In this document: one piece after another, positions 1 through 64,000 of the stretch
Layout: each line of letters starts with the position of its first letter
Numbering within the stretch: position 1 is the first letter of the stretch
From: Deltaproteobacteria bacterium
Lineage (GTDB): Bacteria > Desulfobacterota > Binatia > UBA9968
Direction: 5' to 3'
DNA length: 64,000 nt
Assembly (NCBI GenBank): GCA_016874755.1
Contig: VGTH01000010.1
Span: 1 to 64,000 of the forward strand
The notes under the pieces: model-generated
Told to the model about the DNA's origin: nothing
Databases searched by the model: none
The model's input: only the letters and a program-made list of their open reading frames with translations
Made by a program: the position numbers and the translations under genes

Positions 1-5
1 CCTCA

Positions 6-782
6 GTGTGCTTTTCTCTCATCGGCGTATCCTTTCCTGCCTGCGCCAACAGGCAGCCTTTCGTTTTTAGATTCGCGAAAGGGTACGCCTACCTATTTCC
101 TATTTCCACACGCTTTGATCATAGCTCAACGCGGACGCAAAACGGCTATGTACCGTTCAATCAAGCGATTTTGAAAACCTTCGGCATCGACGGCGACATT
201 CGCACGGTGAGGCCCGACGGCAATACGGATCCAATGATCGTTGAGGAAATCTTCGCGCGGCGCGACATTCACATGGCTTTTACCGATGAACATTGGCAGC
301 GCTTCGGAGGCCATTTGAAAGATGCCTATACGGCGGCTTTAAGCGCGGGAACAATCAGCGTGCGCGCCTTGCCGGGAGTGGGAAACCTACTCGCTCTGCT
401 TGCCCAATCGGCTTCTTTTAGCCAAGGTGTCGTGACTGGCAATCTCCAGACTGGGGCGGCCATCAAATTGCGGGCGGCGGGACTCGATGGCTATTTCAGC
501 TTTGGCGCCTATGCGAGCGATTCAGCATATCGTCCGGACTTGCCAAGGATCGCACGCGAGCGCTGGCAGGCATTCGCCACGCGCTCGATCGACCCCAGCC
601 AGTGCGTCATCGTCGGCGATACAATAAAGGATTTAGCCGCGGCGCGAGCCAATGGCATGAAGTGCTTGTTGGTCGGCACGGGACGCTATCCCGTCGAAGA
701 GCTGCAATACGCCAACCCGGACGCCTGCCTGGCGGATCTGACCGACACGGACGAAGTGATCGATATTTTACAGTCTATTTAG
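6..782 (+). CDS. HAD-superfamily hydrolase, phosphoglycolate-phosphatase-like, with degenerate motif I
   Basis: The C-terminal 200 residues read as a HAD phosphatase: motif II Thr in VVTGN (about residue 145), a Lys in AAIKLR (about 155) and the motif IV acidic cluster VGDTIKD (about 204-210). Family members begin with DxDGTL, but here the equivalent stretch reads FDHSST (about 37-42). The nucleophile Asp is kept, while the +2 Asp needed for acid/base catalysis is Ser. The first 35 residues do not look like the family and include a CTGCCTG/CAGGCAG hairpin, so the true start is uncertain and may lie before the window. The gene ends 16 bases before the aldo/keto reductase gene and is probably co-transcribed with it. 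It is either an inactive HAD protein or a gene with a damaged 5' end. Confidence 0.7.
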   Translation: MCFSLIGVSFPACANRQPFVFRFAKGYAYLFPISTRFDHSSTRTQNGYVPFNQAILKTFGIDGDIRTVRPDGNTDPMIVEEIFARRDIHMAFTDEHWQRFGGHLKDAYTAALSAGTISVRALPGVGNLLALLAQSASFSQGVVTGNLQTGAAIKLRAAGLDGYFSFGAYASDSAYRPDLPRIARERWQAFATRSIDPSQCVIVGDTIKDLAAARANGMKCLLVGTGRYPVEELQYANPDACLADLTDTDEVIDILQSI

Positions 783-798
783 CCCAAGAGGGGGTGCA

Positions 799-1794
799 AT
801 GAACTATCGCGAGATCGGTAAAACCGGCATCAAGATTTCTGAAATCGGCTTTGGCTGCGGCAACAACGCGGTCTTGATGGTCAAAGCGCCCTATGAAGAA
901 CAGGTGAAAGTGGTGCGCCGCGCCGTCGCGGCGGGGATCAATTTTTTCGATACGGCTTTTGCTTACGGCTTGGGCAAATCGGAAGAGAACCTCGGCCGCG
1001 TGCTCAAAGACGTCGGCGTCAATCCGGTGATCTCGACCAAGATTCGCCTCGAAGCGGACTGCGTCGGCGACGTCAAAGCGGCGACTATCCGCGCCGTCGA
1101 AGCGGGGCTGGAGCGCCTTGGCCGGGAGCGGGTCGATTTTGTCCAGTTGCACACGCGCGTGACCAAGCAGCGTGGCCTGGGCAAGCGGTTCAGCCTGGCG
1201 CCGATGGACGTGCTCGGCAGAGGCGGCGTGATCGACGGGCTCAAGGCCATGCGCGATCGCGGCAAAGTCGGTTTCTTTGGCTTTAGCGGTTTGGGCGAAA
1301 CCAAGGCGCTGCACGAGCTGGTCGACAGCGGCGAGTTTCATGGCTTTCAATGTTACTACAATCTACTTAACCCGAGCGCCGGCCATGGCGTGCCGGCGAA
1401 TTTCACGGCGCAGGACTATACGTTGATCCTCGACCGCGCTGCGGCGAAAGGCATGGGCGCATTTGCCATTCGCATTCTTGCGGCCGGTGCGCTTACATCC
1501 GATCCCAGCGCGGGCGGCGGCAGCAGCCCGGAGCCCTTGTCGCCAGGGTCGGACTATCCCCTGGAATTGCAGCGAACTGAAAAAGTGAAGGCGGCTTTGG
1601 GTGTGGCCGGCAAAGAGCTCACGCAAGCAGCGATCCGCTTTGGCCTGATGAATGCGAAGATGTCCAGCGTGCTCGTCGGTTTTTCCAATCCTACTCACGT
1701 GGACGAAGCGGTGGCTTGTCCAGATACGCCAGCCCTGTCGGCTGAGCAGATGGCGAAGATGCGCCAGCTGTGGGATACAGATTTCGGCAACTGA
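799..1794 (+). CDS. Aldo/keto reductase
   Basis: A 331-residue (beta/alpha)8 oxidoreductase expected to reduce aldehydes or ketones with NADPH in the cytoplasm. The full catalytic tetrad is visible: Asp51 and Tyr56 in FFDTAFAYG, Lys81 in ISTKIR and His118 in VQLHTR. The ATG follows a purine-rich AGAGGGGG ribosome-binding site. It lies in a same-strand run with the HAD gene before it and an ornithine-cyclodeaminase-family gene 25 bases after it. The substrate cannot be read from sequence. Length is typical of the family and the call is firm at family level. Confidence 0.85.
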   Translation: MNYREIGKTGIKISEIGFGCGNNAVLMVKAPYEEQVKVVRRAVAAGINFFDTAFAYGLGKSEENLGRVLKDVGVNPVISTKIRLEADCVGDVKAATIRAVEAGLERLGRERVDFVQLHTRVTKQRGLGKRFSLAPMDVLGRGGVIDGLKAMRDRGKVGFFGFSGLGETKALHELVDSGEFHGFQCYYNLLNPSAGHGVPANFTAQDYTLILDRAAAKGMGAFAIRILAAGALTSDPSAGGGSSPEPLSPGSDYPLELQRTEKVKAALGVAGKELTQAAIRFGLMNAKMSSVLVGFSNPTHVDEAVACPDTPALSAEQMAKMRQLWDTDFGN

Positions 1795-1819
1795 TTCATT
1801 CAGGTAGAAGGATGACGCC

Positions 1820-2935
1820 ATGGCTTTGTTTTTTCACTCCGACGACGTCGATCAGCTGATTCCGACCGGCGAAGCGGTCGCAATCACCGAGAGCGCGCTG
1901 CGCGATATGATTTCGCCCAACGGCGTGTGCGCGCCGCGCAAGCGCTTGAACCTACACCGCAAGGTGGCCGAGGGCACCTTCGATACGGTGCTGAATATTT
2001 ATGCCGGCGGCTCGGCCAACTTTGGCGCGGTCGGCGCGCAGGTGGCGCTGCACCGCAAAGCGATCTCGGGGACGACGCAGCAGCGGCCGCCCTTCAATCC
2101 CGATCAGACCGAACTAGCGTTGATCTACGATTCGGACAATGGCTCGCTGCTCGGTGTCATGGCACACCGGCCGCGTGATCGTAGCGGCAAGGCTGACCTG
2201 CGCACGCCGGCGACCAGCTTGGCGGGTTTGGATTTGTTTGCACGTAAGGATGCTCGGCGTGTGGGCATCTATGGTTCCGGCCAACAGGCGTGGGCGACGT
2301 TTGCCGGCCTCTGTGAGATGCGCAAAATCGAAAGCGCGAAAGTGTTCAGCCCGACGCCGGCACACCGCGAAGGCTTCGCCAAAAAAATCAGCCTTGCCAC
2401 CGGCGTGACCGTGAAGCCAGTCGACAAGCCGGAATTGGCCGCAAAAGACGTCGACATCATTCTCTGCATGACCAACACCAACGTGCCGGTGATCGATGGC
2501 GCGTGGTTGGAAGAAGGCCAGTACATTATCTCAGTCATCGGCAGCAACATCGAGCTGGTCAAAAGCGGCAACTTGGACAAGCCGCGCCGCGAGGTCGACG
2601 ATGCGACGCTCAGGCGCTGCGATTTTGTCGTTGCGTTGTCGAAGGCGCAGGCCATCGACTCGCAGCAAGGCGATATCTACTGGCCGGTGCAAGACGGCGT
2701 CATTACCTGGGACAAGGTCGTCGAAATTTCCGACGTGCTCGCTGGCAAGGTTCAAAGCAGGACCAACGACAAACAGATCATTCTCTACAAAAATCAGGGC
2801 GGTCAGGGAATTATCGATATCGCGCTGGCGAAGAAATGCTACGAACTGGCGAAACAGCACGGCAAGGGTTACGAGATGAAAATCGAGCCACGCCTGAACT
2901 GGTGGGTGCAAGGGGGAAGGGCGGAGACGTGGTGA
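1820..2935 (+). CDS. Ornithine cyclodeaminase / mu-crystallin family protein
   Basis: A 371-residue NAD(P)-binding protein of the ornithine cyclodeaminase/mu-crystallin/ketimine reductase family. The Rossmann motif GIYGSGQQA sits near residue 150, followed by the family's V-F-S-P-T-P-A-H-R-E pattern and, further on, ILCMTNTNVPV. Members deaminate ornithine, reduce cyclic imines or dehydrogenate N-substituted amino acids, and sequence alone does not choose among these. Its stop overlaps the GTG start of the next gene (GTGA), which suggests translational coupling to a TctC-like binding protein. A second family member is at 5519-6580 on the other strand. Confidence 0.82.
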   Translation: MALFFHSDDVDQLIPTGEAVAITESALRDMISPNGVCAPRKRLNLHRKVAEGTFDTVLNIYAGGSANFGAVGAQVALHRKAISGTTQQRPPFNPDQTELALIYDSDNGSLLGVMAHRPRDRSGKADLRTPATSLAGLDLFARKDARRVGIYGSGQQAWATFAGLCEMRKIESAKVFSPTPAHREGFAKKISLATGVTVKPVDKPELAAKDVDIILCMTNTNVPVIDGAWLEEGQYIISVIGSNIELVKSGNLDKPRREVDDATLRRCDFVVALSKAQAIDSQQGDIYWPVQDGVITWDKVVEISDVLAGKVQSRTNDKQIILYKNQGGQGIIDIALAKKCYELAKQHGKGYEMKIEPRLNWWVQGGRAETW

Positions 2936-4023
2936 AAACAAGTATGAAGGATGAAAGCGGAATTATGAAGCGGACTGAGAAAACTATGTTGGCGGGTGTG
3001 ACTGCAGCGGCGCTGCTCATCGTGATGGGTATTGCGCGGTCTGTCCAGGCCCAGGGTGAGCCGTTTTACAAAGGCAAGAACGTGCGCATTATCGTCGGCG
3101 CGTCCGCCGGCGGGTTTTACGATCGCTGGGCGCGACTGTTGGCACGCTTTATTCCAAGATATCTGCCCGGTAATCCGTCGATGATTGTCCAGACCATGCC
3201 GGGCGCGGGGTCACTGGTTGCGACGAATTATGTTTACGGTATTGCCAAGCCCGATGGGCTGACGCTTTTGATGCCGAACAGCAATACTTATTTAGAACAG
3301 CTCTCCGGCCACAAAGAGGTGCGCTTCGATCTGCGCAAGATGGCGATCATCGGCTCGCAGGAAAAGAATTTCATGCTGCTCTACATGCGCGCCGATGCGC
3401 CGTACAAGACCATCAGCGACATCGTCAATGCCAAGGAGCCGCCCAAGTGCGGCAGCTCTGGGGTGTCGAGCGCTGGCTACGTTCTCGACCGAGTGCTTGA
3501 AATCGCGCTCAATGCCAAGATCAGCACGGTCATGGGCTACCCCGGTGGCAACGAGATCGACCTCGCTGTCGAAAAGGGCGAGATTCATTGCCGCGGCAAC
3601 ACGATCAATCCTCACTTTGGCCGCGAGCCGTTCGACAGTTGGCACAAAAAGGGTTTTGACCGCCATCTGGTGCAGTCCGGCAAAAAGCGTGATCCGCTGG
3701 TGCCGGAGGCGCCGACGATTTACGAATTGATGGACCAAGCCAAGACTCCCGAGACCAATCGTCGAGTCGCGCGCGTGCTGCTCGACGGCGCCGAGTTCGG
3801 CCGCTGGATGCTCGTAACGCCGGGCACACCGCCCGATCGGATCAAGATGCTACGCGCCGCCTACGCGCAAGCGATCAAAGACCCGGAGCTGGTTGCCGAA
3901 GCAAAGAAGTCGCGCATGGATATGGATCCATCCTCGGGTGAAGATTTGCAAAAGTTGCTAAACGAGCTCTTGGATCAGCCCAAGGAAGTTGTCGAGCGGG
4001 CGAAAAAAGTTTTGACAGAGTAA
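2932..4023 (+). CDS. TctC-like (Bug family) solute-binding protein
   Basis: An exported binding protein of the tripartite tricarboxylate transporter family, expected to bind a carboxylate in the periplasm. After a signal segment ending about ARSVQAQ come YKGKNVRIIVGASAGG, then PGAG, YGIAKPDGLT and the family's C-terminal lysine-rich helix. Cys in PPKCG and in GEIHCRG are shared with the two other TctC-like proteins here and may form a disulfide. The GTG at 2932 gives a 4-base overlap with the upstream gene and has GGAG ahead of it. ATG at 2944 or 2965 are alternatives, and 2965 would leave a compact signal peptide. No TctA/TctB membrane genes are present. Confidence 0.85.
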   Translation: MKTSMKDESGIMKRTEKTMLAGVTAAALLIVMGIARSVQAQGEPFYKGKNVRIIVGASAGGFYDRWARLLARFIPRYLPGNPSMIVQTMPGAGSLVATNYVYGIAKPDGLTLLMPNSNTYLEQLSGHKEVRFDLRKMAIIGSQEKNFMLLYMRADAPYKTISDIVNAKEPPKCGSSGVSSAGYVLDRVLEIALNAKISTVMGYPGGNEIDLAVEKGEIHCRGNTINPHFGREPFDSWHKKGFDRHLVQSGKKRDPLVPEAPTIYELMDQAKTPETNRRVARVLLDGAEFGRWMLVTPGTPPDRIKMLRAAYAQAIKDPELVAEAKKSRMDMDPSSGEDLQKLLNELLDQPKEVVERAKKVLTE

Positions 4024-4030
4024 AGACGAA

Positions 4031-4054
4031 ATATGAGGGATGAAAGCGGAAAGA
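4031..4054 (+). repeat. Short purine-rich intergenic repeat (GGATGAAAGCGGAA)
   Basis: The motif GGGATGAAAGCGGAAAGATG recurs as GGATGAAAGCGGAATTATG at 2949-2967, inside the start region of the first TctC-like gene, and as GGATGAAAGCGGAAAACGG near 22725. It is one of many repeat families found between genes in this window. Confidence 0.5.
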
Positions 4055-4088
4055 TGAATTGGGGTCCTGCCCTGGAGGGAAACGATCG

Positions 4089-5141
4089 ATGAAACGAAAT
4101 TTCACAATTCAGAATTCCGCTTTCATACTTCTGGTGCTTGTAGCAGCCTTGTCCCCCGCCAAATCCTTTGCCCAAGCGCCCAACTTCCAGGGCAAGACGA
4201 TGACCATCGTCGTCGGTACAGTGGCCGGCGATCTCTACGATCTTTATGCGCGGGCGATCGCACTTTTTATGGGCAGATACCTGCCCGGCAATCCCAACAT
4301 CATCGTGCAGAACATGCCCGGTGCCGGCCACATGATCGCGGCCAATCATATCTACAACGTCGCCAAGCCAGACGGTTTGACCATGGGTGCGATCAACGCC
4401 GGGCTTTATTTCGAGCAGTTGATCGGGCGATCCGAAGTGAAGTTTGACTGGACCAAATACAACTGGATTGGCAACGCGACCAAGTCGCCGCAGGTGCTCT
4501 ACATGCGCGCCGACGCGCCATTCAAAATCATCGAAGACGTGCGCAACGCCAAAGAGCCGCCCAAATGCGGCACCACCGGCTTGAGCAACATGGGCTACTT
4601 CGTGCCCAAGCTTCTAGAAGAGACCATCGGCGCCAAGTTCAACGTGATCGCCGGCTACCAAGGCGGCAATGAGATCGATCTCGGCGTCGAGCGCGGCGAA
4701 ATCGTCTGCCGCTCGCTCAGCACGGAAGCCTATTTCTCGCGCGAGCCATTTCACACCTGGCGCAAAAATGGTTTTTCCCGCGAGCTGGTTCAAGGCGGCA
4801 AAGTCAGACTGGAGAAGCTCGCCAGCGTGCCGACGGTGTACGAGCTGATGGACAAGTACAAAACCAATGAAACTGGCCGCCGGCTGGCCACGGCGTTGTT
4901 GGCGTCGGGCGAGTTTCATCGGCCCTACATGGCGCCGCCAAAGATGCGCCCGGAAGTGGTCAAGACGTTACGCGATGCTTTCACCAAGACCATGAAAGAT
5001 CCGGATTTCCTCGCCGAGACCAAGAAGAAACGTTTGGACATGGATCCGACGACGGGAGAAGAGGTGCAAGCGTTGGCGACCGACGTGATGTCGCAGCCGA
5101 AAGATGTGATCGAGAAGCTTAAGAAAATGATGGGGAAGTGA
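4089..5141 (+). CDS. TctC-like (Bug family) solute-binding protein
   Basis: A 350-residue exported binding protein, paralogous to its upstream neighbour. The signal peptide is MKRNFTIQNSAFILLVLVAA... ending SFAQ, followed by FQGKTMTIVVGTVAGDLYD, PGAGH and YNVAKPDGLT. The Cys pair in PPKCG and GEIVCRS is kept. ATG 4089 was chosen because GGAGGG precedes it by about nine bases and it directly starts a clean signal peptide. A TTG at 4059 would add ten residues. Together with the previous gene this is a tandem pair, perhaps for related ligands, without its own membrane components. Confidence 0.87.
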   Translation: MKRNFTIQNSAFILLVLVAALSPAKSFAQAPNFQGKTMTIVVGTVAGDLYDLYARAIALFMGRYLPGNPNIIVQNMPGAGHMIAANHIYNVAKPDGLTMGAINAGLYFEQLIGRSEVKFDWTKYNWIGNATKSPQVLYMRADAPFKIIEDVRNAKEPPKCGTTGLSNMGYFVPKLLEETIGAKFNVIAGYQGGNEIDLGVERGEIVCRSLSTEAYFSREPFHTWRKNGFSRELVQGGKVRLEKLASVPTVYELMDKYKTNETGRRLATALLASGEFHRPYMAPPKMRPEVVKTLRDAFTKTMKDPDFLAETKKKRLDMDPTTGEEVQALATDVMSQPKDVIEKLKKMMGK

Positions 5142-5149
5142 TAGTTGAG

Positions 5150-5383
5150 CTAAGACGCTTTCGCAATGGCTTGTCGAACTGCTGGTGGCAAGTCGACGAA
5201 AACAAAATAAGAAGCCGGGTAAAGATAGTCTTCGCCTTCGTTATCGATTACACGCAGGCACCGTGATTTAGCGGCTTGCTCATCGGGCAAAACTTCGTAA
5301 ATCCTGCGCGGTGTCAGCAAGTCCGCGTCGTCGGAGCGGACGCACACTGCCAATTGTTTCTTCCGCTTGGGTTTTGTTGCCAT
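5150..5383 (-). CDS. Small conserved hypothetical protein (77 aa)
   Basis: I do not recognise a named function. The 77-residue product starts MATKPKRKKQLAVCVRS, continues with an RRIYEVLPDEQAA segment and ends with LRVIDNEGEDYLYPASYFV. This compact, mostly beta-type composition is like small hypothetical proteins found in many bacterial genomes. It lies convergent to the TctC-like gene, eight bases from its stop. A second short reading frame (5314-5469) overlaps its 5' end, so the two may form a small two-gene unit of toxin-antitoxin or regulatory type; that is speculation. Confidence 0.6.
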   Translation of the reverse strand: MATKPKRKKQLAVCVRSDDADLLTPRRIYEVLPDEQAAKSRCLRVIDNEGEDYLYPASYFVFVDLPPAVRQAIAKAS

Positions 5384-5469
5384 ACGGGCAAAACCGGTAG
5401 TATCCTTACGCCGAACCCAGTGGCGATAACTTCAATGTCAGTGATATCACCGACGATCGTGAAGTTCAT
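5314..5469 (-). CDS. Possible small ORF, truncated partner of the 77-aa protein
   Basis: A 51-residue frame starting MNFTIVGDITDIEVIATGFGVR, which resembles the N-terminus of short bacterial hypothetical proteins. After about residue 22 it continues with unconvincing sequence while overlapping the 5' end of the neighbouring 77-residue gene in another frame. It could be a remnant or frameshifted gene that once had a longer C-terminus. There is no strong ribosome-binding site. Confidence 0.25.
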   Translation of the reverse strand: MNFTIVGDITDIEVIATGFGVRILPVLPVWQQNPSGRNNWQCASAPTTRTC

Positions 5470-5518
5470 AGAACTCTAAGCTCTTCACAATGTAAGCCCT
5501 CGATTCAATCGATTCAAC

Positions 5519-6580
5519 TCACGGTTTAATATCCTGCATAAACCACTCACTCGGTATCTCGTGCCCCAAGCCTTTGTCCTTAGCTGCTTGGTAAGCACAA
5601 CAGCCCATGGCGGCGAACTGCACGCCGGTGCCGACGTTGTTTAAAAAGAAACTGATTTGTTTATCGTTGACGCGGCTCGGCACTTTGCCGGCGATGAAGT
5701 CGCAAATTTCCGGATACTTCGACCAATCGCGCGGTTTTTCCCGGCGCACGCCGGGCATGTCGTCGTTGATTCCGGGCGGTTGATAGTGCTGGATGCCGCC
5801 GAAGTTGGTGTGGATTGCGATCGGATCGCACCTGTCCAAGACGGCGAGATCGGTTTCGAACTCACGGATCGAGTTGTAATGCATGCCCGGCTCGAGCCAT
5901 TCGAGCTTGACGACGGGCCGCGATGAGTTGGTCGCGCTGCAAATAACGTCGACACCGCGCGTGGCTTCTTCGGCGCTTGCGACCGGTTCGCCGGCGACGC
6001 CGGTTTCTTTGGCCATTTCTTCGACGAAAGCCTTGCGATGCTCCGGGTTCGGGCTCCAGACTTTGACTTTTTTGATCGGCATGACGGCGGTCATGAAACG
6101 ATAGTGCGCTTTGGCTTGGCCGCCGGAGCCGATGAGCCCCAACGTCTGTGAATTTTTGCGCGCCATGACTTTCATGCCGAGGGCGCTGGTGACACCAACG
6201 CGGGTTTGCTGGATCAAGCCGTCTGGCATGACCGCGAGCAGCTCACCAGTCTCGGAGCTAAATAATTGCACGAGCCCGACGAACAATCCTTTGCCGGCGA
6301 GGGGCAATTTCTCCAAGCGCACCGAGCCAAACTTTTCCTGCTCTTGCACGACGTCGGAAGTCACCCGCAATGCCAGCACGCCGTATTTTTCGACGCCGCC
6401 ATCGACCGATTTGAAGCTGTAGGTTGCATTGGCCAACGAGTGGGCGAGATAGGAGTGGCTGGTCGGCCGGTTGACGGCGCGGCTGTTAGCCTGCTCGCGA
6501 TAGGATTCCTCCATGATCGCAAGGCAGTCTTTGATGTTGAGACCCTTTTGGACGTCATCGTTGCTGAGAATAAGCGTCAC
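5519..6580 (-). CDS. Ornithine cyclodeaminase / mu-crystallin family protein
   Basis: A 353-residue NAD(P)-dependent family member with the Rossmann motif LGLIGSGGQAKAHY, then VWSPNPEHR and ICSATNSSRPV. The GTG start is preceded by GGGAG at five bases spacing. It differs clearly from the copy at 1820-2935, so it probably acts on another substrate. It heads a reverse-strand group with two NMT1-like binding proteins. Ketimine reduction, ornithine deamination and amino-acid dehydrogenation are all possible. Confidence 0.82.
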   Translation of the reverse strand: MTLILSNDDVQKGLNIKDCLAIMEESYREQANSRAVNRPTSHSYLAHSLANATYSFKSVDGGVEKYGVLALRVTSDVVQEQEKFGSVRLEKLPLAGKGLFVGLVQLFSSETGELLAVMPDGLIQQTRVGVTSALGMKVMARKNSQTLGLIGSGGQAKAHYRFMTAVMPIKKVKVWSPNPEHRKAFVEEMAKETGVAGEPVASAEEATRGVDVICSATNSSRPVVKLEWLEPGMHYNSIREFETDLAVLDRCDPIAIHTNFGGIQHYQPPGINDDMPGVRREKPRDWSKYPEICDFIAGKVPSRVNDKQISFFLNNVGTGVQFAAMGCCAYQAAKDKGLGHEIPSEWFMQDIKP

Positions 6581-6646
6581 AGATTCTCCCTTCGCCGGTC
6601 AATGATTATAGCGCTTGATCAGAAATTAATGTCGAGCCTTGGCAGC

Positions 6647-7630
6647 TTACTTCTTACCCAACTCCTTGAACGCTTCGTTCAAATAACTCATATCGACAAA
6701 CTTAGACGCGTCCGGTACCGGCGTTTTGCTGCCGGTCTGTTCGTAGTAAGTGCGGATGTTGTGCTTCATGCCTTCCATGGTGGGCTCGCCGTCGTAGGGC
6801 CAGATGCGGTTTTGTGTGTAGTACTCCCAGCCTTTTAACGCGTGGGCGGGCTTGAGCTGGATTTCCTTCGACAGGAACTCGACCGTGGCGTCGCGGTTGT
6901 TGTGCATCCAGCGTAGCGATTGCACCATGCCTTTCATGAAGCGCACCATAAGCGGTCGGTTCTTCTCGGCCCAGGAGCGGCGCACGGCCAGCGCCGCGGA
7001 TTGGAACTGCGGCACGAAGTCGAGCAGCCGGCCAATGGTGTTGAAACCTTGCTCTTCGGCGGCGAAGTTGAGCGGCACGGCCACGGTGGTCGCCGAGATT
7101 TGTCCGGATTGCATCGCTGCCAAATTCCCAGGCGAGCCGCCAGCGACAACGAGTATCCTGTAGTCGCGCGGATACTCCAAGCCTTTTTGCCGCATCGCTT
7201 CGCGGAAGGCAGTGACTGTGCCGCCAGTCAATGACGACGAGCCCACGGTTGTGCCGCGCAAATCTTCGAAGGTCTTGTATTTTTTGCCGGCAATGATGGC
7301 TGCCGTCAGACCATTGATCACGCCGCCGGTGATGATGAAGTCTAGGCCGCGGTCGCTCGATTCCATGAACGGCTCGGGCCCGCCGGAGCCGATATGAATC
7401 GATCCTGAAGCGAGAGCCTGGACGACCATCGGCATGCCGCGGAGAACCACGACTTGCACGTCCAACCCTTGCTGTTCGAAAAAGCCCTTTTTCCAGCCGA
7501 CCCAGAGCGGGCTATAGCCGAGCGTCTTGCTCGATGGGCCGACGAAAATCTTGGGCTTGTCCTGCGCGAGCGCGCGCCCGCCGCAGAGCGCGACCAAGGC
7601 TATAACCAGCGCTAATAGTCTTTGTTTCAT
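6647..7630 (-). CDS. NMT1/SsuA-like ABC transporter substrate-binding protein
   Basis: A 327-residue periplasmic binding protein of the NMT1/TauA/SsuA type, which feeds ABC importers for taurine, sulfonates, nitrate, pyrimidines or aromatic acids. A signal peptide MKQRLLALVIALVALCGGRALAQ is followed by the fold's landmarks: YSPLWVGWKKGFFEQQGLDV, ALASGSIHIG and LRGTTVG. ATG 7630 has AGGT just upstream; a GTG four codons earlier is less likely. No cognate permease or ATPase is adjacent. Confidence 0.85.
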   Translation of the reverse strand: MKQRLLALVIALVALCGGRALAQDKPKIFVGPSSKTLGYSPLWVGWKKGFFEQQGLDVQVVVLRGMPMVVQALASGSIHIGSGGPEPFMESSDRGLDFIITGGVINGLTAAIIAGKKYKTFEDLRGTTVGSSSLTGGTVTAFREAMRQKGLEYPRDYRILVVAGGSPGNLAAMQSGQISATTVAVPLNFAAEEQGFNTIGRLLDFVPQFQSAALAVRRSWAEKNRPLMVRFMKGMVQSLRWMHNNRDATVEFLSKEIQLKPAHALKGWEYYTQNRIWPYDGEPTMEGMKHNIRTYYEQTGSKTPVPDASKFVDMSYLNEAFKELGKK

Positions 7631-7652
7631 TGTTGACCTCACGGCGCGCGCT

Positions 7653-7817
7653 TTCCAGATTCCAAATTCCAGATTATTTAGGATCAGAAGTTCCGCCGAT
7701 TTGAAATTTGTGATCTGTCACTTCTTTCGCGATTCCAGATTCCAAATTCCAGATTACAAATTGTTTCGGATTCGGAGTCCCCCTAATCTGGAATGTGGAA
7801 TCTGTAATCTGGAATTT
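7653..7817. repeat. Imperfect inverted repeat of 'TTCCAGATTCCAAATTCCAG' type
   Basis: The gap between the two NMT1-like genes is filled with copies of ATTCCAGATTCCAAATTCCAG on one side and their reverse complement (AATCTGGAATGTGGAATCTG) on the other. Transcripts could fold into a long imperfect hairpin. The element ends exactly at the stop codon of the gene at 7818. Confidence 0.7.
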
Positions 7818-8825
7818 CTATTGCCAGAGCTTTTTGAAAAATCCTTCGCGCTCTAATTCTTCAACATAACGATTCTCGTAGAACGCCTTCAGCGGGGTCT
7901 TTTGCGCGACATTGGCATCGATCATGCGCGATGTCGCGAGTTGATCGACCATGAGCTGCATCGCCTCGGGCGGTGTTTTGAAGTCTTTGAAAAAGCTATC
8001 GATGCCCCAGCGGTAGCTCTCGTCGAGCGACTTGGCGTCGGTGACTTTGGTGTATTTGCTCAACGTCTTGAGCGCGAATTCTTTGTCGTCGTGCATGCGC
8101 TTCAAGCCCTCGGCGATGGACCTGATGAACCGTTTGACGACGTCTGGGTTCTTCTCCGCCCAGGTGCGTTTGGCCATCACGCCGTTCTCGGGAAAGCGCA
8201 GGTTCAACTCTTTCAGTTGCTTGGCGCCGACGATTTCGCGAAAGCCTTTTTCCCTGAGGATGATGTTATTGGGCGGATTAACCATGGCGCCTTCGACGTT
8301 GCCGGTCATGATCGCGGCCATGGATTCCGGGATCCCGCCAGTTTGAATGATCGTCACGTCGCCAACCCGCGCCCGGCGCAAGATCGAATCTGCGGTTAAG
8401 TGCGACACCGCGCCGATGCGGCTGACACCGACTTTTTTGCCGCGCAATTGCTGCAAGCTGGTGATCGACGGTTGCACATACATGGGCGTCGTGAACGTGT
8501 GGGTGATGCAGGCGACCGGGATGACATCGCCGCCTTGCAGGACGTTGGTAACAGCCGTCGGGCCCAAGCCGCCGGCCAGTTGATTTTCACCGGCGAGAAT
8601 CGATTGCACCATGATCGGCGACGCGCCTTCGAAATACATGTCGACGTCGAGCCGGTTTTTTTCAAAGTAGCCGGCGTCTTTGGCGATAAACCAGAGAAAG
8701 CCGCTGGCGGAGAGCGGCGCGTAGGTGAAGCGAACTTTGTCGAGCTTCTCCGCCGCTGAAAGCGTTGCCGTCGACACAAAGACGAAAACGAGAGCGATCG
8801 CCAGTTTCATTAAACTATGGCCCAT
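7818..8825 (-). CDS. NMT1/SsuA-like ABC transporter substrate-binding protein
   Basis: A 335-residue exported binding protein. Its signal peptide (MGHSLMKLAIALVFVFVS... ending LSAA) is followed by FLWFIAKDAGYFEKNRLDV and ILAGENQLAGGLG, then LRGKKVGVSR, all typical positions of the NMT1/SsuA fold. GGAGATCC precedes ATG 8825 at good spacing. It is divergently oriented from the TctC-like gene at 8972, so the 8826-8971 region must hold promoters for both directions. Ligand unknown. Confidence 0.85.
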   Translation of the reverse strand: MGHSLMKLAIALVFVFVSTATLSAAEKLDKVRFTYAPLSASGFLWFIAKDAGYFEKNRLDVDMYFEGASPIMVQSILAGENQLAGGLGPTAVTNVLQGGDVIPVACITHTFTTPMYVQPSITSLQQLRGKKVGVSRIGAVSHLTADSILRRARVGDVTIIQTGGIPESMAAIMTGNVEGAMVNPPNNIILREKGFREIVGAKQLKELNLRFPENGVMAKRTWAEKNPDVVKRFIRSIAEGLKRMHDDKEFALKTLSKYTKVTDAKSLDESYRWGIDSFFKDFKTPPEAMQLMVDQLATSRMIDANVAQKTPLKAFYENRYVEELEREGFFKKLWQ

Positions 8826-8915
8826 GCGGATCTCCTTCGCTAATGATTGTCCGGTCCATTTATTCGAGAGCGCGTGGCGCTGTCAATCCGTGCGGCGATT
8901 TTGTCAGCGAACGTA

Positions 8916-8944
8916 TTGACTAAATCGCTTTCGTTGATTATAGA
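8916..8944 (+). promoter_or_regulatory. Sigma70-like promoter
   Basis: TTGACT (8916-8921), 17 bases, then TATAGA (8939-8944), about 27 bases before the ATG of the TctC-like gene at 8972 in a divergent intergenic region. Both hexamers are near consensus and the spacing is ideal. Confidence 0.6.
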
Positions 8945-8971
8945 GCACAACGCTTTGTGAAGGAGAACTCT

Positions 8972-10000
8972 ATGAGATTGCTGGGCATCGTGATGCTATG
9001 GCTATTGACCTTGGGTGTGCCGCTGCAGGCGCAGACACCTTATTATCAGGGCAAGACGGTGCGGCTCATCGTGAGCAGCTCGGCGGGCAGCAACTACGAC
9101 ATGTATGGCCGCCTGGTCGCGAGCTACATCGGCAAACACATTCCTGGGAAGCCGGAAGTCGTGGTGCAGAACATGCCCGGCGGCGGCAATCTGATCGGCG
9201 CCAACTATGTCTACGCGGTTTCGAAGCCGGACGGCCTGACATTCGCGACCATCAATCCGGCGCTTTATTTCAACCAACTGGCGGGCAGCAAAGACATTCA
9301 ATTTGACTGGGCGAAATACGTCTACATTGGCAGCCCGGACCGCTCGGAAGATTTGATGTGCATGCGCAGCGACTCACCGTTCAAAACCATCCACGATGTG
9401 AAAAAAGCCGCGGAGGGACCCAAGTGTGCGGCTACGGGCACCGGCACCACGGGGCATTATCTGCCGACGCTGTTGAACGACGCCATCGGCACGAAATTTA
9501 ACGTTGTCTCGGGCTACCCTGGCGGCCCAGAGATGGACTTGGCGGCGGAGCGCAACGAGGTACAGTGCCGGGCGTTTACCGTTGCCGGCTGGTTTGCCGG
9601 CGATCTCTACGCGAGCTGGCGCAGCAAGGGTTTCGCCCACGTGGTGGTGCAGAGCAGCCGCAAGCGCGACTCGCGATTGGCCAATGTGCCGACGCTTTTT
9701 GAAATTCTCGACGAATACAAAGCGCCGGACGTGATGAAGCGACTGGCCAACCTGGTCACCGCCTCCAACTTCTTTGGCCGGCCCTACGTCATGCCCCCGG
9801 CGACGCCCGTCGAATACATCAAGATCATGCGCGAAGCGATGGCAAAAACTCTCAGCGACCCAGAGCTCCTCGCCGAAGCCAAGCGGCGCAAAATCGATAT
9901 CGAGCATACCCCCGGCGAAGAGCTGGAAAGACTCGCCAAGGAAGTGATCATCAAGGACGCCGAGCTGATCGACCGGATGAAGAAGTTGTTGGGGAAGTAG
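8972..10000 (+). CDS. TctC-like (Bug family) solute-binding protein
   Basis: A 342-residue exported binding protein, the third TctC-like copy. The signal peptide MRLLGIVMLWLLTLGVPLQAQ is followed by YYQGKTVRLIVSSSAGSNYD, PGGGN and YAVSKPDGLT. The conserved Cys positions recur (GPKCA and EVQCRA). AAGGAG lies six bases before ATG 8972; the GTG at 8957 is an extension lacking support. It appears to be a single-gene unit with its own promoter and no TctAB genes nearby. Confidence 0.87.
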   Translation: MRLLGIVMLWLLTLGVPLQAQTPYYQGKTVRLIVSSSAGSNYDMYGRLVASYIGKHIPGKPEVVVQNMPGGGNLIGANYVYAVSKPDGLTFATINPALYFNQLAGSKDIQFDWAKYVYIGSPDRSEDLMCMRSDSPFKTIHDVKKAAEGPKCAATGTGTTGHYLPTLLNDAIGTKFNVVSGYPGGPEMDLAAERNEVQCRAFTVAGWFAGDLYASWRSKGFAHVVVQSSRKRDSRLANVPTLFEILDEYKAPDVMKRLANLVTASNFFGRPYVMPPATPVEYIKIMREAMAKTLSDPELLAEAKRRKIDIEHTPGEELERLAKEVIIKDAELIDRMKKLLGK

Positions 10001-10018
10001 AAGAGAGTGACGGCGCGG

Positions 10019-10312
10019 CTACGCTACTTTCTTAAGAGGGCGAATCTTTCGGATGACGCGTTTACCAAGTTTATCCTCGGCAACATCTATGTCGTAACGA
10101 TTTTGCAATTTAAGCCAATAACGAGGGTCTTGGCTAAAATAGCGGCCAAGTCGTAAAGCAAGCTCCGCAGTTTTGGGGCGCGCTCCATTGACAAGGCGGC
10201 TAATTAACATGGCCTTGACATTAATGTCCCGAGACAAACGAGATTGAGAGAACCTCAATTCGCGAAGTATCTCGTTCAAATACAAGCCTGGATGCATGGG
10301 TTTGATCTTCAC
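10019..10312 (-). CDS. HigA-family addiction-module antitoxin-like DNA-binding protein
   Basis: About 97 residues. IKPMHPGLYLNEILREL is the family's 'HPGE.L' N-terminus, and the helix-turn-helix spans FSQSRLSRDINV...ISRLVNG. It ends with the usual SQDPRYWLKLQNRYD block and a basic tail. HigA proteins repress their own operon and neutralise a HigB RNase, normally encoded just upstream. Here no HigB frame is visible upstream, so this is a solitary antitoxin-like regulator. The GTG at 10312 is my choice; ATG 10297 and a TTG at 10336 are alternatives. The gene is convergent with the TctC-like gene. Confidence 0.75.
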   Translation of the reverse strand: MKIKPMHPGLYLNEILRELRFSQSRLSRDINVKAMLISRLVNGARPKTAELALRLGRYFSQDPRYWLKLQNRYDIDVAEDKLGKRVIRKIRPLKKVA

Positions 10313-10443
10313 GGCAATCCCGCTTTGGTTATACAATCGTCACAGCCGTAGATCGCTACCAGCAGCAAAAAAATGGAAGGGATAAAAGAGTAGCGAGAAG
10401 CAAAAACGCGCAGCGATTTCATGATAACTGAGAAAACAGCCAT
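10309..10443 (-). CDS. Possible 44-aa ORF with a signal-peptide-like segment
   Basis: A short frame reading MAVFSVIMKSLRVFASR, then a hydrophobic stretch SIFLLLVAIYGC and a short tail. Its stop overlaps the suggested HigA start by four bases (GTGA). AGGAGG lies too close to the first ATG, so the start is doubtful. It looks like the remnant of a gene for an exported or lipid-anchored protein, occupying the place where a HigB toxin gene would be expected. Confidence 0.22.
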   Translation of the reverse strand: MAVFSVIMKSLRVFASRYSFIPSIFLLLVAIYGCDDCITKAGLP

Positions 10444-10502
10444 CCCTCCTGGTGTTTTTGATTTTGGGTGGGCCGCATCTTTCTGTCAACACCCAAACAA
10501 GT

Positions 10503-10532
10503 TTGACTTGCTCCATTAACCTGCGGTAACTC
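10503..10532 (+). promoter_or_regulatory. Possible sigma70-like promoter
   Basis: TTGACT (10503-10508), an 18-base spacer and TAACTC (10527-10532), 22 bases before the ATG of the aldo/keto reductase at 10555. The -35 is good and the -10 is poor. Confidence 0.35.
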
Positions 10533-10554
10533 TGGGCGCGTCACGGAGGGGAGC

Positions 10555-11535
10555 ATGGAGTACGTTCAATTTGGTTCCACCGAATTCAAAGTTTCACGCC
10601 TGGCGTTGGGTTGCATGAGCATGTCGGGCGCCTATGGGCCGGCGGACGATAACGAATCGATCGCGACGCTGCACAAGGCGTGGGATCTTGGCATCAACTT
10701 CATTGACACTTCGGCGAGCTACGGGCAGGGGCACAATCACGAGTTGATCAAAAAAGCGCTGGTGGGACGGCGCGAGCGCATCGTGATTCACTCGAAATCC
10801 GGCAGCCCGCGCACGCCCGACGCCACGGGCAATCGGAGCGGCAGCACGCCGGAATATTTGACGCAGAATTGCGAGCAGAGCGTGAAGCGGCTGGGTGTCG
10901 ACGCGTTGGATGTTTTCTGCATGTCGCGCGTTGATCCCGATATACCCGTCGAAGAATCGGTGGGGGCCATGGCGAAACTGGTCGAGCGTGGACTGACGCG
11001 CTACATCGGGTTGTCGGAAGCGAGCGCCAACTCGATTCGGCGCGCGCGCAAGGTCCATCCGATCGTCTCGTTGCAGATGGAGTATTCGCTCTGGTCGCGC
11101 GATCCGGAGGGCGGCAACATTCAAGCTTGCCGCGAGTTCAATATGGGCTTCATGGCGTACTCGCCGCTGGGACGTGGCTTTTTCGGCGGCTTAGTACACA
11201 ACGCCAAAGACATGAGCGACGGCGATGGGCGCATCAATCACCCGCGTTTTCAGGGTGAGAATCTCGCTAAGAATCTGGCGCTGCTCGCGCGGTTCGAGGA
11301 GATCGCGCGGGAAAAGAAATGCACTCCGGCGCAGTTGGCATTGGCATGGCTGATGGCGCAGGGCCCGGGCATCATTCCGATTCCCAGCAATAAGTCGCGC
11401 GGGCATTTGGAAGAGAACATCGAAGCGACGGAAATTAAACTGAGCCAGGAAGACTTGGCGCGGCTCGATAATATTTTTCCCCAGGGCGCCGCGGCGGGGC
11501 CGCGGACGAAGGATATGCACAGGGTAAACGTTTAG
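10555..11535 (+). CDS. Aldo/keto reductase-family protein lacking the catalytic His
   Basis: A 326-residue TIM-barrel protein of the aldo/keto reductase family starting after GGAGGGGAGC. Asp51 and Tyr56 (FIDTSASYG) and Lys81 (HSKSG) are present. The tetrad His, normally in a 'YYQHRVDPD'-like segment, is replaced: the segment reads FCMSRVDPD, with Ser124 in its place. The rest of the barrel, including the C-terminal coenzyme-binding loop IPIPSNKSRGHLEEN, is intact, so NADP(H) binding is likely. Substitution at this position changes chemistry in other family members (His to Glu in steroid 5-beta-reductases). Function is therefore uncertain. Confidence 0.83.
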   Translation: MEYVQFGSTEFKVSRLALGCMSMSGAYGPADDNESIATLHKAWDLGINFIDTSASYGQGHNHELIKKALVGRRERIVIHSKSGSPRTPDATGNRSGSTPEYLTQNCEQSVKRLGVDALDVFCMSRVDPDIPVEESVGAMAKLVERGLTRYIGLSEASANSIRRARKVHPIVSLQMEYSLWSRDPEGGNIQACREFNMGFMAYSPLGRGFFGGLVHNAKDMSDGDGRINHPRFQGENLAKNLALLARFEEIAREKKCTPAQLALAWLMAQGPGIIPIPSNKSRGHLEENIEATEIKLSQEDLARLDNIFPQGAAAGPRTKDMHRVNV

Positions 11536-11616
11536 TGTTTAGCGTTTAGGGTCTAGGGTCTGGCGTTGAATCCAGACCCGGAAACGCTAGACGCCAAACG
11601 CTAGACGCTAGACACG
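11536..11616. repeat. Palindromic repeat of 'GCGTTTAGGGTCTAGGGTCT' type
   Basis: The spacer has one arm AGCGTTTAGGGTCTAGGGTC followed by TGGCGTTGAATCCAGACCC, and an opposing arm ACGCTAGACGCCAAACGCTAG. They can pair into a long hairpin immediately after the aldo/keto reductase stop. Confidence 0.6.
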
Positions 11617-11636
11617 CAAAACAATTCGGAGGTTCC

Positions 11637-12635
11637 ATGCGAGAGGTAACACTAGTTGTCGGTACCATCGGTCAGAGCATCATGCGCAGTGAAGACAACG
11701 GTCAGACCTGGGCGCGCATTGGGCCGCGGCGTGGGTTTGCCTATGAAGCGTCGGTGCGCTGCATCGCGATGCATCCGAAGCAGCACAACATTCTTTTCGC
11801 TTCCACGGAGAAAGGGATTTACCGTAGCGAGGATCGCGGTGCCAATTGGCAATATGTCGACTCGGCGCTCAACGGCCTCTATGTCTGGGTGCTCGCGTTC
11901 GATCCGGTCAATCCGAACAACATGTTCGCCGGCACCGGCACGCCGACGCCTGGGATGATCTTCCGCTCGAAGGACGGCGGGCGCACGTGGGAGAAGCGGC
12001 CGGTGGAAGTGGCGAAGGAGTGCGAGGCCGTCGGCACGCCGCGCTTTACCGGGATCGTTGTCGACCCGACCGAGCCCAATCAAGTTTGGGCCGGTCTCGA
12101 AGTCGACGGCGCGCGCCACAGCAGCGACGCCGGCGATACCTGGGAAATCGTCGAAGTAACCGGGCGGCGCGACATTCATAACGTCGCCGTGACCGCGGGT
12201 CCGCCGCGCACGGCGTTTATCATGGCCAATCGCGAGATCTACGCGAGCACGGACAATGGCACGAGTTGGGAGCCGCGCGATATGCAGAAGTGTCTGCCGT
12301 GGGACTATCCAAGGAAAGAAAACTATCTGCGCGGCATCGCCGTCGACCCGGCCAACCCGAAGAGAGTTTTTCTTAGCTTCGGCGACTTCACGCCAGGCAC
12401 TTCGGGTGCCATCGCCGTGAGCGACGATTTTTGTAAGAGCTGGAAGCTGATGCCACTGCCGCAGGAACCCAACTCGTCCATGTGGCTGTTCGGCACCAAT
12501 TCAGACGACCCCCATGTGATGTTTACGGCGAGCCGGTATGGTTACCTGTATCGCACTGATGATGGCGGCAAGTCGTGGGTGAAGTTAAGAAGGGAGCTAA
12601 GTGAAATTGCGGCGGTGTGCTGGTTGCCGAATTAG
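11637..12635 (+). CDS. BNR/Asp-box repeat beta-propeller protein
   Basis: A 332-residue protein with six Asp-box motifs (S-x-D-x-G-x-x-W): SEDNGQTW near residue 18, SEDRGANW near 63, SKDGGRTW near 112, SSDAGDTW near 162, STDNGTSW near 205 and TDDGGKSW near 310. This spacing fits a six-bladed beta-propeller as in sialidases and sortilin-type 'glycosyl hydrolase' proteins. There is no signal peptide, so it is probably cytoplasmic. The sialidase catalytic Arg triad is not evident and hydrolase activity should not be assumed. GGAGGT precedes the ATG. Confidence 0.78.
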   Translation: MREVTLVVGTIGQSIMRSEDNGQTWARIGPRRGFAYEASVRCIAMHPKQHNILFASTEKGIYRSEDRGANWQYVDSALNGLYVWVLAFDPVNPNNMFAGTGTPTPGMIFRSKDGGRTWEKRPVEVAKECEAVGTPRFTGIVVDPTEPNQVWAGLEVDGARHSSDAGDTWEIVEVTGRRDIHNVAVTAGPPRTAFIMANREIYASTDNGTSWEPRDMQKCLPWDYPRKENYLRGIAVDPANPKRVFLSFGDFTPGTSGAIAVSDDFCKSWKLMPLPQEPNSSMWLFGTNSDDPHVMFTASRYGYLYRTDDGGKSWVKLRRELSEIAAVCWLPN

Positions 12636-12645
12636 CTTCGGATAA

Positions 12646-12905
12646 TACTCACCACGAAGACACGACGGACACGAAGTTCGGAGAAGAATATTCACTTTTC
12701 TTACCTTCGTGCTCTTCGTGCCTTCGTGCTCTGCGCGCTCCGCGCCTCTGCGCGAGCCAATTCTTTACTTATATAACTCTTTCAAAATTTCGCTTTTTTC
12801 GATCCTGTCCAAAAACCTTATGTCGCCGAAAACGGAAATTCCGGAGGTTGCTTCCGAGTGCATTTGTTTCCGTTTTCCGTGTTTCCGCTTTCCGCGTTTT
12901 GGCTT
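12646..12905. repeat. Composite intergenic repeat region, no gene
   Basis: The 270-base gap between convergent genes holds a CACGAAGACACGACGGACACG arm (12651 on) and its inverted counterpart CCTTCGTGCTCTTCGTGCC (about 12703), then CTCTGCGCGAG of the 'GCGCAAAGG' family. A separate TTTCCGTTTTCCGTGTTTCC tract (about 12868-12890) ends at the amidase stop. No coding frame is convincing. Confidence 0.6.
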
Positions 12906-14372
12906 TCATACTTGCGGCTTCTTCTTCTCCCACCACTTGGTCTCCGCTTCGTAGGCGTATGCCGCGGCGTACAATAATTCTTCTTCAAACGGCCGACCCG
13001 CTATTTGCAGCGCTACCGGCAACCCCGCCGGTTCGGTGGAGAAACCCGCCGGAACGACGAGCGCCGGATAACCGCAGACGTTCCAGGGGCGGCTGAAATT
13101 CTGTTTCGATTTGTCTTGGCCGCCCGGCAGTACTGGGCGGCCTGGGGTTAGAATAATATCGACGCTGTTGTGCAGCTCGGCCATTTCACGGATGAAAACT
13201 TTGCGCACGCGCTGGGCGCGCAGGTAGTGAACCGCTGGGATTAAAGAACCGGCTTCGACGTCGCGCCGCACGTTGCTCTTGCCATATTGCTCCTGGTTGT
13301 TGGTCAGAAAGGGTTCGTGGTACGCCGCCGCCTCGGAGATGCGGATAATGCGCTGAGCTTGATCGATGACTTCCATGGTCGGCGGCAGATCGACTTCGTT
13401 GACCACCGCGCCGAGCTTTTTGAAAACTTCGATGCCATCGCGATAGCCGCGCATGACGTTGGCATCGTAGCCCTCGAACCAGTTGGCTTTGGGAATGCCG
13501 ATGCGCGCACCTTTGACGCCGCGCTTGAGCGCGCGGGTGTAATCGGGTACCGGCGCGTCCGATGATGTCTCGTCGGCTGGGTCATAGCCGGCGAGGGCAT
13601 TCAACATGATCGCGTTGTCTTCCACCGTGCGGGTCATCGGGCCGACGCGGTCGAGCGACCAGCTGATCACCGCGATGCCGCGGCGGCTGACGCGGCCGTA
13701 GGTCGCCATCATGCCGACCACGCCGTTGGCAACGGCCGGGCCGCGGATGGAGCCCGAAGTGTCGCCGCCGGTTGCCATTGGCAACTCTCCAGCGGCTAGG
13801 GCGGCGCCGGAGCCGCCGCTCGATCCAGCGGGGGAGCGTTTCAAGTCCCACGGGTTATTGGTGCCTGGCGTTTCACCGCCGAAGGAAAACTCCGGCAGGT
13901 TCAACTTACCGAGCAAGATCGCGCCGGCATTTTTTAGCCGGGTGACCACGGTGGCGTCAAAGTCGGGCACAAAGTTGGCGAGCACTGGCGTGGCGACGGT
14001 GGTCTTGATGCCTTTAGTATAGTGCGTGTCTTTGACGCCGAAGGGAATGCCGTGCAGCGGGCCGCGGTATTTGCCGCCCATGATTTCCTTTTCCGCCGTT
14101 TTCGCAGCGGCCAGCGCTTCTTCTCTCGTGACGGTGATGAACGCATGAACTTTCGGCTCGACGTCGTCGATGCGTTTCAACAGCGCCTCGGTGTACTCCA
14201 CCGGCGAGAGCTTGCGCGCGCGAATGAGCTTTGCCGCTTCGGTCAGCGTGAGATAATGCAATTCGCTTTTGCCGTTTGGGTTTTTACTTTGAGCCATAAT
14301 TCCTCGTGCAATGGACAGCGCGGCTACGCCAGCCGCGGAGCTGTGTAGGAAATGCCGCCTGGTAATCGCCAT
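12906..14372 (-). CDS. Amidase (amidase signature family) with Tat-type signal
   Basis: A 488-residue amidase-signature enzyme hydrolysing carboxamides. The Ser-cisSer-Lys triad is in place: Lys114 in GVKDTHY, Ser184 in AGSSGGSG and nucleophile Ser208 in GDTSGSIR. The N-terminus TRRHFLHSSAAGVAAL is a twin-arginine-type signal with the family-typical F-L after RR, so the enzyme is probably exported folded. Its start lies three bases after the stop of a small GatC/AtzG-like gene (14376-14600), its likely partner. Substrate is unknown; aryl or hydantoin-derived amides would fit the catabolic setting. Confidence 0.88.
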   Translation of the reverse strand: MAITRRHFLHSSAAGVAALSIARGIMAQSKNPNGKSELHYLTLTEAAKLIRARKLSPVEYTEALLKRIDDVEPKVHAFITVTREEALAAAKTAEKEIMGGKYRGPLHGIPFGVKDTHYTKGIKTTVATPVLANFVPDFDATVVTRLKNAGAILLGKLNLPEFSFGGETPGTNNPWDLKRSPAGSSGGSGAALAAGELPMATGGDTSGSIRGPAVANGVVGMMATYGRVSRRGIAVISWSLDRVGPMTRTVEDNAIMLNALAGYDPADETSSDAPVPDYTRALKRGVKGARIGIPKANWFEGYDANVMRGYRDGIEVFKKLGAVVNEVDLPPTMEVIDQAQRIIRISEAAAYHEPFLTNNQEQYGKSNVRRDVEAGSLIPAVHYLRAQRVRKVFIREMAELHNSVDIILTPGRPVLPGGQDKSKQNFSRPWNVCGYPALVVPAGFSTEPAGLPVALQIAGRPFEEELLYAAAYAYEAETKWWEKKKPQV

Positions 14373-14375
14373 ATA

Positions 14376-14600
14376 TCAAACCCTGCCTTTCGGCGTTGCT
14401 TTTTTCTGTAGCCGCAGGATCATTGCCGGTTCGTCTTCGACGGCGAGTTTCACGGAGCGAATCGTATCGTAGTCGCCCATATAGGCCTTGAACGCCGGCA
14501 AATCGCGCTCGATTCGCTCAGCGCTCAGGTTGACGCCGGAAAACTTGGCCATGACTTTCATCGCTTCCTTCAACTCGTCGTCGGACATTCCTTTGTGCAT
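14376..14600 (-). CDS. Small GatC/AtzG-like amidase-associated subunit
   Basis: A 74-residue protein, MHKGMSDDELKEAMKVM..., with a helical region (NLSAERIERDLPAFKAYM) and a C-terminal EPAMILRL tail. GatC and AtzG, small partners that wrap around amidase-signature subunits, have the same size, helix pattern and an 'EPAPVFR'-like tail. GGAGGTTACCC precedes the ATG perfectly, and the amidase starts immediately downstream. I infer a two-subunit amidase. The similarity is judged by eye and could be generic. Confidence 0.6.
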   Translation of the reverse strand: MHKGMSDDELKEAMKVMAKFSGVNLSAERIERDLPAFKAYMGDYDTIRSVKLAVEDEPAMILRLQKKATPKGRV

Positions 14601-14766
14601 GGGTAACCTCCACTGCAGGCTTGATGGCGGCGAGTGTATGACAGGCGTTTCGGTGGAATCAAGACAATCGTGGCTCTCTCGATTCTTCCCTGGATTCCGT
14701 GGTAAACACCGTCAAGCCATTCAGTTGAGGTGGAATATTAAGGTGTCAAGAACTGACTCAAGAAGC

Positions 14767-15897
14767 ATGTGCAAACAGAAGCACGATTCGGAGCGTGTCG
14801 CACGTGGGTCTTCACTTCCTCTCCCTCTGGGAGAGGATAGAGGTGAGGGCACGTTGTGGCATGATCTTGTCAAGCTTCGACGCGCCCTCACCCTAACCCT
14901 CTCCCGGAGGGAGAGGGCATCAAATCCCTTTGGTTTCGCACTAGCCGTTCTGGTAGCGGGGGTTCTGTTGCCAGTGACCGTCACTGCGCAGATGAAGGCC
15001 CGCGTGGCCTGGACGTCATTTGCCAGCAACATGAGCGGTACCTGGGTGGCGCAGGAAGAAGGTTTATTCAGAAAAAATGGCGTCGAGGTCGAGTTGGTGC
15101 ACATTCCGTCGACGTCGCGGGCGATTCAGGTCATGCTCGCCGGCGAGCTGCAATATTCCTACATGGACGGACGCAACTCGGTGACCGCGGCGCTGAAGGG
15201 CGCCGACGTCGCGATCATCGCGGGGGTTGCCAATCGCCTGGTGTTCTCTTTCATGGCACGGCCCGAGATCAAAAGCTTCGAGCAGATGCGCGGCAAAAAG
15301 ATCGGTATTACCCGCCTGGGCTCGTCGACCCACAGCGTGACGCTATGGGTGATGAACAAGATGGGCTTCAAGCCGGAAGAATATCAGATGCTGCAGCTAG
15401 TCGACGTGCCGAATATTTTTACCGCTATCGTCGCCGGCCAGGTGGACGCCGGGGCGCTCTCGCCGCCGACCAATTTTCGTGCCCGCAAGGCCGGGCTGAC
15501 GGAGTTGATGGATATCACCAAAGAAGGTCCGGAATATGTCTCGGTCGCCATCGGCTCGACGCGCTCGCATATCAAAGCCAACGAAGAGATGACGCGCCGC
15601 TTGGTGCGCGGCTATAGTGAAGGCGTGCAGCTGCTCAAAGCCAACAAAGCGGCGGGGATTCGCGCGATCCAAAAATACGCGCGCATTAAAGAGCCGGAAA
15701 TTCTCGAAGCGACCTACGGCGAAGCAAGGGCTTATATCGAGAGTGTGCCGTACGTCACGCGCAAGGGGATGGAGACGATTATTTCCGAATTGGTACCGAC
15801 GGAGCCGAAGGCGAAGACGGCCAAGCCGGATGACTTTCTCGATACGCGTTTCGTCGCGCAGTTGGAAAAGGAAGGGTTTTACAAAGCGGCGAAGTGA
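14767..15897 (+). CDS. NMT1/SsuA-like ABC substrate-binding protein with repeat-derived N-terminus
   Basis: The mature part, from MKARVAWTSFASNMSGTW, through AQEEGLFRKNGVEV, MLAGELQYSYMDG and MRGKKIGITRLG, is a clear NMT1/SsuA-fold binding protein. The signal core is FGFALAVLVAGVLLPVTVTAQ. Upstream the frame runs straight through a CTCTCCC/GGGAGAGG repeat (14814-14927), giving residues such as RALTLTLSRRERA before the hydrophobic core. ATG 14767 is the first ATG of the frame. A TTG at 14854 preceded by GAGGTGAGGG, itself part of the repeat, is an alternative. A normal start seems to have been displaced by the repeat. Confidence 0.72.
   Translation: MCKQKHDSERVARGSSLPLPLGEDRGEGTLWHDLVKLRRALTLTLSRRERASNPFGFALAVLVAGVLLPVTVTAQMKARVAWTSFASNMSGTWVAQEEGLFRKNGVEVELVHIPSTSRAIQVMLAGELQYSYMDGRNSVTAALKGADVAIIAGVANRLVFSFMARPEIKSFEQMRGKKIGITRLGSSTHSVTLWVMNKMGFKPEEYQMLQLVDVPNIFTAIVAGQVDAGALSPPTNFRARKAGLTELMDITKEGPEYVSVAIGSTRSHIKANEEMTRRLVRGYSEGVQLLKANKAAGIRAIQKYARIKEPEILEATYGEARAYIESVPYVTRKGMETIISELVPTEPKAKTAKPDDFLDTRFVAQLEKEGFYKAAK
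14814..14927. repeat. CTCTCCC/GGGAGAGG inverted repeat overlapping a gene start
   Basis: Arms CCTCTCCCTCTGGGAGAGG with AGGTGAGGGC, and GCCCTCACCCTAACCCTCTC with CCGGAGGGAGAGGGC, face each other around a 40-base middle. The same family lies at 24068-24171, and half-copies are at about 26612 and 29880. Here it is read in frame into the binding-protein gene. Confidence 0.75.
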
Positions 15898-16048
15898 AGA
15901 GCTGCGGAATGTCTCGCGCAGGGGCGGGGAGGGCGCAGAGTTCGGATAATAAACTATCACCACGAAGACACGAAGAGCACGAAGGTAAGAGAAACAAAGT
16001 CTATAACCTTCCATTCCGAACTTCGTGCCTTCGTGGTGCAATATTTTT
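15898..16048. repeat. CACGAAG-type inverted repeat
   Basis: The 165-base gap before the hydrolase contains CTCGCGCAGGGGCGGGGAGG, then CACCACGAAGACACGAAGAG and the opposing arm CGAACTTCGTGCCTTCGTGG. The same family recurs at about 12650, 44970 and 48360. Confidence 0.7.
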
Positions 16049-16062
16049 GAGAGGAACGCACT

Positions 16063-16893
16063 ATGCCTAACGTAAAACTGTCCAGCGGATGCGATCTCTA
16101 CTACGAAACCCACGGCCAAGGTGAGCCGCTGATTTTTGTGCCGTCGACGGCGTACTCCGGCGAAGTTTGGAAGCCGTGGCAGATGCCGCTGGCCAAAGAT
16201 ATACAGCTCGTCTTTCACGATCCGCGCGGCTGCGGACGCTCGGTGCCGACGCAGGAAGTTTATACCATCGAGCAGATGGCGCTCGATATCGTCGCGCTGA
16301 TGGATCATTTGAAAATGCCGTCGGCCCATTTTATCGGCCACTCCATGGGCGGGCGCATCGCGCTCTCGCTGGCGCAGAATTTCCCGGGCAAGGTGAAAAG
16401 CTTGATCATGGCGGCAAGCGGCTCGGGGACGGCGGGGCGCGCCGGATCGGACTGCGTGCCGGGTTTGCCGCATCGTTTAGTCTACGACATGGTGGCGATG
16501 GGCTTTGAGAAGTTTATCTACGACGAGATCGTCGAGTCGGACACGTTTTTCACCAAAGACTTTCGCGACAAGCACCGCGATAAAGTCGAAGAGTTTTTCA
16601 AGGTCGCCTGGGCGACCCATGCCAAGCTCGATCCGTTCATCTGGCTCTGCATCGCCCGCCATACATTCGAAGGAACGCACCGTCTAGGCGACGTGCAGGC
16701 GCCGACGCTGGTGCTCATCGGCGAGGCCGACACGGTCGGCAGCAATCACATCGCGCAGGCAAAAGTTCTGATGGATCGGATCAAGGGCGCCGAGATGAAA
16801 GTTCTCAAAGGCCAGTCGCATGGATTTTTCTGGCAAGCACCGGAGGAAACCAATCAAGTGATCCTCGATTGGGTAAAAAGGCACAGCGGCTGA
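16063..16893 (+). CDS. Alpha/beta-hydrolase fold protein
   Basis: A 276-residue hydrolase with the nucleophile elbow GHSMGG (Ser94), the preceding oxyanion region DPRGCGRS, a late Asp in GEADTVG and a C-terminal His in GQSHGFFWQ. The layout resembles 3-oxoadipate enol-lactonase and C-C bond hydrolases of aromatic degradation, so a role late in ring catabolism is possible but not provable. ATG follows GAGAGGAAC. Its stop TGA shares one base with the ATG of the next SBP gene (TGATG), which implies coupled translation. Confidence 0.83.
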   Translation: MPNVKLSSGCDLYYETHGQGEPLIFVPSTAYSGEVWKPWQMPLAKDIQLVFHDPRGCGRSVPTQEVYTIEQMALDIVALMDHLKMPSAHFIGHSMGGRIALSLAQNFPGKVKSLIMAASGSGTAGRAGSDCVPGLPHRLVYDMVAMGFEKFIYDEIVESDTFFTKDFRDKHRDKVEEFFKVAWATHAKLDPFIWLCIARHTFEGTHRLGDVQAPTLVLIGEADTVGSNHIAQAKVLMDRIKGAEMKVLKGQSHGFFWQAPEETNQVILDWVKRHSG

Positions 16894-18044
16894 TGCGGAA
16901 GCCTGTGAAAGGCGCAGCGTATTTCTTAGTAGGCTTTGTCGTGTGCTTGTCCGCGATCCCGTGTCGCGCGGCGGAGTCCAAACCCGGCTGGCAAGCCGAA
17001 TGGGAGCGCACTGTCAAGGCCGCGGAGGCTGAAGGGCAGCTCACGATTTACATCGCAGGCTACGCCGCGGTCGTCGAAGCGGGCGTGTTTCAAAAGGCCT
17101 TTCCCAAAATCAAAGTTACGCTGGTTCCGGGTATCGGCACGCAGCTTGCGCCGCGTATCGTCGCTGAGCGGCGCGCGGAGAAGTTTCTTGCCGACGTCTA
17201 CAGCGGCGGTGGCACGTCGCTATATCAGGTGCTTTACTTGGGCAAGATGCTCGATCCGCTCCGCCCCGCGCTGATGCTTCCTGAAGTTACGGACGCATCG
17301 AAGTGGTGGGAGGGCCGGCACAAGTACGTCGACAAGGAAGCCAGCTACATGTTTGTCTACGAGGGCAACGTCTCCTCGGGCGGTTCGCCGGCATACAATA
17401 CACAGCTCATCAACCCGAAAGACTTTCGCTCCTACTGGGACTTTCTCAATCCTAAACTCAAAGGCAAGGTTGGTGCCATCGATATTCGCAGACTTCGCGG
17501 GGTTGGCCCGACGATCCAGTATATGTACTATCATCCTGATATCGGGCCGGAGTTTTTCCGGCGATTCTATGGCGAGATGGACGTGCAGATGAGCGGCGAC
17601 TTCCGCCAGGCGATGGATTGGCTGGCCAATGGCAAAGTCGCCGCGCTGCTGCCGATGCAAAGCTCGCCAACCGCGAAGGCGAAAACCCAGGGCTTGCCGG
17701 TGGACGAATTCGAGGCCTACCATTTCAAAGAGGGCGTGAATATTTCATCCTCCTACGGCCAAGTCGCATTGGTGAACCGCGCGCCGCATCCCAACGCGGC
17801 TAAGGTCTTCGTCAATTGGTTGCTTTCGCGCGAAGGCCAGATGACATTACAAAAAGTGATGAGCGCGCCCGGCGATCCGAAAAACTCGCGGCGCATCGAC
17901 GTTCCCAAGGACCACAATACGCCGACGGAGCGGCGCCGCGACGGCATGAAGTATTTTGACATCGATGACCCTGAGACCAAGGATATTAATCCGGCGGTCA
18001 AGTTGATCGATGGAGTGCTTAGCGGAAAAAGGCAATCGTCATAG
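16893..18044 (+). CDS. ABC transporter substrate-binding protein, family 1 (Fe3+/spermidine type)
   Basis: First of 15 related SBPs in the window. They share a signal peptide, W-x-x-E/D-W near the mature start, an ERRAGKFLAD-like block, LLPEVTDASKWW, YNTKLVNPKE, SYWDLLNPKWKGK, QGLPVDEF, APHPNAAKVFINWLLSREGQ and an RIDIPKDD tail. This 383-residue copy has its signal ending about IPCRA and no CxxC (the segment reads ALLPMQSS). These proteins capture a ligand in the periplasm for an ABC importer; ligands in this family range from ferric ion to polyamines and organic acids. The start overlaps the hydrolase stop by one base, and a Rieske oxygenase follows 49 bases downstream. Confidence 0.87.
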   Translation: MRKPVKGAAYFLVGFVVCLSAIPCRAAESKPGWQAEWERTVKAAEAEGQLTIYIAGYAAVVEAGVFQKAFPKIKVTLVPGIGTQLAPRIVAERRAEKFLADVYSGGGTSLYQVLYLGKMLDPLRPALMLPEVTDASKWWEGRHKYVDKEASYMFVYEGNVSSGGSPAYNTQLINPKDFRSYWDFLNPKLKGKVGAIDIRRLRGVGPTIQYMYYHPDIGPEFFRRFYGEMDVQMSGDFRQAMDWLANGKVAALLPMQSSPTAKAKTQGLPVDEFEAYHFKEGVNISSSYGQVALVNRAPHPNAAKVFVNWLLSREGQMTLQKVMSAPGDPKNSRRIDVPKDHNTPTERRRDGMKYFDIDDPETKDINPAVKLIDGVLSGKRQSS

Positions 18045-18052
18045 TGTGTAGA

Positions 18053-18080
18053 GGCAACCCTATGTGGTTGCCCTGATTTT
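18053..18080 (+). terminator. Weak hairpin terminator candidate
   Basis: GGCAACC (18053-18059) pairs with GGTTGCC (18066-18072), followed by CTGATTTT. It lies nine bases after the SBP stop and 14 bases before the Rieske gene start. The T-run is short, so it may attenuate rather than stop transcription. Confidence 0.35.
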
Positions 18081-18093
18081 AAGGGGAGTGTCC

Positions 18094-19266
18094 ATGCTAA
18101 CTGCTGAAGAAAATGATTTCATGACTAGAGTGGGGCCTGGCACGCCCGCGGGTGAGTTGCTGCGCCGCTACTGGCATCCCATTTCGATTGCGGCGGATTT
18201 GACGCCGGAAAATCCGCGCAAGTTTGTAAGGATACTTGGTGAAGATCTAGTTCTATTTGTCACACCGAAGGGCGAGGCCGGGCTGCTGCACGACCGCTGC
18301 GCTCATCGCGGTGTATCGCTTTCCTACGGCCGTGTCGAAGAACGCGGCATCTCCTGCGCTTATCATGGATGGCTCTACGATACTCAGGGCAACTGTCTTG
18401 AGACACCCGCGGAGCCGGCGGACAGCAAATTTTGCCTGACCGTAAAACAAAAAGCCTATCCGGTGAAAAAGCACTGTGGGCTCTACTGGGCGTATATGGG
18501 ACCGCTGCCGGCGCCGGAGATCCCCAAATGGGATGTTTGGGCGCGCACCGACGGCTGGCACTGGCTGCGCGCGCTGCCGCAGCTCGACTGCAACTGGCTG
18601 CAGGCGATGGAGAACTCCGTCGACACGGCGCATCTGCATATCCTCCATCAAGAATTGGTGACCGACGGGTTCAAAGTCACCAGTACAACGCGGGGGACCA
18701 TCGACAATTTAGTGAAATATGAGATGGACGAGTTCGAGCACGGCATCATCAAGCGGCGCGTCTTTCGCGACGGCAAGGTTGAAGAACATCCGCTGTTGTT
18801 TCCCACTTGGCTGCGGCAAGCCAATCGCACGCAGATCCGTGTGCCCATCGACGACACGCACACCTACGTTGTCTACGTGCACTTTGTCCCGAATTCCGCT
18901 GAGCCTCCTCCTGCCAACGGCGAAGTGCCGGTGAACTACCGTAAACCGTTTAAGAACCCGCCGGAGCGAAGCCATCCGTTTGCACGCCATCGGCTGGACG
19001 AAGTTGATGCGCAGGACTTCATGGCGTGGGAAACTCAAGGGCCGATTCACGACCGTACCAACGAGCGACTTACTGGGTCGGACCGCGGCATCGTCCTGTA
19101 CCGCGAGATTCTCACGCGCGAGATCAAGAAAGTGCAGCAGGGGCTCGATCCGATAAACGTCTTTCGCGATCCGAACTTGCCGATCATCGATACTCACTTG
19201 GAAGAGTCGGTGAAGGTCGGTAGAGCGGGAGGCTTCGCGCATATCTTGCCACCGAAGGCGTCGTAA
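18094..19266 (+). CDS. Rieske non-heme iron oxygenase alpha subunit (phthalate-4,5-dioxygenase-like)
   Basis: A 390-residue oxygenase component. The Rieske [2Fe-2S] ligands are CAHRG and, 16 residues on, CAYHGW. The catalytic domain has the mononuclear iron motif ENSVDTAHLHILH. Such enzymes hydroxylate or O/N-demethylate aromatic carboxylates using electrons from a reductase, which is not encoded here. AAGGGGAG precedes ATG 18094; the in-frame GTG at 18064 is less likely. It lies directly behind an SBP gene, an order repeated for all five Rieske genes in the window. Confidence 0.9.
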   Translation: MLTAEENDFMTRVGPGTPAGELLRRYWHPISIAADLTPENPRKFVRILGEDLVLFVTPKGEAGLLHDRCAHRGVSLSYGRVEERGISCAYHGWLYDTQGNCLETPAEPADSKFCLTVKQKAYPVKKHCGLYWAYMGPLPAPEIPKWDVWARTDGWHWLRALPQLDCNWLQAMENSVDTAHLHILHQELVTDGFKVTSTTRGTIDNLVKYEMDEFEHGIIKRRVFRDGKVEEHPLLFPTWLRQANRTQIRVPIDDTHTYVVYVHFVPNSAEPPPANGEVPVNYRKPFKNPPERSHPFARHRLDEVDAQDFMAWETQGPIHDRTNERLTGSDRGIVLYREILTREIKKVQQGLDPINVFRDPNLPIIDTHLEESVKVGRAGGFAHILPPKAS

Positions 19267-19314
19267 GAATTCGGGTTCGGAGAAAGCTCAGGTCGTTGGT
19301 ACCGGAGGACAGAC

Positions 19315-20433
19315 GTGAAACGAAAAGTTTTCTTAGTTGTGATGTTTTCTGTTCTGGGTTTCGCTGCCCTCGCGATGGCCGCTGAGTCGAAACCCGCCTG
19401 GCAGCGCGAGTGGGAGAAGATTCTCGACGGGGCCAAGAGAGAAGGTGAGGTCCGGTTGTGGGGTGAGCAGGAGATCACCCATCCGGACATTATTGCTGCC
19501 TTCAATAAAGAATATCCTTTCATAAAAGCAATCACTGTCAGCGGGCGAGTTGGCGATTTGATGCCGCGCATCATCGCCGAGCGGCGCGCGGGAAAATTTC
19601 TTGCCGACATTTATAGCGGCGGTTTGGGCGGCCGGTCATTCTATGACTTTCACAAAGCAGGTGTGCTTGATCCCTTGAAACCGGTTCTCTTGTTGCCAGA
19701 GGTCACGGACGCGTCGAAGTGGTTAAACGGTGAGCATTATTATGCGGACAGCGACAAGCAGTTCGTGTTCATGTACGAGGGCAGCGTCGCCGGCAATGGG
19801 CTGCATCAGAACACGGGACTTGTCGACATCAAAGAGTTCAAATCCTACTGGGATCTTCTCAATCCCAAGTGGAAAGGCAAGATTCTCCTCTTCGAGCGGC
19901 CCGGCGTCGGCTCGCCGAGCGTGATTCGGTTTTACCATCATGCACAGCTCGGGCCGGAGTTTGTCCGCCGCTTGTTCACTGAGATGGATGTCACCGTGTC
20001 GCAGGACCGGCGCCAGTCGAGCGACTGGCTCGCGGCGGGAAAGTATCCCATTTGCATCGACTGCGGCGATACGGACCGAGCGAAGCAGCAGGGCTTGCCG
20101 GTGGACGAGTTTCCGCATTCGGCACTGAAAGAAGCCAGCTTCGAAGTCAGCACCAGCGGCAACAGCGGCATTGCGCTGATCAATCAGGCGACTCATCCCA
20201 ACGCCGCCAAAGTTTTTATCAATTGGTTTCTCTCTCGCGCCGGGCAGACGGCGTGGCAAGCGACGATGAACGGCAAAGTTCAAGAGCCGTCCGATTCAAT
20301 GCGCGTGGATATTTCCAAGGACAACGTTTCGGCGCCGGCCAAGCGTGAAGAGGGCAGGAAATATCGCGTGACGGGTTTTCTCGAACCCGACGCGCCGACG
20401 AAGCTATTCAGAGAATTAACGAAAAAAAAGTAA
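19315..20433 (+). CDS. Family-1 ABC substrate-binding protein with CxxC
   Basis: A 372-residue SBP with GTG start behind GGAGGA. The signal ends AMA before AESKPAW. The early segment EITHPDIIAAFNKE is almost identical in the SBP at 33770, so these two form a sub-branch probably sharing a ligand type. The position before AKQQGLPV carries CIDC (about residues 248-251), one of eight such CxxC motifs in the set. It ends with RVDISKDN and a lysine-rich tail. It follows a Rieske gene by 48 bases and precedes a signal-less SBP-fold gene. Confidence 0.87.
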   Translation: MKRKVFLVVMFSVLGFAALAMAAESKPAWQREWEKILDGAKREGEVRLWGEQEITHPDIIAAFNKEYPFIKAITVSGRVGDLMPRIIAERRAGKFLADIYSGGLGGRSFYDFHKAGVLDPLKPVLLLPEVTDASKWLNGEHYYADSDKQFVFMYEGSVAGNGLHQNTGLVDIKEFKSYWDLLNPKWKGKILLFERPGVGSPSVIRFYHHAQLGPEFVRRLFTEMDVTVSQDRRQSSDWLAAGKYPICIDCGDTDRAKQQGLPVDEFPHSALKEASFEVSTSGNSGIALINQATHPNAAKVFINWFLSRAGQTAWQATMNGKVQEPSDSMRVDISKDNVSAPAKREEGRKYRVTGFLEPDAPTKLFRELTKKK

Positions 20434-20435
20434 AA

Positions 20436-20490
20436 CCGTGAGGCGTAAGGGGTGAAGCGTGAGGCGTCTGGAAAAACTCCCTTACCCCAT
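20436..20490. repeat. GTGAGGCGTAAGGGGTGA repeat
   Basis: CCGTGAGGCGTAAGGGGTGA, AGCGTGAGGCG and CTCCCTTACCCCAT form a short imperfect inverted repeat after the SBP stop. A related copy at 33750-33772 supplies the ribosome-binding site and start of another SBP gene. Confidence 0.55.
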
Positions 20491-20512
20491 AAGAATTGGA
20501 TTTGGAGGTCCC

Positions 20513-21469
20513 ATGACCACAGCTAACTACGAACCCATCGAGATCAACGCCTTTTTCCGCTCCCACACCCATCTCCCCCTTTGGGAGGTGATCGAGCAGG
20601 CGGGGTTTTGGAAGCAAGTGGGCATCAAAGTCAATTGGCGCTTTTGCGACAGCTCGGAGGAGGCGGAGACGGCGCTATTCAGCGGCCAGATCGATCTGAT
20701 CTCCGGCAATCATATTTCTCCTTATGCACTGGTTGCCAAGGGCAAACCGATCGTGTCGCTGGCTTCGCCGACCAACGGCGTGAATGACACCGTGGTTTCG
20801 CGTGAGCCGATCAAATCGCTGGCGGAGATTCGCGGCAAAAGAGTGGTCGATACAACCATTCTCGACAACGGCGGTGGCTACAATCACATCCGCGGCAATC
20901 ACATGCTTTACATTCTCGAAGCAGGTTTGGAATTGATCGACGTCAAATGGATCGAAATCACCGACCGGATGTCGAGCGAGTTTCGCGTCCAACAATATGA
21001 AGCGATGAAGGCGGGCGAGGGCGACGTGACCCTGGTGACCGGGGACACCAAGCGCTATCAAGATGCGGGCTTTCATATTTTGCAGTTGCCGCGGCTGCCG
21101 ATGATCAATGGGCCGACGTTGACGACGACGATGACCGCGATCAACAAACATGATCGCTTCGGCGAGCGGTTGGTGTTAGCGCAAGTCCTGGGTATCCACT
21201 ACGGCCGCACGCACAAGGACGAGACTGAAAAGATGCTCGATGGGCTGAAGAAGCGCGAACCGGAGGCGCGCACCGTGTCGTACAACGGCGTTGCCAAATT
21301 GGCGATGAAACCCTACCCGGACATTCAGGCGGTGATGAATGCGTATCGCTTGTGTTGTCTGAAGGATCCCAAGGCAAAAGAGTTAAGCCCGATGTCGATG
21401 TGGGATCTGCACTATTTACGCCAGTTAGATCACTCGGGGTTTATTGATGGGCTGTATGGGAACAAATAA
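20513..21469 (+). CDS. NMT1/THI5-like SBP-fold protein without a signal peptide
   Basis: A 318-residue protein of type II periplasmic-binding fold: LPLWEVIEQAGFWKQVGIKV, ALFSGQIDLISGNHIS, IRGKRVVDTT. GGAGGT precedes ATG 20513, and the product begins MTTANYEPIEINAFFRSHTH, with no hydrophobic leader. It should therefore be cytoplasmic, which is odd for a transport receptor. Its paralogue at 35113 shows the same feature, and both keep a CC pair near the C-terminus (RLCCLKD / KLCCMKN) and the ending HSGFIDGLY. An enzyme or sensor role is possible: THI5 and 4,5-dihydroxyphthalate decarboxylase use this fold as enzymes. Confidence 0.78.
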   Translation: MTTANYEPIEINAFFRSHTHLPLWEVIEQAGFWKQVGIKVNWRFCDSSEEAETALFSGQIDLISGNHISPYALVAKGKPIVSLASPTNGVNDTVVSREPIKSLAEIRGKRVVDTTILDNGGGYNHIRGNHMLYILEAGLELIDVKWIEITDRMSSEFRVQQYEAMKAGEGDVTLVTGDTKRYQDAGFHILQLPRLPMINGPTLTTTMTAINKHDRFGERLVLAQVLGIHYGRTHKDETEKMLDGLKKREPEARTVSYNGVAKLAMKPYPDIQAVMNAYRLCCLKDPKAKELSPMSMWDLHYLRQLDHSGFIDGLYGNK

Positions 21470-21486
21470 GTTGTGGAAGTGAAATA

Positions 21487-21563
21487 GTGTCATCCCGAGC
21501 GATGAGCGACGGATCTCGCCGGCGACGAAGAAGAGATTCCTCGGCCTCGCTTCGGAATGACAG
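21487..21563. repeat. GTGTCATCCCGAGCG-type inverted repeat
   Basis: TGTCATCCCGAGCGATGAGC at the left faces CTTCGGAATGACAG at the right around GGATCTCGCCGGCG and AGAGATTCCTCGG. It fills the gap just before the SBP gene at 21577, with its end about 14 bases before the ATG. Confidence 0.65.
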
Positions 21564-21576
21564 AAGGGGCGGCGTG

Positions 21577-22707
21577 ATGAATTCTTTGTTAACATTGCTA
21601 CTGGCGGTCACCTTTTGTTGTCCAGTCACTATCGGCTTCGCTGCCCAACCCAAAGCCAACTGGCAGCAGGAGTGGGACAAGACCGTCGAAGCGGCGAAGA
21701 AAGAAGGCGCGCTGTCGCTCTATCTGTACCAAGGCGAGGGCGAGTTTGGCGCGCTGGTGCAGCAGTTTCAAAAAAAATATCCCGAGATCAACGTGTCCCT
21801 CACGCCTGGGCGCGGCAATACCTTGGCGCCGAAAATTATGGCGGAGCGGCGCGCCGGGAAGTATCTCGTCGACGCCTACATGGCCGGCGCGACCACCGCC
21901 TATGAAGTATTTTACCGGGCGAAAATTCTAAACAGCGTGCGCGACGCGCTGATCCTTCCCGAAGTCATCGACGAGTCTAAGTGGTGGCTGGGACAGCATC
22001 ACTACATCGACGCCGAGAGCCGCTACATCTTTGTCTATCTCGGCAACGTCGGCGAGTACGTTTCCTACAACACGAAGTCGGTGGAGTCCGGTGAGATTCG
22101 CTCCTACTGGGATTTTCTTCAGCCTAAATGGAAAGGGAAAATTCTGTCGCGCGATCCGAAAATCTCCGGGAGCCAACGCATCGGTCTGCGCGGCTTTTAT
22201 CATACGCCCGAGTTGGGCGCCGAGTTCATTCGCCGTCTTTACGGCGAGATGGACGTGACTTTGACTCAGGAAATCCGCCAGGCGACCGATTGGCTGGCGC
22301 ATGGGAAATTTGCCATCTGCTTTTTTTGCTCCGAGATCTTGAAAATCAAAGCTCAAGGGCTGCCCGTCGATGAGTTTCGCACCGCGCAGTGGAAGGAAAG
22401 CCGGGTGATCTCTGCCGGCAACATGGGGTCGATCGCACTCCTCCCCCAGCCGCCGCATCCGAACGCGGCAAAGGTATTCGCCAATTGGCTGCTGTCGCGC
22501 GAGGGGCAAACCGCGCTGATGCGCACGGCCAACACGCCGAGCAATTCCGAGGAGTCGCTGCGCAACGATATCTCCAAAGAAATGGTGCGCAGCGAGGTAC
22601 GGCGCGTCGAGGGCGTGAAGTATCTGCTGGTGGACAAGCCGGAATACATCGACATGGCGCCGATCTATGACATCGTCGAAAAAGCGACGGCGGGGAAGAG
22701 GAAGTAG
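21577..22707 (+). CDS. Family-1 ABC substrate-binding protein with CxxC
   Basis: A 376-residue exported protein: signal MNSLLTLLLAVTFCCPVTIG ending GFAAQ, then NWQQEWDKTVEAAKKEG. The CxxC is CFFC at about residues 249-252 (FAICFFCSEI), followed by KAQGLPVDEF. ATG 21577 gives the normal signal length; earlier in-frame starts lie inside a repeat. Unlike most copies its C-terminal block reads SLRNDISKEM rather than RIDIPKDD. A bicupin gene follows after a repeat-filled gap. Confidence 0.86.
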   Translation: MNSLLTLLLAVTFCCPVTIGFAAQPKANWQQEWDKTVEAAKKEGALSLYLYQGEGEFGALVQQFQKKYPEINVSLTPGRGNTLAPKIMAERRAGKYLVDAYMAGATTAYEVFYRAKILNSVRDALILPEVIDESKWWLGQHHYIDAESRYIFVYLGNVGEYVSYNTKSVESGEIRSYWDFLQPKWKGKILSRDPKISGSQRIGLRGFYHTPELGAEFIRRLYGEMDVTLTQEIRQATDWLAHGKFAICFFCSEILKIKAQGLPVDEFRTAQWKESRVISAGNMGSIALLPQPPHPNAAKVFANWLLSREGQTALMRTANTPSNSEESLRNDISKEMVRSEVRRVEGVKYLLVDKPEYIDMAPIYDIVEKATAGKRK

Positions 22708-22708
22708 G

Positions 22709-22870
22709 AAGGATGAGGGATGAAGGATGAAAGCGGAAAACGGAAAGCGGGAATTTCGGAAAGAGATTTTCTCTCGCAAAGGCGCAACCAGCTGGATTGG
22801 GTCGAGGATGGAGGATAGAGGATAGAGGATAGAGGATAGAGGATAGAGGATAGACCTCCATCCTCAATCA
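22709..22870. repeat. Composite repeat with a GAGGATA heptamer array
   Basis: The 200-base gap begins with GGATGAGGGATGAAGGATGA and AGCGGAAAACGGAAAGCGGG. It continues with TCTCGCAAAGGCGCAACC and then seven heptamers from 22804 to 22852: one GAGGATG and six perfect GAGGATA units. CCTCCATCCTCAATC follows in inverse orientation. No coding frame uses the array. Confidence 0.7.
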
Positions 22871-22910
22871 TCGATCCGCTATCGTTGTTTTCGTCGAGAC
22901 GGAGGCGATC

Positions 22911-24029
22911 ATGGGCCGGGCAACCGCAAACTTCTGGGATAGAAAATCGCCCTATGAACATTGGATCGAGTCCACCGGTGTGCCGATTCATCGCGGCTAC
23001 TACATCGAGGATTGCCGCACGGCGGAGTTGGGCCACTGGGCCGAGCGCGAGTGCGACGCGGCGTTTATCCAGCTCGTCGGCCAGGAAGGCGTTACCGGCG
23101 CCTATGTGACGGAGATTCCGCCTGGAAGAACGCTGCCGTCTTTTCGCGTTGCCGTTGATGAAGTTGTCTATGTGCTCCAAGGGCGCGGCGTCGCGAGCAT
23201 CTGGGCGGGAAACCGTGACAAGAAGATTTTCGAGTGGCAAAGCCATGCGATGTTTTTGATTCCGGGCAACTATCATTGCCAATTGTCCAACATGCAGGGC
23301 GACCAATCGGTGAAGCTGCTCCATTGCAGCTACTTGCCGTTGGCGATGTCGGTGATGCCTGACCCAGAATACTTTTTCAACAATCCGCTGGTCGACTACG
23401 ATCTGCTCTACGGCGAAGGGGCGCGCGATGTCTACTCCGAAGCGAAGGTAGTTCGGCATAGCGAGCCGGGCACCGCGCGCGACGGGCGCAACATATGGTT
23501 TGGCAATTTCTTCGCCGATATGACGGCGTGGGACAGGCTCGATCACTTCGAGCGGCGCGGCGCCGGCGGCCACGTCGTGTGGGTCGGTTTTCCCAGCTCG
23601 CCGCTCTCGGCGCACATGTCGGTGTTTCCGGCGCAGACCTACAAAAAGGGCCACCGCCATGGCCCCGGTTATTTGATCATCATTCCGGTCGGTGAAGGCT
23701 ACTCGATCATGTGGCCCGAGGGCGGCGAGAAAGTTATTATTCCCTGGCATGAAGCAAGTCTCTTCGTGCCGCCAAACCGGTGGTTTCACCAGCACTTCAA
23801 TCTTGGCAACGCGCCGGCGCGGTATCTGGCGATCCATCCGCCGCGCGGATTAAATGGCATCAGTGAAAAGATTGAAGATCGCGCGCGCGACCAGATTGAA
23901 TACACCGACGAAGACCCAATGATTCGGCAGAAGTTCGAAGCGGAGCTGGCACGAAAGGGGTTGAAGTCGGTGATGCCGGAGGCAGCGTATCGGGATCGTG
24001 ATTATGCTTGGAACTATTCACAAAAGTGA
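22911..24029 (+). CDS. Bicupin protein (gentisate-dioxygenase-like double-stranded beta-helix)
   Basis: A 372-residue protein with two cupin folds, at roughly residues 65-125 and 240-300. The second has metal-type histidines GHRHGPG and a following HQHF near residue 287. The first has only a weak set (VAVDEVVYVLQG... GNYHCQL) compared with the two paralogues at 39996 and 41364, which have KHMYEE or KHLYEE there. This suggests one active metal site. Bicupins of this kind include ring-cleaving gentisate/salicylate dioxygenases; activity here is inferred only. GGAGGCGATC precedes the ATG. Confidence 0.78.
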   Translation: MGRATANFWDRKSPYEHWIESTGVPIHRGYYIEDCRTAELGHWAERECDAAFIQLVGQEGVTGAYVTEIPPGRTLPSFRVAVDEVVYVLQGRGVASIWAGNRDKKIFEWQSHAMFLIPGNYHCQLSNMQGDQSVKLLHCSYLPLAMSVMPDPEYFFNNPLVDYDLLYGEGARDVYSEAKVVRHSEPGTARDGRNIWFGNFFADMTAWDRLDHFERRGAGGHVVWVGFPSSPLSAHMSVFPAQTYKKGHRHGPGYLIIIPVGEGYSIMWPEGGEKVIIPWHEASLFVPPNRWFHQHFNLGNAPARYLAIHPPRGLNGISEKIEDRARDQIEYTDEDPMIRQKFEAELARKGLKSVMPEAAYRDRDYAWNYSQK

Positions 24030-24067
24030 GCTGACAAAGGCTAATGACAGCGGAGAGTCCTCCGAGC

Positions 24068-24171
24068 CTCCTCTCCCTCTGGGAGAGGATTGAGGTGAGG
24101 GCGTTTTGTGGTAGTAACTTGCTACCGTGTGTGCCCTCACCCTAACCCTCTCCCAAAGGGCGAGGGAATCG
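24068..24171. repeat. CTCTCCC/GGGAGAGG inverted repeat
   Basis: CCTCTCCCTCTGGGAGAGG and AGGTGAGGGCG face GCCCTCACCCTAACCCTCTC and CCAAAGGGCGAGGG. Same family and layout as 14814-14927, here 25 bases before an SBP start and not read into it. Confidence 0.75.
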
Positions 24172-24196
24172 GAACAGAAGCGAAGGAGAGAGAAAG

Positions 24197-25324
24197 TTGA
24201 ACGGGAAAACGAAAATTATCACGTTTGTAATATTGGCAGCGCTGCTGCTTGTCACTCATGATGCACTTGCAGCCCAGGCGAAGCCCGCTTGGCAGGTGGA
24301 GTGGGAAAAGATTCTCGAAGCGGCAAAGAAAGAAGGGCAGCTATCGATCTACATCAGCGGCTACGAAGAGATCTTGCCGGAGTTTCAGAAAGAATATCCG
24401 GAGATCAAGGTCAATCCGATAACCGGCCGCGGCTCGCAGATCGGCCAGCGGCTGATCGCCGAGCGGCGCGCGGAGAAATTTCTCGCGGACATCGTCAGCT
24501 CCGGCGGCGTGACGACTTACCAGCAGCTCTTTCCGGCGAGAGTTTTCGACCCGATCAAACCGGCGCTGCTTCTGCCTGAGATCAACGACGTTTCCAAATG
24601 GTACCTCGGCAAGCATCACTACGCCGATCCGGAGAACCAATACATTTTCAGTTATGTCGCTTCGGCCACCTACGGCTCAGTGAGCTACAACACTAAGCTG
24701 GTCAACGGGAAGGATTTCAAGTCTTATTGGGATCTGCTCAATCCCAAATGGAAGGGCAAAATCATTTCGCGCGATATTCGCGTCTCAGGACCGGGCTCGG
24801 GCAACGCGCGGCTGTTTTACCATTTGCCGGATGTCGGGCCGTCGTTCATCAAGAAGCTTTACGGCGAGATGGACGTGACGCTATTTCGCGACTACCGCCA
24901 GGGGACCGACTGGCTTGCCGTTGGCAAGGCTTCGATTTGCTTTTTCTGCGAGGTCGACGTCTCAAAGCAGCAAGGGTTGCCCGTGGACTCCTTCGGGCCA
25001 GGTGTATTCAAGGAGGGCGCCGGCTTGGTGCAGCAGTTCGGCACGCTCGGCCTGGTCAATCGCGCGCCCCATCCCAACGCAGCCAAGGTCTACATTAACT
25101 GGCTGCTTTCGCGCAAAGGGCAGATGGCGCTCCAAAAGAGCATGAACGGCACCGAGAATCCCGCCGACTCGCTGCGCATCGATATTCCCAAGGACGACGT
25201 CCATCCACTCAGCCGGCGCGTCGAAGGCGTGAAATATCTGGACACGAGCAAGCCCGAGTGGCAGGACATGAAGCCGATCCTCGAAGTCATGAACGAGGCG
25301 CTCAAATCCGCCGGAAAAAATTGA
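24197..25324 (+). CDS. Family-1 ABC substrate-binding protein with CxxC
   Basis: A 375-residue SBP starting with TTG behind AAGGAGAG. The signal MNGKTKIITFVILAALLLVT ends ALAAQ. The CxxC is CFFC at about 248-251 (ASICFFCEVD). The segment ISGYEEILPEFQKEYPEI and the general sequence are very close to the next gene, so 24197 and 25460 are a tandem duplicate pair. The C-terminal tail SLRIDIPKDD is canonical. The TTG start may keep expression low. Confidence 0.86.
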   Translation: MNGKTKIITFVILAALLLVTHDALAAQAKPAWQVEWEKILEAAKKEGQLSIYISGYEEILPEFQKEYPEIKVNPITGRGSQIGQRLIAERRAEKFLADIVSSGGVTTYQQLFPARVFDPIKPALLLPEINDVSKWYLGKHHYADPENQYIFSYVASATYGSVSYNTKLVNGKDFKSYWDLLNPKWKGKIISRDIRVSGPGSGNARLFYHLPDVGPSFIKKLYGEMDVTLFRDYRQGTDWLAVGKASICFFCEVDVSKQQGLPVDSFGPGVFKEGAGLVQQFGTLGLVNRAPHPNAAKVYINWLLSRKGQMALQKSMNGTENPADSLRIDIPKDDVHPLSRRVEGVKYLDTSKPEWQDMKPILEVMNEALKSAGKN

Positions 25325-25453
25325 AAATGGATAATGGAAAATTGAAAATGTTTGGATTCAAGAACGAACAACACATTCGCCCGTTTGTCTTCGAGTCTGC
25401 TCTGCGGATTTGTTCCTTCCCCCTTGACGGGGGAAGGTTAGGATAGGGGTGAC
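25321..25453. repeat. GAAAATGGATAATGG and GGGGAAGGTTAGGATAGGGG repeats
   Basis: From the SBP stop, TTGAAAATGGATAATGGAAA plus ATTGAAAATG (25321-25350), then CCCCCTTGACGGGGGAAGG and TTAGGATAGGGGTGACG up to 25453, just before the GTG start of the next SBP. The first motif recurs at 26574, 29849, 32580 and 56394; the second at 38490 and 39830. Confidence 0.65.
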
Positions 25454-25459
25454 GCTCGC

Positions 25460-26125
25460 GTGGTACGAACGACCGGTAGAGTAGGTTCATGTCTCGTAAT
25501 TCTCTTTCTTGGTCTTGCGGTTCAATCTTTTGCAGCGCAGGCGAAGCCAGCTTGGCAGCTGGACTGGGAAAAGACTCTCGAAGCTGCAAAGAAGGAAGGC
25601 CAAGTTTCGATCTACATCAGCGGCTATGATTCGATCCTCCCTGACTTCGAGAAGGAATATCCTGAGATCAAAGTAAACGCCGTCACCGGGCGGGGCAATG
25701 TGCTCGGGCCGCGTTTATTGGCCGAGCGGCGCGCTGAGAAGTTTCTTGCCGACGTGTCTAGCACAGGAACTAATCCCAACTACCAGCAATTCTATCTCGC
25801 CAAGGCGCTCGACCCGGTCAAACCGGCGCTGATCTTACCGGAGGTGCTCGACCCATCGAAGTGGTATTTGAAAAAACACCAGTACTCCGATCCGGAAAAT
25901 CAGTACGTCTTCAACTACGTCGGTTCGGCGACCTACGGCGCGATTCACTACAACACAAAACTCGTCGACGCGAAGGAGGTTAAATCCTACTGGGATCTTT
26001 TGAATCCCAAATGGAAGGGCAAGATCACCATGCGCGACATGCGTGAAGCCGGCCGGGCGCCGGGAACATGCGATTCTTTTATTACCATGCGGATCTCGGT
26101 CCTACATTTATCAAAAGATTGTTAA
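25460..26125 (+). pseudogene. Family-1 substrate-binding protein, 5' part of a frameshifted gene
   Basis: The first 200 residues are a normal SBP: signal VGSCLVILFLGLAVQSFAAQ, YISGYDSILPDFEKEY, ERRAEKFLADV, YNTKLVDAKE. After MRDMREAGRAPGT the frame turns to unrelated residues and stops at 26125. The correct continuation resumes in another frame at 26068. Comparison with the tandem copy at 24197 places the break at about 26060-26068, where CCGGGAACATG looks one G short of CCG GGG AAC ATG. Translation would give a truncated, probably non-functional receptor. The start is a GTG with no clear ribosome-binding site. Confidence 0.75.
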
Positions 26126-26574
26126 GCGAAATGGATGTGACGCTGTTCCGCGATTTTCGCCAGGGGCCGGATTGGTTGGCGACCGGCAAGTATTCGATTT
26201 GTTTTTTTTGCGACGCCGACACGCTGAAGCAGCAAGGTCTGCCGGTGGAGCCGTTTGGTCCGCGTTCCTTCAAAGAGGGCGGCGGCTTGGTGCAGCAGTT
26301 TGGCACCGTAGCGTTAGTCAACCGCGCGCCGCATCCCAATGCGGCCAAAGTGTTTATCAATTGGCTGCTCTCGCGCGCCGGCCAGATGGCTTTACAGAAG
26401 CGCACCAGCACCGCCGAGAGTCCGGCGGATTCGCTGCGCATCGATATTCCAAAAGATGAGGTGCCAATACAGGGTCGGCGCTTGGACGGCATCAAGTATC
26501 TCGACACCGGCAAGCCGGAGTGGATCGAGATGAAGCCGATACTCGACGTGGTAAATGAGGCGCTGAGAAAATAA
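26068..26574 (+). pseudogene. Family-1 substrate-binding protein, 3' part of a frameshifted gene
   Basis: The 168-residue remainder of the interrupted SBP: RFFYYHADLGPTFIKRL, then CFFC in KYSICFFCDAD, KQQGLPVEPF, APHPNAAKVFINWLLSR and SLRIDIPKDE. It lacks the N-terminal lobe and signal peptide, so it cannot act alone. The frame is otherwise undamaged, which fits either a recent mutation or a one-base error in the assembled sequence. Confidence 0.75.
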
Positions 26575-26655
26575 TTGAAAATGGATAATGGAGAATTGAA
26601 AATTATCGGAGCCCTCACCCCTGCCCTCTCCCATCAGAATCGGCGAGGGAGTAGA
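26574..26655. repeat. GAAAATGGATAATGG plus half CTCTCCC repeat
   Basis: TTGAAAATGGATAATGGAGA then GGAGCCCTCACCCCTGCCC, TCTCCCATC and CGGCGAGGGAG. The arrangement is nearly the same at 29849-29949, so these two repeat families travel together. Confidence 0.6.
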
Positions 26656-26687
26656 AAGGTAGTTCGAATTACAGTCGGAGGTGTGCG

Positions 26688-27803
26688 ATGCCGTCGCCTT
26701 CAAAACAAATGACCCTGGTTTTTTCTCTACTGCTCGTCGTAGTTGTCACTTGTAGTAACGTTGCACTCGCTGACTGGCAGACCGACTGGGAGCAAGCCAA
26801 ACAGGCTGCGGCCAAAGAAGGCGAAGTGGTTTTGTATGGACCCCACCTGCCTTTTTTCGGCAAGATTTGGGAGCAGTTTCAGAAAGCTTATCCGGGAATC
26901 AAGATTACCTCGGAGCCAGGGCGCGGCTCGGACCATTTGAAGCGTGTGTTGGCCGAAAGGCGCGCTGGCATCTACAAAGTCGATTTGGTGATGGGCGGTG
27001 GCAATGTCCTTCATGGTTTTCCAGCCAACGCGCTCGATCCGATTCCCCCTGTTCTGCTGCTGCCGGAAGTGACGCGCGAGTCGGCGTGGTTTGGCAAGAA
27101 GCTGCGGTTGACCGACAAGGAGCAAAAGACGATTCTGAGTTTTTCCGAATCGGCTAAGACCAGCACCATCGCCTACAACACGAAATCGGTAAACCCCAAA
27201 GAGATTCAAGCCTGGAAAGATCTGCTCAATCCTAAATGGAAAGGGAAAATCGCTGGCTTCGATCCGCGCGTCAGTGGCGGCGGTGATCCGTTTCGCTTCT
27301 TTCAAGCTACGCCGGAATTTGGTCCAGAGTTTGTTTCGCGGCTGGTGCGCGAGACCGAGATCGTTTTTACCCGCGACCTGCACCAAGGGCTCGACTGGCT
27401 GGCTTCGGGCAAGTATGAGCTTTATCTCGGCAGCGCGCTGTTTACGCTCGAAGCAAAAGAAAAAGGCTTGCCGGTGGATATCCTCCCGCAGTCGATGAAG
27501 GACGGCGAGACCATGGGGCTTGGCGGTGTTTGCTGCGTGGCTCTGATCAACAGGGCGCCGCATCCGAAGGCGACTAAAGTCTTTCTCAACTGGCTCTTGT
27601 CCAGGGAAGGACAGACGCTCTGGCAGCGCCTTTCCAAGACGAATTCGCTGCGCATCGATATTCCCAAGACAGACGTCCATCCGGCTTTCGTGCCCAAGGA
27701 CGGCGTGAAATATTTCATGGCGACCTCGTATCAGTATCAGGACCCGGAGCTCGGCAAAGCGTTGGATAGGGTCGTCGACGACGCGTTGGCGGCGAGGAAG
27801 TGA
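26688..27803 (+). CDS. Family-1 ABC substrate-binding protein
   Basis: A 371-residue SBP with GGAGGT before ATG. The signal MPSPSKQMTLVFSLLLVVVV ends ALA before DWQTDW. It is one of the more divergent members: YGPHLPFFGKIWEQF replaces the usual early segment, and the CxxC position reads YELYLGSALF. The tail SLRIDIPKTDVHP is kept. It lies seven bases ahead of a 3-hydroxyisobutyrate-dehydrogenase-like gene, followed by an amidohydrolase and a UbiD decarboxylase, so it may deliver their substrate. Confidence 0.86.
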   Translation: MPSPSKQMTLVFSLLLVVVVTCSNVALADWQTDWEQAKQAAAKEGEVVLYGPHLPFFGKIWEQFQKAYPGIKITSEPGRGSDHLKRVLAERRAGIYKVDLVMGGGNVLHGFPANALDPIPPVLLLPEVTRESAWFGKKLRLTDKEQKTILSFSESAKTSTIAYNTKSVNPKEIQAWKDLLNPKWKGKIAGFDPRVSGGGDPFRFFQATPEFGPEFVSRLVRETEIVFTRDLHQGLDWLASGKYELYLGSALFTLEAKEKGLPVDILPQSMKDGETMGLGGVCCVALINRAPHPKATKVFLNWLLSREGQTLWQRLSKTNSLRIDIPKTDVHPAFVPKDGVKYFMATSYQYQDPELGKALDRVVDDALAARK

Positions 27804-27810
27804 GGCCATC

Positions 27811-28770
27811 GTGAAGACTGTCGGACTTGTTGGCCTCGGCAACGCCGGCGGGCCGATGGCCAAGCGGCTCCTGCAGGCGGGCTGCACGCTCAAAGTTTTT
27901 GATTTGAGCACTGAACGAATGGCGGAAGCCGTGCAGGCCGGCGCGGTCAAGGCAAACTCGGCCGCGGATGCGGTGAGCGAGGTCACCATCGTCCTGCTCC
28001 CTTCTGCAAACGAGGTGCGCGCTGCGATTTACGGTGGGCGCGGCGTGCTCGCGGTTATGAAGCCGGGAAATATTCTCATCGATATCAGCGGTACGGACCC
28101 GGATTGTGCCCGGGAGTTGGATGAGAAAGTCACGGCGCAGGGCGGCTACTTTGTTGGCGGCACGGTCCATGCGGCGGGCGCGCCGGTGATCACGATTCCG
28201 CAGGGAAATATTTCTCTGGTCATCGGCGGCAAGAAGCCGGCGTTGGATGGCAGTCTCGAATTGCTCGGCCATCTGGCCAAGAAAATCATCTGCGTGCCCG
28301 AACCCTGGATGCCCAAGTCGATGAAGCTGGCGATCATCATGTTTGCGGCGATCGAGGAGGCGGCCACCGCGGAAATCCTCGGGTGGCTGCTCGGTCAAAA
28401 AATCGATCCGCGTATGTTCCGGGAAGTGATCGGCACGACCGGATCGAACTCAGCGCAGCGGGTCGAAGAGTTCTTTCGGCGCAACGAAAGAACCGGCGGC
28501 ACGCTCAGCAACATCCGCAAAGACTTGCGCCAGGCGTTATCCGTCGCGCGCGAACAAGAAGTGCCGTTATTCATGACCTCGCTAGCGGATCAACTAGCTG
28601 AGATGGCGGTGAAGCACACCGGCGATCGGGTTCGTCCATCGGCGGCTTTCGCGGCGCTCTACGAGACCCTTGCCCATGTCGATATGAGTCAGAGCGTTGC
28701 TGAGCACGGGAATAAGGCCATTGAAAGCTCGCCTAACAAAGTGATCTATGTCGGAAGCTTTCAGGAGTAG
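27811..28770 (+). CDS. NAD(P)-dependent beta-hydroxyacid dehydrogenase (3-hydroxyisobutyrate dehydrogenase family)
   Basis: A 319-residue reductase with N-terminal VGLVGLGNAGGPMAKRLL nucleotide-binding motif, the variant substrate block TVHAAGAP and the catalytic-Lys helix region MPKSMKLAIIMF (Lys about 171). Family members oxidise beta-hydroxyacids or reduce tartronate semialdehyde or imines. The GTG start has GAGG upstream. It sits between an SBP gene and an amidohydrolase gene with single-digit spacing, so the four genes 26688-31416 probably form one operon. A second member is at 46292. Confidence 0.82.
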   Translation: MKTVGLVGLGNAGGPMAKRLLQAGCTLKVFDLSTERMAEAVQAGAVKANSAADAVSEVTIVLLPSANEVRAAIYGGRGVLAVMKPGNILIDISGTDPDCARELDEKVTAQGGYFVGGTVHAAGAPVITIPQGNISLVIGGKKPALDGSLELLGHLAKKIICVPEPWMPKSMKLAIIMFAAIEEAATAEILGWLLGQKIDPRMFREVIGTTGSNSAQRVEEFFRRNERTGGTLSNIRKDLRQALSVAREQEVPLFMTSLADQLAEMAVKHTGDRVRPSAAFAALYETLAHVDMSQSVAEHGNKAIESSPNKVIYVGSFQE

Positions 28771-28775
28771 TGTCA

Positions 28776-29849
28776 ATGAGTACGATTATCGATGCCGATG
28801 CCCATGTAGCGATCCCGGAGAATTTGTTTGCCGAGCGCTTCCCGGCATCGCTGCAGAATCGCCGGCCCAAACGGTTGGTTGTCGATGGCGATAAGTTTTT
28901 CTGGTTGGTGGAAGGACGCATGGTGCCCAAGCCTTCCGGCCGTGGACCGGGGACGCCGCGGGGGTTTACACCGCGCGGCGCGCCCAAGGATCACTATCTC
29001 GACAACGTGCCGGGACGGCTCGAAGACATGGACCAAGAAAACATCCGGGTCGCAGTGCTCTATCCTGATCTCGTCTTGGTCGATCCCGACATTCAAGACC
29101 GCGAGCTTGCCAGCGCTATGGCGCGGGCGTTTAACGACTACGCCGCCGAGCAATGCAAGAGCGCCGCGTCGCGCCTAAAGCGCGTAGCGGTGATCGCGCT
29201 GCAAGACGGAAGAACTGCGGCGGAGGAATTGGAGCGCGCCATGACCCAGCTCGATTGTTGTGGCGCCGTCATCGCGCCGTTCTTCGGTGACCGCATGCTT
29301 AGCCATTCTGACTTCGAGCCCTTCTTCCGGCGCGCCAATGACCTGAACGCCGCCATCGCGGTCCACGGCGTCACCGGTGTTTATTCCATGCCTTGGCAGG
29401 ATTTGTTCTACAACACCTTTGCTGCCCATATGGTCGCTATGCCGGTGGCCTACATGGTCGCGCTCACCGCGCTATTCGACGGCGATATGTTCGACAAATA
29501 TCCCAAGCTGCGTTTCGCTTTTCTCGAATCGGGCTGCGGCTGGGCACCGTATTGGGTGCATCGGCTTGACGAGCATCTGAAAAATCGCAAGCCAGGTCAC
29601 ACTCCGGCTTCGGAGCTGGTGCGTGATGGACGAATCTTCTTTGGCTGCGAGCCGGGCGAATATCATATTCCGCACGTGATCGCCGAATTGGGCGACGGCT
29701 GCTTGCTCTACAGCTCGGACTATCCGCATGGCGATAGCAAATGGCCGGAGACCGTGCGCATGATTCGCGACGTGCCGGGGGTGAGCGCGAGCGCGCAGGG
29801 GAAGATCCTGGGGGAGAATGCGGCCCGCTTTTATGGCTTCGCGACTTGA
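28776..29849 (+). CDS. Amidohydrolase family 2 (metal-dependent hydrolase/decarboxylase)
   Basis: A 357-residue TIM-barrel protein. DADAH (residues 6-10) gives the first metal-binding pair, IAVHGVTG a mid-barrel His, and YSSDYPHGD the late Asp/His typical of the subfamily that includes gamma-resorcylate and 5-carboxyvanillate decarboxylases and 2-amino-3-carboxymuconate semialdehyde decarboxylase. Non-oxidative decarboxylation of an aromatic acid is plausible in this context. ATG 28776 follows CAGGAG; the GTG at 28770 would add two residues. Confidence 0.82.
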   Translation: MSTIIDADAHVAIPENLFAERFPASLQNRRPKRLVVDGDKFFWLVEGRMVPKPSGRGPGTPRGFTPRGAPKDHYLDNVPGRLEDMDQENIRVAVLYPDLVLVDPDIQDRELASAMARAFNDYAAEQCKSAASRLKRVAVIALQDGRTAAEELERAMTQLDCCGAVIAPFFGDRMLSHSDFEPFFRRANDLNAAIAVHGVTGVYSMPWQDLFYNTFAAHMVAMPVAYMVALTALFDGDMFDKYPKLRFAFLESGCGWAPYWVHRLDEHLKNRKPGHTPASELVRDGRIFFGCEPGEYHIPHVIAELGDGCLLYSSDYPHGDSKWPETVRMIRDVPGVSASAQGKILGENAARFYGFAT

Positions 29850-29949
29850 AAATGGAAAGTGGAAAATTGAAAATTTCGGAGCCCTCACCCCTGCCCCCTT
29901 CGGCAAGCTCAGGACAGGCTCTCCCATCGGAATGGGCGAGAGGGTCGGA
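29848..29949. repeat. Composite repeat: GAAAATGG, CTCTCCC and CTTCGGCAAGCTCAGGACAG elements
   Basis: TTGAAAATGGAAAGTGGAAA, GGAGCCCTCACCCCTGCCCC, then CTTCGGCAAGCTCAGGACAG inserted before GCTCTCCCATCGGAATGGG. The middle element is the reverse complement of the CTGTCCTGAGCAAAGTCGAAG element at 36076 and appears to have split a pre-existing repeat. Confidence 0.6.
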
Positions 29950-29976
29950 TTTTGAGAGCGAGAAAAGGATGTTGAA

Positions 29977-31416
29977 ATGGAAATGATTGCGTCGTCGTTA
30001 GTCTACAAAGATCTGCGCGGCTATCTCGCTGCGGCCGACAAGCTCGGTGAAGTACGTCACGTCAACGGCGCGGATTGGGATTTGGAGCTGGGCGCGATCA
30101 CGGAAGTGGCGGCGCGGGCCAATAACCCTAAGGTCGTTTTGTTCGACGAGATCAAGGGGTATCCGAAGGGCTTTCGTGTTGTCACTAATCCGGTTTGCTC
30201 GACGGCGACGACGGCGCTGGCGTTTGGACTTGATCCGACGCTCGCTGGTTTGGACGTCGTTCGGCAGTGGAAAGATCGGCTCGGCAAGCAGACGCCGATC
30301 ACACCGGCCGAAGTCTCCAGCGGGCCCATCACCGAGAATGTCGACCGCGGCGACAAGATCGATCTGCTCAAGTTCCCGACGCCGCGTTGGCATGAAGAAG
30401 ACGGCGGGCGCTACATCGGCACCGGCTGTATGGTGATCATGGAAGACCCCGATGGCAAGTGGACGAACGTCGGCACTTACCGTGTGTGCGTGCATGATAA
30501 AAATACGTTGGGTATTTGGATTTCGCCGGGCAAGCATGGCCGGTTGATCCGCGAGAAGTATTGGGCGCAGGGCAAAGGCTGTCCGGTGGCGATCAGCTTC
30601 GGCCAGGATCCGGTGCTGCAGAAAGTGGCGAGTTGGTACGAGCCCTGGGGTGTGTCGGAGCTAGAAATCGCCGGCTGGCTGTTTGGCGAGCCGGTGCAAT
30701 ATGTGCGCGGCAAGGAAACCGGACTGCCGATCCCCGCGACTTCGGAACTATGCGTCGAGGGCTTCATCGTGCCGCCGGCGGAGGATAGCCGCGCCGAAGG
30801 ACCGTTTGGCGAGTGGACTGGCTATTATGCCTCGGGCACGCGCAATGAACCGGTGGTCAAAGTGAAGAACGTTTTCTACCGCAACGATCCGATCATCTTC
30901 GGCATGCCGCCGGGTATCTCCGGCAAGTCAGTGCCACTGAGCGCGGCCAATGTTTGGCTCGCTTTAGAGAAAGCCGGCGTGACCGATGTGCAGGGCGTGT
31001 GGGAATATCAGACGCGCTACATCACCGCGATCTCGATCAAGCAGAAATACGGCGGTCACGCCAAGCGAGCCGCGATGGCGATGCTGGGCTCAACCTACGG
31101 CTACCATCGCCGCTTTGTCATCATCGTCGACGACGACGTCGATCCATCGAACATCGATGACGTCCTGTGGGCGCTGGCGACCCGCTGCGATCCGGCCACG
31201 GCGATCAACACGATCACCGAAGCCTGGAGCACGCCGCTCGATCCGCGCATCACGCCCGACGCGCGCGCGGCGCGGAATTTTACGAACTCCGTCGCGATCA
31301 TTAACGCCTGCCAGCCGTATCATTGGAAAGATCAGTACGCGAAGACCTGTTACTTTCCGGAAGAGACGCGGCGAGCGGCGGCGGCGAAGTGGAAAGACGT
31401 GCTGAAGTTAGATTGA
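29977..31416 (+). CDS. UbiD-family (de)carboxylase
   Basis: A 479-residue UbiD-type enzyme, which uses prenylated FMN for reversible decarboxylation of aromatic or unsaturated acids. Diagnostic stretches are EDPDGKWTNVGTYR, the catalytic Glu-rich EDSRAEGPFGEWTGYY (about residues 269-284), and IIVDDDVDPSN near the C-terminus. The UbiX prenyltransferase needed for the cofactor is not in the window. It completes a probable operon of SBP, dehydrogenase, amidohydrolase and UbiD, and another SBP begins 16 bases downstream. The exact substrate (hydroxybenzoate, protocatechuate, phthalate or other) cannot be read. Confidence 0.88.
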   Translation: MEMIASSLVYKDLRGYLAAADKLGEVRHVNGADWDLELGAITEVAARANNPKVVLFDEIKGYPKGFRVVTNPVCSTATTALAFGLDPTLAGLDVVRQWKDRLGKQTPITPAEVSSGPITENVDRGDKIDLLKFPTPRWHEEDGGRYIGTGCMVIMEDPDGKWTNVGTYRVCVHDKNTLGIWISPGKHGRLIREKYWAQGKGCPVAISFGQDPVLQKVASWYEPWGVSELEIAGWLFGEPVQYVRGKETGLPIPATSELCVEGFIVPPAEDSRAEGPFGEWTGYYASGTRNEPVVKVKNVFYRNDPIIFGMPPGISGKSVPLSAANVWLALEKAGVTDVQGVWEYQTRYITAISIKQKYGGHAKRAAMAMLGSTYGYHRRFVIIVDDDVDPSNIDDVLWALATRCDPATAINTITEAWSTPLDPRITPDARAARNFTNSVAIINACQPYHWKDQYAKTCYFPEETRRAAAAKWKDVLKLD

Positions 31417-31431
31417 TGGAGTGTTGGCGTA

Positions 31432-32583
31432 ATGGCGTACTGGGTGGAAAATAAGAAACGACATTGGGGCTCTTGGGTGGTTGTTTGTGCATTTGCAGCG
31501 ATGTGCTGGCTGGCGAAGGGCATTGCGTTAGCTGCGGAACCTTGGAGTCTCGAATGGGAGAAAACTCTTGCTGCCGCGAAGAAGGAAGGCGAAATTTCTT
31601 TCTATGGCAGTGAAGGCTACGAAAAGATTTTTGAAGTCTTCCAAAAAAAGTATCCCGAGATCAAAGTTCGCTCGAACACGAGCCGGCGCGGCAGCGAGCA
31701 TGGCCAGGCGGTGATGACCGAGCGGCGCGCTGGGCAGTTTGTCGTCGATCTGTTTATCAACGGCGTGGTTACGCCCAACACCGTTTTCTACAAGGCCAAC
31801 ATTCTAGAGGCGATCCGGCCGCAGCTGATTCTTCCCGAGGTGGTCGACGAGTCGAAGTGGTGGGGCGGCAAACATCACTACGCCGATCCGGAGAACAAAT
31901 ATATTTTCGTTTTTCAGGGCAACGTGCACGGCAGCGAGAGCGCCTACAACACCAAGTTGGTGAACGGTAAAGAGATCAAGTCGTATTGGGATTTTCTCGA
32001 TCCCAAGTGGAAGGGCAAGATCGTCGCCTACGATCCGAGCCGGGTGAGCACGGTGGCGCATTCGCTGCGTTTTCTTTTCAACCATCCCGATCTCGGCGCC
32101 GAATATGTGAAACGCCTGTTCGGTGAAATGGATATCACTTACTCGCGCGACGAGCGGCAAATGATCGATTGGCTCGGTGCGGGCAAGTACGCCATCGCCT
32201 TTTTCGTGACTGAAGTCGAGGCAGCGGCCAAGCAGGGCCTGCCGATTCGCGACTTCGAGCCGACGCAGTTCAAAGAGGGCGCGTTTGTCGGCCCGTCGCA
32301 GGGCGGTATCAACATGTTCAAAAACGCGCCCCATGCGAATGCCGCGAAAGTCGCGATCAATTGGCTGCTCTCGCGCGAAGGGCAAGACACCTATCAGAAA
32401 GTGTATGCATCGGTGGGCGATGTTCGCCAATCCATGCGGGAAGATATTTCCATGGACGTGATCCCATCGTCGCAGCGGCGCCAAAAAGGCGCGCGCTATA
32501 TTTACTCCGGGCGGCCGGAGTGGTTGGATATGGCGGCGGTCACCAAAGTGATTAAAGAAGCGATGGCTGCAAAGAAAAATTGA
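31432..32583 (+). CDS. Family-1 ABC substrate-binding protein
   Basis: A 383-residue SBP behind the UbiD gene. The signal region WGSWVVVCAFAAMCWLAKG ends ALAAEPW. The CxxC position reads AIAFFVTEVEAAAKQGLPI, without cysteines. The tail is REDISMDV rather than RIDIPKDD, as in a minority of copies. Its stop TGA overlaps the TTG preceding the next SBP (TTGA), so the two are tightly packed. GGAG lies about 12 bases before the ATG. Confidence 0.86.
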   Translation: MAYWVENKKRHWGSWVVVCAFAAMCWLAKGIALAAEPWSLEWEKTLAAAKKEGEISFYGSEGYEKIFEVFQKKYPEIKVRSNTSRRGSEHGQAVMTERRAGQFVVDLFINGVVTPNTVFYKANILEAIRPQLILPEVVDESKWWGGKHHYADPENKYIFVFQGNVHGSESAYNTKLVNGKEIKSYWDFLDPKWKGKIVAYDPSRVSTVAHSLRFLFNHPDLGAEYVKRLFGEMDITYSRDERQMIDWLGAGKYAIAFFVTEVEAAAKQGLPIRDFEPTQFKEGAFVGPSQGGINMFKNAPHANAAKVAINWLLSREGQDTYQKVYASVGDVRQSMREDISMDVIPSSQRRQKGARYIYSGRPEWLDMAAVTKVIKEAMAAKKN

Positions 32584-32585
32584 AA

Positions 32586-33752
32586 ATGAATAATGGAAAA
32601 TTGAAAATGATCGGATCGGACGTCAATCGGTTAATAGGATTTGCCGCGGTAGTCGCGATTGTTTTGCTGGCGGCGGTCACACATGCGGGCGAGGCGGGCA
32701 AGTGGCAGGCTGATTGGGAGCAAACACTGGCGGCGGCGAAGAAGGAAGGGCAGCTGACGATTTATGGCAGCCCCGAATTCGAAGGCTTATTTGGCGAGCT
32801 GCACAAGAAATATCCGGAGATCAAAATCACCGGCGTGTTCAATCGCGGCGCGGACGTGGCGCGGCGCTTGATGGCGGAGCGGCGCGCCGATAAATTTCTC
32901 GCCGACCTTTATCTGAACGGGATGACGACCGGCTACAACGTTTTCTACAAAGCGAAAGTCCTCAATCCGATCCCGCCACAATTAATTTTGCCTGAAGTCA
33001 CCGACGGCTCGAAGTGGTGGCGTGGCAAGCTTCAATATATCGATCCAGAAAACCAGTATCTGCTCAACTTCAATGGCGAGAACCGCATGGTGGTGGCGTT
33101 CAACACCAAGCTGGTGAATCCCGCTGAGATCAAATCGTATTGGGATCTGCTCAATCCCAAATGGAAGGGCAAGATCGTCGGCTACGATCCAACGCAGGGC
33201 GGCTCGGGCGATGCCATGCGCTTTTTCTATCATCACAAGAGCCTCGGGCCGGAGTTTATCCGGCGCATTCTGACCGAGACCGATATCGTGATCAGCCGCG
33301 ACACGCGGCAGATGGGCGACTGGTTGGCCGGCGGCAAATATGCGATCTCGATCTTCGGGCCGGTATCACGCATGGATTTGGATTTGATGCAGGTTCAAGG
33401 TTTGCCGGTGGATTGGTTCAAACCCGATCACCTCAAAGAAGGAACCTATATCACCGGCGGCTCGGGCGGCGTCGCGCTGATCAAGAACGCGCCCCATCCC
33501 GCCGCGGCGAAGGTTGGATTGAATTGGCTGCTCTCGCGCGAAGGACAAATGGCTTATCAACGCCTGTTTACCCAGGGCAACGACGGCCCCGACTCTATGC
33601 GCATCGATATCCCCAAAGACAAGGTGCCGCGCGGCAACCGCCGGCCAGAGGTTGACGATTTTCGAACCCCCTTCGTCGATCGCGCCGAGTGGATGGACCA
33701 GGAGCCGATCAGCAAGTTTGTTAAGGAAGTTCTCGAAAAGCGTAAGGGGTGA
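32586..33752 (+). CDS. Family-1 ABC substrate-binding protein with repeat-supplied start
   Basis: About 388 residues. The first ten (MNNGKLKM...) are encoded by the GAAAATGGATAATGG-type repeat, which offers ATGs at 32586 and 32607; either leads into RLIGFAAVVAIVLLAAVTHAG as signal. The mature start is KWQADWEQ. At the CxxC position it has AISIFGPVSRMDLDLMQVQGLPV, a three-residue longer loop without Cys. The tail is RIDIPKDK. It lies in a run of SBPs from 31432 to 34864. Confidence 0.85.
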   Translation: MNNGKLKMIGSDVNRLIGFAAVVAIVLLAAVTHAGEAGKWQADWEQTLAAAKKEGQLTIYGSPEFEGLFGELHKKYPEIKITGVFNRGADVARRLMAERRADKFLADLYLNGMTTGYNVFYKAKVLNPIPPQLILPEVTDGSKWWRGKLQYIDPENQYLLNFNGENRMVVAFNTKLVNPAEIKSYWDLLNPKWKGKIVGYDPTQGGSGDAMRFFYHHKSLGPEFIRRILTETDIVISRDTRQMGDWLAGGKYAISIFGPVSRMDLDLMQVQGLPVDWFKPDHLKEGTYITGGSGGVALIKNAPHPAAAKVGLNWLLSREGQMAYQRLFTQGNDGPDSMRIDIPKDKVPRGNRRPEVDDFRTPFVDRAEWMDQEPISKFVKEVLEKRKG

Positions 33753-33769
33753 GGCGTAAGGAGTAAGGG

Positions 33770-34864
33770 GTGAAAGAGGTCATTGCCACGATTTTGGTTT
33801 TTGTATTGGTCACTCTGGGCCACGCTGCCGAAGCACCCAAGTGGCAGGCTGAGTGGCAGAAAACCATTGAGGCGGCGAAGAAAGAAGGGCAGCTTTCGCT
33901 CTACGGCGGGCAGGAGATTACGCATCCCGACATCATTGCCGCGTTCAACAAAGAGTTTCCGTTCATCAGAGTAACATCCGCCAGTGGCCGGGCGGCGGAT
34001 ATGCTGACTCGCATCGTCGCTGAGCGGCGCGCGGACAAGTATCTCGCCGATATCACCGCGAGCGGGCCTAATGGGCCGCGCGTGCTCTATCTCAACAAGA
34101 TTCTCGATCCGATCACGCCGACGTTTATTCTTCCCGAAGTGACCGATGCGTCGAAGTGGTACGGCGGGAAGCATTGGTACGCCGACCCAGAGAACAAATA
34201 TATTTTCATGTTCGAAGGGACGATTGTCACGACGGGAATCTCGTACAACACAAAGATGGTCCAGCCCGATGAGATCAAGACTTACTGGGATCTGTTGCAG
34301 CCCAAGTGGAAGGGCAAGATTCTTGCGCAGGACCCGCGCGGCGCGGCTTTGCTAACTCCTGTGCTGATCCTTTATCATCGAGCTGGGCTGGGGCCGGATT
34401 ACTTGCGTAAGTTTTATATGGACACCGACATCACGTTGTTCCGCGACCGGCGTCAGGGAACCAATTGGCTGGCGACCGGGAAATTTCCGCTCTGTCACTT
34501 GTGCCGTGAGATCGACAAAGCGCAGCAGCAAGGGTTGCCGGTGGATGATTTGCCGCCGGACAAATTGAAAGAAGGCGGGACTATTGGCGGCGGTGGCAGC
34601 AGCGTGCTGGCGCTGATCAACAAAGCGCCGCATCCCAATGCGGCGAAGTTGTTTATCAATTGGTACCTATCGCGCGCCGGGCAGATGGTCTGGCAGCATG
34701 TGATGAATGTCAAAGAAATTGAGGCGTCGGATTCCATGCGCGTCGATATTCCAAAAGACGACGTGCTGCCGGAGGGGAAGCGGGCGGCGGGGCGGCAGTA
34801 TGAAGTGATTGGATTTCTCGATCCGGAGCCGGTGCAGAAGCTGTTGGGTGAGATTTTGAAATAG
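33770..34864 (+). CDS. Family-1 ABC substrate-binding protein with CxxC
   Basis: A 364-residue SBP beginning with GTG 33770 after AAGGAG. That start region is itself a copy of the GTGAGGCGTAAGG repeat. The signal MKEVIATILVFVLVTLG ends HAAE. EITHPDIIAAFNKEFPFI groups it with the SBP at 19315. The CxxC is CHLC (PLCHLCREID), about residues 244-247. The tail is RVDIPKDD with a short C-terminus. Confidence 0.86.
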   Translation: MKEVIATILVFVLVTLGHAAEAPKWQAEWQKTIEAAKKEGQLSLYGGQEITHPDIIAAFNKEFPFIRVTSASGRAADMLTRIVAERRADKYLADITASGPNGPRVLYLNKILDPITPTFILPEVTDASKWYGGKHWYADPENKYIFMFEGTIVTTGISYNTKMVQPDEIKTYWDLLQPKWKGKILAQDPRGAALLTPVLILYHRAGLGPDYLRKFYMDTDITLFRDRRQGTNWLATGKFPLCHLCREIDKAQQQGLPVDDLPPDKLKEGGTIGGGGSSVLALINKAPHPNAAKLFINWYLSRAGQMVWQHVMNVKEIEASDSMRVDIPKDDVLPEGKRAAGRQYEVIGFLDPEPVQKLLGEILK

Positions 34865-34865
34865 A

Positions 34866-35092
34866 AATAGGACAGAAGAATGGCCGCAAAAGACGCAAAA
34901 TTGGGAAGAAGCATTGGGCAATAGGCAATAGTTGAAACCAGGACCGAGGTAGGGGCGCGATTTATCGCGCCGCTCGGATTCGGATTATTTAACCGCAAAG
35001 CCTGTCCTGAGCAATGTCGAAGGGAACGCAGAGAACGCAAAAAAATAAAATTCTAAACTTGGCGTCCTTTGCGCCTTTGCGCGAGGATCGTT
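34866..35092. repeat. Composite intergenic repeat region, no gene
   Basis: The 248-base gap contains GGCCGCAAAAGACGCAAAA, a TTGGGCAATAGGCAATAG tract, TAGGGGCGCGATTTATCGC hairpin, AAAGCCTGTCCTGAGCAATG with TCGAAGGGAACGC, and the inverse arm GGCGTCCTTTGCGCCTTTGC near 35061. At least four repeat families are nested here. Confidence 0.65.
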
Positions 35093-35112
35093 CCGATTGA
35101 ACGGAGGTATAC

Positions 35113-36054
35113 ATGGCCGAGCAAAAGACGATGGCGATTCGTGGTTTCTTTCGCGCCTATTCCCACCTGCCGATTTGGGAAGTGATGGACAAGGCGGGGA
35201 TCTGGGAGCAGAACGGTTTGAAAGTCAGCTTCGAGTTTTGCGACAGCTCGGAAGCTGCCGAGAAAGCTCTGTTTGGCGGCGACGTCGATTTCGTCTCGGG
35301 CAATCACATCTCACCCTATCTGCTCGTCAAGCGCGGCAAGCCGATCGTTTGTTTGACCTCGCCGTCGAACGACACGCGCGATACGCTGGTGACTAATTTC
35401 CCGATCAGCTCGATGGCTGATCTCAAAGGCAAGCGCATCGGCGACACGACGCTGGTGGATTCCATCGGCGGGTATCACCACCCGCGCGGCAATCATATGC
35501 TTTTTGTTATGCGCGGCGGCTTGAAGTTGACCGACGTCGAATGGGTGGAACTGACCGAATCGAACAATGCCTTCAAAGAAATGCAGATGGACGTGCTGAA
35601 ATCGAACAAAGTCGACGCGATTTTCGTCACTGGCAATACCGACAAGTTCAAAGCGGCGGGCATGCACGTGTTGGCGCTAGACCGGCTGCCGATGATCAAT
35701 GGGCCAACGCTGACCTCGACGATCACGACCTTGGAAAGCAAACCCGGCTTGGCGGAGCGGCTCGTCAAGGCACAGGTCATGGGGATTCACTTCGCGCGGA
35801 CGAAACGCGGCGAGACCGAAGCGATCCTCGATGGTCTGCGCAAGCGTGAGTCCGAGTGCAAGAACGTGCAGTATCGCAGCGTTTCGAAGCTCGCGCCCAA
35901 GCCGTATCCAGAGCATGAGGCGGTGGCCAATGCGTACAAGCTATGCTGCATGAAGAATCCTGAAGCGGAAGAGCAAAGCCCGTTGGCGCTGTGGGATATT
36001 CACTACCTGCGCGCGCTGGATCAATCTGGATTTATCGATGGGTTATATAAATGA
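35113..36054 (+). CDS. NMT1/THI5-like SBP-fold protein without a signal peptide
   Basis: A 313-residue paralogue of the protein at 20513: LPIWEVMDKAGIWEQNGLKV, CDSSEAAEKALFGGDVDF, SGNHISPYLLV, MADLKGKRIGDTT, DRLPMINGPTLTST, and the ending DQSGFIDGLYK. It starts MAEQKTMAIRGFFRAYSH, without a leader, immediately after GGAGGTATAC, so a missed signal sequence is unlikely. The C-terminal CC pair (KLCCMKN) is conserved between the two. Presumed cytoplasmic; role unknown. The next SBP gene overlaps its stop (ATGA at 36051). Confidence 0.78.
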   Translation: MAEQKTMAIRGFFRAYSHLPIWEVMDKAGIWEQNGLKVSFEFCDSSEAAEKALFGGDVDFVSGNHISPYLLVKRGKPIVCLTSPSNDTRDTLVTNFPISSMADLKGKRIGDTTLVDSIGGYHHPRGNHMLFVMRGGLKLTDVEWVELTESNNAFKEMQMDVLKSNKVDAIFVTGNTDKFKAAGMHVLALDRLPMINGPTLTSTITTLESKPGLAERLVKAQVMGIHFARTKRGETEAILDGLRKRESECKNVQYRSVSKLAPKPYPEHEAVANAYKLCCMKNPEAEEQSPLALWDIHYLRALDQSGFIDGLYK

Positions 36055-37256
36055 GTTGTCGGATTGCCTCGCGCAAAGCCTGTCCTGAGCAAAGTCGAAG
36101 GGGCGCAAAGGACGCAAAGAAAGTCCGGTGTAGGGGCGCGATTCATCGCGCCCTCTTTGCTTTTGGCGCATTGGTGCTTGCTTTGATATCGGCAGGCCGT
36201 GCCCACGCCGGCCAATTCGACTGGAAGAAGGACTGGGAACAAACCCTCACCGCTGCCAAGAAAGAAGGTCAGGTCCACGTCTACATCTATCGCTACGATG
36301 GTTTGTTGCGCGACTTTAAGCGCGAGTATCCTGGCATTAACGTGGTCTCAGTGGTCGGCCGCGGCAACGATTTAGCCACGCGGATTTTGGCGGAGCGCCG
36401 CGCCGGCAGATACATCGCCGACGTTTACAGCGCCGGACCGGGCGGTAATTACAACATTCTTTACAAGGGTAAAGTGCTCGATCCGATCAAACCGATGTTG
36501 GTTTTGCCGGAAGTGGTCGACGAGTCGAAGTGGTATGCCAAAGAGCATCGCTACGTCGACGGCGATGGGAAATACATCTTTGCCTACCTTGCCAGCGCGA
36601 GCGATTCGCAGTTGGCGTACAATACGACGATGGTCAACCCGAAAGAGTTCAAATCTTACTGGGACTTTATCCAGCCCAAGTGGCGCGGCAAGATCGTGGC
36701 TCTCGATTTGCGCGACGGCGGGCTCGGCGGCACCATGCAATTTTTTTATTACAGCCCGGAGCTTGGTCCGGAGTTTATCAAGAAATTTTTCGGTACGATG
36801 GACGTTCAGTATTCGAGAAATTTTCGCCAGATGACCGACTGGCTGGCGCAGGGGCGCTTTGCGCTCTGCTTTGGCTGCAAGGATTCGATGCGGGCAAAAA
36901 ATCAGGGGCTGCCGGTGGACGACTTCGACGTGACGCGGTGGAAGGAAGGCGGCAGTCTTTCGTCGGGCGGCGGTTCGCTGAGTGTGTTAAACCAGGCGCC
37001 GCATCCCAACGCGGCCAAAGTGTTTGTTAACTGGTTCCTGTCGCGGCGCGGCCAGATGGCGCTGCAAAAACTCGGTGACGTCGACGACGCGCCCAACTCA
37101 CGCCGTATCGATATTCCTAAAGACGACGTGTTGCCGTCCAACCGTTTGGCGCCCGACGGCAAATATTTCGATGTGGTCAAACCGGAGTACGCCGATCAAA
37201 AGCCGATCTACGATCTTGCCAAGGAGATCATGGGGGCGGTGGAAGCCAAGAAATAG
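36051..37256 (+). CDS. Family-1 ABC substrate-binding protein with CxxC and repeat-encoded leader
   Basis: The 401-residue frame begins with ATG 36051, overlapping the previous stop. Its first 38 or so residues (SCRIASRKACPEQ... GAIHR) are translated repeat sequence ahead of the signal core ALFAFGALVLALISAGRAHAG. No better start is visible, so the leader may be real or the annotated N-terminus too long. The mature part QFDWKKDWEQTLTAAKKEGQ and CFGC (ALCFGCKDSM) closely match the following gene, its tandem duplicate. The tail is RIDIPKDD. Confidence 0.82.
   Translation: MSCRIASRKACPEQSRRGAKDAKKVRCRGAIHRALFAFGALVLALISAGRAHAGQFDWKKDWEQTLTAAKKEGQVHVYIYRYDGLLRDFKREYPGINVVSVVGRGNDLATRILAERRAGRYIADVYSAGPGGNYNILYKGKVLDPIKPMLVLPEVVDESKWYAKEHRYVDGDGKYIFAYLASASDSQLAYNTTMVNPKEFKSYWDFIQPKWRGKIVALDLRDGGLGGTMQFFYYSPELGPEFIKKFFGTMDVQYSRNFRQMTDWLAQGRFALCFGCKDSMRAKNQGLPVDDFDVTRWKEGGSLSSGGGSLSVLNQAPHPNAAKVFVNWFLSRRGQMALQKLGDVDDAPNSRRIDIPKDDVLPSNRLAPDGKYFDVVKPEYADQKPIYDLAKEIMGAVEAKK
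36060..36160. repeat. Repeat block within the start region of an SBP gene
   Basis: GCCTCGCGCAAAGCCTGTCC, TGAGCAAAGTCGAAGGGGCG, CAAAGGACGCAAAG and the hairpin TAGGGGCGCGATTCATCGCG are stacked here. The same elements occur at 34886-35092. They are read in frame as part of the gene starting at 36051. Confidence 0.7.
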
Positions 37257-37349
37257 GTCGCGAAACCCCCAGGTTGACATTGAGCGACCCATGGGGAAAA
37301 ATTCATCGGCTAGCCATTTTGCACGGAAACGGAGTGAACAAATTCGCGC

Positions 37350-38468
37350 ATGATTAGAAATCGATTCGCCAAAGCGGTTTGGATCTTTGCGGCCCTGTTG
37401 TTGTCGCCGGCTGCCTACGCCGCTCAAGTCGATTGGAAAAAGGACTGGGAGCAAACGCTGGCAGCGGCTAAAAAAGAGGGTCAGGTCAACGTTTATATTT
37501 ATCGCTACGAGGGGCTGCTGCGCGATTTTAAACGCGAGTTCCCCGGCATCAACGTGGTGGCGGTGACAGGGCGCGGCAATGAGATGACCAATCGCATCAT
37601 GGCGGAGCGGCGCGCGGGTAAATTTATCGCCGACGTTTACAGCGGCGGCACCAATAGCCTTTATAACACCTTGTATAAAGGCAAAGCGCTCGACCCTATC
37701 AAGCCGCTGCTGGTGCTGCCGGAGGTGACCGACACTTCGAAATGGTTCGGCAATGAGCATCGCTACGCGGATCCGGAAAACAAGCATATCTTCGCTTTCA
37801 TCGGATCGGCGAGCAATGCGCAGCTCGCCTACAACACCAAGCTGGTCAATCCCAGCGAGTTCAAATCCTACCAAGACGTGCTCAACCCCAAGTGGAAAGG
37901 TAAAATCGTCTCGCTCGACCCGCGCGACACCGGCTTGGGCGCGACCATGCAGTTCTGGTACTACAGCCCGGAGATCGGTCCCGAGTACATGAAGAGATTT
38001 TTCGGCGGCATGGAGATTACCTACGCCAAGAACTTTCGCCAGATGACCGATTGGCTGGCGCAGGGAAAGTTCGCCATCTGCATGGGTTGTAAAGATGCGC
38101 AGCGGGCAAAGAATCAAGGCTTGCCGGTGGAGGATTTCGATACCAATAGGTGGAAAGAAGGCTCCAGCTTTTCGGCTGGCGGCGGCTCGCTGGCTTATAT
38201 GAATCAGGCCCCCAACCCGAATGCGGCCAAGATCTTCATCAATTGGTTTCTCTCGCGCAAAGGGCAGATCGCATTGCAAAAACTTGGCGACCCTGACGAT
38301 CCGGCCAACTCGCGGCGCATCGATATTCCCAAGGACGACATTCCGATGGATAATCGATTGCTGCCGGGTGCAAAGTACTTTGACGTGGTCAAGCCGGAAT
38401 ACGGCGACATGAAGCCGATTTTCGATCTGGCCAGGGATATTATGGTTGCGGTGGATAAGGGTAAGTAA
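37350..38468 (+). CDS. Family-1 ABC substrate-binding protein with CxxC
   Basis: A 372-residue SBP with a normal signal, MIRNRFAKAVWIFAALLLS ending AYAAQ. It shares WKKDWEQTLAAAKKEGQ, VYIYRYEGLLRDFKREFPG and CMGC (AICMGCKDAQ) with its upstream neighbour, so they arose by tandem duplication. The tail RIDIPKDD is canonical. ACGGAG lies 15 bases before ATG, a little far. A Rieske oxygenase follows after a repeat-bearing 158-base gap, repeating the SBP-Rieske order. Confidence 0.87.
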   Translation: MIRNRFAKAVWIFAALLLSPAAYAAQVDWKKDWEQTLAAAKKEGQVNVYIYRYEGLLRDFKREFPGINVVAVTGRGNEMTNRIMAERRAGKFIADVYSGGTNSLYNTLYKGKALDPIKPLLVLPEVTDTSKWFGNEHRYADPENKHIFAFIGSASNAQLAYNTKLVNPSEFKSYQDVLNPKWKGKIVSLDPRDTGLGATMQFWYYSPEIGPEYMKRFFGGMEITYAKNFRQMTDWLAQGKFAICMGCKDAQRAKNQGLPVEDFDTNRWKEGSSFSAGGGSLAYMNQAPNPNAAKIFINWFLSRKGQIALQKLGDPDDPANSRRIDIPKDDIPMDNRLLPGAKYFDVVKPEYGDMKPIFDLARDIMVAVDKGK

Positions 38469-38489
38469 TTGGGGCCTCACTTTCAGTTT

Positions 38490-38583
38490 CTTTTCCCGCC
38501 TCGGGGAAGGTTAGGATGCGGGCCATCGCAGCTTCTCACGCTACGTCCACCTTTGTCCTCCCCCGAGGAAGGAATTTAGGATT
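38490..38583. repeat. GGGGAAGGTTAGGAT inverted repeat
   Basis: CCCGCCTCGGGGAAGGTTAG faces TCCTCCCCCGAGGAAGGAAT around about 50 bases. Related to 25416-25453 and 39827-39930. Confidence 0.6.
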
Positions 38584-38626
38584 TGGGACGTAGCGCCATT
38601 CTGCAAGCAATTAAGGAGCAACCATC

Positions 38627-39793
38627 ATGCTCACCAAAGAAGAAAATGAAATGCTCACCAGCGTCGGCAAAGGCACACCGTGCGGCGAGCTCTTGCGGCG
38701 CTACTGGATGCCGATCGCCGCTGCCGGCGAATTGACGGAAGCAAAGCCGATCAAAACGGCGCGTATTCTTGGCGAAGACTTAGTCGTCTACCGCGACAAG
38801 ACAGGTCACTACGGTGTGGTCGGCGAATCTTGCCCGCACCGCAAGGCGTCGTTGGCGTTTGGCCGCGTCGACGAAGAGGGAATTCGCTGCCCCTACCACG
38901 GCTGGAAGTTCGATTGTACCGGCAAGTGCATCGAACAACCGGCGGAGCCGGAGAGCGGCGGTTTCAAAGACAGGATCAAACATGTGGCCTATCCGGCCGA
39001 GCGGCTTGGAGGATTGATCTGGACCTACATGGGACCGCTGCCTGCGCCGCTGTTGCCGCGCTTTGATGTCCTTACCTGGGAGCATGGCAGGCGTTGGGTT
39101 GAGAAGCATGAGCTGTACAACTGCAATTGGCTGCAGCCGATGGAAAATTCGGTCGACCCGTCGCATCTTTTTTGGTTGCACGGTGAGACCGCTCACCTAG
39201 TGGGTGTCGTCGGTAAATACGAGGAAGAGCATAATTTCATTCCCTTCGAATTCGGCATCATCAAACAGCGGCGCACGCCGGGTCGAAAGCCAGGCGAAGG
39301 CATGCAGCTCGATCAACATCCGCTGGTCTTCCCGATCACACTGCGTCATGTTTTTCGCGCCCTGAAGACGACCGGATTTTTGATGCAAAACATGCAGATC
39401 CGCGTGCCAGTGGACGATGCGCATACCCAAGTGTTCGTGGTCTATTTTACACCGAACGATACCGACAGATCGCCGGCGGACGGCGACACACCGTGGGAAT
39501 ATTTTCCGATCCGCAACGAAAAAGGCGAGTACCGCTTGGAGCATGTGCTGGTGCAAGATGCGATGGCGTGGGAAACCCAAGGGGCGCCGACGGACCGTTC
39601 GCAGGAACACCTCGGGGTTGGTGACGAAGGAATTATTCTCTTACGAAAACTTCTGCGCGAGCAGATCGAGATCGTGAAAAGAGGCGGCGAGCCGCTGGGC
39701 ATCGTGCGCGATCCGAGCAAGAACAAATTGATCGAGTTCGACGTGATCAACGAGCGCGTCGGACTGTTCGGCAAAGCGCAGAAAGTGGCGTAG
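38627..39793 (+). CDS. Rieske non-heme iron oxygenase alpha subunit
   Basis: A 388-residue oxygenase component with Rieske ligands in CPHRKAS and CPYHGWKFD and mononuclear iron ligands in ENSVDPSHLFWLH. It starts with MLTKEENEMLTSVGKGTPCGELLRRYW, the same N-terminal pattern as the other four Rieske proteins here, so all belong to one phthalate-dioxygenase-like branch. AAGGAGCAACC precedes the ATG. It is followed by two bicupin genes and a dihydroxyphthalate-decarboxylase-like gene, a plausible oxidation then cleavage/decarboxylation order. Confidence 0.9.
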   Translation: MLTKEENEMLTSVGKGTPCGELLRRYWMPIAAAGELTEAKPIKTARILGEDLVVYRDKTGHYGVVGESCPHRKASLAFGRVDEEGIRCPYHGWKFDCTGKCIEQPAEPESGGFKDRIKHVAYPAERLGGLIWTYMGPLPAPLLPRFDVLTWEHGRRWVEKHELYNCNWLQPMENSVDPSHLFWLHGETAHLVGVVGKYEEEHNFIPFEFGIIKQRRTPGRKPGEGMQLDQHPLVFPITLRHVFRALKTTGFLMQNMQIRVPVDDAHTQVFVVYFTPNDTDRSPADGDTPWEYFPIRNEKGEYRLEHVLVQDAMAWETQGAPTDRSQEHLGVGDEGIILLRKLLREQIEIVKRGGEPLGIVRDPSKNKLIEFDVINERVGLFGKAQKVA

Positions 39794-39826
39794 GCTTTCA
39801 CGCTATTCTTCGCAGTCGGTTCCGGT

Positions 39827-39930
39827 TCCCCTCCCCCTTGCGGGGAAAGGCTAGGATAGGGCGTGCGCTGCCCGCGATAGCGATTTTCACTGGCACCCCT
39901 ACCTCTGTCCTTCCCCATCAAGGGGAAGGA
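39827..39930. repeat. GGGGAAAGGCTAGGATAGGG inverted repeat
   Basis: CCCCTCCCCCTTGCGGGGAA and AGGCTAGGATAGGG face CACCCCTACCTCTGTCC and TTCCCCATCAAGGGGAAGG. It fills most of the 200-base gap between the Rieske and bicupin genes. Confidence 0.65.
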
Positions 39931-39995
39931 TGTAAGAACCCGGGAGGACAATGCATTATGAAATTTCATTCGCAGATTTGTAGAAGGAGATTCTA

Positions 39996-41099
39996 ATGGC
40001 AGAAATGGCTCAACCGGCAAGCGACTTAAAACCCGAGCGGCTCGATACTTACAAAGTCTGGCAAGCGCAGCAAAAAATTCCCTGTGTGCGCGGCTTTTTC
40101 GTCAAGGACGTCAACGAACTACCCGTGGAGTACTGGGATTTGAAAGGTGTGCCTTGCTCCTTCGTCATACTCGACGGCACCGGCGGTATCAATGACGGCT
40201 ACGTCTGTGAAATTCCTGCAGGCGGCAAGACCAAACCGCAGAAGCATATGTACGAAGAGATGGTCTACGTGTCCAAAGGCTACGGCGCGACCACGGTCTG
40301 GCAGCGCGACGGCAAGAAGAAGCACACCTTCGAATGGGGGCCGGGTAGCATGTTCGCCATCCCGATCAACGCCGACTATCAGCACTTCAACGCGAGCGGC
40401 AGCGAATCGGCGCGTTATTTCGCGGTCACCAACTCCTGCTTCGTGATGAATCTGTTTCACAACGTCGATTACATTTTTAACAGCGACTACGTTTTCAATG
40501 ATCGCTTCGATCCCCACACCGAGGGCTACTTCAACGGCGAGGGAACGGTCACCGGGCGGTTTTTCATGACGACCAACTTCGTGCCCGATACGCACACGCT
40601 CAAGCTGACCAACTATGACGAGCGCGGCAAGGGTAGCACCAATATGAAATTTGACTTGGCGCGCAACACCATGGGCGCCCATATTTCGGAGTTCCCAGTT
40701 GGCACTTACAAGAAGGGCCATCGCCATGGTCCCGGTGCCCACGTCATCATTCTCTCCGGGCAAGGTTATTCGGTTCTGTGGAAAGAAGGCGAAGGGATGC
40801 AGCGGGTCGATTGGGGCCGCGGCAGCGTGGTCGTGCCGCCGGACCAGTGGTTCCACCAACATTTCAACTCCGGCGCCCAGCCGTCGCGCTACCTGGCGCT
40901 GCGCTGGAATAACTGGCGCTACCGCTTCATGCGCTCGCAGGACGGCGAAGGCGGGACGTTTACGAGCCTCAAGCTCGGCGGCAACCAGATCGAGTTTGAA
41001 GACGAAGATCCGCAGATCCACAAAGACTTCGAGACGGCGATGAAGCTCGCCAGCGCAAAGTGCAACATGCCATATCACCCGGGGTGTACGCAGAAATAG
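39996..41099 (+). CDS. Bicupin protein, tandem copy 1
   Basis: A 367-residue double-cupin protein. Cupin 1 (about residues 60-150) has KHMYEEMVYVSKG and a later YQHFNASG; cupin 2 (about 240-310) has KKGHRHGPGAHV and HQHFNSG. Both thus keep candidate metal-binding His/Glu sets, unlike the paralogue at 22911. The family resembles gentisate 1,2-dioxygenase and related ring-cleavage bicupins. AGAAGGAG precedes the ATG. The copy at 41364 is highly similar along its whole length, and both are followed by the same GCGGCTATTTCGGTTTCGAG segment. Confidence 0.82.
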   Translation: MAEMAQPASDLKPERLDTYKVWQAQQKIPCVRGFFVKDVNELPVEYWDLKGVPCSFVILDGTGGINDGYVCEIPAGGKTKPQKHMYEEMVYVSKGYGATTVWQRDGKKKHTFEWGPGSMFAIPINADYQHFNASGSESARYFAVTNSCFVMNLFHNVDYIFNSDYVFNDRFDPHTEGYFNGEGTVTGRFFMTTNFVPDTHTLKLTNYDERGKGSTNMKFDLARNTMGAHISEFPVGTYKKGHRHGPGAHVIILSGQGYSVLWKEGEGMQRVDWGRGSVVVPPDQWFHQHFNSGAQPSRYLALRWNNWRYRFMRSQDGEGGTFTSLKLGGNQIEFEDEDPQIHKDFETAMKLASAKCNMPYHPGCTQK

Positions 41100-41154
41100 C
41101 CGCGAGACGCGGCTATTTCGGTTTCGAGTTCGGGTTTCGTGTTTGAAAATGGCG

Positions 41155-41183
41155 GGCCGGCTTTCTAGCCGGCCTTTCTTTTT
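41155..41183 (+). terminator. Rho-independent terminator
   Basis: GGCCGGCT (41155-41162) and AGCCGGCC (41167-41174) form a perfect eight-base-pair stem with a TTCT loop, followed by TTTCTTTTT. It is 56 bases past the first bicupin stop and should end that transcript. Confidence 0.8.
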
Positions 41184-41217
41184 GGCGCGGACAGGATTGC
41201 CCGCGCTCGCGCGATTC

Positions 41218-41294
41218 CGATGGGTATCGGCGCGGCGCAACCCATCCTACGTTTTCGACCAAGAGTAGAATGGGTTGAGCGAAGCGATACCATC
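41218..41294. repeat. GATGGGT...AACCCATCCTACG inverted repeat
   Basis: The left arm ATGGGTATCGGCGCGGCGC with AACCCATCCTACG is matched by the right arm AGTAGAATGGGTTGAGCGAA with GCGATACCATCG in inverse orientation. It is a family of its own, seen once here. Confidence 0.7.
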
Positions 41295-41363
41295 GTGCAT
41301 TTGACCAGACGACCCGACTCGCGATACGACTCTGCTTAGCGAATCATTGAGGGAGATTTTTCT

Positions 41364-42461
41364 ATGGCCGAAGCGACTTCGCCCGTGGCGATCAAGTACG
41401 AGCGCATTGATACCTATAAAGAATGGCAGCAGAAACAAAAAATTCCACTTGTCTCGGGATTCTTCGTTGAGGATTTGAATAAGGTCCCGGTGGAAAACTG
41501 GGATCTGAAAGGTGTGCCCTGTTCATTCGTGGTGCTTGATGGCACGGGAGGGGTGAACGACGGTTACGTCTGCGAGATTCCGCCCAAGAGCAAGACCAAG
41601 GAGCAGAAACATCTCTACGAAGAGATGATCTACGTCACCAAGGGCTACGGCGCGACGACGGTCTGGCAGAAAAACGGCAAGAAGCACACCTTCGAGTGGG
41701 GGCCGGGGAGTTTGTTTGCGGTGCCGATCAACGCTTACTACCAGCACTTCAATGCGAGCGGCACGGAGGCGGCGCGCTATTTCGCCGTGACCAATTCTTG
41801 CTTCATGATCAATCTGTTTCACAACGTCGATTTTGTTTTTAACAACGATTATCCGTTTCTCGACCGCTTCGATCCGGCGCAGGACGACTATTTCAGCGGC
41901 AACGGCGAAGTCACTGGGCGATTTTTTATGACGACCAATTTTGTCCCGGACACCCACACCATCGGCTTGGCCGACTACAGCGAGCGCGGCAAGGGCAGCA
42001 CCAATATGAAGTTCAATCTCGCCGGACAAACCATGTGCGCGCATATTTCGGAATTCCCGGTGGGCACTTACAAGAAAGGTCACAAGCATGGGCCGGGGGC
42101 GCATGTGATCATTCTTACGGGGCAGGGTTATTCGGTGCTTTGGCCTGAGGGGAAAGAGATGCAGCGCGTCGATTGGAAACCCGGCAGTGTGGTGGTGCCG
42201 CCGGACCAGTGGTTCCACCAGCATTTCAATTCCGGCGCCGCGCCGGCGCGTTATTTAGCGCTGCGCTGGGGCAGTTGGAAGTTCAAATTTATGCGCATGC
42301 AGGACGGCGAAGGCGGTACTTACACGAGCATCAAGCAGGGCGGCGGACAGATCGAGTTCGAAGACGAGGATCCGCGCATCCACAAAGAGTTCGAAGAAGC
42401 GATGGTCAAAGCCGGCGCGCGCTGCAACATGCCGTATCATCCGGGGTGCACGCAGAAATAA
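41364..42461 (+). CDS. Bicupin protein, tandem copy 2
   Basis: A 365-residue paralogue of the preceding gene. Cupin 1 has KHLYEEMIYVTKG and YQHFNASG; cupin 2 has KKGHKHGPGAHV (HRH becomes HKH, still two His) and HQHFNSG. The C-terminus CNMPYHPGCTQK is identical in both copies, so their conserved Cys pair may matter. GAGGGAG precedes the ATG. The two copies are separated by a terminator and a repeat, so they are probably transcribed separately despite arising by duplication. Confidence 0.82.
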   Translation: MAEATSPVAIKYERIDTYKEWQQKQKIPLVSGFFVEDLNKVPVENWDLKGVPCSFVVLDGTGGVNDGYVCEIPPKSKTKEQKHLYEEMIYVTKGYGATTVWQKNGKKHTFEWGPGSLFAVPINAYYQHFNASGTEAARYFAVTNSCFMINLFHNVDFVFNNDYPFLDRFDPAQDDYFSGNGEVTGRFFMTTNFVPDTHTIGLADYSERGKGSTNMKFNLAGQTMCAHISEFPVGTYKKGHKHGPGAHVIILTGQGYSVLWPEGKEMQRVDWKPGSVVVPPDQWFHQHFNSGAAPARYLALRWGSWKFKFMRMQDGEGGTYTSIKQGGGQIEFEDEDPRIHKEFEEAMVKAGARCNMPYHPGCTQK

Positions 42462-42479
42462 CCGCGCGGCGCGGCTATT

Positions 42480-42560
42480 TCGGTTTCGAGTTTCGGGTTT
42501 CGAGCTCCGGACTCGGTTGCGCATCGCCGACTCGAAACCCGAAACCTTGAACTCGAAACA
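42480..42560. repeat. GGTTTCGAGTTTCGGGTTTCG inverted repeat
   Basis: TTCGGTTTCGAGTTTCGGG and TTTCGAGCTCCGGACTCGG face GACTCGAAACCCGAAACC and GAACTCGAAAC. The left arm is also present after the first bicupin gene (41117-41140). Confidence 0.6.
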
Positions 42561-42579
42561 GCGACTAGAGGAACCCTTT

Positions 42580-43593
42580 ATGGCCAAACTAACTCTCAGT
42601 TTCGTTTCCGCCTACAACGAACGCGTTGAGCCGTTGATGAACGGCACGATCCAGGCCGAGGGCGTCGAGCTGATTCCGACGTACTCTGACCCTTCGGAGA
42701 CGTTTTGGCGCCAGCTCAAGTTCAAGGAGTTTGATGTCTCGGAGTTGTCGCTGTCGTCGTATTTGATCGCGCGATCGCGCGGCATGGATTTTATCGCCAT
42801 CCCGGTCTTCCCGGCGCGGCGCTTCTTTCATGCGGAGCTTTCCTATCATGGCGACTCGGGCATCAAGCAGGCGAGCGACATTGCCGGCAGGCGTATCGGC
42901 GTTGGCGAGTACCAGCAGACGGCGTCGCTCTGGGTGCGCGGGACCTTGGAGCATGACTTCGGCGTATCGCAGTACAAAGTCGACTGGTGGATGGAGCGGA
43001 CCGAAGAGCTGAGTCACGGAGGCGCGACGGGATTTACTCCGCCGAAGGGAATCTCGTTTAACCGGATTCCGCCGGACAAGAGCATTGCGTCGATGCTGGT
43101 CAATAACGAGATCGACGTCGCGTCGGTGACGCGCGCGTTTTCGCGCGAGTCGAATATCATCGACCGCTCGACCCACATTCGCGCGCAGGGCGGCGACTGG
43201 AGCAAGGTGAAGCCGCTATTCCCTGACCGCATGGCCGAGGCCGCTCGCTTCGTCAAACAGCACGGCTTTGCGCCGGCCAATCATGCCTACGCGATCCGTG
43301 GCGACGTCGCGCGCAAGTATCCCTGGCTGGCGTTCAATCTTTACAAAGCGTTTTTCGCGGCGAAGGAAGCTTGGCGCGACCGTTTCGTTGAGAGCTTGCC
43401 GTCGGGATTGTTTTTCGGCCGAGAATACGTTGCCAAGACCCGGGAGATTCTCGGCGACGATCCCTATCCCTACGGCATCAAGGCGAATCGGCCGATGCTG
43501 GACACAATTATCAATTATTCCCACGAGCAGGGACTGACGCCGCAGAAGGCGAAGATTGAAGAGTTGTTTGCGCCGGCGACGTTGGATTTGTAG
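42580..43593 (+). CDS. 4,5-dihydroxyphthalate decarboxylase-like protein (Pht5 family)
   Basis: A 337-residue protein starting MAKLTLSFVSAYNERVEPLM, with GTIQAEGVEL, FKEFDVSELSLSSYL and a C-terminal GLTPQKAKIEELF. This matches the 4,5-dihydroxyphthalate decarboxylase family, an enzyme built on the periplasmic-binding fold but cytoplasmic; no signal peptide is present. It would remove a carboxylate from a dihydroxylated aromatic acid in the phthalate 4,5-pathway. ATG 42580 follows AGAGG. Some family members are annotated merely as binding proteins, so the reaction remains inferred. Confidence 0.78.
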   Translation: MAKLTLSFVSAYNERVEPLMNGTIQAEGVELIPTYSDPSETFWRQLKFKEFDVSELSLSSYLIARSRGMDFIAIPVFPARRFFHAELSYHGDSGIKQASDIAGRRIGVGEYQQTASLWVRGTLEHDFGVSQYKVDWWMERTEELSHGGATGFTPPKGISFNRIPPDKSIASMLVNNEIDVASVTRAFSRESNIIDRSTHIRAQGGDWSKVKPLFPDRMAEAARFVKQHGFAPANHAYAIRGDVARKYPWLAFNLYKAFFAAKEAWRDRFVESLPSGLFFGREYVAKTREILGDDPYPYGIKANRPMLDTIINYSHEQGLTPQKAKIEELFAPATLDL

Positions 43594-43614
43594 GTCTCTC
43601 ACGGAGGATCGGTG

Positions 43615-44913
43615 ATGATCCGCCAGAAAATCTTGCCTTACCTTAGGGCCATGAAAAAATCGTGCGCATCTCCGCCCGCGCCCAACAAACCTCCCCTAAC
43701 CCCTCTTTTCCAAAGAGGGGAATCACCATGCGGAACAGTGGCATCTCAAATATTCATGACGAATATTCCGCGTCCCCCTTTGAAAAAGGGGGGCAACAGG
43801 GGGATTTTATTTGCTTGTTTCATTGCGCCGCTGGCGATTTTGCTGACGATGTTGGTTGCGGCTCAAGCACGTGGCGCAGAAACAGCGGCAACATCGGACA
43901 GCGAATGGGAGCGCACGGTCAAAGCCGCCGAGCAGGAAGGGCAGGTCAACGTTTACAAGATCGCCAGCGACTCGGAGTGGCAGGCATTTCAGAAAAAATA
44001 CCCCAAGATCAAAGTAAACATTACCCATGCCACGGCGGCGCAGCACCTGCAGCGTATTATGGCCGAGCGGCGCGCGGGCAAATATTTGCCCGACGTGATT
44101 CGTCTCGGCGGCGGCACCTCGACTTCTCTCTTCAAAGCCAAGGCGCTCGATCCCATCGGCCCGGCCATGCTGTTGCCGGAAGTCAGAGATGCCACCAAAT
44201 GGTTTGAGGGACGGCATCATTACAACGACATCGAGAACCAATACGTTTTCATCTATGCGGCCTTTCCGCTGCATTTGCTCGGTTACAATCCAAAAATAGT
44301 CGATGGGAATAGCCTGAAAGGCTACGCCGACCTGCTCGACCCCAAGTGGAAAGGCAAGATCACACTGAAAGATCCGCGCGATCCGGGCGGAGCCAGTCCG
44401 CTGCTATTTCTCTACTACAATCCGCAGCTCGGAGCGGACTTCATCAAAAAACTTTTTACTGTCTCGGGGCTGACGCTGATCCGCAACGAAGGGCAGCAAC
44501 TGGACTGGGTGGCGTCGGGAAAGTATCCCATCGCGATCACCGCCAAACCAGAGCAACTGGAGAGCGCCAAGAGCAAAGGACTGCCGGTGGAAGTGCTCGA
44601 CGCCCATATAATGAAAAAAGACGGCGTCGGCTTGGAAGCGGGCGGCACGATGGTCGCGTTGGCGAACAACGCGCCGCATCCGAACGCCGCCAAGGTGCTG
44701 CTAAATTGGTTCTTGTCGCGCGAAGGCCAAATGGCGGTGCAGAGACCGAGCGGCAACGAGCCTGGCTACAATTCGCTGCGCGAAGACATTGCGAAGGATT
44801 TTTTGCCGAGCTGGGCGCAGCGGCAGAAGGGCACGAACTACGTTCGTCTGTGGGGCCCGGCGGTGTGGGATCGCACGGCGATCACGGATTTGGTGAATGA
44901 GATGGCGAAGTGA
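43615..44913 (+). CDS. Family-1 ABC substrate-binding protein with repeat-encoded insertion before the signal core
   Basis: GGAGGA at 43603-43608 is ideally placed for ATG 43615. From there the frame runs through MIRQKILPYLRAMKK, then about 50 residues encoded by a palindromic repeat (PPLTPLFQRGE ... PPLKKGGNRG), and only then the hydrophobic core ACFIAPLAILLTMLVAA ending ARGAE. Total 432 residues, about 60 longer than relatives. An internal ATG at 43757 is an alternative start. The CxxC position reads PIAITAKPEQ. The mature SBP is otherwise complete. A Rieske gene follows downstream. Confidence 0.82.
   Translation: MIRQKILPYLRAMKKSCASPPAPNKPPLTPLFQRGESPCGTVASQIFMTNIPRPPLKKGGNRGILFACFIAPLAILLTMLVAAQARGAETAATSDSEWERTVKAAEQEGQVNVYKIASDSEWQAFQKKYPKIKVNITHATAAQHLQRIMAERRAGKYLPDVIRLGGGTSTSLFKAKALDPIGPAMLLPEVRDATKWFEGRHHYNDIENQYVFIYAAFPLHLLGYNPKIVDGNSLKGYADLLDPKWKGKITLKDPRDPGGASPLLFLYYNPQLGADFIKKLFTVSGLTLIRNEGQQLDWVASGKYPIAITAKPEQLESAKSKGLPVEVLDAHIMKKDGVGLEAGGTMVALANNAPHPNAAKVLLNWFLSREGQMAVQRPSGNEPGYNSLREDIAKDFLPSWAQRQKGTNYVRLWGPAVWDRTAITDLVNEMAK
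43684..43808. repeat. CCCCTCTTTTCCAAAGAGGGG inverted repeat inside a gene start
   Basis: CCTCCCCTAACCCCTCTTTT with CCAAAGAGGGG faces CCCCCTTTGAAAAAGGGGGG with CAACAGGGGGATTTT. The whole block is in frame with the SBP that starts at 43615. Confidence 0.75.
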
Positions 44914-44917
44914 TTCG

Positions 44918-45060
44918 GAATTTTCTCGCGCAGAGTACGCAGAGATCGCAAAGTTCGGAAAAGAAATTTCACCACGAAGGACACGAAGATCACGAAGGGA
45001 AGCCCAAGAAGAAAATTTCCGAACTTCGTGTCCTTCGTCATGATCTTCGTGGTGAGTAAT
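44918..45060. repeat. CACGAAGGACACGAAG inverted repeat with GCGCAGAGTACGCAGAG element
   Basis: CTCGCGCAGAGTACGCAGAG, then TCACCACGAAGGACACGAAG facing CTTCGTGTCCTTCGTCATGA and TCTTCGTGGTGAG. It fills the gap between the SBP and the Rieske gene; the same double structure is at 48303-48450 between the next SBP and Rieske pair. Confidence 0.75.
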
Positions 45061-45083
45061 TCTTATTCGATGGAGACAAGCCT

Positions 45084-46295
45084 ATGATTAGACCAAGCGA
45101 TCTTACATGGGATGAAGTTGTCCGGGTCGGACCGGGGACCCTCGGCGGCAATTATTTGCGCGCGTTTTGGTGGCCGGTGGCGTTGGCGGACGAAGTCAAA
45201 GACATTCCGGTGCCGGTGAAAATTCTTGGCGAGGAACTGGTTTTGTTCCGCGACCTGGGCGGCCAGCTCAATTTGCTTGGCGTGTATTGCGCGCATCGGC
45301 GCGCGTCGTTGGAGTACGGGCTCATTCAAGAAAACGGCATTCGCTGCGCCTATCACGGCTGGTGCTACGACCGGCGCGGGGCGATTGTCGATCGGCCGGC
45401 GGAGCCGATCAAGACCGCGCCGAATATTCACCATCCCTGGTATCCGGCGCGCGAGTTGGGCGGCTTTGTTTTTGCCTATCTGGGTAAAGACAAAGAGAGT
45501 CCGCCGCCGCTGCCGCGCTACGATGTGCTGGTGCAAGATGGTCACCGTGTGTGTGAGCGCGGCGATCCGGATGGCGGCAAGGCGTATAATTGCAATTGGC
45601 TGCAGGGCGTCGAGAATACTACGGATACGACGCACCTGACCTATTTGCACGGTATTTACAAAAACTGCCCGTCGTTCAAGCCGGTGGAAGGCGAGTACGG
45701 CGTCAAACTCTATATTCTCGAACCGCGCGCGCGGCCGGGACATGTGGCGATCCGCAAGCGCTGCACGGTGCTGCCGACGATCAATCGCAAATCGCGCGAG
45801 CTGTATAAGAACGATCCGAACAAAATGCCGGTGACGCTGCAGCAGGCAATCTGGGTGATTCCCATCGACGATACGCATTGCGAAGAGATGCGCATGACGG
45901 TGTATCCCGAGAAACCGCCGGACAAGCGCTACCACGGTGAGTACATCGACAAAACCAAGCAGCGTGAACGCAAACCCTACGACCGGCGCGCTTATGGCGA
46001 GGTCCGCGGCATCGTGCCTTTGGAGGACAAAGCGATGGTCGAAAGCCAGGGCGCCATCGTCGATCGGACATTGGAACACCCCGGCTTCGGCGACCGGGCG
46101 ATTCTTGTGCTGCGTAAGATGTTGCGCGATGGCATCGCTGCCGTTGCCAACGGCGAGATGCCCAAAGGCGTGTTGCGAGAAGATATGTCGCTGGTCGATC
46201 TCGACATCGGCATCGAGCAGTATCCGATCGACAACGTTCCCGTAGATCGCCAAGAGCTGCTCGCTGAACTGCAGAAGCAGGCGGAGCAAATATGA
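45084..46295 (+). CDS. Rieske non-heme iron oxygenase alpha subunit
   Basis: A 403-residue oxygenase component: Rieske ligands CAHRRAS and CAYHGWCYD, iron site ENTTDTTHLTYLH. Its N-terminus (MIRPSDLTWDEVVRVGPGTLGGNYLRAFW) departs from the other four copies, and the iron-site helix has TTDTTH instead of SVDPSH-like sequence, so it is the most divergent Rieske in the set. GGAGACAAGCC precedes the ATG. Its stop overlaps the next gene (ATGA), coupling it to a beta-hydroxyacid dehydrogenase-like protein. Confidence 0.9.
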   Translation: MIRPSDLTWDEVVRVGPGTLGGNYLRAFWWPVALADEVKDIPVPVKILGEELVLFRDLGGQLNLLGVYCAHRRASLEYGLIQENGIRCAYHGWCYDRRGAIVDRPAEPIKTAPNIHHPWYPARELGGFVFAYLGKDKESPPPLPRYDVLVQDGHRVCERGDPDGGKAYNCNWLQGVENTTDTTHLTYLHGIYKNCPSFKPVEGEYGVKLYILEPRARPGHVAIRKRCTVLPTINRKSRELYKNDPNKMPVTLQQAIWVIPIDDTHCEEMRMTVYPEKPPDKRYHGEYIDKTKQRERKPYDRRAYGEVRGIVPLEDKAMVESQGAIVDRTLEHPGFGDRAILVLRKMLRDGIAAVANGEMPKGVLREDMSLVDLDIGIEQYPIDNVPVDRQELLAELQKQAEQI

Positions 46296-47164
46296 CGCGG
46301 TTGCATTCGGCGGCGGCGTTGGAGCGTTTAGGTTTTATCGGGCTTGGCAATATGGGCGGCGCGATTGCGCTCCGGCTCCTGCGCGCTGGTTACCCGTTGA
46401 CCGTGCTCGATTTGGAAGATGCGAGGATGGCGCCGCTTATCAAAGCCGGCGCGGCCAGCGCGGCTACCCCGGCGAAGGTTGCCGAGCGTTCGACCATTGT
46501 CATCGCTTCGCTGCAACCGGAGTCGGTGGAAGAGGTGGCCTGCGGCAGAAACGGGCTGGTGGCGGCGCGGCAGGCGGATTTTTGTTTCGTCGACTTGAGC
46601 AGCACGTCGCAGGAGCTGGCGATCAAAGTCTCCGGCGCGCTGCGCGAGCTCGGCATCGAGATGCTCGATGCGCCGGTGAGCGGCGCCGACATCGGCGCGA
46701 CCAACGGCAACCTGACGCTCTTTGTCGGCGGCAGCTATCCGGCGTATCAACGCTGTCTGCCGGTCTTGCAGCAGATCGGCCAGATGGTGACCTACCTCGG
46801 CCCCAACGGCAATGGCCAGGTGGGCAAGAAAATCAACCAGATGATGCAGGCGATGTCCGAGCTGGCGATCTACGAAGGCATGCTGCTGGCGCAGAAAAAG
46901 GGGCTGCCACTGCAGATGTTCGCGCGGGCGGCGTCGGCCGGCTGCGCGCAGACCTGGCGCTTGGACGAGCTGGTCGACGGCGTGTTCAATCACGGCGAAA
47001 GCAAACACCGGTTTCGGCTGCGCCCTGGCCGCACGGGCAATGCCCTCAAGATGGCCGAGCAGCTCGGCATCAAGCTGCCAGGCACGGAAGCGGCGCATCA
47101 GGTGTTTTTACGGCATAACTGGGAGATAGTGATTGACTTCGATGAGGACAAAGTTCCGGAGTAG
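46292..47164 (+). CDS. NAD(P)-dependent beta-hydroxyacid dehydrogenase (3-hydroxyisobutyrate dehydrogenase family)
   Basis: A 290-residue reductase with LGFIGLGNMGGAIALRLL (nucleotide binding), DAPVSGADIGATNGNLT (substrate-binding motif) and VGKKINQM with the catalytic Lys near residue 179. All family landmarks are intact, more canonical than the copy at 27811. The start overlaps the Rieske stop by four bases, so both proteins are likely made together, perhaps acting in sequence on the same product. An SBP follows seven bases after its stop. Confidence 0.85.
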   Translation: MTRLHSAAALERLGFIGLGNMGGAIALRLLRAGYPLTVLDLEDARMAPLIKAGAASAATPAKVAERSTIVIASLQPESVEEVACGRNGLVAARQADFCFVDLSSTSQELAIKVSGALRELGIEMLDAPVSGADIGATNGNLTLFVGGSYPAYQRCLPVLQQIGQMVTYLGPNGNGQVGKKINQMMQAMSELAIYEGMLLAQKKGLPLQMFARAASAGCAQTWRLDELVDGVFNHGESKHRFRLRPGRTGNALKMAEQLGIKLPGTEAAHQVFLRHNWEIVIDFDEDKVPE

Positions 47165-47171
47165 GGGATCT

Positions 47172-48302
47172 ATGCGCCTAGCCGGATTCATAGCTGTGTT
47201 GGTGGCGCTGGTGCTTGGGTTCTCGCCGAGCCGAGTTGCGGCAGCAGAAAGCGCGGGCTGGGAAGCCGAGTGGAACCGCGTTCTCAAGGCTGCCGAGCAG
47301 GAAGGCCAGGTGAACCTCTACAGCCTGTCAGAGATCGGCGAGGCGATCGCCAACTCGGGGTTTGCCAAGAAATTCCCCAAAATCAAAATCAACGTCGTCG
47401 GCGCGCGCGGCGGCGAGCATATTTCGCGCATCATGGCCGAGCGGCGCGCTGGCAAGTTTCTCGTCGACCTCGGCAACCTCGGCAACACGTCGCCCCATAC
47501 GCTCTATCAAAGCAAAGTCCTCGACCCGATCGCATCGGCCTATATTCTTCCCGAGGTCAAAGATGAATCGAAGTGGTGGCAGGGCAAGCAGCAGTTCATC
47601 GATCCCGACGGGAAATATATTCTCGTTTACGTCGGCGCGCCGCTGTTTTTGGTCGGTTACAATACCAAGCTTGTCGAGCCGAAAAGCTTCAAGTCGTATT
47701 GGGATTTGCTCGAGCCCAAATGGAAGGGCAAGATCGTTGCCTTCGATCCCAAGGCCGGCGGCTTCGCGGCGACGCGGGATCGGTTTTTCTATCACAACGC
47801 GGAATTGGGGCCGCAATTCTTGCGGCGTTTGTTTAGCGAGACCAGCTTGACGTTATACGCGCGCTACCCGCAGGGCGAAGATTGGCTGGCGGCGGGAAAG
47901 TACTCGCTTTGCTTGTGCCGCCATCAATCGATCAGCGAGGCCAAGGCCCAAGGCTTGCCGGTGGATTTGATGGAGCCGACGCAATTCAAAGAAGGGGTCG
48001 GCATCGAGAGCCGGGCTAAAACGTTGGTGCTGATGAACCAAGCGCCGCATCCGAACGCGGCGAAGGTTTTTCTCAATTGGTTTCTATCGCGCGAGGGACA
48101 GAGCGATTTTCAGAAAACCGCGGCGAAGTTCATCGACGCCGGCGCCGAAGCGTCGCTGCGCCAAGATATTTCCAAGGATGATATTCCGCCGCGCAATCGG
48201 TTGAACCCGGGCGTGAAATATCTGCCGCAGTGGAACCCGGATTATTTCGATATGAAACCGATCAGTAAAGTGATCAGCGAAGCGCTGGCCGAGAAGAAAT
48301 AG
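47172..48302 (+). CDS. Family-1 ABC substrate-binding protein
   Basis: A 376-residue SBP. ATG 47172 follows AGGGGAT and begins the signal MRLAGFIAVLVALVLGFSPS ending VAAAE. The CxxC position has a shortened CLC (YSLCLCRHQS). SEIGEAIANSGFAKKFPKI and GNTSPHTLYQSKVLDPI resemble the SBP at 55282 (GEVGFVSEFEKKFPRI, GNTSPYALYQ), so these two form a sub-branch, and both precede a Rieske gene. The tail is RQDISKDD. Confidence 0.86.
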   Translation: MRLAGFIAVLVALVLGFSPSRVAAAESAGWEAEWNRVLKAAEQEGQVNLYSLSEIGEAIANSGFAKKFPKIKINVVGARGGEHISRIMAERRAGKFLVDLGNLGNTSPHTLYQSKVLDPIASAYILPEVKDESKWWQGKQQFIDPDGKYILVYVGAPLFLVGYNTKLVEPKSFKSYWDLLEPKWKGKIVAFDPKAGGFAATRDRFFYHNAELGPQFLRRLFSETSLTLYARYPQGEDWLAAGKYSLCLCRHQSISEAKAQGLPVDLMEPTQFKEGVGIESRAKTLVLMNQAPHPNAAKVFLNWFLSREGQSDFQKTAAKFIDAGAEASLRQDISKDDIPPRNRLNPGVKYLPQWNPDYFDMKPISKVISEALAEKK

Positions 48303-48450
48303 GATTCGGAGTTGTCTCGCGCAAAGGCGCAAAGGACGCAAAGATCGGAAAGGGATTACTTACCACGAAGGACACGAAGGAAAGAAAAAGTAGAGCTATT
48401 TTTTTTCCGAACCTTCGTGTCCTTCGCGATCTGCGTGGTGAAAATTGAAT
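48303..48450. repeat. GCGCAAAGGCGCAAAGG and CACGAAGGACACGAAG inverted repeats
   Basis: TCTCGCGCAAAGGCGCAAAG and GACGCAAAGATCGG, then TTACCACGAAGGACACGAAG facing CCTTCGTGTCCTTCGCGATC and TGCGTGGTG. It fills the SBP-Rieske gap. Confidence 0.75.
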
Positions 48451-48464
48451 TCTAGAGGAACATC

Positions 48465-49700
48465 ATGCTCAGCCAAGAAGAAAACAATCTGCTCACACAA
48501 GTCAGCCGCGGCACACCGATGGGCGAGTTGTGGCGGCGCTATTGGCTGCCGATTGCCGCGGCGTCGGAGTTGATTGACAAACCGACCAAAAAAATTCGTT
48601 TGCTCGGTGAAGACTTGGTGCTCTACCGCGACAAGCAGGGGCGGCCGGGTTTGATCGGGCCGCAGTGCGCGCATCGGCGCATGTCGATGCTCTTGGGAAT
48701 TCCCGACAACGACGGTTTGCGCTGCCCCTATCACGGCTGGCTTTATGGCAAAGACGGCAGGTGTTTGGAGCAGCCCTATGAAACCGCGGAAGACCCCAAC
48801 AGCACGTTCAAGGATCGCATTCGCATGCCGGCCTATCCCGTGCAGGAACTGGGCGGGCTGATCTTTGCCTACCTCGGCCCCGAGCCGGCGCCGCTGATAC
48901 CGCGCTGGGAACTATTCGTGCGTGACGGCGTGCTGCGCGACATCGGCGCCGCGGTGATCCCGTGCAATTGGCTGCAGATCATGGAGAACTCCCTCGACCC
49001 GGTGCACGTCGAGTGGCTGCATCAGCATTTTTTCAACTACGTGCAGGAACGGCTGGGGCGCACGGAATTCAAAGGCAAACCGGTGAGCCATAAGAAAATT
49101 AATTTTCGTGAGTTCGAACACGGCATCGTCAAAACCCGCATGCTCGAAGGCCAGACCGAAGAGAGCGAAGACTGGCAAGTCGGCCATCCGGTTTTGTTTC
49201 CCAATATCCTTTTGAGCGGCAGCACGCAGCGGCCGACGTTTCAAATTCGTGTGCCCTTGGATGATTCCCACACGCTGCATCTCTGGTACACCTGCTACGC
49301 GCGGCCCGACGCCAAGCCGCAGGACGTGATTCCTTTCTACCAAGTGCCGGTGCCGGGCGTCGACGCCAACGGCGAGCCCGACTGGTCGCTGCTCGACAAC
49401 AACAGCGGCGAAGACATCATCGCCTGGGTGACGCAGGGCGGCGTGGCGGACCGCACGCAAGAGGCGCTTGGGCTGTCGGACAAGGGGATTATTCTATATC
49501 GCAAGCAGCTGAAAGAGCAGATGGAGAAAGTTCGCGCCGGGCAAGATCCGATGAATGTGTTCCGCGACCCGGCAAAGAATCAATTGCTCAAATTGCGCTT
49601 GGAAGACGCCAAGCTCAACAGGGGCAGTTTTCGCGGCGGTGGGCCGACGCGACAGGGTGGGGCGACGAAGTATAGTCCGGTGCTTAACTCGGAGGAGTAA
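48465..49700 (+). CDS. Rieske non-heme iron oxygenase alpha subunit
   Basis: A 411-residue oxygenase component with Rieske ligands CAHRRMS and CPYHGWLYG and iron site ENSLDPVHVEWLH. The same DPVHVEWLH segment occurs in the copy at 56530, so these two are closest relatives. AGAGGAACATC precedes the ATG. A Gfo/Idh/MocA dehydrogenase of the phthalate dihydrodiol type follows 18 bases later, giving an oxygenase plus dihydrodiol dehydrogenase pair as in phthalate 4,5-degradation. Confidence 0.9.
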   Translation: MLSQEENNLLTQVSRGTPMGELWRRYWLPIAAASELIDKPTKKIRLLGEDLVLYRDKQGRPGLIGPQCAHRRMSMLLGIPDNDGLRCPYHGWLYGKDGRCLEQPYETAEDPNSTFKDRIRMPAYPVQELGGLIFAYLGPEPAPLIPRWELFVRDGVLRDIGAAVIPCNWLQIMENSLDPVHVEWLHQHFFNYVQERLGRTEFKGKPVSHKKINFREFEHGIVKTRMLEGQTEESEDWQVGHPVLFPNILLSGSTQRPTFQIRVPLDDSHTLHLWYTCYARPDAKPQDVIPFYQVPVPGVDANGEPDWSLLDNNSGEDIIAWVTQGGVADRTQEALGLSDKGIILYRKQLKEQMEKVRAGQDPMNVFRDPAKNQLLKLRLEDAKLNRGSFRGGGPTRQGGATKYSPVLNSEE

Positions 49701-49718
49701 CCCCTCGGTACCCCGGCT

Positions 49719-50888
49719 ATGAATATCAGAATCGGCCTAGTGGGCCTTGGCACCGGGGGGCGCTCGCTGCCGCTGGCGATTCGCAAGACGAGTGGCTTCG
49801 ATTTCGTCGCCGGCGCCGATCTGCGCGAGAAAGCGCGGGCGCAGTACGCCGCCGAGTTCGGCGTGCAAACCTTCGACAGCGTCGAGGCGATGTGCGCGAT
49901 GAAAGACTTGGACGCGGTCTATGTCGCCACACCCAATCCGTTTCACGCGCCGCACGCGATGGCCGCGATGGAGCGCGGCAAGCATGTGATGGTCGAAAAG
50001 CCGATGGCGCTAACCCTGGAAGACTGCGATCGTATGATCGCTGCAGCGGAAAAAAATCGCGTCAAGCTGATGGTCGCCCACACGCGCAGCTTCAACGAGC
50101 CGATTCGCAAGATGCGCGAGATCATCAGCAGCGGCCGGTTGGGGCGCGTGACACAAGTGCACACGCTGCGCTATTCGCCCTGGCTCTTGCGGCCGCGCGA
50201 GCCGGTGGAGATCGATACTACGCTGGGCGGCGGTGTGTGCTACCGCCAGGCGCCGCACCAGGTCGACATTGCCCGCCTGTTGGCCGGCGGCGTGGCCCGG
50301 AGCGTGCGCGCGATGGCCGGCCGATGGTCGCCAGAGAATGCCACGGAAGGGAATTATTCGGCATTGATCGAGTTTGCCGGCGGTGTGGCCGCGACCTTGA
50401 TCTACGATGGCTACGGCTATTTTGACGATCGTGAGTTAATCGAAGGCGATGTTTTTGGCGGCCGCGAGGCCGTCACCGCCGGGCAGCGGCTCCGCAAAGC
50501 ACGCGCCGAAGGCAATCTCGACAAGGACACCAGCCGCTCGGGTGTGGCGTTCGATATCGAGCGCGGCGACGCTCCGGCCGAGCGCCGGCCGCGCCAGCCG
50601 TTTTTCGGTCTCACGCTGGTCAGCTGTGAGCGCGGCGCGCTCAGGCAGTCGTCAAAAGGGGTGTTTGTCTACGATGAAAAGGGCCGCAGCGAAGAGCTCT
50701 GCAGCGAATGGCAAGGGCCGTTGCGGGTTGAGCTGGGCGATTTCTACAAAGCCGTAAGAGAAGACAAGCCCATGCCCCATGACGGCCATTGGGGTAAGGC
50801 GACCCTGGAAGTCTGTCTGGCGATCTTGCGGTCGAGTCGCGACGGCAGCGAACATAAGTTGGCGTGGCAAGTGGCGAGCCGGTACTAG
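49719..50888 (+). CDS. Gfo/Idh/MocA oxidoreductase, phthalate 4,5-cis-dihydrodiol dehydrogenase-like (Pht4 family)
   Basis: A 389-residue oxidoreductase: RIGLVGLGTGGR nucleotide motif, the EKPMALTLEDC block with the conserved Lys, and a catalytic-type His in APHQVDIARLL. Several stretches (ARAQYAAEFGV, VYVATPNPFHAPHAM, ENATEGNYSALIEF, YDGYGYFDD) resemble the phthalate dihydrodiol dehydrogenase branch rather than sugar dehydrogenases. It would rearomatise a cis-dihydrodiol made by the Rieske enzyme just upstream. No ribosome-binding site is close to the ATG, and the nearby GGAGGAG belongs to the preceding gene's end. Confidence 0.75.
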   Translation: MNIRIGLVGLGTGGRSLPLAIRKTSGFDFVAGADLREKARAQYAAEFGVQTFDSVEAMCAMKDLDAVYVATPNPFHAPHAMAAMERGKHVMVEKPMALTLEDCDRMIAAAEKNRVKLMVAHTRSFNEPIRKMREIISSGRLGRVTQVHTLRYSPWLLRPREPVEIDTTLGGGVCYRQAPHQVDIARLLAGGVARSVRAMAGRWSPENATEGNYSALIEFAGGVAATLIYDGYGYFDDRELIEGDVFGGREAVTAGQRLRKARAEGNLDKDTSRSGVAFDIERGDAPAERRPRQPFFGLTLVSCERGALRQSSKGVFVYDEKGRSEELCSEWQGPLRVELGDFYKAVREDKPMPHDGHWGKATLEVCLAILRSSRDGSEHKLAWQVASRY

Positions 50889-50904
50889 CAGGCAGCCAAA
50901 AAAA

Positions 50905-50941
50905 TTCATCGGAGCCCTTCGACTAAGCTCAGGGCGGACGG
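50905..50941. repeat. CCCTTCGACTAAGCTCAGGG repeat
   Basis: GAGCCCTTCGACTAAGCTCA plus GGGCGG, related to the CTGTCCTGAGCAAAGTCGAAG elements at 35004 and 36076. The rest of the 213-base gap before the permease shows no gene. Confidence 0.5.
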
Positions 50942-51101
50942 TTCGGAAGTTGAAATCGTTGGAGAGAATCCGTTTCCGGTTAGACCTGTCGAACCATTCA
51001 CCGCTTAATCTTTGGAGGCTGCTGTTAGAACGCGACGGCCCTGGGGCTTTCCTCTTGCACTCCCCGCCGACAAAGGATAAAAACTCGCTGGCATTGGAAT
51101 A

Positions 51102-52835
51102 ATGAAGACCATGGCGAAGACCGAGACCGCGAACATAGAGGTCGCCCCCCGCTCCTGGTTCCCGCCACTCGATGGTGGCACGGCGATCATGACTGTGCTG
51201 ATCGCCTTCATGGGGTTTTATGTCCTCTACCCCTTGACGCTGATCGTTATCAATAGTTTCAATACGGCAACCATCGCCGAGCCAGAAGTCTACGGCCTCG
51301 ATGCCTGGCGCAAGGCGTTCGCCGAGCCAGGTATTTGGCGCTCGCTCTGGAACAGCGTCAAGATCGGCATTGTTTTGCAGCTGATCGCGCTGCCCTCCGG
51401 TATTTTCATCTCCTGGTTGCTGGCGCGAACCAATATTTACGGCGCCAACTTGTTCGAGTTCGGTTTCTGGATATCGTTTATTCTGCCCAATTTGGCGACG
51501 ACCTTCGGCTGGATGCTGCTGCTCGATCCGAGCACAGGGCTGGTCAATAGCTGGCTGCGGCCGCTGGGAATCAACTTCGACATTTACTCCTTTTCCGGCA
51601 TCATCTGGGCCCACCTGATGGCCAATGGGATTTCCACCAAGGTCATGCTGATGACGCCGGCGTTCCGGCGCATGGACGCGTCGATGGAAGAGGCGAGCCG
51701 GATGTCGGGAGCGAGTCCGTTTACCACGCTGTTGCGCATTACCATCCCCGCCATGACCCCAGTTATTATCGTGGTCTTTCTGCTCAGCGTCATTCGTATC
51801 TTCAGCAGCTTCGAGACTGAGCTCCTGCTCGGCGTGCCCTGGGGCTTTTACGTTTACGCCACCAAGATTGTCGATCTGGCGCGCCAGGAACCGCCGCTGG
51901 TCAATCAAGCGGCGGCGCTGGGCAGCGTGATTCTGATTTTCTTGATCGCCTTCATTCCGATTCAGCGCAGGCTTATCGCGCGCCGCCAGTTCACGACCGT
52001 GACCGGCCAGTTCAAACCCAAGATCATCGAGCTCGGCATCTGGCGTTGGCCGGCGACGATCTTGGTCGGTTTCATCGTCTTCCTGCTCGATGTCGTGCCG
52101 ATCTTGAGCGTCTTTGGCGGCAGCTTCATGACCCGCTTTGGCTTTTTTAATCTGCCGAAAACTTGGACGATCGAATATTGGAAAATGGCGCTGTCTGATC
52201 CGCGCATCCTGCAGGGGTTGCAGAACACTTTGATCATCGCTTTCAGCGCGGCCATTGTCGGCGCGCTTTTCTTCTCGCTGGTTGGCTATATTCTCGTGCG
52301 CACCAAATATCCGGGCCGCGGCATTCTCGATTCGATCTGCTGGCTGCCCTCGGCAATTCCCGGCGTGCTTTCCGGTCTGGGTCTACTGTGGATGTTTCTC
52401 GGCACGCCGTTCTTCCGGCCGTTCTATGGGACGCTGTTTTTGCTCGTCATTGCTTCGGTGTTGGGCGGCATCACGCTGTCGACGCAAATACTCAAGGCTA
52501 ACTTTGTGCAATTGGGCAACGAGCTCGAAGAGGCCTCACGCATGTCAGGCGCCGGATTCTGGCGCACTTATTTCAAAGTCGTCTTCCCATTGATGGCGCA
52601 GACGATGGTGTTAGTCGCAGTGCTGAAGTTCATGTTCGCGGCGCAGCAAACGTCGAGCATTATCTTGCTAGCCACCTCCGAGACGCGCACGCTGTCGCTG
52701 CTGGCGCTGGACCAGGTGGCCGCCGGCTATCGCGAAGTCGCCAGCATTACGGTTATTTTCATCATGCTGCTCACCCTTGGCGTCGCGCTAGTGGCCCGGT
52801 CGTTTGGTCTCAAAGTCGGCATCCGCGCCGATTGA
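51102..52835 (+). CDS. ABC transporter permease, fused two-domain Fe3+/thiamine type
   Basis: A 577-residue inner-membrane protein with two homologous permease halves, as in the FbpB/AfuB/ThiP type. Each half has about six hydrophobic segments and an EAA loop: EEASRMSGASPFTTLLRI near residue 196 and EEASRMSGAGFWRTYFKV near 477, which dock to the ATPase. It is the only permease gene in the window and pairs with the ATPase 27 bases downstream. Receptors of exactly this transporter class (family 1) occur 15 times in the island, so one channel may serve many receptors. The ATG at 51102 has a weak ribosome-binding site; 51111 is an alternative. Confidence 0.9.
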   Translation: MKTMAKTETANIEVAPRSWFPPLDGGTAIMTVLIAFMGFYVLYPLTLIVINSFNTATIAEPEVYGLDAWRKAFAEPGIWRSLWNSVKIGIVLQLIALPSGIFISWLLARTNIYGANLFEFGFWISFILPNLATTFGWMLLLDPSTGLVNSWLRPLGINFDIYSFSGIIWAHLMANGISTKVMLMTPAFRRMDASMEEASRMSGASPFTTLLRITIPAMTPVIIVVFLLSVIRIFSSFETELLLGVPWGFYVYATKIVDLARQEPPLVNQAAALGSVILIFLIAFIPIQRRLIARRQFTTVTGQFKPKIIELGIWRWPATILVGFIVFLLDVVPILSVFGGSFMTRFGFFNLPKTWTIEYWKMALSDPRILQGLQNTLIIAFSAAIVGALFFSLVGYILVRTKYPGRGILDSICWLPSAIPGVLSGLGLLWMFLGTPFFRPFYGTLFLLVIASVLGGITLSTQILKANFVQLGNELEEASRMSGAGFWRTYFKVVFPLMAQTMVLVAVLKFMFAAQQTSSIILLATSETRTLSLLALDQVAAGYREVASITVIFIMLLTLGVALVARSFGLKVGIRAD

Positions 52836-52862
52836 TCAAAGTTCAAGACAGGAAGTTGCATA

Positions 52863-53978
52863 GTGAGTTTTCTACGGATTCAAAACCTCTATAAAACCTT
52901 CGGCCAAGTGGCTGCGGTCAACCGCATCAATCTCGATATTGCCGAGGGGGAATTCTTCACACTTCTGGGTTCCAGCGGTTGCGGCAAGACGACGACGCTG
53001 CGCATGGTCGGCGGTTTGGAAAAGCCGGACAGCGGCGAGATCCATCTCGGCGACCAATGCTTGGCAGCGCCCGGCAAGAACCTGTTTATCAAACCGGAAA
53101 AGCGCAACATGGGTATGGTGTTTCAATCCTATGCGCTTTGGCCGCATATGACCGTTTTCGAGAACGTTGCCTATCCGCTAAAGCTGCGCGGCATCAAAGG
53201 CGCTGACGCGGCGAAGAAAGTCTCTGAAGTTTTGGGTTTGGTGGGACTCTCCGGATTGGAAGAGCGCCCCGCGCCGGCGCTCTCTGGCGGCCAGCAGCAG
53301 CGCGTCGCGTTGGCGCGCGCGTTGGTGTTCTCGCCCAAGGTGCTGTTGCTAGACGAACCGCTGAGCAACCTCGACGCGCAGCTGCGCGAAGAGATGCGCC
53401 GCGAGTTAAAATCGCTGCAGCAGCGGGTCCACATCACCGTCATCTTTGTTACCCACGATCAGATCGAAGCGCTAAGTCTGTCGGACCGCATCGCGATCAT
53501 GAGGTTCGGCGTGCTCGAGCAGGTCGGCGCCCCTGAAGATGTTTACTTCCGGCCGGCGACGCCCTTTGTGCGCGACTTCTTGGGCAAGACATTTTTATTG
53601 CCGGGCAAAGTCAGCGCCCTTTCCGACAAACAGGTCAACGTCGAGGTTCAAGGCGTGGGCGCGGCTTCGCTGGCGGTGCCGCGCGCCAATGTGATCGGCT
53701 CGGCCAACGGTTTTCCCGCCGTCGGCCAGGGCGTCATGGTGGCGATTCGCCCTGAGCAGGTGGATCTCTCGGGGAATCGTCAAGAGGGCCGCGCCAACAT
53801 GGTGGAAGCCGCCCTGCAAGGAGTGCAGTTCCTCGGCGACCGTTACGAATACGCCGTCAAACTCGGCACCGAGTCGCGCGTACTACTCTCGCCGGTTTCT
53901 CAAGGGCTCAGGGCCGGCGATAAAGTGTTGCTCGATCTGAAGCCGGAGGGCATGACCCTCTGGCCACGCGACGCGTAG
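52863..53978 (+). CDS. ABC transporter ATP-binding protein (FbpC/PotA type)
   Basis: A 371-residue ATPase. Walker A GSSGCGKTT (residues 36-44), Q-loop VFQSYALWP, signature LSGGQQQR (about 140), Walker B VLLLDEPLSNLD and switch His in VTHDQ (about 197) are all intact. The C-terminal 130 residues match a TOBE-like regulatory/sugar-binding extension with IRPEQVDLSG. GTG start with AGGAAG upstream. It energises the fused permease just before it, and two family-1 SBP genes follow, making 51102-56397 a complete importer set. Confidence 0.92.
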   Translation: MSFLRIQNLYKTFGQVAAVNRINLDIAEGEFFTLLGSSGCGKTTTLRMVGGLEKPDSGEIHLGDQCLAAPGKNLFIKPEKRNMGMVFQSYALWPHMTVFENVAYPLKLRGIKGADAAKKVSEVLGLVGLSGLEERPAPALSGGQQQRVALARALVFSPKVLLLDEPLSNLDAQLREEMRRELKSLQQRVHITVIFVTHDQIEALSLSDRIAIMRFGVLEQVGAPEDVYFRPATPFVRDFLGKTFLLPGKVSALSDKQVNVEVQGVGAASLAVPRANVIGSANGFPAVGQGVMVAIRPEQVDLSGNRQEGRANMVEAALQGVQFLGDRYEYAVKLGTESRVLLSPVSQGLRAGDKVLLDLKPEGMTLWPRDA

Positions 53979-54045
53979 CGTCGCGCCATTCAAGGGTTAC
54001 CGTTCAAAGAGTGCAACGCTCTAAAACTTCCATCGAGCGGCTTTA

Positions 54046-55188
54046 ATGTTACCGTTTTGTCGCCCAATCCTTCGCCGTGCGTTGAGCACCTTAGCGGCTG
54101 CGTTCCTATTGTTTCTGGTGACCCCCTGGGCCGAGGCGGCAGAAGCGAAAAGCGACGCCGAATGGGCACGCACGCTCGAAGCCGCCAAAAAGGAGGGCAA
54201 AGTCAGCGTCTTCCTCTATCAGCGGGAAAACATCGAAGCAGCGGTCAAAGCCTTCGAAAGGAAGTATCCCGAGATCCAAGTTGTTACGGCGGCGACCCCG
54301 GCTGCAGAAACCGGGCCGCGCTTGATGGCGGAACGGCGTGCCGGAAAGTTTCTCTGGGACATTTGCATTTGCGGCCCGACCACACCGTTTGCGGTGTTGT
54401 ATCCAGCCAAAGCCCTCGATCCGATCAAACCGGGCTTGCTGTTGCCCGAAGTGCTCGACCTATCAAAGTGGTGGGAAGGCAGACACCACTACATGGACCC
54501 GGAGGGCAATTACATTTTCGTCTTCCTGGGCAGCGTCGATATGCCCAATCTTTTTTACAACAAAAATCTTGTTGACCCGAAAGAATTCAAATCCTACTGG
54601 GACATGCTCAACCCCAAATGGCGCGGCAAAATCGTCTCACTCGATCCGCGCCAGCCGGGGCGGCAGCGCGTCGGCGGGCGGTTTATCTACAATATTCCCG
54701 AGCTGGGTGAGAAATTTTTGACTCGGCTATTCACCGAAATGGACGTTGCTTTGAGCCGCGACGACCGCCAGGCGCTCGACTGGCTGGCAGTCGGGAAGTA
54801 CGCGCTCTGTCTCATGTGTGGCAATATCGAAGCGGCCACAGCGCAGGGTTTGCCGGTGGGCGAGTTCGACGTCTATCGCTGGAAGGAAACCCCGGGGATC
54901 TATTCCGGCAGCAACGGCACTGTAGCGCTGATGAACCAAGCGCCCCATCCGGCTGCGGCAAAAGTGTTTCTCAACTGGCTGTTGTCGCGCGAAGGGCAGC
55001 TGTCGTTTCAGAAAATCATGAACTCGCCGGATTTGCTGGTGGAATCGATGCGCACGGACATCGCGAAAGATATGATACCGGCGCATCAGCGTCGCGTCGC
55101 GGGAACCAAGTATATCATTATGGATACTGCCGAGCGCAGCAACCAGGAGCCGGTGAATAAGCTGCTGAAAGAGATTATTAAGAAATAG
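54046..55188 (+). CDS. Family-1 ABC substrate-binding protein with CxxC
   Basis: A 380-residue SBP beside the only permease/ATPase pair, so the most likely primary receptor. The signal MLPFCRPILRRALSTLAAAF ends AEAAE. The CxxC is CLMC (YALCLMCGNI) at about residues 257-260. The early receptor segment SVFLYQRENIEAAVKAFERKY differs from other copies. The tail is RTDIAKDM. The ribosome-binding site is weak (GAGCGG). It is followed by a strong terminator at 55252. Confidence 0.87.
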   Translation: MLPFCRPILRRALSTLAAAFLLFLVTPWAEAAEAKSDAEWARTLEAAKKEGKVSVFLYQRENIEAAVKAFERKYPEIQVVTAATPAAETGPRLMAERRAGKFLWDICICGPTTPFAVLYPAKALDPIKPGLLLPEVLDLSKWWEGRHHYMDPEGNYIFVFLGSVDMPNLFYNKNLVDPKEFKSYWDMLNPKWRGKIVSLDPRQPGRQRVGGRFIYNIPELGEKFLTRLFTEMDVALSRDDRQALDWLAVGKYALCLMCGNIEAATAQGLPVGEFDVYRWKETPGIYSGSNGTVALMNQAPHPAAAKVFLNWLLSREGQLSFQKIMNSPDLLVESMRTDIAKDMIPAHQRRVAGTKYIIMDTAERSNQEPVNKLLKEIIKK

Positions 55189-55251
55189 ACTCGGACCAGA
55201 AGATTTAACCGCAAAAAAGCGCAAACGGCGCAAATGAAATTGGAATTGCAG

Positions 55252-55278
55252 GGGCGGGTTTGCCATCCGCCCTTTTTT
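55252..55278 (+). terminator. Rho-independent terminator
   Basis: GGGCGG (55252-55257), a nine-base loop, CCGCCC (55267-55272) and six T. It ends the transporter operon, and since it lies inside a longer possible reading frame of the next SBP it favours a start at or after 55282. Confidence 0.7.
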
Positions 55279-55281
55279 AGC

Positions 55282-56397
55282 GTGAAGCAGAACATGCTGG
55301 TTTTCCTATTTGCCTTCATACTATCCCTTCTAGGCTTGAAGCCGATGCTCGGCGCCGCCGAGCCCTGGCAAGCCGAGTGGGATCGCGCACTCAAAGCCGC
55401 CGAGCAGGAAGGCGAGCTGACCTATTACACTCTCGGCGAAGTCGGTTTTGTCTCGGAGTTTGAAAAGAAATTTCCGCGCATTAGAGTCCGCGTCGTCCAG
55501 GGCAAGGGCAATGAGCTGCTGGCGCGCATGATGGCCGAGCGGCGCGCCGGTAAGTTTCTCGCCGACGTGGCGCGCATCGGAAATACTTCTCCTTACGCGC
55601 TCTACCAGGCCAAAGCTCTGCAGCCGATATCCACCGCGTTTATTCTTCCCGAAGTGAAAGACGAATCAAAATGGTGGTCGGGCAAGCATCAGTATATCGA
55701 CAGCGAGGGCAAATATATTTTCGTGCCGGTGGGCAGTGTGTCGGTGAACATGGTGGCTTATAACACCGAGACTGTGGTGCCGGCGGAGTTGCATTCGTTC
55801 TGGGACCTTTTGCAGGAGAAGTGGCGCGCCAAGATCGTTGTCATCGATCCGCGCGCGACAGGCTATGGCCGCAGCGGTGCGCGCGCGGCTTATTCCCATG
55901 CTCAGCTCGGCGCGGACTTTCTCCGCCGCTTGTTTACTGAGCAGGTGGTGATGGTTTCACGTGATTATCGTCAGGCCATCGATTGGTTGGCGCAAAAAAG
56001 GTTTGCCATCATGCTATTTGGCAACGGCGATGATGTGCTGCAAGCGAGAGCGCAGGGGTTGCCGGTAAACGTCGTCGACACTGGCGTATGGAAGGAGGGC
56101 GGCATGTTGGAGCCGGGGGCTTTTACACTGGCCTGGGCCGACAAATCGCCGCACCCCAACGCCGCAAAAGTTTTTATCAATTGGCTCCTATCGCGCGAAG
56201 GTCAAATCGCCGTGCAGAAAGACGGCAGCGTCAACGATTCGCTGCGCATCGACATCCCCAAGACCGACGTGCGGCCCATGGCGCGGCGCAAAGATGGCGC
56301 GAAGTATATGGTCACTTGGAAAGAAGAGTGGATTGACGCCGAGCCAATGCAGCGTGTGGTCAATCAGGCGCTGGCGCGCAGCACACGAAAAAATTGA
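55282..56397 (+). CDS. Family-1 ABC substrate-binding protein
   Basis: About 371 residues. GTG 55282 gives MKQNMLVFLFAFILSLLG with a Lys in the n-region and cleavage near GAAEPW; ATG 55234 would translate a terminator and ATG 55294 lacks the Lys. The CxxC position reads AIMLFGNGDD. The sub-branch with 47172 is supported by GEVGFVSEFEKKFPRI and GNTSPYALYQ. The tail is RIDIPKTD. Behind the terminator it should have its own transcript, probably shared with the Rieske gene 132 bases downstream. Confidence 0.83.
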   Translation: MKQNMLVFLFAFILSLLGLKPMLGAAEPWQAEWDRALKAAEQEGELTYYTLGEVGFVSEFEKKFPRIRVRVVQGKGNELLARMMAERRAGKFLADVARIGNTSPYALYQAKALQPISTAFILPEVKDESKWWSGKHQYIDSEGKYIFVPVGSVSVNMVAYNTETVVPAELHSFWDLLQEKWRAKIVVIDPRATGYGRSGARAAYSHAQLGADFLRRLFTEQVVMVSRDYRQAIDWLAQKRFAIMLFGNGDDVLQARAQGLPVNVVDTGVWKEGGMLEPGAFTLAWADKSPHPNAAKVFINWLLSREGQIAVQKDGSVNDSLRIDIPKTDVRPMARRKDGAKYMVTWKEEWIDAEPMQRVVNQALARSTRKN

Positions 56398-56529
56398 AAA
56401 TTAAAAATTAAAATTGAAACTTCGGATGGCTATCTTCGATGCTCCAGCGTCGATGCGCGGTCCTTAACGCCAACGCTTGTCTCCATTCAACTGCTTGTTG
56501 TAAGAGAAGATTTGAAGCCGGAGAGAATC

Positions 56530-57756
56530 ATGATCAGCAAGGAAGAAAACCAACGACTGACGCAGATCAAAGCCGGCACGCCGGTGGGCGACCTGCTGCG
56601 CCGCTATTGGTACCCGATTGCGGCGGTTTCCGAGTTGGCGCGCCATCCGACCAAGTTCGTTAAATTGCTCGGTGAAGAGTTGGTGTTGTTCAAGGAGCCC
56701 AACGGTAAACTCGGCTTGATCGATGCGTATTGCGCGCACCGGCGCGCAAACCTGGTTTACGGCATGCCCGAAGAAGGCGGCGTACGCTGTTCCTATCATG
56801 GTTGGAAATTCAATGGCGCGGGGCAGTGCGTCGAGCAGCCGTTAGAAGAAACGCTGAACAAATGTTTCAAAGAAAAAATTCAGCTTACCCATTACATCGC
56901 CGAAGAATTGGGCGGCTTGATCTTTGGTTATATTGGGCCGCAGCCGGCGCCGCTGGTGCCGCATTGGGACTTGCTCGTCGAAGAAAATTCCTGGCGCGAG
57001 GTGGGTTACACCTTGACCCGCTGCAACTGGCTGCAGGCGGCGGAAAACATTCTCGATCCGGTGCACGTCGAATGGCTGCACGGCGTGTTTCGCAACTATT
57101 CCGCCGAGCGCACCGGCCGCACGGATCGGATTCGCAAACGGGTTAAACATCTCAAAGTCGGTTTCGACCTGGGCGAGTTCGGCATTATCAAGCGACGCAT
57201 CTTAGAAGGCGAAGATGAAGAGTCCGATGATTGGAAAAAGGGCCACTGGCTGATTTTCCCGTGCACGCAAAAGGGCCCGGACATGCTGCGCTTCCGCGTG
57301 CCGGTGGACGAAACCCACACGGCGCAGTGGTATTACTCGATTCATCCTCTAGAGAAAGGCGAGACGCAGACCGCCGACGAGATGCCGCTCTATCACATGC
57401 CATCGCCAGAGCTCGATTGGCACGGCCAGCCGCAGTTTCAATACCTCGACAACGATGTCGACCCGCAGGACAATGCGATCTTCATTTCGCAGGGCCCGGT
57501 GTACGACCGCACTAAGGAAATGCTTGGCGAGTCCGACCATGGCCTGGTGTTGTATAGGCATTTGATCGACAATCAAATTAAACTGATCGCTGCCGGCAAA
57601 GATCCGATCAACACGTTTCGCGATCCGGCGAAAAACCAGCGCATCGAGCTGGAGACCGAAAGCCGCGACAAATTTCTCACCGGCAGGCTGGGCGCGCGCG
57701 CACGCTACTCGCAGCGGTTTAAGCCGCTGGCGGATCCGGCAAAACCGCTACCTTGA
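56530..57756 (+). CDS. Rieske non-heme iron oxygenase alpha subunit
   Basis: A 408-residue oxygenase component: Rieske ligands CAHRRAN and CSYHGWKFN, iron site ENILDPVHVEWLH. It starts MISKEENQRLTQIKAGTPVGDLLRRYW behind GGAGA at 56530; the TTG at 56512 is less likely. It is closest to the copy at 48465 by the iron-site helix. It is the last catabolic gene before the surface-polymer genes begin. Confidence 0.9.
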   Translation: MISKEENQRLTQIKAGTPVGDLLRRYWYPIAAVSELARHPTKFVKLLGEELVLFKEPNGKLGLIDAYCAHRRANLVYGMPEEGGVRCSYHGWKFNGAGQCVEQPLEETLNKCFKEKIQLTHYIAEELGGLIFGYIGPQPAPLVPHWDLLVEENSWREVGYTLTRCNWLQAAENILDPVHVEWLHGVFRNYSAERTGRTDRIRKRVKHLKVGFDLGEFGIIKRRILEGEDEESDDWKKGHWLIFPCTQKGPDMLRFRVPVDETHTAQWYYSIHPLEKGETQTADEMPLYHMPSPELDWHGQPQFQYLDNDVDPQDNAIFISQGPVYDRTKEMLGESDHGLVLYRHLIDNQIKLIAAGKDPINTFRDPAKNQRIELETESRDKFLTGRLGARARYSQRFKPLADPAKPLP

Positions 57757-57940
57757 GCCGTGGTGGCTTTGACCTGGCTTTTAGCTCCGGGCGGGCCGGC
57801 ATGGAACGAGCCAAAAAGTCGCTAAAATTTAGGGCGATTGTGTTATTGTTTGGCTTTGATGGCGGTTAAGGGAGCGGTGTGACAGGCCGCGTGGCCCGCC
57901 CCGTTGCCATCGACCCTTTGAGCTTCTAGATTAAGCAGCG

Positions 57941-59329
57941 ATGTTGTTCAACAGCACGGTTTTTCTGTTCCTGTTCCTACCGGTCACCTACCTCGTCTTC
58001 TGGGCCCTGCCGAACAAGAACCAGCGCTACCTCTGGTTGACCGTCACCAGCTATGTTTTCTACGGCTACTGGAACTGGTGGTACTGCTATCTGATGGCGT
58101 TCGCTACGGTGGTGAGCTACCTGACCGGTCTAGGTTTTCTCCGCTGGCAAAACAGTCCGCGCGCACGCCGGTTATTACTGATAGTGCCGATCGCGATTGA
58201 ACTAGGACTGCTGGGCTATTTCAAATACACGGATTTCAGCATCCAGATGCTCAACGGCCTGTTGAGTTGGCAGGGGCTGGCGACGCTCCCCTTGCCACAG
58301 ATTCTGCTGCCCATTGGCATTTCGTTTTACATTTTTCACACGATTACCTACATCGTCGATTGCTACCTTGAAGTGATCAAGCCGACGCGGAATTTTTTGG
58401 AATTTTCCTGCTACGTCTCGCTGTTTTCTCAGCTTGTGGCGGGGCCGATCGTGCGCTTTCGCGAACTGGAAAAAGACCTTGAGCGCATCGATCTGACGAG
58501 CCGGCGCGACTTTCTCGATCGCGGCTGGTCGTTCTTCACGATTGGGTTGATTCAGAAAGTGGTCATTGCCGATTCCATTGCCGCGGTCATCGATCCGGCC
58601 TTTCAGAACGTCTGGTCGCTGTCCACCGCGTCGGCGTGGTTGTGTATGCTCGGCTACACCTACCAGATCTATTTCGACTTTGCCGGCTACAGCAATATGG
58701 CAGTGGGTTTGGGCCTATTGTTCGGCCTGCATATTCCGCAGAATTTCAACTCACCTTATCGCGCGGTCAATCCCGCGGACTTTTGGCGGCGCTGGCACAT
58801 GACGCTGTCGCGCTGTTTTCGCGACTATGTGTACTTGCCGATGATTGGACGGCGGCCAGCCGAGCGCCGTATCTATCTTGTAACGCTGGTGACGATGACC
58901 CTCTGCGGTTTGTGGCACGGGGCGAATTACACCTTCGTGCTCTGGGGCGCCTATCACGGTTTACTGCTGGTGATCTATACCCGATACGCCGCGTTCTGGG
59001 ATGGCTGGGCGCCATGGCTGCAGCGCGCCGTCACGTTCTTCCTTGTGCTCTTCGGCCTAGTGCTGTTTCGCGCGCCGGACTACGCGACGGCAAAGGCGAT
59101 CTTCGCCCGGCTTTTGCTGCCGTATGACGGCGCGCCTTTGATCGGTGCGGGAGTTTTGGTGGTCTTTTTAATCTTGGCCGGAGCGATCGCTCATTTCGGC
59201 CCCAATACATTTGAGATGCCGCATCAATGGCGGCCATTGGCGACAGCGAGTCTGTGCTTGTTGTTTGTGCTATCGCTGTTCCTGATTTATGGGGCAAAAA
59301 GCTCGCCTTTTCTCTACTTCCAATTTTGA
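57941..59329 (+). CDS. MBOAT-family O-acyltransferase (AlgI-like)
   Basis: A 462-residue polytopic membrane protein. It begins MLFNSTVFLFLFLPVTYLVFWAL, as in AlgI/DltB-type MBOAT proteins, and contains the catalytic-His region LCGLWHGANYTFVLWGAYHG near residues 320-340. Such proteins transfer acyl groups across the membrane to alginate, cellulose, teichoic acid or other surface polymers. An acyl carrier protein and an FkbH-like gene follow directly and may supply the acyl donor. The 184-base gap upstream holds no gene and no clear promoter. Confidence 0.88.
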   Translation: MLFNSTVFLFLFLPVTYLVFWALPNKNQRYLWLTVTSYVFYGYWNWWYCYLMAFATVVSYLTGLGFLRWQNSPRARRLLLIVPIAIELGLLGYFKYTDFSIQMLNGLLSWQGLATLPLPQILLPIGISFYIFHTITYIVDCYLEVIKPTRNFLEFSCYVSLFSQLVAGPIVRFRELEKDLERIDLTSRRDFLDRGWSFFTIGLIQKVVIADSIAAVIDPAFQNVWSLSTASAWLCMLGYTYQIYFDFAGYSNMAVGLGLLFGLHIPQNFNSPYRAVNPADFWRRWHMTLSRCFRDYVYLPMIGRRPAERRIYLVTLVTMTLCGLWHGANYTFVLWGAYHGLLLVIYTRYAAFWDGWAPWLQRAVTFFLVLFGLVLFRAPDYATAKAIFARLLLPYDGAPLIGAGVLVVFLILAGAIAHFGPNTFEMPHQWRPLATASLCLLFVLSLFLIYGAKSSPFLYFQF

Positions 59330-59345
59330 TATAGGTGAAAAGGCC

Positions 59346-59576
59346 ATGGATAAGCTGCTGCAAACCTTCGCCACCGTGTTGAAAGTCGGAGCTGCGTCGC
59401 TCAACGATGACAGCTCTCCCGAGAACACGCCGAGCTGGGACAGCATGAATGCCGTGCGCCTGGTGACCGCCATCGAGGAAACCTTCGGCATTGAGCTGAC
59501 GACCACCGAGATATTGCGCATGCGTACGATTGGCATGGCGCGCGATGTGCTGCGCCGAAAAGGCATACAAGTTTAG
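59346..59576 (+). CDS. Acyl carrier protein (phosphopantetheine-binding)
   Basis: A 76-residue four-helix carrier protein with the attachment Ser in SWDSMNAVRLV (about residue 38) and the following ETFGIELTTTEILRM helix region. ATG 59346 follows GGTGAAAAGG and gives the usual carrier-protein length. It lies between the MBOAT and FkbH-like genes, so it probably carries the acyl or glyceryl unit handled by both. Confidence 0.85.
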   Translation: MDKLLQTFATVLKVGAASLNDDSSPENTPSWDSMNAVRLVTAIEETFGIELTTTEILRMRTIGMARDVLRRKGIQV

Positions 59577-59674
59577 GCTTCATGGCGAACTCCAATGGCT
59601 GAGCTGTCGGCAAATATCATCGAAGCTGCCAAAGCGGCGGCAACGCCGCTTGAGGCGCGCATGTGCTGGGGCGA

Positions 59675-59824
59675 ATGGGAACCAAACTTGCAAGCCAAAC
59701 CACTAAGCCGGTAAAGATTGCACTCTGCGCTACTTTCACGACCGAGCCGATAGACCCCTATATCGGTGTCGAACTGTTGCGCCATGGCATCGCCGCGGCG
59801 CTGCGCCATTCGCCCTACAACTAG
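59675..59824 (+). pseudogene. N-terminal fragment of the FkbH-like gene ended by a TAG codon
   Basis: From ATG 59675 the frame reads MGTKLASQTTKPVKIALCAT, continues FTTEPIDPYIGVELLRHGI and reaches SPYN before TAG at 59822. FkbH-like proteins have 'PYNQ' here, so the TAG most simply replaces a CAG (Gln) codon. The next in-frame codons, IYPELLSPASTL, continue the family sequence, and the frame rejoins the 59864 reading frame. Confidence 0.6.
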
Positions 59825-59863
59825 ATTTATCCCGAACTGCTTTCTCCTGCGTCGACTCTGCGC

Positions 59864-61438
59864 GTGGAACCCGCCCCTGACGTCGTCGTCATTCTGTGGC
59901 GCATGGAGGAGCTCTTGTCTGAAGCGCTGAATTTGCTGATCAAAGACCCCGCCGGGGCGCGCGAAGCCGCCCAACTGGAGATCGGTCAGCTGCTCGGCGC
60001 TGTCAAAGTCTTCCTGCAAAACTCCAACGCCACGGTTATCGTCAATACCCCGCCGCGGCCCGATGTCCGTCCGTTAGGTTTGCTCGATGCTCGTGTCGAA
60101 GGCGGCATTGCGGCTCTGCACGCCGACGTGGTGGCTTATTGGCGCCGCGCTTTAGGCGATATGAGCCGCGTGCACCTGGTCGATGTCGACGGTGCGCAGC
60201 GCGATTTTGGCGCGCAACGCGCTGCCAGCCCGCGTATGTGGCTGCTGGCGAAAATTCCCTGGACCGAGCCATTTTCTCAGGAAGTCGGCAAACGGATTGC
60301 GCAGGTCGTTAAGTCGCTCAAGCAGCCGGCGAAGAAAGTGTTGGTGATGGACTGCGATAACACGCTGTGGGGTGGCGTGGTGGGGGAGGATGGGCCTTTG
60401 GGTGTGCAGGTGGGTGAGGATGCCCCGGGCAATGCCTACGTCGAATTACAGCGCTACGCGCTCAAGCTGCGTGAACGGGGCGTGCTGCTGGCGCTGGTGA
60501 GCAAGAACGATGAAGCCGACGTGTGGGAAGTGTTCGAGCGCAATCCTGGAATGATCCTGAAGCGCGAACACATTTCGGCTGCGCGCATCAACTGGCTAGC
60601 CAAGTCGCAGAATCTGCGCCAGATCGCGCAGGACTTAAATCTTGGCTCCGATAGTTTTGTGCTCATCGATGACAGCGCCGCCGAGTGTGCCGAGGTTGCC
60701 GCCAATGCTCCTGAAGTGGTGACGCTGCACTTGAATGGCGACGCTGCCTACTACGTGCAACTTCTTGACTCATCCGGCGCCTTCGATCAGTTGACCCTTA
60801 CAAGCGAAGATTTGCAGCGCGCCGACATGTATGCGCAGGAGCGGCAACGTGAAATCTTGCGCATTGAAGTGAAGACGATGGAGGAATATTTGGCTGGGCT
60901 CGGACTGCGGGTCCGGGTGGCACCGGTGAGTGAAGAACAACTTGGTCGGGTCACCCAGTTAGTGAACAAGACCAACCAATTCAACATGACGACTAAACGC
61001 TACAGTGAAGCCGATGTGCGCAAGCTTTGGCAAGATCGGACTTGGCATCTCTACGCGTTGTCGGCAACCGACCGCTTCGGCGAATACGGGCTCACCGGTG
61101 TGGTCTTCTGCGTTGAGCGAGCCGAGGCCTGGGAGTTCGATACTTTAGTGTTGAGCTGCCGGGTGCTCGGCAGGGGAGTGGAAACGGCGCTGTTGGCGGT
61201 TTTACAGGCGCAGGCGCGCCAGCATGGCCAATACATTCTGCGCGGCCGCTTTATTCCTACCGCCAAGAATGGCATGGCGAAAAACTATTATCCGGACCAT
61301 GGCTTTATCGAAGTCAATGGCGTATATACCCTGAGCGCCAATAAGCCTTTGCGTGTGCCAAGCCATATTGCCTTGGAAACAGAAAGTAGTGGAAGGGTAA
61401 GTATCGCAAAGGCTCCGAATAAGGCTGTGGCTGTGTAA
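59864..61438 (+). CDS. FkbH-like HAD-IIIC / acyltransferase-domain protein (5' end interrupted)
   Basis: The 524-residue frame holds the rest of an SGNH-like domain, then an HAD domain with VLVMDCDNTLWGG (about residue 163) and FVLIDDSAAEC, then a GNAT-like C-terminal domain (NKTNQFNMTTKRY, GLTGVVFCV, GRGVETALL). FkbH proteins load glyceryl units from 1,3-bisphosphoglycerate onto carrier proteins. An in-frame TAG at 59822 cuts off the first 49 or more residues, so the product must either restart at GTG 59864 or be truncated at 59822. The HAD and GNAT parts are intact. It ends 40 bases before the modular surface protein. Confidence 0.78.
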   Translation: MEPAPDVVVILWRMEELLSEALNLLIKDPAGAREAAQLEIGQLLGAVKVFLQNSNATVIVNTPPRPDVRPLGLLDARVEGGIAALHADVVAYWRRALGDMSRVHLVDVDGAQRDFGAQRAASPRMWLLAKIPWTEPFSQEVGKRIAQVVKSLKQPAKKVLVMDCDNTLWGGVVGEDGPLGVQVGEDAPGNAYVELQRYALKLRERGVLLALVSKNDEADVWEVFERNPGMILKREHISAARINWLAKSQNLRQIAQDLNLGSDSFVLIDDSAAECAEVAANAPEVVTLHLNGDAAYYVQLLDSSGAFDQLTLTSEDLQRADMYAQERQREILRIEVKTMEEYLAGLGLRVRVAPVSEEQLGRVTQLVNKTNQFNMTTKRYSEADVRKLWQDRTWHLYALSATDRFGEYGLTGVVFCVERAEAWEFDTLVLSCRVLGRGVETALLAVLQAQARQHGQYILRGRFIPTAKNGMAKNYYPDHGFIEVNGVYTLSANKPLRVPSHIALETESSGRVSIAKAPNKAVAV

Positions 61439-61478
61439 GTTATGATTTGGTAATCTTTCTACAGGAGTGTCGCCGTTG

Positions 61479-64000
61479 GTGATTGGCATGATTGTTCGAA
61501 CGAAATCTACATTGAAACTAGCAGCTGTGATTCTTGCATTCGTGGCCTGCGCAGCCCACGCTGAAGCCGCTACGTTGACGGTTAGTCCCACGACCGTCAC
61601 AGGCGGTGCTACTGTGACCGCAAACTGGAACGCCATTGCGACCCCCGTCAGCACTGATTGGATCGGACTTCATACGCTTGGTGCTCCGGACTCGAGTTAT
61701 TTGCATTGGGTTTATGTTAGTTGCTCGCGCACAGCGGGTAGTGCGGCCGCCAGCGGTTTCTGCCCCTTTGCATTGCCGAGCCCGTTGGCCCAGGGGAACT
61801 ACGAGCTGCGGCTGTTTGGCGCCGGCAGTTATAATCGCCTAGCGACCAGCAACCCAATGACAGTCCCTGGGGCATCGTTGACCGCGAACCCTGCAGTGGT
61901 CGCTCCCGGGGCCGCTGTGATGGCGACCTGGAATGGGATCGCAACGCCGACGGGTGCCGATTGGATCGCGTTGTACGCAGTCGGTGAGGCTGATACCGCT
62001 TATTTAAACTGGCTCTATGTGAATTGCACGCGCAGCGCCGGCAGCGCGGCTGGCTCCGGGTCGTGTCCTGTGACCGTCCCTAGTTCCGTCGCCAACGGAT
62101 CGTACGAACTACGCTTATTTGCCAGCAATAGTTATGGGCGATTGGCAGTCAGCAATTCCTTCACGGTGAGTCCGAACACCGGGCCGACGGTGAGCATCGG
62201 TGTCCCGACCCCGAGTGTCGCGGAAAACGCTGCACCCGGCGTGAAGGGCGTCATTAGGGTCAATCGCACTGGCTCAACCACAGCGGCCGTGACCGTGTTC
62301 TACAGCCGCGGCGGCAGCGCTACGAATGGCATCGACTACGTGGCGCTGCCGACCAGTATCACGATCCCCGCTGGATCGGCTTACGCCGATATTGAGGTCA
62401 TACCACTCAACGATAGCAGCTCCGAAGGCGACGAAACGGTTGTTATCAGTTTGGCGAGCGACGCGTCCTATGCCTTAGGCACGCCTGCCGCCGGCACTGT
62501 GACCATCGTCGACGATGATCCGCCTTTGCCCGTAGTAACGATAACCGCGACAGACGCCATTGCGACCGAAGGCACGCCAGCTACCGACACCGGGGCTTTT
62601 ACGGTGACGCGGACGGGGAGCACCGCGCAGCCCCTAACCGTCGATTTCGCGATCTCCGGAACCGCGTTCAAAGATACCGATTATACGCTTGGCACCGGCG
62701 CGAACACGAGTATTACCATACCAGCGACTTCGCTCACGGCGGTGATCACCGTGACACCCATCGATGACAACTTGGTGGAGCCCAATGAAACCGTCGCCAT
62801 CACGCTGAGCCCGAAGGCCAACGTCTATACCCTCGGCGTGCAAACAGCGGCTACCGTCACCATAGTCGACAACGATGTTCCTGTGGGCCCGAGCATCGCT
62901 GCCAGCCCCGGCAGTGTGGGCCAGGGAGGCGTTGTGACGGCGACCTGGAGCGGCATTATTAGCCCGACGTCGCGCGACTGGATTGGCCTCTATTCCACCG
63001 CGGGTGGCGGTTATCTCGCATGGATTTACGTGAGCTGCACCCAGAGTGCCGGCAACCCCATGGCAGCAGGCTCGTGTCCCATGACGGTGCCGAGTTCGGC
63101 ATCCCTCGGAAGCTACCAACTGCGGCTGTTTGCCAACAACAGCAATACGCTGCTCGCGACCAGCAATGCGTTCAACGTTATTGCGTTGCCCGTAGTCTCG
63201 ATCACTGCGAGCGACGGCACCACCACCGAAGGAACGCCTTCGGATACCGGCGTGTTTACGGTGAGCCGCACTGGTAGCACGGCAGCAGCACTAACCGTGA
63301 GTTATACAATCGGCGGAACCGCCACCAACGGCGGCGACTACGACGGCCTATCGGGAAGCGTCATTATTCCGATCGGTGCGGTCTCGGTGCCAATTACCGT
63401 GGTGCCTCGCGAAGATAACCTCGTCGAAGGCAACGAGACGGTCATCATCACCTTGACGTCTAGTTCTGCCTACACCGTGGGTGCACCGGGAAGCGCCGCT
63501 GTGACGATCGTCGACAACGACGTGCCGCCGGCCCCGAGCCTTACGGTGAGCCCTGGCATCGCGTCCTCCGGGAGCTCGGTCATGGTCAGTTGGAGCGGTA
63601 TCGTCAGTCCGAGCCACCGAGATTGGATGGGGCTTTATGCGGTCGGAGCGCCGGACGCGAATTATCTTAGCTGGATGTTTGTGAGCTGTAGCCAGAACGC
63701 CGGCAGTAGCGCCATCCCTTCCGGCGCCTGTGTTGCCGTCTTACCCGGAAATCTAGCCAACGGCCTTTATGGGTGGCGTTTGTTCGCCAACAGTGGCTAC
63801 ACTCGCCTGTCGACTAGCAACCAGATGCTGGTCACCCCACAAGCGACGAATATCGTGATTGTCGCTCCGGCACGCAATGTCCTAGCTGCTCCCAACGTGG
63901 CGACACTCAGCATCGCACGACAAGAATGCAACACGGCATTTTCAATTCCCTATATTCAAACGAGCAATTCACTTTCGGTGACTGCCATCTCGGGAACGCT
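61479..64000 (+). CDS. Large exported protein of alternating Calx-beta and 'DWIGLY' modules (3' partial)
   Basis: The frame is open to the window end (over 830 residues). A signal (RTKSTLKLAAVILAFVACA ending AHAEA) is followed by four copies of an 80-90 residue module, W-x-x-I...DWIGLY...W-x-Y-V-x-C...C...GxYELRLF, at about 61575-61850, 61870-62170, 62890-63180 and 63535-63840. Three Calx-beta modules ending in T-I-V-D-N-D occur at about 62190-62515, 62530-62875 and 63190-63520. Calx-beta modules bind Ca2+ and are common in adhesins. The DWIGLY module resembles a SKICH-like/Ig fold. GTG 61479 fits the CAGGAG upstream; ATG 61488 is an alternative. Role in adhesion or matrix is inferred. Confidence 0.85.
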   Translation, partial: MIGMIVRTKSTLKLAAVILAFVACAAHAEAATLTVSPTTVTGGATVTANWNAIATPVSTDWIGLHTLGAPDSSYLHWVYVSCSRTAGSAAASGFCPFALPSPLAQGNYELRLFGAGSYNRLATSNPMTVPGASLTANPAVVAPGAAVMATWNGIATPTGADWIALYAVGEADTAYLNWLYVNCTRSAGSAAGSGSCPVTVPSSVANGSYELRLFASNSYGRLAVSNSFTVSPNTGPTVSIGVPTPSVAENAAPGVKGVIRVNRTGSTTAAVTVFYSRGGSATNGIDYVALPTSITIPAGSAYADIEVIPLNDSSSEGDETVVISLASDASYALGTPAAGTVTIVDDDPPLPVVTITATDAIATEGTPATDTGAFTVTRTGSTAQPLTVDFAISGTAFKDTDYTLGTGANTSITIPATSLTAVITVTPIDDNLVEPNETVAITLSPKANVYTLGVQTAATVTIVDNDVPVGPSIAASPGSVGQGGVVTATWSGIISPTSRDWIGLYSTAGGGYLAWIYVSCTQSAGNPMAAGSCPMTVPSSASLGSYQLRLFANNSNTLLATSNAFNVIALPVVSITASDGTTTEGTPSDTGVFTVSRTGSTAAALTVSYTIGGTATNGGDYDGLSGSVIIPIGAVSVPITVVPREDNLVEGNETVIITLTSSSAYTVGAPGSAAVTIVDNDVPPAPSLTVSPGIASSGSSVMVSWSGIVSPSHRDWMGLYAVGAPDANYLSWMFVSCSQNAGSSAIPSGACVAVLPGNLANGLYGWRLFANSGYTRLSTSNQMLVTPQATNIVIVAPARNVLAAPNVATLSIARQECNTAFSIPYIQTSNSLSVTAISGT

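Follow-up and report, generated by a model that had tools for sequence, protein, structure and literature searches.

The RPEs of Rickettsia (Ogata 2000, 2002) are described in the available part of a review (PMC10969869) as palindromic elements of ~150 bp that lie in frame in many genes, and proteins carrying an N-terminal RPE-1 are said, in the available part of another article (PMC3733652), to be expressed. According to the same portion of the latter (Di Nocera 2013), GTAG/CGTC REPs are 20–40 bp palindromes occurring singly or as head-to-head or tail-to-tail dimers; they are mostly intergenic, some lie within ORFs, where dimers or groups encode 20 to 30 residues, and many of the N-terminal cases may be extragenic. 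Bacterial MITEs are short multi-copy elements with inverted-repeat ends, for which in-frame fusions have been reported (PMC10969869, available part). In-frame repeats at protein N termini are often dismissed as misannotated starts; at the locus described here, the homologues that lack the repeat indicate that the original start lay upstream of it.

In the window (the whole 64,000-nucleotide stretch of DNA that was analysed), an element of ~160 bp, at about 43651–43812, separates the n-region of a solute-binding protein (SBP) from its hydrophobic signal core while keeping the frame open, adding ~54 residues in which Pro, Gly, Lys and Arg are abundant (Table 1). In the reading that we consider probable, a REP-like inverted pair within this element was inserted at the junction of n-region and hydrophobic core and is read through from ATG 43615. 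The putative insertion, known from one assembly, resembles the RPEs by description, being a palindromic element of similar length placed in frame in a gene.

Table 1. Features of the SBP gene and of the element inserted near its 5′ end (window coordinates)
Feature	Position	Strand	Basis
Shine–Dalgarno-like GGAGGA	43603..43608	+	Sequence; GGAGG precedes the orthologous ATG in G001, GAGG in G004
Start codon with n-region, considered ancestral, MIRQKILPYLRA	43615..43650	+	ATG-ATC common to G001, G004, G002:C301 and G015:C200
Insertion-carrying SBP ORF	43615..44913	+	PF13416 (E 5.6e-14), PF01547, PF13343, PF13531
Left conserved arm, family consensus AAAAATCATGAGCCTCTCC...; in-frame ATG 43651	43651..43686	+	Alignment of 11 same-genome copies
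Repeat unit 1; palindrome CCCCTCTTT-TCC-AAAGAGGGG at 43700–43720	43687..43722	+	nhmmer E 2.8e-8
Spacer; in-frame GTG 43738 and ATG 43756	43723..43772	+	~30 nt longer than in most aligned copies
Repeat unit 2; palindrome CCCCCTTT-GAA-AAAGGGGG at 43774–43792; in-frame TTG 43780	43773..43806	-	nhmmer E 2.5e-7
Approximate right edge, uncertain by ~15 nt	43807..43812	+	Copies L009, L012, L015 and L016
Hydrophobic core and putative signal-peptide end (approximate)	43813..43875	+	Translation; alignment with homologues

The element had been described as a single inverted repeat of about 125 bases. That architecture is ruled out by the sequence, the nhmmer units and the alignment of copies, all of which show two separate palindromes, each part of a ~35-nt unit, in opposite orientation. 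Symmetry of the element ends (GTGAAAAAATC...GATTTTTCAC) is visible by eye in copies L009 and L012 and is weaker elsewhere, and no clear target-site duplication was seen; compared with MITEs, terminal inverted repeats are thus discernible by eye in some copies only, and no target-site duplication is established. No Rfam family reached its gathering threshold within 42500–45100, no tRNA was found in 42000–46000, and a search for plasmid relatives of the element gave no match.

The reading frame is open from 43594, directly after the stop codon of the upstream gene, to 44913, repeat included. The preliminary description was right about this open frame and too low in its estimate of about 40 encoded residues. 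Counted from ATG 43615 the ORF has 432 residues; an alternative in-frame GTG at 43612 gives 433, in which numbering the SBP domain (PF13416) spans residues 123–378. The open frame is unsurprising by itself. Across 16 dimer sites of the same family, the mean number of open frames was 2.1 of 6 for the ‘-+’ and 2.5 of 6 for the ‘+-’ arrangement, with a range of 1 to 5 and a commonest value of 2 (9 of the 16). The window element has two of six frames open, compared with a mean of 1.2 in dinucleotide shuffles, 167 of 500 of which reached 2. The anchor-to-anchor length is 152 nt in the window and 122, 121, 121 and 123 nt in four other copies; as these distances differ among copies, the in-frame fit of the element is not built in.

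Homologues of the window gene were sought in 25 genomes of the family, including its own; five genomes contained a match at E ≤ 1e-110, giving six loci with the window, and two fragments lacking an N terminus (G007:C129 and G015:C400) were left out of the comparison. Three of the six loci are free of the repeat. Two of these, G002:C301 (69% identity) and G015:C200 (68%), begin at the ATG-ATC shared with the window gene, reading MIDKKFPIQAISLL (more fully MIDKKFPIQAISLLC) and MIGKTILIQALFPL (more fully MIGKTILIQALFPLA), respectively, with purine-rich sites upstream. The third, G002:C221, begins MMRLRSLAAIGLF, is less alike and does not have the ATG-ATC start. The start regions, as read from sequence, thus agree between the window gene and two of its repeat-free homologues. 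In the window gene, the GGAGGA/ATG start noted in the preliminary description is present, with a spacing of 6 nt, and 12 codons lie between this ATG and the element. The window gene has kept both the start found in its homologues and the Shine–Dalgarno sequence of that start; the simplest interpretation, and the most likely one, is therefore that translation begins at 43615 and continues through the repeat.

Translation could instead begin within the element, at ATG 43756, GTG 43738 or another codon, the upstream ATG being a relic and the minus-strand unit supplying a new n-region (MTNIPRPPLKKGGNRG). The element offers four in-frame start codons (Table 1), and such codons also occur inside repeats at C47, G004:C113, G001:C73 and C5; at C11 an ATG, and at C56 a GTG, directly follows the repeat. 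The peptide beginning at 43756 has an ordinary signal-peptide shape, and the caution that many N-terminal REPs may precede the true start (Di Nocera 2013, PMC3733652, available part) is relevant here. We nevertheless regard a displaced start as rather unlikely. Neither 43756 nor 43738 is preceded by a Shine–Dalgarno-like sequence, in contrast to 43615 with its GGAGGA, and three genes with the same arrangement (C8, C1 and G001:C31) offer no start codon from the beginning of the repeat up to the core.

The two orthologues that share the upstream gene with the window, the only loci at which this gene order was seen, carry a repeat of their own. G004:C50 (83% identity) reads MICRKI-PPCPPFSKGG-LFALLFWLLMLV, with a single unit of ~30 bp; its only later start before the core is a TTG 1 nt behind a G-run, which is too near to that run and speaks against a displaced start. 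G001:C31 reads MIRQKI-PPSPLFSKGG-IRDAIASLAILL, with one unit directly after the n-region and no start codon in the unit or between unit and core. By hand count, 95 residues precede the conserved ‘SEWERT’ in the window protein (start at 43615), compared with 42 in G004 and about 33 in a repeat-free homologue, which fits the earlier estimate that the protein is about 60 residues longer than its paralogues. In the upstream gene, dS is 0.38 between G001 and G004 and 0.90–0.92 between each of them and the window. As these two genomes are closer to each other than to the window, the window element would have arrived either independently, very close to the site used in G001 and G004, or afterwards, next to the remnant of an older unit.

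Comparison of the window gene with G004 over 337 codons gave a dN/dS of 0.12 at a dS of 0.85, indicating purifying selection. Together with the starts of the repeat-free homologues, this value supports the earlier proposal that the repeat entered a live gene without breaking it. The gene might alternatively be an early pseudogene, the insertion having inactivated export of this one paralogue. At E ≤ 0.001 the SBP query gives 101 matches across its own genome, the window’s contig accounting for 16, and loss of one among about 100 related genes could be tolerated; the G001 orthologue (L045) is indeed damaged, with an in-frame TAG near its start, and chimeric, its 5′ part matching the window SBP and the remainder, fused from a neighbouring paralogue, resembling the paralogue at window 47133–48302. 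A recent loss of function would not yet register in dN/dS. Set against the full-length frame, the low dN/dS at this level of divergence and the good Shine–Dalgarno sequence, inactivation appears very improbable, and we retain the reading of an intact gene translated through the repeat.

The element belongs to a dispersed family. Scanning 2,032,215 sampled bases (2.03 Mb) of the same genome with a unit profile built from 27 seeds identified 26 sites with 42 non-overlapping units in total, and the same 2.03 Mb reversed yielded none. The sites comprise 12 ‘-+’ and 4 ‘+-’ pairs and 9 ‘-’ and 1 ‘+’ single units. Scoring 40 of 86 BLAST candidates gave at least 42 matches to the window sequence in its own genome, the window included. 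Of the 32 units in the first 1.24 Mb, 30 lie outside crudely called genes; the two window units are wrongly among those 30, because the crude caller placed the start of the window gene at 43849, within the signal core, and its calls were not used for starts. Related repeats occur in at least 11 of 34 genomes, the window’s own included and all of these genomes belonging to the same family (at most 24 candidates scored per genome), and the long left arm was matched in the window’s own genome only, among the matches listed.

With imperfect palindromes of 20–40 bp, dispersed and mainly intergenic as singles or inverted dimers, the family is REP/BIME-like in the broad sense, and resembles the intragenic REPs of the available part of PMC3733652 in that some copies are coding. 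It differs from GTAG/CGTC REPs, as the 27-seed alignment, judged by eye, shows no constant tag of that kind beside the stem, which is preceded by AAATC(C/T)CCCCTNN. It differs also from RAYT-mobilised REPs. The genome contains three PF01797 (Y1_Tnp) genes; the closest repeat sites are 12.0 kb and 3.7 kb away, and on the contig of the third Y1_Tnp gene none was found in the portion sampled. A RAYT as mobilising neighbour was rejected on this ground, there being no repeat within 3.7 kb of any of the three genes.

The same arrangement was found in other proteins. In the 26-site census, a repeat lies in frame before the core in a trypsin-like protein (C8, PF13365), a transglycosylase (C1, PF00912) and a DUF1850-like protein (C5, 26.6 bits against a cut-off of 27). 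The first two contain no ATG, GTG or TTG from the repeat onwards as far as the core; C5 has GTG and TTG in frame within it; in all three the Shine–Dalgarno sequence of the upstream start is weak or absent. No relatives of the C1 transglycosylase were found in 15 other genomes at E ≤ 1e-40. Repeat-encoded peptides were also searched in ten genomes, and frames were read where matches adjoin SBP matches; SBP cases outside the census were therefore chosen for adjoining known SBP matches. Among the matches listed, they comprise G000:C47 (G000 being the window’s own genome), which reads MRSMLHGVLSV-[pair]-IAVVCLIIVSALC and has an in-frame TTG inside the repeat; G004:C113, with a repeat before the hydrophobic segment and likewise an in-frame TTG; and G001:C73, in which GGGAGG-N5-ATG stands upstream of a repeat that contains TTG, ATG and GTG in frame. 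Given these internal starts, translation from upstream is not proved by C47, G004:C113, G001:C73 and C5 taken alone. The G001 homologue of the C47 protein (87% identity over 149 residues) is repeat-free by eye. At C23, a pair lies in frame inside a 396-residue protein without a Pfam match; 25 of its residues at that point are missing from a distant G008 homologue, whose identity to it is 45% in one half and 34% in the other. For three apparently intact genes (the window gene, G000:C47 and the C23 gene), comparison with insertion-free homologues thus indicates in-frame insertion. In related bacteria, too, repeats sit at the equivalent position of other, presumably exported proteins, which suggests that this part of the export signal is unusually tolerant of insertions.

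Several candidates were set aside. The C56 SBP was not counted, its repeat being followed by a GTG that is a usable start, and the C11 SBP is not a clear case, an ATG following its repeat directly, a few nucleotides behind a G-run. At C31, C6 and C3 of the census a long open frame crosses the repeat and no start lies upstream of it, so these were classed as upstream repeats. Open frames with upstream starts at C4:78271, C23:22456 and C2:86440 fail the computed arrangement test described below. Long open frames also occur at other listed matches, for example G001:C25, G000:C17, G000:C28, G015:C110, G012:C214, G005:C127 and G004:C31. At L036 (G000:C11, about 18517–18612) the G-run of the repeat stands at the Shine–Dalgarno position and may supply the ribosome-binding site of the SBP gene.

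The recurrence was assessed with a test requiring an open frame across the site, an upstream in-frame start, a called gene and a hydrophobic 10-residue stretch within 12 codons after the site with no start codon before it; this rule is not a signal-peptide predictor, and the test was devised, with a single choice of thresholds, once the pattern was known. Five of the 26 sites passed: C1, C5, C8, C10 (the window) and C11, the last an ambiguous pass that results only from the ATG lying two codons inside its hydrophobic window. Random places passed at 2.8% genome-wide (0.72 expected, P = 7e-4) and at 2.2% near gene starts (0.57 expected, P = 2e-4). Without the window, 4 of 25 sites passed (P = 0.005 and 0.002, respectively), and without the window and C11, 3 of 25 (P = 0.03 and 0.017), the random places keeping such ambiguous passes. 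Stretches that precede an N-terminal hydrophobic segment make up 0.6% of the sample. Five of the six in-frame cases precede such a segment and 20 of the 26 sites are not in-frame cases; in both respects, and in occurring in an unrelated organism, the family is unlike the RPEs. In-frame REPs and RPEs are already known. What appears to be new is their recurrence at the n-region/hydrophobic-core junction of signal peptides, a bias for which no report was found in the open-licence literature searched.

Insertions into genes mostly kill the gene and are lost. A REP-like repeat landing where n-region and hydrophobic core meet in the signal peptide of an exported SBP may be spared this fate: translation would start at ATG 43615 and read through, lengthening the n-region by ~54 residues, and the signal peptide, extra residues included, would be cut off after export. 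If the lengthened signal peptide is removed, the mature protein would be unchanged. Insertions would survive at this junction for two reasons: added residues do little harm there, as they do at few other coding positions, and the repeat, which often lacks stop codons, encodes basic Pro/Gly peptides (PPLKKGG, PLFQRGE, PFSKGG) that would suit an n-region.

The repeats might alternatively be kept for a function, an early-message hairpin or a longer n-region tuning translation or export. Their recurrence before hydrophobic segments of unrelated proteins would fit such a role, as would the predicted transcript fold of −54.8 kcal/mol over 162 nt, a value that has no shuffle control. Against such a role, the reading frame of the repeat varies from gene to gene, no common function is apparent among the genes, and the copies in G001 and G004 have different sequences. 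Survivorship accounts for the bias without any function, and we consider a functional role improbable. Under survivorship, which we prefer, the junction in signal peptides and N-terminal membrane anchors could be a general landing and survival site for the family: the repeat, encoding basic, Pro-, Gly- and Lys-containing peptides in several frames, would work within the n-region and later be cut away, so that export signals are re-written and mature proteins left untouched. This generalization is tentative, and we put it forward as a possibility on which we would not yet rely. If confirmed, it would mean that tolerance of mobile repeats can be measured in signal-peptide n-regions, that nature has itself been testing the limit of n-region length, and that odd, long signal peptides, possibly miscalled by start-site predictors, can arise in this way.

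Other repeats and an altered gene were observed in the window. A different inverted repeat (TTCACCACGAAGGACACGAAG ... CTTCGTGTCCTTCGT...GTGGTGA) lies at 44938–45058, between the SBP gene and a Rieske oxygenase gene, and a similar sequence is present downstream of the G001 gene (L045). On the minus strand, an ORF at 39442–40020 with YPSLSPQGGGE-type residues hints at another short repeat type. The SBP paralogue at 25496–26562 is apparently split in a frameshift-like manner into two overlapping frames, covering query residues 11–197 and 194–366.
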